Positions 1 through 13,775 of a DNA stretch of 13,775 bases are shown one piece after another (positions within the stretch are counted from its first letter, which is position 1; every line of letters begins with the position of its first letter). A program made the position numbers and the translations under genes. The notes under the pieces were generated by a model. That model ran no database searches. It was given only the letters and a program-made list of their open reading frames with translations, and was not told the origin of the DNA. Location of the stretch: NCBI GenBank assembly GCA_002451065.1, contig DKBC01000138.1:1-13775 (forward strand), read 5' to 3'. Source of the DNA: Betaproteobacteria bacterium UBA6910 (GTDB lineage Bacteria > Pseudomonadota > Gammaproteobacteria > Burkholderiales > UBA6910).

Positions 1-32
1 CGCGGGAAGAAGTCGCCAAATACTGCAAGTAG
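1..32 (+). CDS. C-terminal end of an unidentified gene (partial)
   Basis: Only the last nine codons and a TAG stop (30-32) are inside the window. Read from position 3 they give REEVAKYCK. A strong hairpin starts directly after the stop, which supports this being a genuine gene end. The residues are too few to identify a family. A DUF4124-type small periplasmic protein would fit the usual betaproteobacterial neighbourhood of rnfH-ratA-smpB, but that is a guess from context. Confidence 0.4.
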   Translation, partial: REEVAKYCK

Positions 33-61
33 GCCTTGCAGCGCGCACCGCGCCGCAAGGC
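33..61 (+). terminator. Strong stem-loop after the partial gene
   Basis: The arms GCCTTGC (33-39) and GCAAGGC (55-61) pair perfectly. After one A/C mismatch, the inner arms GCGCG (41-45) and CGCGC (49-53) also pair, closing a CAC loop. It begins on the base after the stop codon. There is no T-run on either side, so it may be a factor-assisted or 3'-end-stabilising hairpin rather than a classical intrinsic terminator. It also lies downstream of rnfH on the other strand and could serve both convergent transcripts. Confidence 0.55.
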
Positions 62-98
62 GGTCGCCGATCGGCGCCACGCGAACTTCCCCGCCAAA

Positions 99-431
99 TC
101 AGTCCCGGCTCGCCTCGGCTTCCACGGAGCCAGCCCCCTTCTTCATTGCCTTGCCCTCCGCCGCGCGCTGCCGGCGGACTTCCTTGGGGTCGGCGATCAG
201 CGGCCGGTAGATCTCGACGCGATCCCCGTCGCGGAGCAGCGCGTCGTGCTTGACGTGTTTGCCAAAGATGCCGAGCTTGGCGTGGCTCAGGTCAATTTCC
301 GAATGCTTCTCCAGAATGCCGGAGCGCCGCACGGCCTCCGCGGCGGTGATTCCGGCGGGAACGGTCAGGGTCAGCAGGGTCTGCACCTGGGGCAGCGCGT
401 AGGCCACCTCGACGCTGATTTCTTCCGCCAT
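99..431 (-). CDS. rnfH: RnfH family protein (UPF0125)
   Basis: A 110-aa ubiquitin-like beta-grasp protein of the RnfH/YfjF (RatB) family. Its physiological role is not settled. The N-terminal part, starting MAEEISVEVAYALP, and the stretch around KLGIFGKHVKHD followed by DGDRVEIYRPLIADPKE are the family signature. The DGDRVEIYRPL segment matches the conserved end of ThiS/MoaD-like folds, although no C-terminal GG is present. The tail after residue 86 is basic then acidic and low in complexity. The ATG at 431 was chosen because it lies 2 bases after the ratA stop. A longer reading frame exists upstream but runs inside ratA in another frame. It is probably co-transcribed and translationally coupled with ratA, the same order as in E. 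coli. Confidence 0.92.
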   Translation of the reverse strand: MAEEISVEVAYALPQVQTLLTLTVPAGITAAEAVRRSGILEKHSEIDLSHAKLGIFGKHVKHDALLRDGDRVEIYRPLIADPKEVRRQRAAEGKAMKKGAGSVEAEASRD

Positions 432-433
432 GC

Positions 434-865
434 CTACTCCAGCACCTGCTCCGCCCGACGGATGAAGGCGTCGACAAAGCTGTTGGCGATGACGTGAAAC
501 ACCGGCGCCACCAGCTTCTCCAGCACCTTGTGGGAAAACTCGTAATGCAGGCGGAATTCGATCTTGCAGGCCTCGGGAGAAAGCGGGACAAAGCGCCAGT
601 GCCCGTCCAGGTGCCGGAAGGGACCGTTCACCAGAGTCATTTCGATGAGCTCCGGCGCCTGGCGCGTGTTCTCGGTGGTGAAGCTGGTCTTGACGTGGTG
701 GTAGTCGATGCGGATGGTTGCGTGAGAGCGATGTTCGTCGAGGTGCTCGATGGAAGTGCCGCCGCACCATGGCAGAAACTTGGGATAGTCCTCGATGCGG
801 TCCACCAGTTCGTACATCTGCTGCGCCGAATATCCCACCAGCACCGATTTCTGAACTTCAGCCAT
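434..865 (-). CDS. ratA: RatA-like SRPBCC/START domain protein
   Basis: A 143-aa single-domain protein of the SRPBCC (START/Coq10-like) superfamily, which spans the whole length with no signal peptide or membrane segment. The signature YPKFLPWC lies near residues 27-34, preceded by the usual V-x-YSAQQMYELV helix. A long C-terminal helix (VFHVIANSFVDAFIRRA) closes the lipid-binding cavity in this fold. The E. coli homologue RatA was described as inhibiting 70S ribosome formation, and the family is also related to ubiquinone-binding Coq10. Which activity applies here cannot be told from sequence. It heads a two-gene unit with rnfH and diverges from smpB across an 82-bp gap. Confidence 0.92.
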   Translation of the reverse strand: MAEVQKSVLVGYSAQQMYELVDRIEDYPKFLPWCGGTSIEHLDEHRSHATIRIDYHHVKTSFTTENTRQAPELIEMTLVNGPFRHLDGHWRFVPLSPEACKIEFRLHYEFSHKVLEKLVAPVFHVIANSFVDAFIRRAEQVLE

Positions 866-917
866 GGGCGCCCACGCATTTCTCGGACGCGGGGCGCGCA
901 GCTCCGCGAGGTTTTAT

Positions 918-930
918 TGCTAGAATAGCA
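918..930. promoter_or_regulatory. Short palindrome in the ratA/smpB divergent intergenic region
   Basis: TGCTA-GAA-TAGCA is a perfect inverted repeat with 5-bp arms, 17 bases before the smpB start and within the only AT-rich part of the 82-bp gap (866-947). It contains TAGAAT (921-926), a possible -10 for smpB, but no convincing -35 stands at the proper distance. It could be a small operator, a promoter element, or chance. Confidence 0.25.
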
Positions 931-947
931 CCACTCCTCGGCCCGTC

Positions 948-1397
948 ATGAGCATCGTTCAGAACAAGAAGGCTTTCCACGATTATTTCATCGAAGAGCG
1001 CTACGAGGCCGGGATTGCCCTCGAGGGCTGGGAGGTGAAAGCAATCCGTGCCGGGCATGTCCAGATCAAGGAAGCGTACGTGCTGGTCAAGGGCAGCGAA
1101 GTCTACCTGGTCGGCGCCCACATCACTCCCCTTGCCACCGCCTCGACTCACGTCCAGCCCGACCCCACGCGCAGCCGCAAGCTCCTGCTCCATGACGAGG
1201 AAATCAAGCGCCTCATCGGCAAGACCGAACGCGCGGGATACACCCTGGTCCCACTGGATCTGCATTACAAGGCCGGGCGCATCAAGGCAGAGATTGGCCT
1301 GGCCAAGGGCAAGCGTCAGCATGAAAAGCGGGCCTCGGAAAAAGAAATGGAGTGGAAGCGCGAACGCAACCGGCTGCTCAAGCAGCATCAGCGCTGA
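948..1397 (+). CDS. smpB: SsrA-binding protein SmpB
   Basis: A 149-aa cytosolic RNA-binding protein that partners tmRNA (SsrA) in trans-translation, delivering it to stalled ribosomes. The full family signature is visible: [18 protein letters not shown] near the N-terminus, [12 protein letters not shown] (about 27-38), the [12 protein letters not shown] segment, [20 protein letters not shown], then the basic C-terminal tail beginning HEKR that folds in the decoding centre. Length is normal for the family. The ATG at 948 starts in register with known SmpB proteins, though no clear Shine-Dalgarno precedes it. The tmRNA gene itself is not in this window. Confidence 0.98.
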
Positions 1398-1407
1398 GCC
1401 CCACTGC

Positions 1408-1438
1408 GCTTGCCGTCGCCTCCCGCGCGCGAGCAAGC
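1408..1438. terminator. Possible weak hairpin between convergent genes
   Basis: GCTTGC (1408-1413) can pair with GCAAGC (1433-1438) across a GC-rich 19-base loop, in the 72-bp gap where smpB and the propeller operon converge. There is no T-run. Some transcription stop is expected here, but this hairpin is a weak candidate. Confidence 0.25.
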
Positions 1439-1469
1439 ACGGCCCGCCTCGCTCCGGGGCGCGGCGGAA

Positions 1470-2711
1470 TCACGGCCTCAGGTGAGTGACGCCGCCGAAA
1501 CTACCGATCCACTGGCTGCCGTCCGCCGCCGTGGTCATGGAAAAGACCAAGTCGCTGAACAGCCCGTCAGCGGTGGTGAACACCTTGAATTTTCCATTAT
1601 CGAATCGCGCCAGCCCCTTGCTCGTTCCGACCCACAGCTGATCCTTGGGATCGAAGTGCAGCATGAACACGTGGTTGCTTGGCAGCCCGTCCGCCGTGGT
1701 GTAGGTCTTCCACTTCTTGCCGTCGAAGCGCGAAAGCCCCCCGCCCCAGGTTCCTGTCCATACCGCGCCGTCCTTGCCGACCGCAATGGAAACGATGTAA
1801 TTGGGATTGTAGGCGACGTCAACGTCCTCCAGTCCCATCTCCTTCTTCTGGGCCGCGTGGTGCTCCGACATCTTCCCCGGATCGCTCTTGAATTCGATGT
1901 CGGCCTTCACCTTCTCGTAGGGTGCGCCGAGCCCTTTGGCGTGGTTCCAGTTCTCCCACGTGCCGTCCTTGAATCGGGCAAGCCCGCCCTCGGTCGCAAA
2001 CCAGATTTCACCGCTCTTGCCCTCGGCCAGGCCGTATACCCAATCGTTGGGCAAGCCGCTCCCGGTGCTCTCCACGGTGAAGGTGTCCCACTTGGAAGGA
2101 TCGTCCAGCGCGCCTCCCCGGACCCGGTTGGCGCCTGACCAGGTGGCGATCCACAGGTCTCCGTTGCGCACGCGGATCACGTCGTACACAAAGGCATCGG
2201 CGAGACCCTGGGGCACATTGTAGTTCTTCCACGCCTTGTTCGTTTCGTCGTAAATCGACAGTCCTCCGCCGTAGGTGCCGACGGTGATGCGGTCATCGAT
2301 CTTCCCGACGTAGAACATGCCGTTGGACAGCAGCCCGGTCTTGTTGTCGAACAGCTTGTACTGATCCGTGGTGGTGTCGTAGCGGATCACCCCCCCGGAA
2401 GTGCCGATCCACACCAGGTTCCCGTCGGCGAAGACCCGCTTCACGTTGCGATTCCCCACCCGGAAATGGGTGAACTTGGCGGTCGGGTCGGCGCCGGTAA
2501 CGGTTCCCTCCCGCACCGGCTCGGGGGGAGCACCGGGCTGGACTACCGGGGGGTGTCCGGCCGGAGTTTGCTGGGAAGCCGCGGGGGCGGGAGGCGCCGG
2601 CGGCGCGGGCTCCGGCTTGGTCGCCTGCTTCACACCCAGGGTATAAGCGCCCGCGACCAAGGCTCCAACCACGATGACCCCGAGCGCCGCCAACTTGAAA
2701 TCAACCTGCAT
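1470..2711 (-). CDS. Membrane-anchored seven-bladed Reg_prop beta-propeller protein
   Basis: 413 aa. An N-terminal membrane helix (about 8-26) is followed by a Pro/Ala-rich linker (about 32-68) and a beta-propeller (about 78-413). This suggests a periplasmic domain tethered to the inner membrane. Seven W-x-G-T-like blade ends are visible at W101, T143, W187, W237, W318, W360 and W401, mostly 41-50 residues apart. These are 'two-component regulator propeller' repeats, usually found as the sensor part of hybrid histidine kinases, but here there is no kinase domain. The step from W237 to W318 is 81 residues, so one blade carries an insertion, ending in YNPNY (301-305). The next gene upstream encodes a paralogue with the same insertion. 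The start is supported by an AGGA-rich ribosome site before the ATG. It is last in a five-gene operon. Function is unknown; ligand sensing or a scaffold for the neighbouring cytochrome c are possibilities. Confidence 0.88.
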   Translation of the reverse strand: MQVDFKLAALGVIVVGALVAGAYTLGVKQATKPEPAPPAPPAPAASQQTPAGHPPVVQPGAPPEPVREGTVTGADPTAKFTHFRVGNRNVKRVFADGNLVWIGTSGGVIRYDTTTDQYKLFDNKTGLLSNGMFYVGKIDDRITVGTYGGGLSIYDETNKAWKNYNVPQGLADAFVYDVIRVRNGDLWIATWSGANRVRGGALDDPSKWDTFTVESTGSGLPNDWVYGLAEGKSGEIWFATEGGLARFKDGTWENWNHAKGLGAPYEKVKADIEFKSDPGKMSEHHAAQKKEMGLEDVDVAYNPNYIVSIAVGKDGAVWTGTWGGGLSRFDGKKWKTYTTADGLPSNHVFMLHFDPKDQLWVGTSKGLARFDNGKFKVFTTADGLFSDLVFSMTTAADGSQWIGSFGGVTHLRP

Positions 2712-2747
2712 ATTCGGTCCTTCCTGTTCCTGACTTTGACTCTTCCC

Positions 2748-3821
2748 TCAGCGGCCGATCCGGGCCACGCCGTTCTTGGTGCCGGCCCATAGGTCCCCGC
2801 CGGGGGTGACCGCCAGCGCATAGACGTCGTTATCGAGCAGGCCCTCCTTGACACCAAAGCTGCGCCAGGTCTTGCCGTCATAGCGACTGACCCCCTTGTT
2901 GGTGCCGAACCAGAACACGCCCCGGCTGTCCTGGGCGATGCTGTAGACAATGTTTCCAGCAAGACCTTCGCGCGAGGTGAAATTGGTCCACTTGCTGCCG
3001 TCGAAGCGCGAAACGCCGCCACCCCAGGTCCCGGCCCAGACGTTTCCGTCCGGAGCCACGTGGATCGAGAAGACATAATTCGGGTTGTAGGTGGGCTGCC
3101 CCTCGGTCATGGTGGACAGGTCATGGCGGGAGCGAGTCCCCAATCCCGTATTGGCGCTGGGCTTCAGCTCCTCGACATTGGGTCCGCCCAGGCCGTCGGC
3201 ATGGGTCCAGGCGCGCCATTTCTTGCCGTCGAACATGGACACCCCGCCCTCGGTGCCGAACCAGATACGATCCTTCTGGTCCACGGCGATCCCGTAGACC
3301 CACTCGTTCACCAGCTCTTTCACGTAGTTCTTGAACTTGCCGGTCTTCAGGTCGAAATGGCTCGCCCCGGCCCAGGTCCCGATCCACAGGGACCCGTCCT
3401 TCTGGCTCGCGTAGGCATAGATCCAGTAGTCCGCCAGGCCGTGCATCGGGAAATAGGTCTTCCACTTGCCGTCCTTGTAGCGCGAGGTGCCGCCGGCATT
3501 GGTGCCGAACCACACGTAGTCCTGGCTGTCGATCCCCACCGCGAACACGTACTCGTTGGCCAGGCCCTGCTCCCGGGTAAAGGTGTTCTTCGGCTGCAGG
3601 GTCTTGAGATCGATTTCGTGCACCCCGGTCGAGGTGCCCACCCACATCACGTTGCGGCTTTTCTGCACGGTGAGGGCCCGGACATAAACATTCTTGCCCA
3701 CTTCGAAGGTTTCGGTGACGCGCTCCTCCGCCGCAGGCGCTGGTGCCGCCTGGCTTGTTAACGGGGAAAACGGTACGAGGGCGCCCATGAAGACCCACAG
3801 CCAATTGCGCATGGATTTCAT
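2748..3821 (-). CDS. Exported seven-bladed Reg_prop beta-propeller protein
   Basis: 357 aa with a Sec signal peptide (about 1-26, ending SQA before APAP), so probably a soluble periplasmic protein. Seven W-x-G-T blade ends occur at W60, W104, W146, W187, W262, W304 and W345. Spacing is 41-44 residues except for a 75-residue step between blades four and five, which contains a polar insertion ending in YNPNY (245-249). It has the same architecture as the protein encoded just downstream (36 bp away) but lacks that protein's proline-rich linker. The start overlaps the stop of the cytochrome c gene by 4 bp (ATGA), implying translational coupling. A second ATG three codons in is an alternative start. 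The propeller type is Reg_prop, and no enzymatic residues are recognisable. A role with the cytochrome c is inferred from coupling only. Confidence 0.88.
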   Translation of the reverse strand: MKSMRNWLWVFMGALVPFSPLTSQAAPAPAAEERVTETFEVGKNVYVRALTVQKSRNVMWVGTSTGVHEIDLKTLQPKNTFTREQGLANEYVFAVGIDSQDYVWFGTNAGGTSRYKDGKWKTYFPMHGLADYWIYAYASQKDGSLWIGTWAGASHFDLKTGKFKNYVKELVNEWVYGIAVDQKDRIWFGTEGGVSMFDGKKWRAWTHADGLGGPNVEELKPSANTGLGTRSRHDLSTMTEGQPTYNPNYVFSIHVAPDGNVWAGTWGGGVSRFDGSKWTNFTSREGLAGNIVYSIAQDSRGVFWFGTNKGVSRYDGKTWRSFGVKEGLLDNDVYALAVTPGGDLWAGTKNGVARIGR

Positions 3822-4129
3822 CGGATGGTTCTGATGTAAGAGATGATGTCCAGGATCTGCTGATCCCTCAGCAATCCCGTGAATCCCGGCATGGCATTCT
3901 TGCCGTACTTGACACTGTTCAGGAGCACGGCATCCGGCTGGAACACCCTCTCCTTGCGTGCAAAATTGGGGGCCCCGGGGAACACACTGATACCGTTAGG
4001 CCCGTGACAGACCGCGCAGTGCTGGGTGTACAGCTGCCCGCCCTGGACCGGATCCGCCGCCTGCACCGTACCCGCCCCCATGAGGAGCGCCAGTGCCAGC
4101 AGCTGGCGACGCCATGCATGCAATTTCAA
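3818..4129 (-). CDS. Small exported class I c-type cytochrome
   Basis: 103 aa with a Sec signal peptide (MKLHAWRRQ then a Leu/Ala-rich core, cleavage after VQA near residue 24), giving a mature periplasmic monoheme cytochrome of about 79 residues. The haem site is CAVCH (C38, C41, H42), and the likely distal ligand is M80 in the NAMPGF motif. The C-terminal helix ILDIISYIRTI is typical of the cytochrome_CBB3/c555-type fold. The TTG at 4129 was chosen because GGAG (4137-4140) lies 7 bases upstream and the resulting N-terminus is a normal signal peptide. A longer TTG start at 4156 would add nine polar residues. It lies 42 bp downstream of the Sel1 gene and overlaps the next propeller gene by 4 bp. 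It probably carries single electrons in the periplasm; donor and acceptor are unknown. Confidence 0.9.
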   Translation of the reverse strand: MKLHAWRRQLLALALLMGAGTVQAADPVQGGQLYTQHCAVCHGPNGISVFPGAPNFARKERVFQPDAVLLNSVKYGKNAMPGFTGLLRDQQILDIISYIRTIR

Positions 4130-4136
4130 TTTAGAT

Positions 4137-4140
4137 CTCC
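4137..4140 (-). promoter_or_regulatory. Shine-Dalgarno deciding the cytochrome c TTG start
   Basis: On the minus strand GGAG lies 7 bases before TTG at 4129. This placement favours that start over the more distal TTG at 4156, which has no such element and would lengthen the signal peptide. Confidence 0.5.
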
Positions 4141-4171
4141 GTTGATCTGAGGACAAAAGGTCTATCCCTCG

Positions 4172-4810
4172 TCACTTGTCTTCGGCCTTGCCGGCCGGTT
4201 TCTGCTTCGCCTTCAGCTTCGCTTCCCAAGCCGCCGCTTGGGCAGGGTCCTGGGGAAATCCATGTTTACCCGTTTTGTATCCGTCCACCACGGCGCGCAT
4301 GGCCGGCAGGTTGTCCTGCTCTGCGGCCGCCGTGATCCAGCGTCTCGCTTCCGCCATTTCCCCGTCATCCGCCGTGGCTCCGCCTTTGGCACCGGACATA
4401 TAGTGACCGGCCATGGCCGCCACCGCCGGGGGATACCCTTTCTCCGCCGCCTTCCGGATCCAGTCCCGGCCTTCTTTTTCGTTCTTCTCGATTCCGTCGC
4501 CCGAACGGTACATAACTCCGATGCCGAACATGGCCTCCGGGTCACCCTGATCCGCGGCCATCCGATAATACTTCATCGCCTGCTCGTTGTTGTCTGCTAC
4601 ATCCAGTAGTTGCCCGAGCAGGGCCTGGGCGCGCACATGGTTGGCTGCTGCCGCCCTTTCCAGGTTCTTCATGGCTCCGCCCATGTCGCCTTTCCGATAG
4701 GCTTCGTACCCCGCCTTGTAGTCCTCCTCTGCATCGGCCCAAACCGGGGAAGCAATCGCCAGTCCGAAAACAAACACCAGCCCATGAATCGTCGTGCGCC
4801 AGTCTCTCAT
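4172..4810 (-). CDS. Exported Sel1/TPR-like repeat protein
   Basis: 212 aa with an N-terminal signal peptide (hydrophobic core about 10-21, cleavage after VWA near residue 25), so periplasmic or lumen-facing. From about residue 28 onward it consists of helical repeats. The first pair resembles TPR (DYKAGYEAYRKGDMGGAMK). Canonical Sel1-like repeats follow, recognisable as KYYRMAADQGDPEAMFGIG-type and WIRKAAEKGYPPAVAAMA-type units. The tail is Lys/Ala-rich and probably disordered. Sel1 proteins are protein-interaction scaffolds. It lies 26 bp downstream of the response regulator and 42 bp upstream of the cytochrome c, within the same operon, so it may assemble the cytochrome or propeller proteins. 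That role is inference. Confidence 0.85.
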   Translation of the reverse strand: MRDWRTTIHGLVFVFGLAIASPVWADAEEDYKAGYEAYRKGDMGGAMKNLERAAAANHVRAQALLGQLLDVADNNEQAMKYYRMAADQGDPEAMFGIGVMYRSGDGIEKNEKEGRDWIRKAAEKGYPPAVAAMAGHYMSGAKGGATADDGEMAEARRWITAAAEQDNLPAMRAVVDGYKTGKHGFPQDPAQAAAWEAKLKAKQKPAGKAEDK

Positions 4811-4836
4811 CGCTCGTCACTCACTCGTTAATGGGG

Positions 4837-6249
4837 TCAATCCTTGACCGATGCAGTTCTTGCCTTGGACTCCGCCCCGGACTGCCGGTCGAAATCTTCC
4901 AGCTTTCTATACAGGCTCGAAAGGCCGATCTCAAGGCGTTCCGCTGCCGCGCGCCGGTCGCCACCTGCCTCTTCGATGGCACGCAGGATGATGCCGTGCT
5001 CGACCGTCCGCAACTGCTCCCGGAGGCTGCCGCCGGAATAGGGTATTTCGGAACGCGTCCGCCCAGGGGCCGCGGCCCGCACCATGGCCGGGGGAAGATC
5101 CTCCAGTGTCACCCGTCCGTCCTCGGCGAGCACCAACGCCCGGTCAATCACGTTCTCCAGCTCCCGCACGTTGCCCGGCCAGCCATAGGCCTTGAGCATC
5201 TCTTCCGCTTCCGGCTCCACCGTGACCGGGCCCCGATAGCCGTAGCGCCCCTTGTTGCGCTCCACGAAAAAGCGCACCAACGCAGGAATGTCCTCGACGC
5301 GCTGCCGTAGAGGCGGAACCTCGACGTGAAAGACGCTGACCCGGAAATACAGGTCCTCGCGAAAATTCCCGGATTTGACCATGTCGACCAGGTCGCGGTT
5401 GGTGGCCACAATGATTCGCACATCCACTTTGCGTTCCTGCTCCGTGCCGAGGGGCCGCACTCCCTTGTCCTCGATCACGTGGAGCAGCTTGGTCTGCAGG
5501 GCGAGCGGCAACTCGCCGATCTCGTCGAGGAATATCGTGCCCTTGTCCGCTTGCAGAAACAATCCCTTTCGGGAGCGGTCGGCGCCGGTAAAGGCTCCCT
5601 TGGTATGGCCGAAGAATTCGCTTTCAAGGAGGTTCTCCGGTATGGCCCCGCAATTGACCGGGATAAAAGGCCCCGCGGCGCGCAGGCTCTGCTGATGAAT
5701 CTGGCGGGCGATGACCCCCTTCCCGGTCCCACTCTCGCCGGTGATCAAGACCGTGCTGTCGGTCCTGGCCACCTTGCCGATCACCCGATCGATGGCCTGC
5801 ATGGCGGGAGAAGAGAAGTGGAAATTTTCGTTCCGGTCGCCCAGTACCAGCTTGCGCAAGGTGAGGTTCTCGTCCCGCAGGCCCCGCAGGTCGCTGATTT
5901 GCGCCAGCCGGTGCAACACCTCCTCGTTCCGCAGGGGCTTGATCATGAAATCCAGGGCCCCGGCCTTCATGGCCTCGATGGCCGTGTCCACGGACGCGAA
6001 GGCCGTCATCATGATGAAAGAGGTGTCGATTCCCGCGGTCCGGGCCTGCCGTATGACGTCGATGCCGCTGATTCCGGGCATGCTGATGTCGCACATCGCC
6101 ACGTCGATGTCGCCTTTCGCGAGACGCCCCAGGGCCTCGTCGCCGCTGCCGGACTGCTCCACCGTGTAACCGGCTCGCGTGAGAAACGCGCTCACCACGG
6201 TCCGGATGGCCGGTTCGTCATCGATGACCAGAACGCTCATCGCGCTCAT
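4837..6249 (-). CDS. NtrC-family sigma-54-dependent response regulator
   Basis: 470-aa cytosolic transcription activator with three intact domains. The receiver domain (about 4-120) has the acidic pair D10/D11, phospho-acceptor D54 in CDISMPG, T82 and K104 (IKPL). The AAA+ domain (about 143-375) has Walker A GESGTGKG (171-178), the sigma-54 contact loop GAFTGA (218-223) and Walker B FLDEIGE (240-246). A C-terminal Fis-type helix-turn-helix (about 415-450) includes RAAAERLEIGLSSLYRKL. It should activate RpoN promoters when phosphorylated. ATG 6249 is preceded by GAGGGA; ATG 6240, three codons in, is an alternative. It is the first gene of the five-gene operon ending with the propellers. No histidine kinase is encoded in the window, so its sensor is elsewhere. 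The target promoters are not evident here. Confidence 0.96.
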   Translation of the reverse strand: MSAMSVLVIDDEPAIRTVVSAFLTRAGYTVEQSGSGDEALGRLAKGDIDVAMCDISMPGISGIDVIRQARTAGIDTSFIMMTAFASVDTAIEAMKAGALDFMIKPLRNEEVLHRLAQISDLRGLRDENLTLRKLVLGDRNENFHFSSPAMQAIDRVIGKVARTDSTVLITGESGTGKGVIARQIHQQSLRAAGPFIPVNCGAIPENLLESEFFGHTKGAFTGADRSRKGLFLQADKGTIFLDEIGELPLALQTKLLHVIEDKGVRPLGTEQERKVDVRIIVATNRDLVDMVKSGNFREDLYFRVSVFHVEVPPLRQRVEDIPALVRFFVERNKGRYGYRGPVTVEPEAEEMLKAYGWPGNVRELENVIDRALVLAEDGRVTLEDLPPAMVRAAAPGRTRSEIPYSGGSLREQLRTVEHGIILRAIEEAGGDRRAAAERLEIGLSSLYRKLEDFDRQSGAESKARTASVKD

Positions 6250-6272
6250 TGACTGGCAACTTCCCTCAAGAA

Positions 6273-6278
6273 ATTATA
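6273..6278 (-). promoter_or_regulatory. Consensus -10 element for the response-regulator operon
   Basis: TATAAT on the minus strand, in an AT-rich pocket of GC-rich DNA, 24 bases before the ATG at 6249. Transcription would begin near 6266, with GAGGGA near the 5' end of a short leader. No good -35 hexamer stands 16-18 bases upstream, so an activator may be needed. Confidence 0.45.
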
Positions 6279-6473
6279 AGGGCAATGCCGCTCCGGCCTA
6301 TGGGCCAGGGAGGGCCGCGCGTTTTGAATTCAATATGTTAGCAGAAAGCGACGGACCGAGCCGTGCCTGTGCCCGCTAGAACTGACAGCGCGAGGCCCCG
6401 AGACGTTCCAAAGGGATGGTCGCCGGCACGGGGCGGCTGCTTTCCATCGTGGGATTCCGGCGCGGCCCATCGC

Positions 6474-6487
6474 TTGATTTCCATCAA
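6474..6487 (+). promoter_or_regulatory. FNR/Anr/Dnr-type operator (perfect consensus)
   Basis: TTGAT-TTCC-ATCAA matches the CRP/FNR-family anaerobic consensus TTGAT-N4-ATCAA exactly. Its centre (6480.5) is about 41.5 bases before a start point near 6522, which is also predicted from the -10-like TGCAAT at 6510-6515. That is class II activator geometry for the + strand 62-aa gene, leaving a leader of about 20 bases that contains the AGGAGG site. Whether FNR/Anr (oxygen) or Dnr/Nnr (NO) binds cannot be told from the box. Confidence 0.75.
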
Positions 6488-6529
6488 ACGCTTGGGCCGT
6501 TCGCCGTGCTGCAATGCCGGGCATTCCGC

Positions 6530-6535
6530 AGGAGG
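6530..6535 (+). promoter_or_regulatory. Shine-Dalgarno AGGAGG fixing a TTG start
   Basis: A full AGGAGG lies 6 bases before TTG at 6542. It decides the start of the 62-aa membrane protein, for which no suitably placed ATG exists. Confidence 0.75.
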
Positions 6536-6541
6536 AAACGC

Positions 6542-6730
6542 TTGGAAATCGTTTATTTCACCGTGATCGGCATCGGGTTGTATTTCTTCTCCGATTGGCT
6601 GCTCGATCAGATCGAGCGCCGGCGGGGACAGCGCTTCGCCCAGCGGGAAGTGATCTTTTTTCTGATCATCCTGGTGCTGGCCGTGCTCACCTTCCAGCTC
6701 ATCGGCCTGCTATCCCGGCCGGGCGGCTGA
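6542..6730 (+). CDS. Small two-helix inner-membrane protein of unknown function
   Basis: 62 aa with two hydrophobic segments (about 3-21 and 38-57) joined by a charged loop containing DQIERRRGQRFAQRE. This predicts a helical hairpin in the inner membrane. The start is TTG, fixed by AGGAGG at 6530-6535. It is preceded by a perfect FNR-type box with class II spacing. Its 3' end overlaps the 3' end of the convergent heme-copper oxidase-like gene by 32 bp. I do not recognise a family. Its shared regulation with the respiratory cluster suggests a small accessory or subunit of a respiratory membrane complex, by analogy with small oxidase subunits such as CcoQ, but there is no sequence signature for that. 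Confidence 0.75.
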   Translation: MEIVYFTVIGIGLYFFSDWLLDQIERRRGQRFAQREVIFFLIILVLAVLTFQLIGLLSRPGG

Positions 6731-8117
6731 GGGCGGGACGTCGCCGCATCGCGCGCAGCATCACCACCAGGAACATCAGCCCCCCGGCCACTGCGATCAA
6801 CCCCCCCAGCCCCATGATGCCCATGCCCATGACCTCGGCGCCGCTGCGCAGGGTCTGGGCAGCCCCTGCCACCTTGCGCTGCACGCCGTAGCCCCCGGAC
6901 CAGAGCAGGCCGGCGATGTGCAGCAGCTGACCGCCTCCGTAAACGTATGGCTGCCAAGCCGCCAGCCGGGAAGCGGGCGCCTCGAATCCCAGCCGCGGCA
7001 GCAGGTGATAGGCCACGCCCATGAACGCCAGCGTCACACCCACGATCGAGCCGTGATAATGGGCTGGGATCTTGACGTTGCTGCCGTGGATCAGGAACCC
7101 GATCATGCCGCCCGCCCCGAACAGCACCACGGAAGCGATCAGGGCGGCCCGCAGCGGACGTTGCTCGGCGTCGGGCACCGGGCCCGTCGCGAGTGCGATG
7201 AGCACCGCCAGGGCGAAGGGCACGATGGCGAGCCCGCCGCCAAATTGCATGAGCCAGGTGAGCAACCGGTGGTGCTCAACGGAGCCGACATCGTACGCCG
7301 CGTAGATCACCGGGGTCAGGAACACGGACACCAGACCCACCGCGAACAGCAGCACCGAGATACGCGGAGTGAGCGGCACCCGCGCGCCCGCGGCCTGGGC
7401 CAGCCAAAGCCAGGCCACCAGCATCAGCAGGGTGTAGGTGAACTGCAGCACGTGCCCGCCGCCCCAGAAGAGGAGCTCGAAGTACGCCTTGCCGTCGAGC
7501 CCCTCGGGTAGCGCCAGATAAGACCAGGCGAAGGCCATGAGGGCCACCGCCGCCGCCACCAAGGAGCTATTGAGCCCGAAGCGCAGGGCTCCCGTGCCGT
7601 CGATGCGGATTCCCACCAGCGGCACAGTGACCATGCTGCGCAGCGTGAGCAGGGCAAACCCCAGGGCAAAGATCGCCAGCCCCCAGAGAAAAACTGGATC
7701 TTCCAGCACCGGGATGTAATTGCTCATGATTGGGCCGCCACGGCCGATGAACGGGGCAGCAGACATCACCAGCGTGCCGATAACCGCCAGGAACAGGGCC
7801 GCCCATCCTCCGGCAATGAAACGTTCCGTGGTGTTCACGCTCCAGAACACGCCAGCGAAGGCCAGGAACCATACGAGCACCGACAGATCCACGTGCACCA
7901 CCAGGGCCACGTGAAAGAAGTCCACCAGCGGAAAGATGTCCTTGACGTAGGGCGCGCGAGACAGCACCAGCAGCACCGAGAACACGCCAGACAGGACCAG
8001 GGATGCGAGCCCCAGGATAAGCCACCCCACCGCAAGCGCTCTGCGGCTGCCAGCGGGGATCGGCAAGGAAAAATCCGCATTCCCGCCCAGCCCCGCGACC
8101 AGTCGACGCCAGCTCAT
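6699..8117 (-). CDS. Divergent heme-copper oxidase superfamily subunit I (possible NO reductase-like)
   Basis: 472 aa with about 12 membrane helices, the length and topology of a catalytic subunit I. All six expected ligands are present: H75 (helix 2, low-spin haem), H222 in WGGGH (helix 6), H282-H283 in EHHRLL (helix 7) for the copper/iron B site, and H353 and H355 in PAHYHG (helix 10) for the two haems. Residue 226, four after H222, is Phe. In A/B-type oxygen reductases this place holds the cross-linked Tyr, and in cNOR a Glu. It is likely to be annotated as a 'cbb3-type subunit I', but no CcoO, CcoP, CuA subunit II or NorC is encoded nearby. It is the third gene of an FNR-box operon and overlaps the preceding gene by 4 bp (ATGA). 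It is membrane-bound; the substrate is O2 or NO, with NO favoured because of the missing Tyr. Confidence is high for the superfamily and low for the substrate. Confidence 0.9.
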   Translation of the reverse strand: MSWRRLVAGLGGNADFSLPIPAGSRRALAVGWLILGLASLVLSGVFSVLLVLSRAPYVKDIFPLVDFFHVALVVHVDLSVLVWFLAFAGVFWSVNTTERFIAGGWAALFLAVIGTLVMSAAPFIGRGGPIMSNYIPVLEDPVFLWGLAIFALGFALLTLRSMVTVPLVGIRIDGTGALRFGLNSSLVAAAVALMAFAWSYLALPEGLDGKAYFELLFWGGGHVLQFTYTLLMLVAWLWLAQAAGARVPLTPRISVLLFAVGLVSVFLTPVIYAAYDVGSVEHHRLLTWLMQFGGGLAIVPFALAVLIALATGPVPDAEQRPLRAALIASVVLFGAGGMIGFLIHGSNVKIPAHYHGSIVGVTLAFMGVAYHLLPRLGFEAPASRLAAWQPYVYGGGQLLHIAGLLWSGGYGVQRKVAGAAQTLRSGAEVMGMGIMGLGGLIAVAGGLMFLVVMLRAMRRRPALSRPAGIAGR

Positions 8118-8608
8118 AGAATCAGCACCCCTCCCCGCTCCCGCTGGAAGTCCACGGTGACCACCCGCCCAGGGTCCAACTCAATGGTTACCCGGCGCTC
8201 GAACGTGTAGCCCTTGATGCGCTCGTCGTCGTTCACCTGCACCAGCAACTCATGGCGCCCCACCCGCAACGGAAACAGGCCGTAGGCCGTCGCGTTCCCG
8301 TCCCGCGCGATCCCGCCGGGCGGCAGGACCGCCTCATAAAGCGTCTCACCGTCCACTTCCATTCGCACCCGCAGGGACGACCGCCCCCGGGGACACTCGA
8401 CCTCGACGCGCATGTTGGGGGCACGCGCCGCCAGCTCGGCCGGGGTGAGACGGCGGCACTCGCCCAGGATGCGCCCGGGCGCCGCGATGGACAGCCGTAG
8501 CGCCCCCTGACCCTCCTGTGCAACCTGGTACTCGGGGTAGGCGGAGAGGACGCCTACCGCCACTGCGAATGCCGCGAACCATGCGAGCTGGCCGAGTACT
8601 CTAATCAA
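8114..8608 (-). CDS. Membrane-anchored beta-rich protein, two-cysteine family (copy 1)
   Basis: 164 aa: one N-terminal membrane helix (about 4-23), then an extracytoplasmic beta-rich domain. TTG at 8608 was chosen because AGGAGG (8615-8620) lies 6 bases upstream and it gives a clean membrane anchor; the longer ATG frame from 8716 runs inside the preceding gene. The start overlaps the previous gene's end by 8 bp and the stop overlaps the oxidase-like gene by 4 bp, so all three are coupled. The core carries ECR-x2-TP-x-ELA, then PNMR, then CPR, with cysteines C51 and C72. The C-terminal half (VGRHELLVQV ... DPGRVVTVDF) resembles PEGA-like surface-layer beta domains. A paralogue lies at 10270-10770 with identical cysteine spacing. 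Function is unknown. Assembly factor, metal or haem handling, or a subunit of the cytochrome b partner are all possible. Confidence 0.82.
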   Translation of the reverse strand: MIRVLGQLAWFAAFAVAVGVLSAYPEYQVAQEGQGALRLSIAAPGRILGECRRLTPAELAARAPNMRVEVECPRGRSSLRVRMEVDGETLYEAVLPPGGIARDGNATAYGLFPLRVGRHELLVQVNDDERIKGYTFERRVTIELDPGRVVTVDFQRERGGVLIL

Positions 8609-10208
8609 CAGCCACCTCCTGCCGCGCCAGCCGGCGGATGGCCTTTCCCTGCATGGAGCCCAGGCCAGATAGCTCGGCCCGGAAACTCGCCAGGGCGCGG
8701 CGGAGCTCTTCGACATCCCGCGCCGCGGCCCACGCGACTTTCACCCGCTCCCGGGGCACCGTGGGCCGCAGATGGGGCTCCCGCTCGCCCCGAATCCGCT
8801 CCTCCATCCAAAAATTGCCGAGACGGTAGGCGCAATCTCCGGGAAGGCATCCCGTCACCAGCACCCCGTCCGCCCCTCCGCGCAGGGCGTATTCGATGAA
8901 GGACGGCGGCAGCATGCCGGTGCAAAGCAGGCTCAATACCGTCGTGTCCGGACCGGCCAGGGCCTTCACTTCGGCGGCGCAGTCGCAGCCGACAACCACC
9001 ACCTTCACCGGCCCGGTGAGCTGCGCCACCGAGCGTTCGAGGCGGGCGCGCAGTTCCGCCACCGGGAGCTGTGGCATGTCGATGCCGGTCACCAGCGCCT
9101 CCACACTGCGAAAGGGCGTGGAAGATGGGCAGGCTCCGGCGCAAATGCCGCAGGCGGCGCACAGGTCCGGCAGCACCACGGCCTGCTGCCGGTGACCGCG
9201 CCGGCCGTCGGTGCGGGGCATCATGACCACCGCCGCGTAGGGGCAATCCGCGAAACAGCGCCCGCAGCCATTGCAGTTGTCCAGGCTCACGTGGGCCACC
9301 GGAGGCCGCTCACCCCGCCCCAGCAGCGGCAGCGCGGCGAGCCCCAGGGTGAACAGGCCGGACAGGGCCCAGAGAAACCCGGGGGAGGTGGCGTCCATCA
9401 GGGGATGCACGAACAGGTACCACCAGTCGAACGTCAAAGCACCAGGCAGGCGCGACAGGTCCGCCGGCGCGTTGCTTTCCGCGGGCAGGGCCAGGGAGAG
9501 CGCCACGAGCATGGCCAGCGTCCCCAGGGCAAGGCGCCGGGGGGGATTGGTCATGGGCCGGCTCACGCGCTGGATGTGCACCCACATCCCCAGCAGCAAC
9601 AGCAGGGGGATGCCGATGTGGAGGAACATGAGCAGCGAAAAAAAACGGTCGTTCACGCTCTCCGGCGTCAGGAAATTGCGCACCAGGGGCTCGGAAAATA
9701 CCGGCAGCCAGTCCAGCCACACGGCGCTGGCGATGATGGAATACTGGGCAAGGCCGTCCCACACCAGCCAGTAGCCGCCGATTCCCGATGCATAAACCAG
9801 CCAGACCAGGGGCACTCCCGTGAGCCAGGAAAACCAGCGAAACCCGGCATAACGGCGGAGCACGAACTCCTTCGCCAGGTGCAGGAACATCACCACCACG
9901 AACGCGTCCGAGGCATAGCGGTGCAGACTGCGCATCAGGCCTGCCGTTGGGCCGGCGGACATGGCCTCGACGGAGGCGTGGGCCCCGCTCACGCTGGTGT
10001 CGAACAGGGCGTAGACGTAGATGCCACTGACGGCGACGATCCAGAAAAAGAAAAATCCCAGGCTGCCGAGATTGCGCCACGGGTTGTCCCGGGCCCCGAA
10101 CGCCCGGTCGAACCGGGCCTGGAGCGCTTCCAGGGCGGCCTGCAGCCGCGGATGCGCCGCCGGCGCGGAAGTCTCACCGGCTCGAGTAATGGCGGCAACT
10201 TGGGACAT
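8601..10208 (-). CDS. Cytochrome b / 2x[4Fe-4S] ferredoxin / MvhD-like fusion protein
   Basis: 535 aa in three modules. (a) A membrane cytochrome b core (about 45-295) has two bis-histidine pairs, H96/H110 and H197/H211, both with 13 residues between them as in bc1-type cytochrome b. (b) Two ferredoxin-type [4Fe-4S] motifs follow: C312, C315, C318, C322 and C350, C353, C356, C360. (c) An MvhD/HdrA-associated iron-sulfur domain (about 400-475) has C408, C410, C429, C454 and C459 in VGCDC, LLCTG and TGCLPGDC. MvhD normally hands electrons between hydrogenase and heterodisulfide reductase. Fused to cytochrome b, it suggests electron exchange between a cytosolic low-potential partner and the membrane. 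It is the first gene of a three-gene operon ending with the heme-copper protein. An FNR-type box lies upstream. No Shine-Dalgarno precedes the ATG. Confidence 0.92.
   Translation of the reverse strand: MSQVAAITRAGETSAPAAHPRLQAALEALQARFDRAFGARDNPWRNLGSLGFFFFWIVAVSGIYVYALFDTSVSGAHASVEAMSAGPTAGLMRSLHRYASDAFVVVMFLHLAKEFVLRRYAGFRWFSWLTGVPLVWLVYASGIGGYWLVWDGLAQYSIIASAVWLDWLPVFSEPLVRNFLTPESVNDRFFSLLMFLHIGIPLLLLLGMWVHIQRVSRPMTNPPRRLALGTLAMLVALSLALPAESNAPADLSRLPGALTFDWWYLFVHPLMDATSPGFLWALSGLFTLGLAALPLLGRGERPPVAHVSLDNCNGCGRCFADCPYAAVVMMPRTDGRRGHRQQAVVLPDLCAACGICAGACPSSTPFRSVEALVTGIDMPQLPVAELRARLERSVAQLTGPVKVVVVGCDCAAEVKALAGPDTTVLSLLCTGMLPPSFIEYALRGGADGVLVTGCLPGDCAYRLGNFWMEERIRGEREPHLRPTVPRERVKVAWAAARDVEELRRALASFRAELSGLGSMQGKAIRRLARQEVAVD
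8615..8620 (-). promoter_or_regulatory. Shine-Dalgarno AGGAGG inside the upstream gene
   Basis: On the minus strand AGGAGG lies 6 bases before TTG at 8608, within the last codons of the cytochrome b fusion gene. It fixes the start of the small two-cysteine protein. Confidence 0.7.
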
Positions 10209-10242
10209 GGCGGGATGCTACCGCTTGCGGCCGGCCGCGAGT

Positions 10243-10256
10243 TTGATATCCGTCAA
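10243..10256 (-). promoter_or_regulatory. FNR/Anr/Dnr-type operator of the cytochrome b-MvhD operon
   Basis: On the minus strand it reads TTGAC-GGAT-ATCAA, one change from the perfect consensus and within the accepted range for the family. A -10-like TAGCAT follows at 10220-10215. A class II centre at -41.5 would put the transcription start at about 10208, essentially on the ATG, so this mRNA may be leaderless. The box lies just outside the 3' end of the 166-aa gene (10270). Confidence 0.7.
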
Positions 10257-10269
10257 CCGTATTCGGCCG

Positions 10270-10770
10270 CTACCCCTTGAAAAGGAAGCCTCCCTGCGCT
10301 GCGTTGAAATCGATTACCACGGCCCGGCCCGGAGCGAGGTCCAGCGATTCCTCGTGCACGTAGTTGAACTCGCCTTCCGGACGGTCCCGCAGCCGCGCCA
10401 CGAACCGGTGCTTGCCCGCGGCCACGGGCAACCGGCGGTAGATGGTGGACGCGCCGTCCTTCGTGAATCCCGCGGGCGGCACGTCGGCGGCGAATATCAC
10501 ACGCCCGTCCATCTCGATTTCCACCTTGACCGGAGATCGCTCCCGCGGGCAGTCCATGGCGGCCCGCATGTTGGGCGGCAGCTTGGCCAGTTCCTCCGGC
10601 GTACGCTGCCGGCATTCCACCTTCCGGGCGCCGGCATGGCTGAAGGAGAGCCGCACCAGGGCTTGGCCGTGGGCAATGTCGGTGAAGCGGGGCTGAGTGG
10701 AAAAATAGCCGAGGATCACCATCAGCGGCACATAGAGCAGCGCCTGGGCCACGAAGCGCGCCGCCTTCAT
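10270..10770 (-). CDS. Membrane-anchored beta-rich protein, two-cysteine family (copy 2)
   Basis: 166 aa: an N-terminal membrane helix (about 6-23), then an extracytoplasmic beta-rich domain. It is clearly homologous to the 164-aa protein at 8114-8608. Both share ECR-x2-TP-x-ELA, PNMR and CPR with cysteines (C53 and C74 here) exactly 21 residues apart, followed by PPxG and a G-K/R-H-x-F/L ... PGR-V-VxxDF C-terminal half of PEGA-like character. The ATG at 10770 overlaps the stop of the reductase fusion by 4 bp (ATGA), so translation is coupled; longer frames upstream are inside that gene. Each copy follows a cytochrome b fusion, which suggests it works with that core rather than with the differing soluble modules. 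No known function is recognised. Confidence 0.85.
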   Translation of the reverse strand: MKAARFVAQALLYVPLMVILGYFSTQPRFTDIAHGQALVRLSFSHAGARKVECRQRTPEELAKLPPNMRAAMDCPRERSPVKVEIEMDGRVIFAADVPPAGFTKDGASTIYRRLPVAAGKHRFVARLRDRPEGEFNYVHEESLDLAPGRAVVIDFNAAQGGFLFKG

Positions 10771-12707
10771 AACCTGCCTCCGAGCTTGACCATTTCGGTC
10801 GCCCGGGCCTGGATCTGGGGCGCCAGCTTGAAGGCGTCGGAGAAGCAGTCGTCCGCCGACAGCCCGTGGGACACGAACGCCGGGTGGGCGGCTTCGACCA
10901 TGGCCACCGAGCCACAGGCATAGATCTGATGCTCGGCCAGATCCGGGAAGTCCTCGATGATCGCCTCGTGCACCAGCCCGGTCCGGCCCTGCCAGTGATC
11001 CTCGGGCCTCGCCTCGGAGAGCACCGGCACGAACTTGAAATTCGCATGTTCCCGCTCCCATTGATGGGGGAGATCAGCGAGGTACAGATCCTTCAGGCTG
11101 CGCACGCCCCAGTAGAGGAGCATCTGCCGCTTGAGGCCGGTGTGGAAAGCGTGCTCGACCATGGCCTTGACCGGCGCGAAGCCGGTGGCGCCGGCCACGA
11201 AGATGATGGGCTTGCGGCTGTCCTCCCGCAGGAAGAACGCCCCCAGGGGCCCCTCGAAGCGGACCGGGTCCCCTTCCTTCATTTCGTTGAACACGTGGGT
11301 GGTAAAACGCCCGCCGGGAATGAGCCGCACATGAAGCTCGATCAGGTCCGCTAGGTGGGGCGCGGTGGCGAAGGAAAAGGCCCGCTTCTCGCCGTCGGGC
11401 AGGATGATGTTGATGTACTGGCCGGGGTAGAAGCGGATCTTTTCCCCTCCCCCGGGTTTCAGGAACACCTGCATCACGTCCGGCGAGAGCTTCCGCATGC
11501 GCTCGACCCGGGCGGTGTAGGTCTTGACGGGGATTCCGCCCGGCGCTTCCTTGGGCTCGTACTCGATCTCGATGTCCGAGAGCGGCGTGCACACGCAGAA
11601 CAGCGCCTTGCCCGCCTGGCGCTCCTCCTCGGTGAGCACGTTGGACTGATAGAGCCCGGGGTCCACCCGCCCGCTCAGCACCGTGCCCTTGCACACACCG
11701 CAGCCGCCGTTGCGGCACTCGAAGGGCATCGGAATGCCCTCCTTCAGCGCCGCATCCAGGACGCTCTCCCCCTCCCGCACCGGAATGATCCGGTTATCCG
11801 GATGGACCATGATGTGGAACCCTTCCTGGGGTCCCAGGCGCCGCTTGGGCGGCAACCAGGGCAGCAACACCAGCAGGGCGGTGAGTCCACCCGTTAAAGC
11901 CCACACGGCCCCTGGAGACCATTCGTAGATCAGCGGATAAACCGTCAGGTAGAACCAGTCGAATGGAATCGTGGTGACCGCCGCCGACAGGTCCGCCCGC
12001 TCCAGGCTCACCGCCGGCTTCACCAGGGAAAGGACCACCAGGGCGGCGAGCAGCGTGACCGCGATGGGCCAGGGGGGGTTGGTGCGGGCCTGGGGCACGC
12101 GCTGGGTGTGGACCCAGAGCAGGAACAGGGTGCCCAGGGGAATGCCGATGTGGATAAAGGAAAGCAGGGAGAACAGCCGGTCGTTGACGCTTTCCTGGAA
12201 GATGAAATTCCGGATCAGGGTGCCGTTGAAGATGGGAAGCCAGTCGAACCACTCCGCCGTGGCCACCACCACGAACTGCGCCAGCCGGTCCCAGGGCAGC
12301 ATGTAGCCGTTGATGCCCGCTGCATAGACCAGCCACAGCAGCACGATGCCGGTGATCCAGGAGAACCAGCGGAAGCTGCGGTACTGGTCGAAAAAGAAAT
12401 GGCGGCCCAGGTGCAGCAGCATGAAGAACACCATGCCGTCGGAGGCATACCGGTGCAGGCTGCGCATGACGCCCCCCAGGTACCACTGCTGCACCGTCAG
12501 GTACTCGACGGAATCGTAGGCCTGGTTCACGCCGGTGCTGAAAAAGACGTAGAGGTAGAGGCCGCTGGCCACCACGATCCAGAACAGGAAATAGCTGATG
12601 GGTCCCAGGTAATAGAGCGGATTGAGGCGGTCGCCGAAGGCGAAGTTGAACACGCCCTCCGCGCGATGGAACAGCCAGCGCCCCGAGCGGTGGATAAGAG
12701 TGAGCAT
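10767..12707 (-). CDS. Cytochrome b / [2Fe-2S] ferredoxin / FAD-NAD(P)H reductase fusion protein
   Basis: 646 aa in three modules. (a) A membrane cytochrome b core (about 33-285) has bis-histidine pairs H85/H99 and H186/H200, homologous to the core of the 535-aa fusion. (b) A plant-type [2Fe-2S] domain (about 297-385) has C331, C336, C339 and C371. (c) A ferredoxin-reductase-type module (about 395-646) has the FAD motif RAFSFA (442-447), the nucleotide loop GATGFAP (506-512) and CGS (598-600). The order ferredoxin then reductase is like BenC/NqrF-type enzymes. It would move electrons from NAD(P)H through FAD and the cluster to b haems, and on to quinone or a membrane partner; direction and acceptor are unknown. 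The ATG at 12707 was chosen because the cytochrome b homology starts there. A longer frame to 13034 crosses the FNR box and is not credible. It forms a two-gene operon with the 166-aa protein. Confidence 0.93.
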   Translation of the reverse strand: MLTLIHRSGRWLFHRAEGVFNFAFGDRLNPLYYLGPISYFLFWIVVASGLYLYVFFSTGVNQAYDSVEYLTVQQWYLGGVMRSLHRYASDGMVFFMLLHLGRHFFFDQYRSFRWFSWITGIVLLWLVYAAGINGYMLPWDRLAQFVVVATAEWFDWLPIFNGTLIRNFIFQESVNDRLFSLLSFIHIGIPLGTLFLLWVHTQRVPQARTNPPWPIAVTLLAALVVLSLVKPAVSLERADLSAAVTTIPFDWFYLTVYPLIYEWSPGAVWALTGGLTALLVLLPWLPPKRRLGPQEGFHIMVHPDNRIIPVREGESVLDAALKEGIPMPFECRNGGCGVCKGTVLSGRVDPGLYQSNVLTEEERQAGKALFCVCTPLSDIEIEYEPKEAPGGIPVKTYTARVERMRKLSPDVMQVFLKPGGGEKIRFYPGQYINIILPDGEKRAFSFATAPHLADLIELHVRLIPGGRFTTHVFNEMKEGDPVRFEGPLGAFFLREDSRKPIIFVAGATGFAPVKAMVEHAFHTGLKRQMLLYWGVRSLKDLYLADLPHQWEREHANFKFVPVLSEARPEDHWQGRTGLVHEAIIEDFPDLAEHQIYACGSVAMVEAAHPAFVSHGLSADDCFSDAFKLAPQIQARATEMVKLGGRL

Positions 12708-13027
12708 GCGGCGCAAACCCTGCTGGTGGTGACCCGGCCGGCGGCGGAGCCCGCCGCAAAGCCAAGGAAAATATTCGGGAAATGGTACCCGCCCGGTAAG
12801 GGGTGCGCCCTTGATGCGCATCAAGGGCGCCAAACCGCGGGCCGCTCGCCCGGATGTCCGGATGGCCGTCATCCCGGTGCCGGGAAAGAGGCGCCACGGG
12901 ACGGGACGGCCGACGAGCTGGGGAATCGCAATTTCCGGGCGAGCAGCGAGGCTTGCAGCGTCCCGCGGAGTTCGCGGACTGGGCGTGGAACGCACGCCCG
13001 CGGCGAAATCCCGACATAATTGCACCC
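12708..13027. other. Divergent regulatory region between the reductase fusion and the membrane fusion protein
   Basis: No gene is supported in this 320-bp stretch. It contains the 26-bp palindrome with an FNR-type box (12805-12830) and a minus-strand -10-like TACCAT (12787-12782). That predicts a start near 12776 and a leader of about 69 bases for the reductase fusion. Toward the + strand gene it contains CATAAT (13015-13020), only 7 bases before the ATG. The stretch between about 12840 and 13010 shows nothing I can identify. Confidence 0.6.
12805..12830 (-). promoter_or_regulatory. FNR/Anr/Dnr-type operator inside a 26-bp perfect palindrome
   Basis: The core TTGAT-GCGC-ATCAA (12811-12824) is a perfect match to the FNR-family consensus. 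The symmetry extends outward through GCGCCC and GGGCGC, making a perfect 26-bp palindrome. The centre (12817.5) lies about 41.5 bases before the start predicted from TACCAT at 12787-12782 on the minus strand, class II geometry for the reductase-fusion operon. It could also influence the divergent + strand gene 200 bp away. Confidence 0.8.
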
Positions 13028-13775
13028 ATGACAACCAAAAATGCCTCCCCGCGGTCCCCCGGAGCGCGCGGCCGGCTCGCCCGGCGCGCCGCGATCGTCC
13101 TGGTCATCCTCGCCGCCGCCGGCGCGGCGTGGTACGCCACGCGACCCAAACCGGTGGCGGTGCTGGTGGCCCAGGCCGAGCCGGGGCGCGTCGAGACCAC
13201 CGTCGCCAACACCCGGGCAGGCACCGTTGAAGCGTGCCGGCGCGCGAAGCTGGCGCCGGCGGTGGGCGGACGCATCGGGGAGCTCAACGTTCGCGAGGGC
13301 GACCGGGTGAAAACGGGCCAGGTGCTGCTCAAGCTGTGGAACGAGGACCTGACGGCGCGCGAGCGGGTGTCCCGGGAACAGCTCCAAACAGCCAGGGCGC
13401 GGGTGCGCGAAGCCTGCGAGCTGGCAAACGTGGCCGCGAGCGACGCGAGGCGTTCCCGGGAGCTGCTGGCAAAGGGGTTCATATCACCCCAGGCCGTGGA
13501 GCGGGCCGAGGGCGAGGCAGACTCGAAGCAGGCAGCCTGCCAGTCCGCCAAGGCCCAGGTGCAGGAGGCCGAGGCGCGCATCGCCGCGTCCCGCGCCGAC
13601 ACCGAGCGCACGGTGCTGAAGGCGCCCTTTGACGGCATCGTGGCCGAGGTGAACGGCGAGCTGGGGGAATTCCTGACCCCCTCACCGCCCGGCATTCCGA
13701 CCCTGCCCGCCGTCGACCTGATCGACGACGCCTGCCTCTACGTCTCGGCGCCCATCGACGAGGTGGACGCCGCGC
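13028..13775 (+). CDS. Membrane fusion protein, HlyD/RND periplasmic adaptor family (partial)
   Basis: 249 codons are visible; the gene runs off the right edge. The N-terminal signal-anchor helix (about 21-37) points to an inner-membrane-tethered periplasmic adaptor. The first half of the lipoyl-like domain is at about 76-104 (APAVGGRIGELNVREGDRVK). An alpha-helical hairpin rich in Ala, Arg and Glu spans about 107-195 and contains the FISPQAVERAE turn typical of the family. The second lipoyl half is at about 198-216 (LKAPFDGIVAEV). These proteins link an inner-membrane pump to an outer-membrane channel in MacAB-, RND- or ABC-type efflux. An ABC permease/ATPase or RND pump is expected beyond the edge. 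No Shine-Dalgarno precedes the ATG, and a CATAAT sits 7 bases upstream, so a leaderless mRNA is possible. Confidence 0.9.
   Translation, partial: MTTKNASPRSPGARGRLARRAAIVLVILAAAGAAWYATRPKPVAVLVAQAEPGRVETTVANTRAGTVEACRRAKLAPAVGGRIGELNVREGDRVKTGQVLLKLWNEDLTARERVSREQLQTARARVREACELANVAASDARRSRELLAKGFISPQAVERAEGEADSKQAACQSAKAQVQEAEARIAASRADTERTVLKAPFDGIVAEVNGELGEFLTPSPPGIPTLPAVDLIDDACLYVSAPIDEVDAA

Follow-up and report, generated by a model that had tools for sequence, protein, structure and literature searches.

Two paralogous cytochrome b6-like redox fusions in a Burkholderiales bacterium tracking a predicted eNOR-type nitric-oxide reductase

A contig of Betaproteobacteria bacterium UBA6910 (assembly GCA_002451065.1, contig DKBC01000138.1; the whole analyzed stretch of 13,775 nts is referred to as the window) carries two cytochrome b genes that end in different redox modules, next to a gene for a heme-copper oxidase-like protein. 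This arrangement raises the question of which terminal enzyme the two proteins serve, and in which direction electrons would pass through them. The relevant features are listed in Table 1.

Table 1. Features of the window considered in this study
Feature	Positions	Strand	Length	Description
P0001 (NAD(P)H fusion)	10767..12707	minus	646 aa	cytochrome b6-like core + [2Fe-2S] + FAD + NAD(P) fusion; PF00033, PF13631, PF00111, PF00970, PF00175
pA (P0005)	10270..10770	minus	166 aa	one N-terminal membrane helix + beta domain, two invariant cysteines (29-sequence alignment A1)
P0002 (MvhD fusion)	8601..10208	minus	535 aa	cytochrome b6-like core + two [4Fe-4S] motifs + MvhD/FlpD fusion; PF00033, Fer4 models, PF02662
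pB (P0004)	8114..8608	minus		pA paralogue; likely TTG start at 8608, AGGAGG at 8620-8615
P0003	6699..8117	minus	472 aa	diverged heme-copper oxidase-like protein; PF00115, 45.5 bits
Small ORF	6416..6730	plus		function unassigned; faces the cluster; blastp homologues in relatives

Both fusion ORFs are free of internal stops. Pfam assigned cytochrome b, Fer2, FAD_binding_6 and NAD_binding_1 domains to P0001, and cytochrome b, Fer4 and FlpD domains to P0002. The two cores are 53% identical across about 270 residues, and the segments SLHRYASD, FRWFSW, LPxF and SVNDR are present in both. Conservation was counted over the window sequence together with the best homologues listed, which gave alignments of 121 (MvhD fusion) and 120 (NAD(P)H fusion) sequences. 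In these sets, both fusions have the two pairs of haem-ligating histidines typical of cytochrome b, invariant in the NAD(P)H fusion (H85/H99/H186/H200, 120/120) and in the MvhD fusion (H96/H110/H197/H211, 121/121). The four [2Fe-2S] cysteines of the former (120/120) and the eight [4Fe-4S] cysteines of the latter (121/121) are invariant as well, as are the MvhD-domain cysteines C408, C429, C454 and C459, and a fifth one, C410, is kept in 91/121. Where the PEWY motif of the Qo site would stand, Asp was found in 241/241 and Trp in 240/241 aligned sequences of the two cores; this Asp-Trp pair, which the preliminary description had not mentioned, alone is conserved, positions one and four being variable. 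The preliminary description had recognized paralogous four-His cores in these two genes, one continuing into two [4Fe-4S] clusters and an MvhD domain and the other into [2Fe-2S], FAD and NAD(P)H domains, and our results bear out both points.

In PDB searches, cytochrome b6 was the nearest solved relative of the P0001 core and, among cytochromes b, the nearest to P0002. In a phylogenetic tree, the NAD(P)H fusions formed one clade (99/93) beside the MvhD-type cores. The 4Fe-4S and MvhD module of P0002 is like that of HdrA2 and QmoB-type HdrA-MvhD proteins, but a b6-type cytochrome takes the place of the HdrA flavin domain; P0002 does not belong to HdrA or HdrA2, as its match to NF040770 covers the C-terminal module only (569-774; 89 bits vs a cut-off of 1100). 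HdrA-like and HdrA-FlpD genes, which we take to be QmoAB-like, are found on another contig of the same genome.

Besides the fusions, a small exported-looking protein is encoded after each core (pA and pB), a feature absent from the preliminary description. The pA gene and the NAD(P)H fusion share 4 bases at the end of the latter. No match was obtained for pA in Pfam or NCBIfam; its AlphaFold model has a pLDDT of 95.7, and Foldseek found nothing against the PDB at E<=0.001 (best TM about 0.4). The pB protein is 35-37% identical to pA, and its ORF of 200 aa, read from 8716, probably begins too early, given the likely start and the AGGAGG in Table 1. The small ORF on the opposite strand also lacks Pfam and NCBIfam matches; its blastp homologues adjoin or overlap the p gene or the HCO-like (P0003-like) gene in several relatives.

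It had been suggested that the fusions sit beside a single terminal oxidase-like protein, namely P0003. The AlphaFold model and structure comparison indicated a heme-copper fold; with VIA-align, A-, B-, C- and NOR-type chains came within about 2 Z units and no subfamily was singled out, and PDB sequence searches with P0003 alone and with profile A2 found nothing. Four histidines (H75, H222, H353 and H355) are invariant in the homologues aligned, and the window copy retains all six. Of 22 locus sequences, 6 keep the CuB histidine pair (HH), as do 72/121 close homologues (the best ones listed, with the window protein included), so that the three CuB histidines are not conserved family-wide as in heme-copper reductases, though the window protein has them. 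This weak conservation was likewise absent from the preliminary description. Moreover, position H222+4, which holds the cross-linked Tyr in oxidases, is Phe in 121/121 sequences of the same set. The reading of P0003 as a terminal oxidase was rejected for its poor ligand conservation, despite the six histidines of the window copy. Judging from its sequence, P0003 is probably not the terminal enzyme, and it is predicted to be an accessory haem protein instead.

A better candidate is encoded in relatives, where another heme-copper enzyme, marked by the glutamine typical of eNOR, stands upstream of the fusions together with its CuA subunit, heme O synthase and SCO1, in the recurrent order CuA subunit - eNOR - CtaB - SCO1 - cytochrome b fusion - p. 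Its subunit I is B-type, with ba3 oxidase as the nearest solved chains in the PDB search; the six metal-ligand histidines are invariant (19/19), and the cross-linked Tyr is replaced by Gln (GHSSQQ vs GHPIVY in ba3) in all 19 aligned sequences. Gln at this place is the eNOR residue, whereas sNOR has Asn (Table A4, PMC8756737). The subunit II gene upstream encodes a CuA-like CxxxC...H...M motif (read by eye), with a COX2 score of 20.1, just under the 22-bit Pfam cut-off; both subunits thus show eNOR traits. An sNOR identity had first been favoured by the gene order, which resembles norSY-senC of Nitrosomonas (PMC6967387), and was dropped on account of the active-site Gln, where sNOR would have Asn. 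The upstream enzyme is therefore predicted to be an eNOR-type nitric-oxide reductase, and it, probably in place of P0003, is the stable terminal partner of the fusions. In the UBA6910 genome, the end of another contig (C286), outside the window, holds the CuA-like subunit together with a fragment of eNOR (298 aa, GHSSQQ included), and a HlyD-family gene on the opposite strand comes next after the NAD(P)H fusion, so that in this genome the operon has been interrupted or reordered.

We collected 52 loci, comprising 34 that match in the reductase part only (one of them, L088, cut by the contig end), 15 whole NAD(P)H fusions, two contig-cut ones (L054 and L069) and one MvhD fusion (L086). Same-genome duplicates (L001, L003, L008, L009, L011-L015, L089 and L091) and sequences short of covering the domain were omitted from the locus alignments. 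The MvhD gene of L085 is split into two frames and was kept unmended, no MvhD fusion was found within the 6.5 kb of L041, and L050 has the fusions with no eNOR found in 6.5 kb upstream.

Among 300 genomes of the order, eNOR was detected in 22, the MvhD fusion in 20 (three more of the 23 matches rest on the shared core only and were left out), the NAD(P)H fusion in 20 and the HCO-like gene in 23. All 22 eNOR genomes, which bear 13 family labels, carry the HCO-like gene plus one or both fusions (both in 17), and in 19 of them eNOR and a fusion share a contig. Only 1 of the 278 genomes lacking an eNOR match has a fusion (G153, NAD(P)H fusion); the Fisher p-values computed on these co-occurrences ignore shared ancestry. 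The idea of a modular membrane electron carrier, with NAD(P)H and Fe-S/MvhD ports and genetically tied to heme-copper proteins, thus gains support from the recurrence of the pair in 17/300 genomes. The pair is not obligate, however: three genomes of the order have the MvhD fusion only and three the NAD(P)H fusion only, and what stays together in all 22 eNOR genomes is the HCO-like gene with at least one fusion.

In the phylum scan, eNOR was present in 30/369 genomes. Beyond UBA6910 itself, the MvhD fusion was found in 28/29 of these, the one miss (G367) having an eNOR contig that ends directly after SCO1, and an HCO-like match in 28/29 (weak in G478, 38%). Outside the order, eNOR genomes have the MvhD fusion but, going by how the common core cross-matched, no detectable NAD(P)H fusion, which these scans revealed in this order alone. 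Five genomes have the MvhD fusion but are not on the eNOR list (G416, G432, G515 and G560, 69-82% complete, and G440, 96% complete); like G153, L050 and the state of the operon in UBA6910, they weigh against the proposed link. The MvhD fusion is a general partner of eNOR, and the NAD(P)H fusion a narrower one. This tie is one of genetic linkage, which shows neither a complex nor a direction.

Enzymes of the eNOR type have been reported in Gallionellaceae and Zetaproteobacteria (PMC10734462, PMC8114936), and the gene clusters are alike in that the partner enzyme of our relatives has the eNOR glutamine and a CuA-like subunit. Cytochrome b fusions are not mentioned in the portions of these two reports considered here. 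The ORF RME88945.1 (cytochrome b6 + DMSOR_beta-like + FlpD) in an appendix table of PMC8756737 has, by its description, the same domain set as the MvhD fusion; it is tabulated without discussion, and the portions of that paper considered state no eNOR link. Beyond this table row, no link between cytochrome b, MvhD and eNOR was described in the literature searched, parts of which were covered, and this is no proof of absence.

The most likely role of the fusions is electron exchange for eNOR. With moderate confidence, we propose that the paralogous fusions draw electrons from NAD(P)H in the cytoplasm and from a donor linked to Fe-S/MvhD, and that two b haems conduct these to the side of the membrane where the quinone and eNOR react. 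Both cores would lie together in the membrane, with the C-terminal modules in the cytoplasm and pA/pB on the periplasmic side. NAD(P)H would feed the port of the NAD(P)H fusion and the Fe-S/MvhD-linked donor that of the MvhD fusion; after relay by the b haems, the electrons would reach eNOR either directly or by way of quinol and there reduce NO (or O2). The predicted direction is forward, from these donors to NO. For anammox complexes, NAD(P)H oxidation has been argued against on the ground that flow from the cytoplasm to a periplasmic-side quinone is wasteful compared with complex I (PMC12954380), and the same cost would count against the forward reading of the fusions. PMF-driven reduction of NAD(P)+ from quinol by this route was rejected on sidedness, since electrons would have to travel from p-side to n-side against the membrane potential.

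A reverse direction by quinol bifurcation is possible, if rather unlikely. Quinol would be oxidized at the Asp-Trp (Qo-like) site, one electron going to eNOR and NO and the other via the b haems to NAD(P)+ and the Fe-S/MvhD port, yielding low-potential reductant. The conservation of Asp-Trp at the Qo-motif place of both cores is consistent with this, and NO is a very strong electron acceptor. An NO setting would suit it as well as the forward reading: the nitrite reductase NirS (c + d1 domains) makes NO, and cytochrome cd1-type genes with these domains were found in 13/42 cluster stretches (a raw count without control loci), and NnrS in 2/42. For five cd1-type proteins, no NCBIfam family was found at E<=1e-20, and they may be NirS or a relative such as NirN; some loci have cd1-type genes and small c-type ones beyond the cluster boundaries. 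A similar logic of a b6-like cytochrome, subunit-IV-like helices and a cytoplasmic NAD(P) module has been proposed for the anammox Rieske/cytochrome b complexes Kuste4569-4574 and Kustd1480-1485, coupled to nitrite reduction (PMC12954380). However, those complexes, as presented in the portions of that paper considered, have separate subunits with a Rieske protein and a multihaem cytochrome c, whereas the modules are fused here and a regex search of 42 loci turned up no ORF with a Rieske motif within the clusters, which argues against bifurcation. The single match (L044) is outside the cluster and looks spurious, same-strand CxxCH ORFs inside clusters coincide by position with cluster genes or with alternative frames of these, and a Rieske protein with cytochrome c1/f, encoded alongside in Rieske/cytochrome b complexes, was not seen within the clusters of the 42 loci. 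By our own estimate, moreover, with ubiquinone and a first acceptor in the CuA range, the low-potential electron would fall short of NAD+. We consider it doubtful that a Rieske-free, NO-driven form of quinol splitting operates, in which eNOR would take one electron per quinol to NO and the twin b6 cores would drive the other across the membrane, making NAD(P)H at one port and a reduced Fe-S carrier at the second; if true, denitrifying chemolithotrophs would gain low-potential reductant without reverse complex I.

It also seems unlikely that the system is a plain NAD(P)H:quinone oxidoreductase for redox balance, tied to eNOR by shared low-oxygen regulation only. The NAD(P)H fusion has suitable domains, and it may in that case correspond to the 'novel quinol reductase' of Accumulibacter, reportedly a cytochrome b/b6 to which NAD(P) and flavin domains are fused. 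The latter, likened here by description only, is cited for most Accumulibacter genomes, with a homologue in Propionivibrio (Garcia Martin 2006; Skennerton 2015, via PMC4930944), and anaerobic quinol reoxidation has been proposed as its role; the portion of that source considered gives no link to eNOR. The tight co-occurrence with eNOR over 13 family labels speaks against this explanation, and so does the wider linkage to eNOR of the MvhD fusion, which has no NAD(P) domains. Finally, it is very improbable that the fusions supply trans-membrane reductant for building the eNOR copper and haem sites (SCO1/CuA loading) outside catalysis: the adjoining SCO1 and heme O synthase genes and the two invariant cysteines in pA/pB would fit, but two costly redox modules and a conserved Qo-like motif exceed the needs of copper reduction, and we know of no protein of this type that is required for oxidase assembly.

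eNOR is a recently characterized NO reductase and, as it reduces NO, a source of N2O; to our knowledge, its electron supply in Proteobacteria is unclear. A b6-type cytochrome-Fe-S/MvhD fusion that tracks eNOR would name the likely dedicated partner of this enzyme, and such a partner would connect NO reduction to NAD(P)H and low-potential Fe-S metabolism. The formation of NAD(P)H via cytochrome b, driven by nitrogen-oxide reduction, has so far been proposed for anammox bacteria (PMC12954380), and the fusions would offer a second, Rieske-free case for this idea.

Paralogous cytochrome b cores (53% identity over ~270 residues) underlie the two fusion proteins, as the preliminary description had proposed from their shared four-histidine pattern. 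Both cores belong to the cytochrome b6/b family (Pfam); among solved structures, the NAD(P)H fusion core is nearest to b6, which is also the nearest cytochrome b to the MvhD fusion. The four haem histidines and the [2Fe-2S] and [4Fe-4S] cysteines are conserved among the ~120 homologues listed for each fusion, as are 4 of the 5 MvhD cysteines among the ~120 listed for the MvhD fusion. The proposed continuation of one core into two [4Fe-4S] clusters plus MvhD and of the other into [2Fe-2S], FAD and NAD(P) domains is confirmed. The match of the MvhD fusion tail to HdrA2 is confined to that protein's C-terminal Fe-S/MvhD module. Where the PEWY motif of the Qo site would stand, both cores have a conserved Asp-Trp (~120 homologues listed each; Trp absent in one), flanked by two further hydrophobic segments after the four-helix part. 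Since the Fe-S and flavin modules come after these segments, the simplest topology would place them in the cytoplasm in both fusions.

The nearest named relatives of the window in the homologue search are betaproteobacterial MAGs, and its source genome (85.5% complete, 365 contigs) contains it as contig C90. Because pA, pB (small proteins encoded after the cores) and the heme-copper-like gene each overlap the preceding gene, the five minus-strand genes (12707-6699) look like one transcription unit. Beside the cluster, 1470-4810 encodes two two-component-regulator-propeller proteins, a small cytochrome c and a Sel1-repeat protein; propeller and Sel1 homologues likewise lie downstream in locus L039. 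A sigma-54 response regulator with a receiver domain (4837-6249) has a 70% identical homologue downstream of the L039 cluster; none of similar closeness was seen in the other loci compared. Homologues of a small opposite-strand ORF (6416-6730) adjoin a pA/pB-type or heme-copper-like gene in several eNOR loci.

Features of the window and of related loci (cd1-type genes occur in six more loci)
Stretch	Feature	Positions	Strand	Remark
Window	NAD(P)H-type fusion	12707-10767	minus	first of five genes in order
Window	pA	10770-10270	minus	second; 4-base overlap with NAD(P)H fusion
Window	MvhD-type fusion	10208-8601	minus	third
Window	pB	likely 8608-8114	minus	fourth; TTG start with AGGAGG; overlaps MvhD fusion end
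Window	Heme-copper-like protein P0003	8117-6699	minus	fifth; 4-base overlap with pB
Window	HlyD-family gene		plus	start upstream of NAD(P)H fusion
Window	Small cytochrome c	3818-4156		nearest c-type gene to cluster in window
L143 (G493)	Two adjacent MvhD-type cytochrome b fusions	7566-10994		one eNOR cluster
L126	cd1-type gene	13236-14894
L130	cd1-type gene	13639-15489
L128	cd1-type gene	3323-5068
L133	cd1-type gene	15621-17516
L134	cd1-type gene	16053-17774
L096	cd1-type gene	16029-18128
L139	cd1-type gene	12495-14066

In relatives, the gene order is CuA-like subunit II, a second heme-copper subunit I, CtaB, SCO1, NAD(P)H fusion, pA, MvhD fusion, (pB) and heme-copper-like gene, the last preceding the MvhD fusion in Gallionellaceae. 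Among the 15 named loci whose NAD(P)H fusion is whole, all contain pA and the heme-copper-like gene, and 14 the MvhD fusion (broken in L085, absent from L041). Of the 12 in which the upstream sequence reaches 6.5 kb or more, 11 have the second heme-copper gene there (exception, L050); this gene also adjoins the cut NAD(P)H fusions of L054 and L069. The nearest solved chains to its product are those of Thermus ba3 oxidase. All six metal-ligand histidines are invariant (19/19), and the cross-linked tyrosine position is glutamine (19/19), the residue assigned to eNOR in PMC8756737 (Table A4; Asn, sNOR; Tyr, oxygen reductases). According to PMC11388526, eNOR is biochemically characterised and reduces NO. 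In the source genome, contig C286 encodes a CuA-like subunit together with 298 aa of an eNOR that is cut off by the contig end; they adjoin a gene for heme A synthase (COX15-CtaA) and another ORF resembling one by eye.

The preliminary description had turned on whether both fusions and the heme-copper gene occur together across genomes. Among 300 genomes of the order, we found the NAD(P)H fusion in 20, the full MvhD fusion in 20 (23 matches, 3 excluded as reached via the shared core only), the heme-copper-like gene in 23 (including one weak match, G145) and eNOR in 22. Every one of these 22 eNOR genomes, spanning 13 family labels, has the heme-copper-like gene and at least one fusion, and 17 have both; a fusion without eNOR was seen only in G153. 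G001 and G008 share a family or genus with carriers, yet are without the entire set. Fisher p-values for these co-occurrences (5.5e-22 to 1.8e-32) ignore shared ancestry and are descriptive only. Across the phylum, eNOR was detected in 30 of 369 genomes. The 29 besides the source genome include 28 with the full MvhD fusion and 28 with a heme-copper-like match (E≤1e-25; G478 at only 38% identity). Conversely, 28 of the 33 genomes matching the MvhD fusion (309 scanned) are on the eNOR list, leaving G416, G432, G440, G515 and G560, taken as covered by the 369-genome scan. Of 20 eNOR stretches retrieved, 11 include the MvhD fusion and 9 do not. No NAD(P)H fusion outside the order appeared as a shared-core cross-match when phylum genomes were scanned with the MvhD fusion, an approach that recovered 20/20 within the order. 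Among the protein-search matches listed, an NAD(P)H fusion of 68% identity labelled as a Bacteroidota bacterium MAG (P0364) counts against strict restriction to the order; it may reflect either gene transfer out of the phylum or wrong binning of its contig.

The neighbouring P0003, described earlier as terminal oxidase-like, has a heme-copper fold in its AlphaFold model (pLDDT 87.8); its tyrosine position is Phe in 121/121 close homologues listed and its CuB pair is inconstant (HH in 6/22 locus sequences and 72/121 of those homologues). Four histidines are invariant in all aligned sequences, presumably two low-spin haem ligands, one high-spin haem ligand and one CuB ligand. As the window's own copy retains HH, it may have a copper site. 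Contig C264 of the source genome (L104:1751-3679) encodes a second heme-copper-like protein, which shares 48% identity with P0003, carries a TPR extension at its C-terminus and, by eye, lacks the CuB pair; c-haem biogenesis-like and multihaem cytochrome ORFs adjoin it (by eye).

In a tree of 56 cores, a single branch (99/93; 100% of 200 bootstrap trees) separated the 23 NAD(P)H-type cores from all others, and the two MvhD cores of L143 were mutual closest relatives (98/97). The core pair thus seems to have arisen twice, which would be compatible with a heterodimer replacing the usual cytochrome b homodimer. In this tree without an outgroup, the MvhD tail was likely swapped for the reductase tail. 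Searches found two neighbouring MvhD-type fusions in four genomes of one family (G431, G493, G515 and G560).

Cytochrome cd1-type genes (c and d1 haem domains, as in NirS) occur in 13 of 42 cluster stretches, a raw count over unequal lengths without control loci; their products are of two diverged kinds (~25% identical to each other). NnrS lies beside the cluster in two stretches (L096 and L092). This cd1 context supports an NO setting, not a direction of electron flow.

A table row in PMC8756737 (RME88945.1) already lists the MvhD fusion domain set, and PMC4930944 cites an Accumulibacter quinol reductase that is possibly related. Neither the eNOR link nor the fusion pair was found described in the literature searched, whose coverage did not include the main eNOR paper. 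The closest published idea concerns Rieske/cytochrome b complexes of anammox bacteria that include an NAD(P) oxidoreductase: there, NAD(P)H is proposed to be formed by quinol bifurcation, with nitrite reduction as the coupled reaction, and its oxidation is argued to be wasteful (PMC12954380). Its electron direction is opposite to our forward reading, and it makes NO-driven quinol bifurcation a serious rival here. Contig C236 of the source genome carries HdrA-type (QmoAB-like) genes unlinked to the cluster: HdrA-like, HdrA-Fer4-FlpD and HdrB-like genes (L154:6737-11919) have close by a LysR gene that NCBIfam matches best to CbbR. The products of these Hdr-type genes are candidates for the soluble partner of an MvhD port. 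No Rieske-motif ORF was found within the clusters of 42 loci, and the forward direction requires no extra assumption. We favour the two fusions as a dedicated electron-exchange module for eNOR, in which NAD(P)H, together with a donor linked to the Fe-S/MvhD port, would deliver electrons to the quinone/eNOR side.
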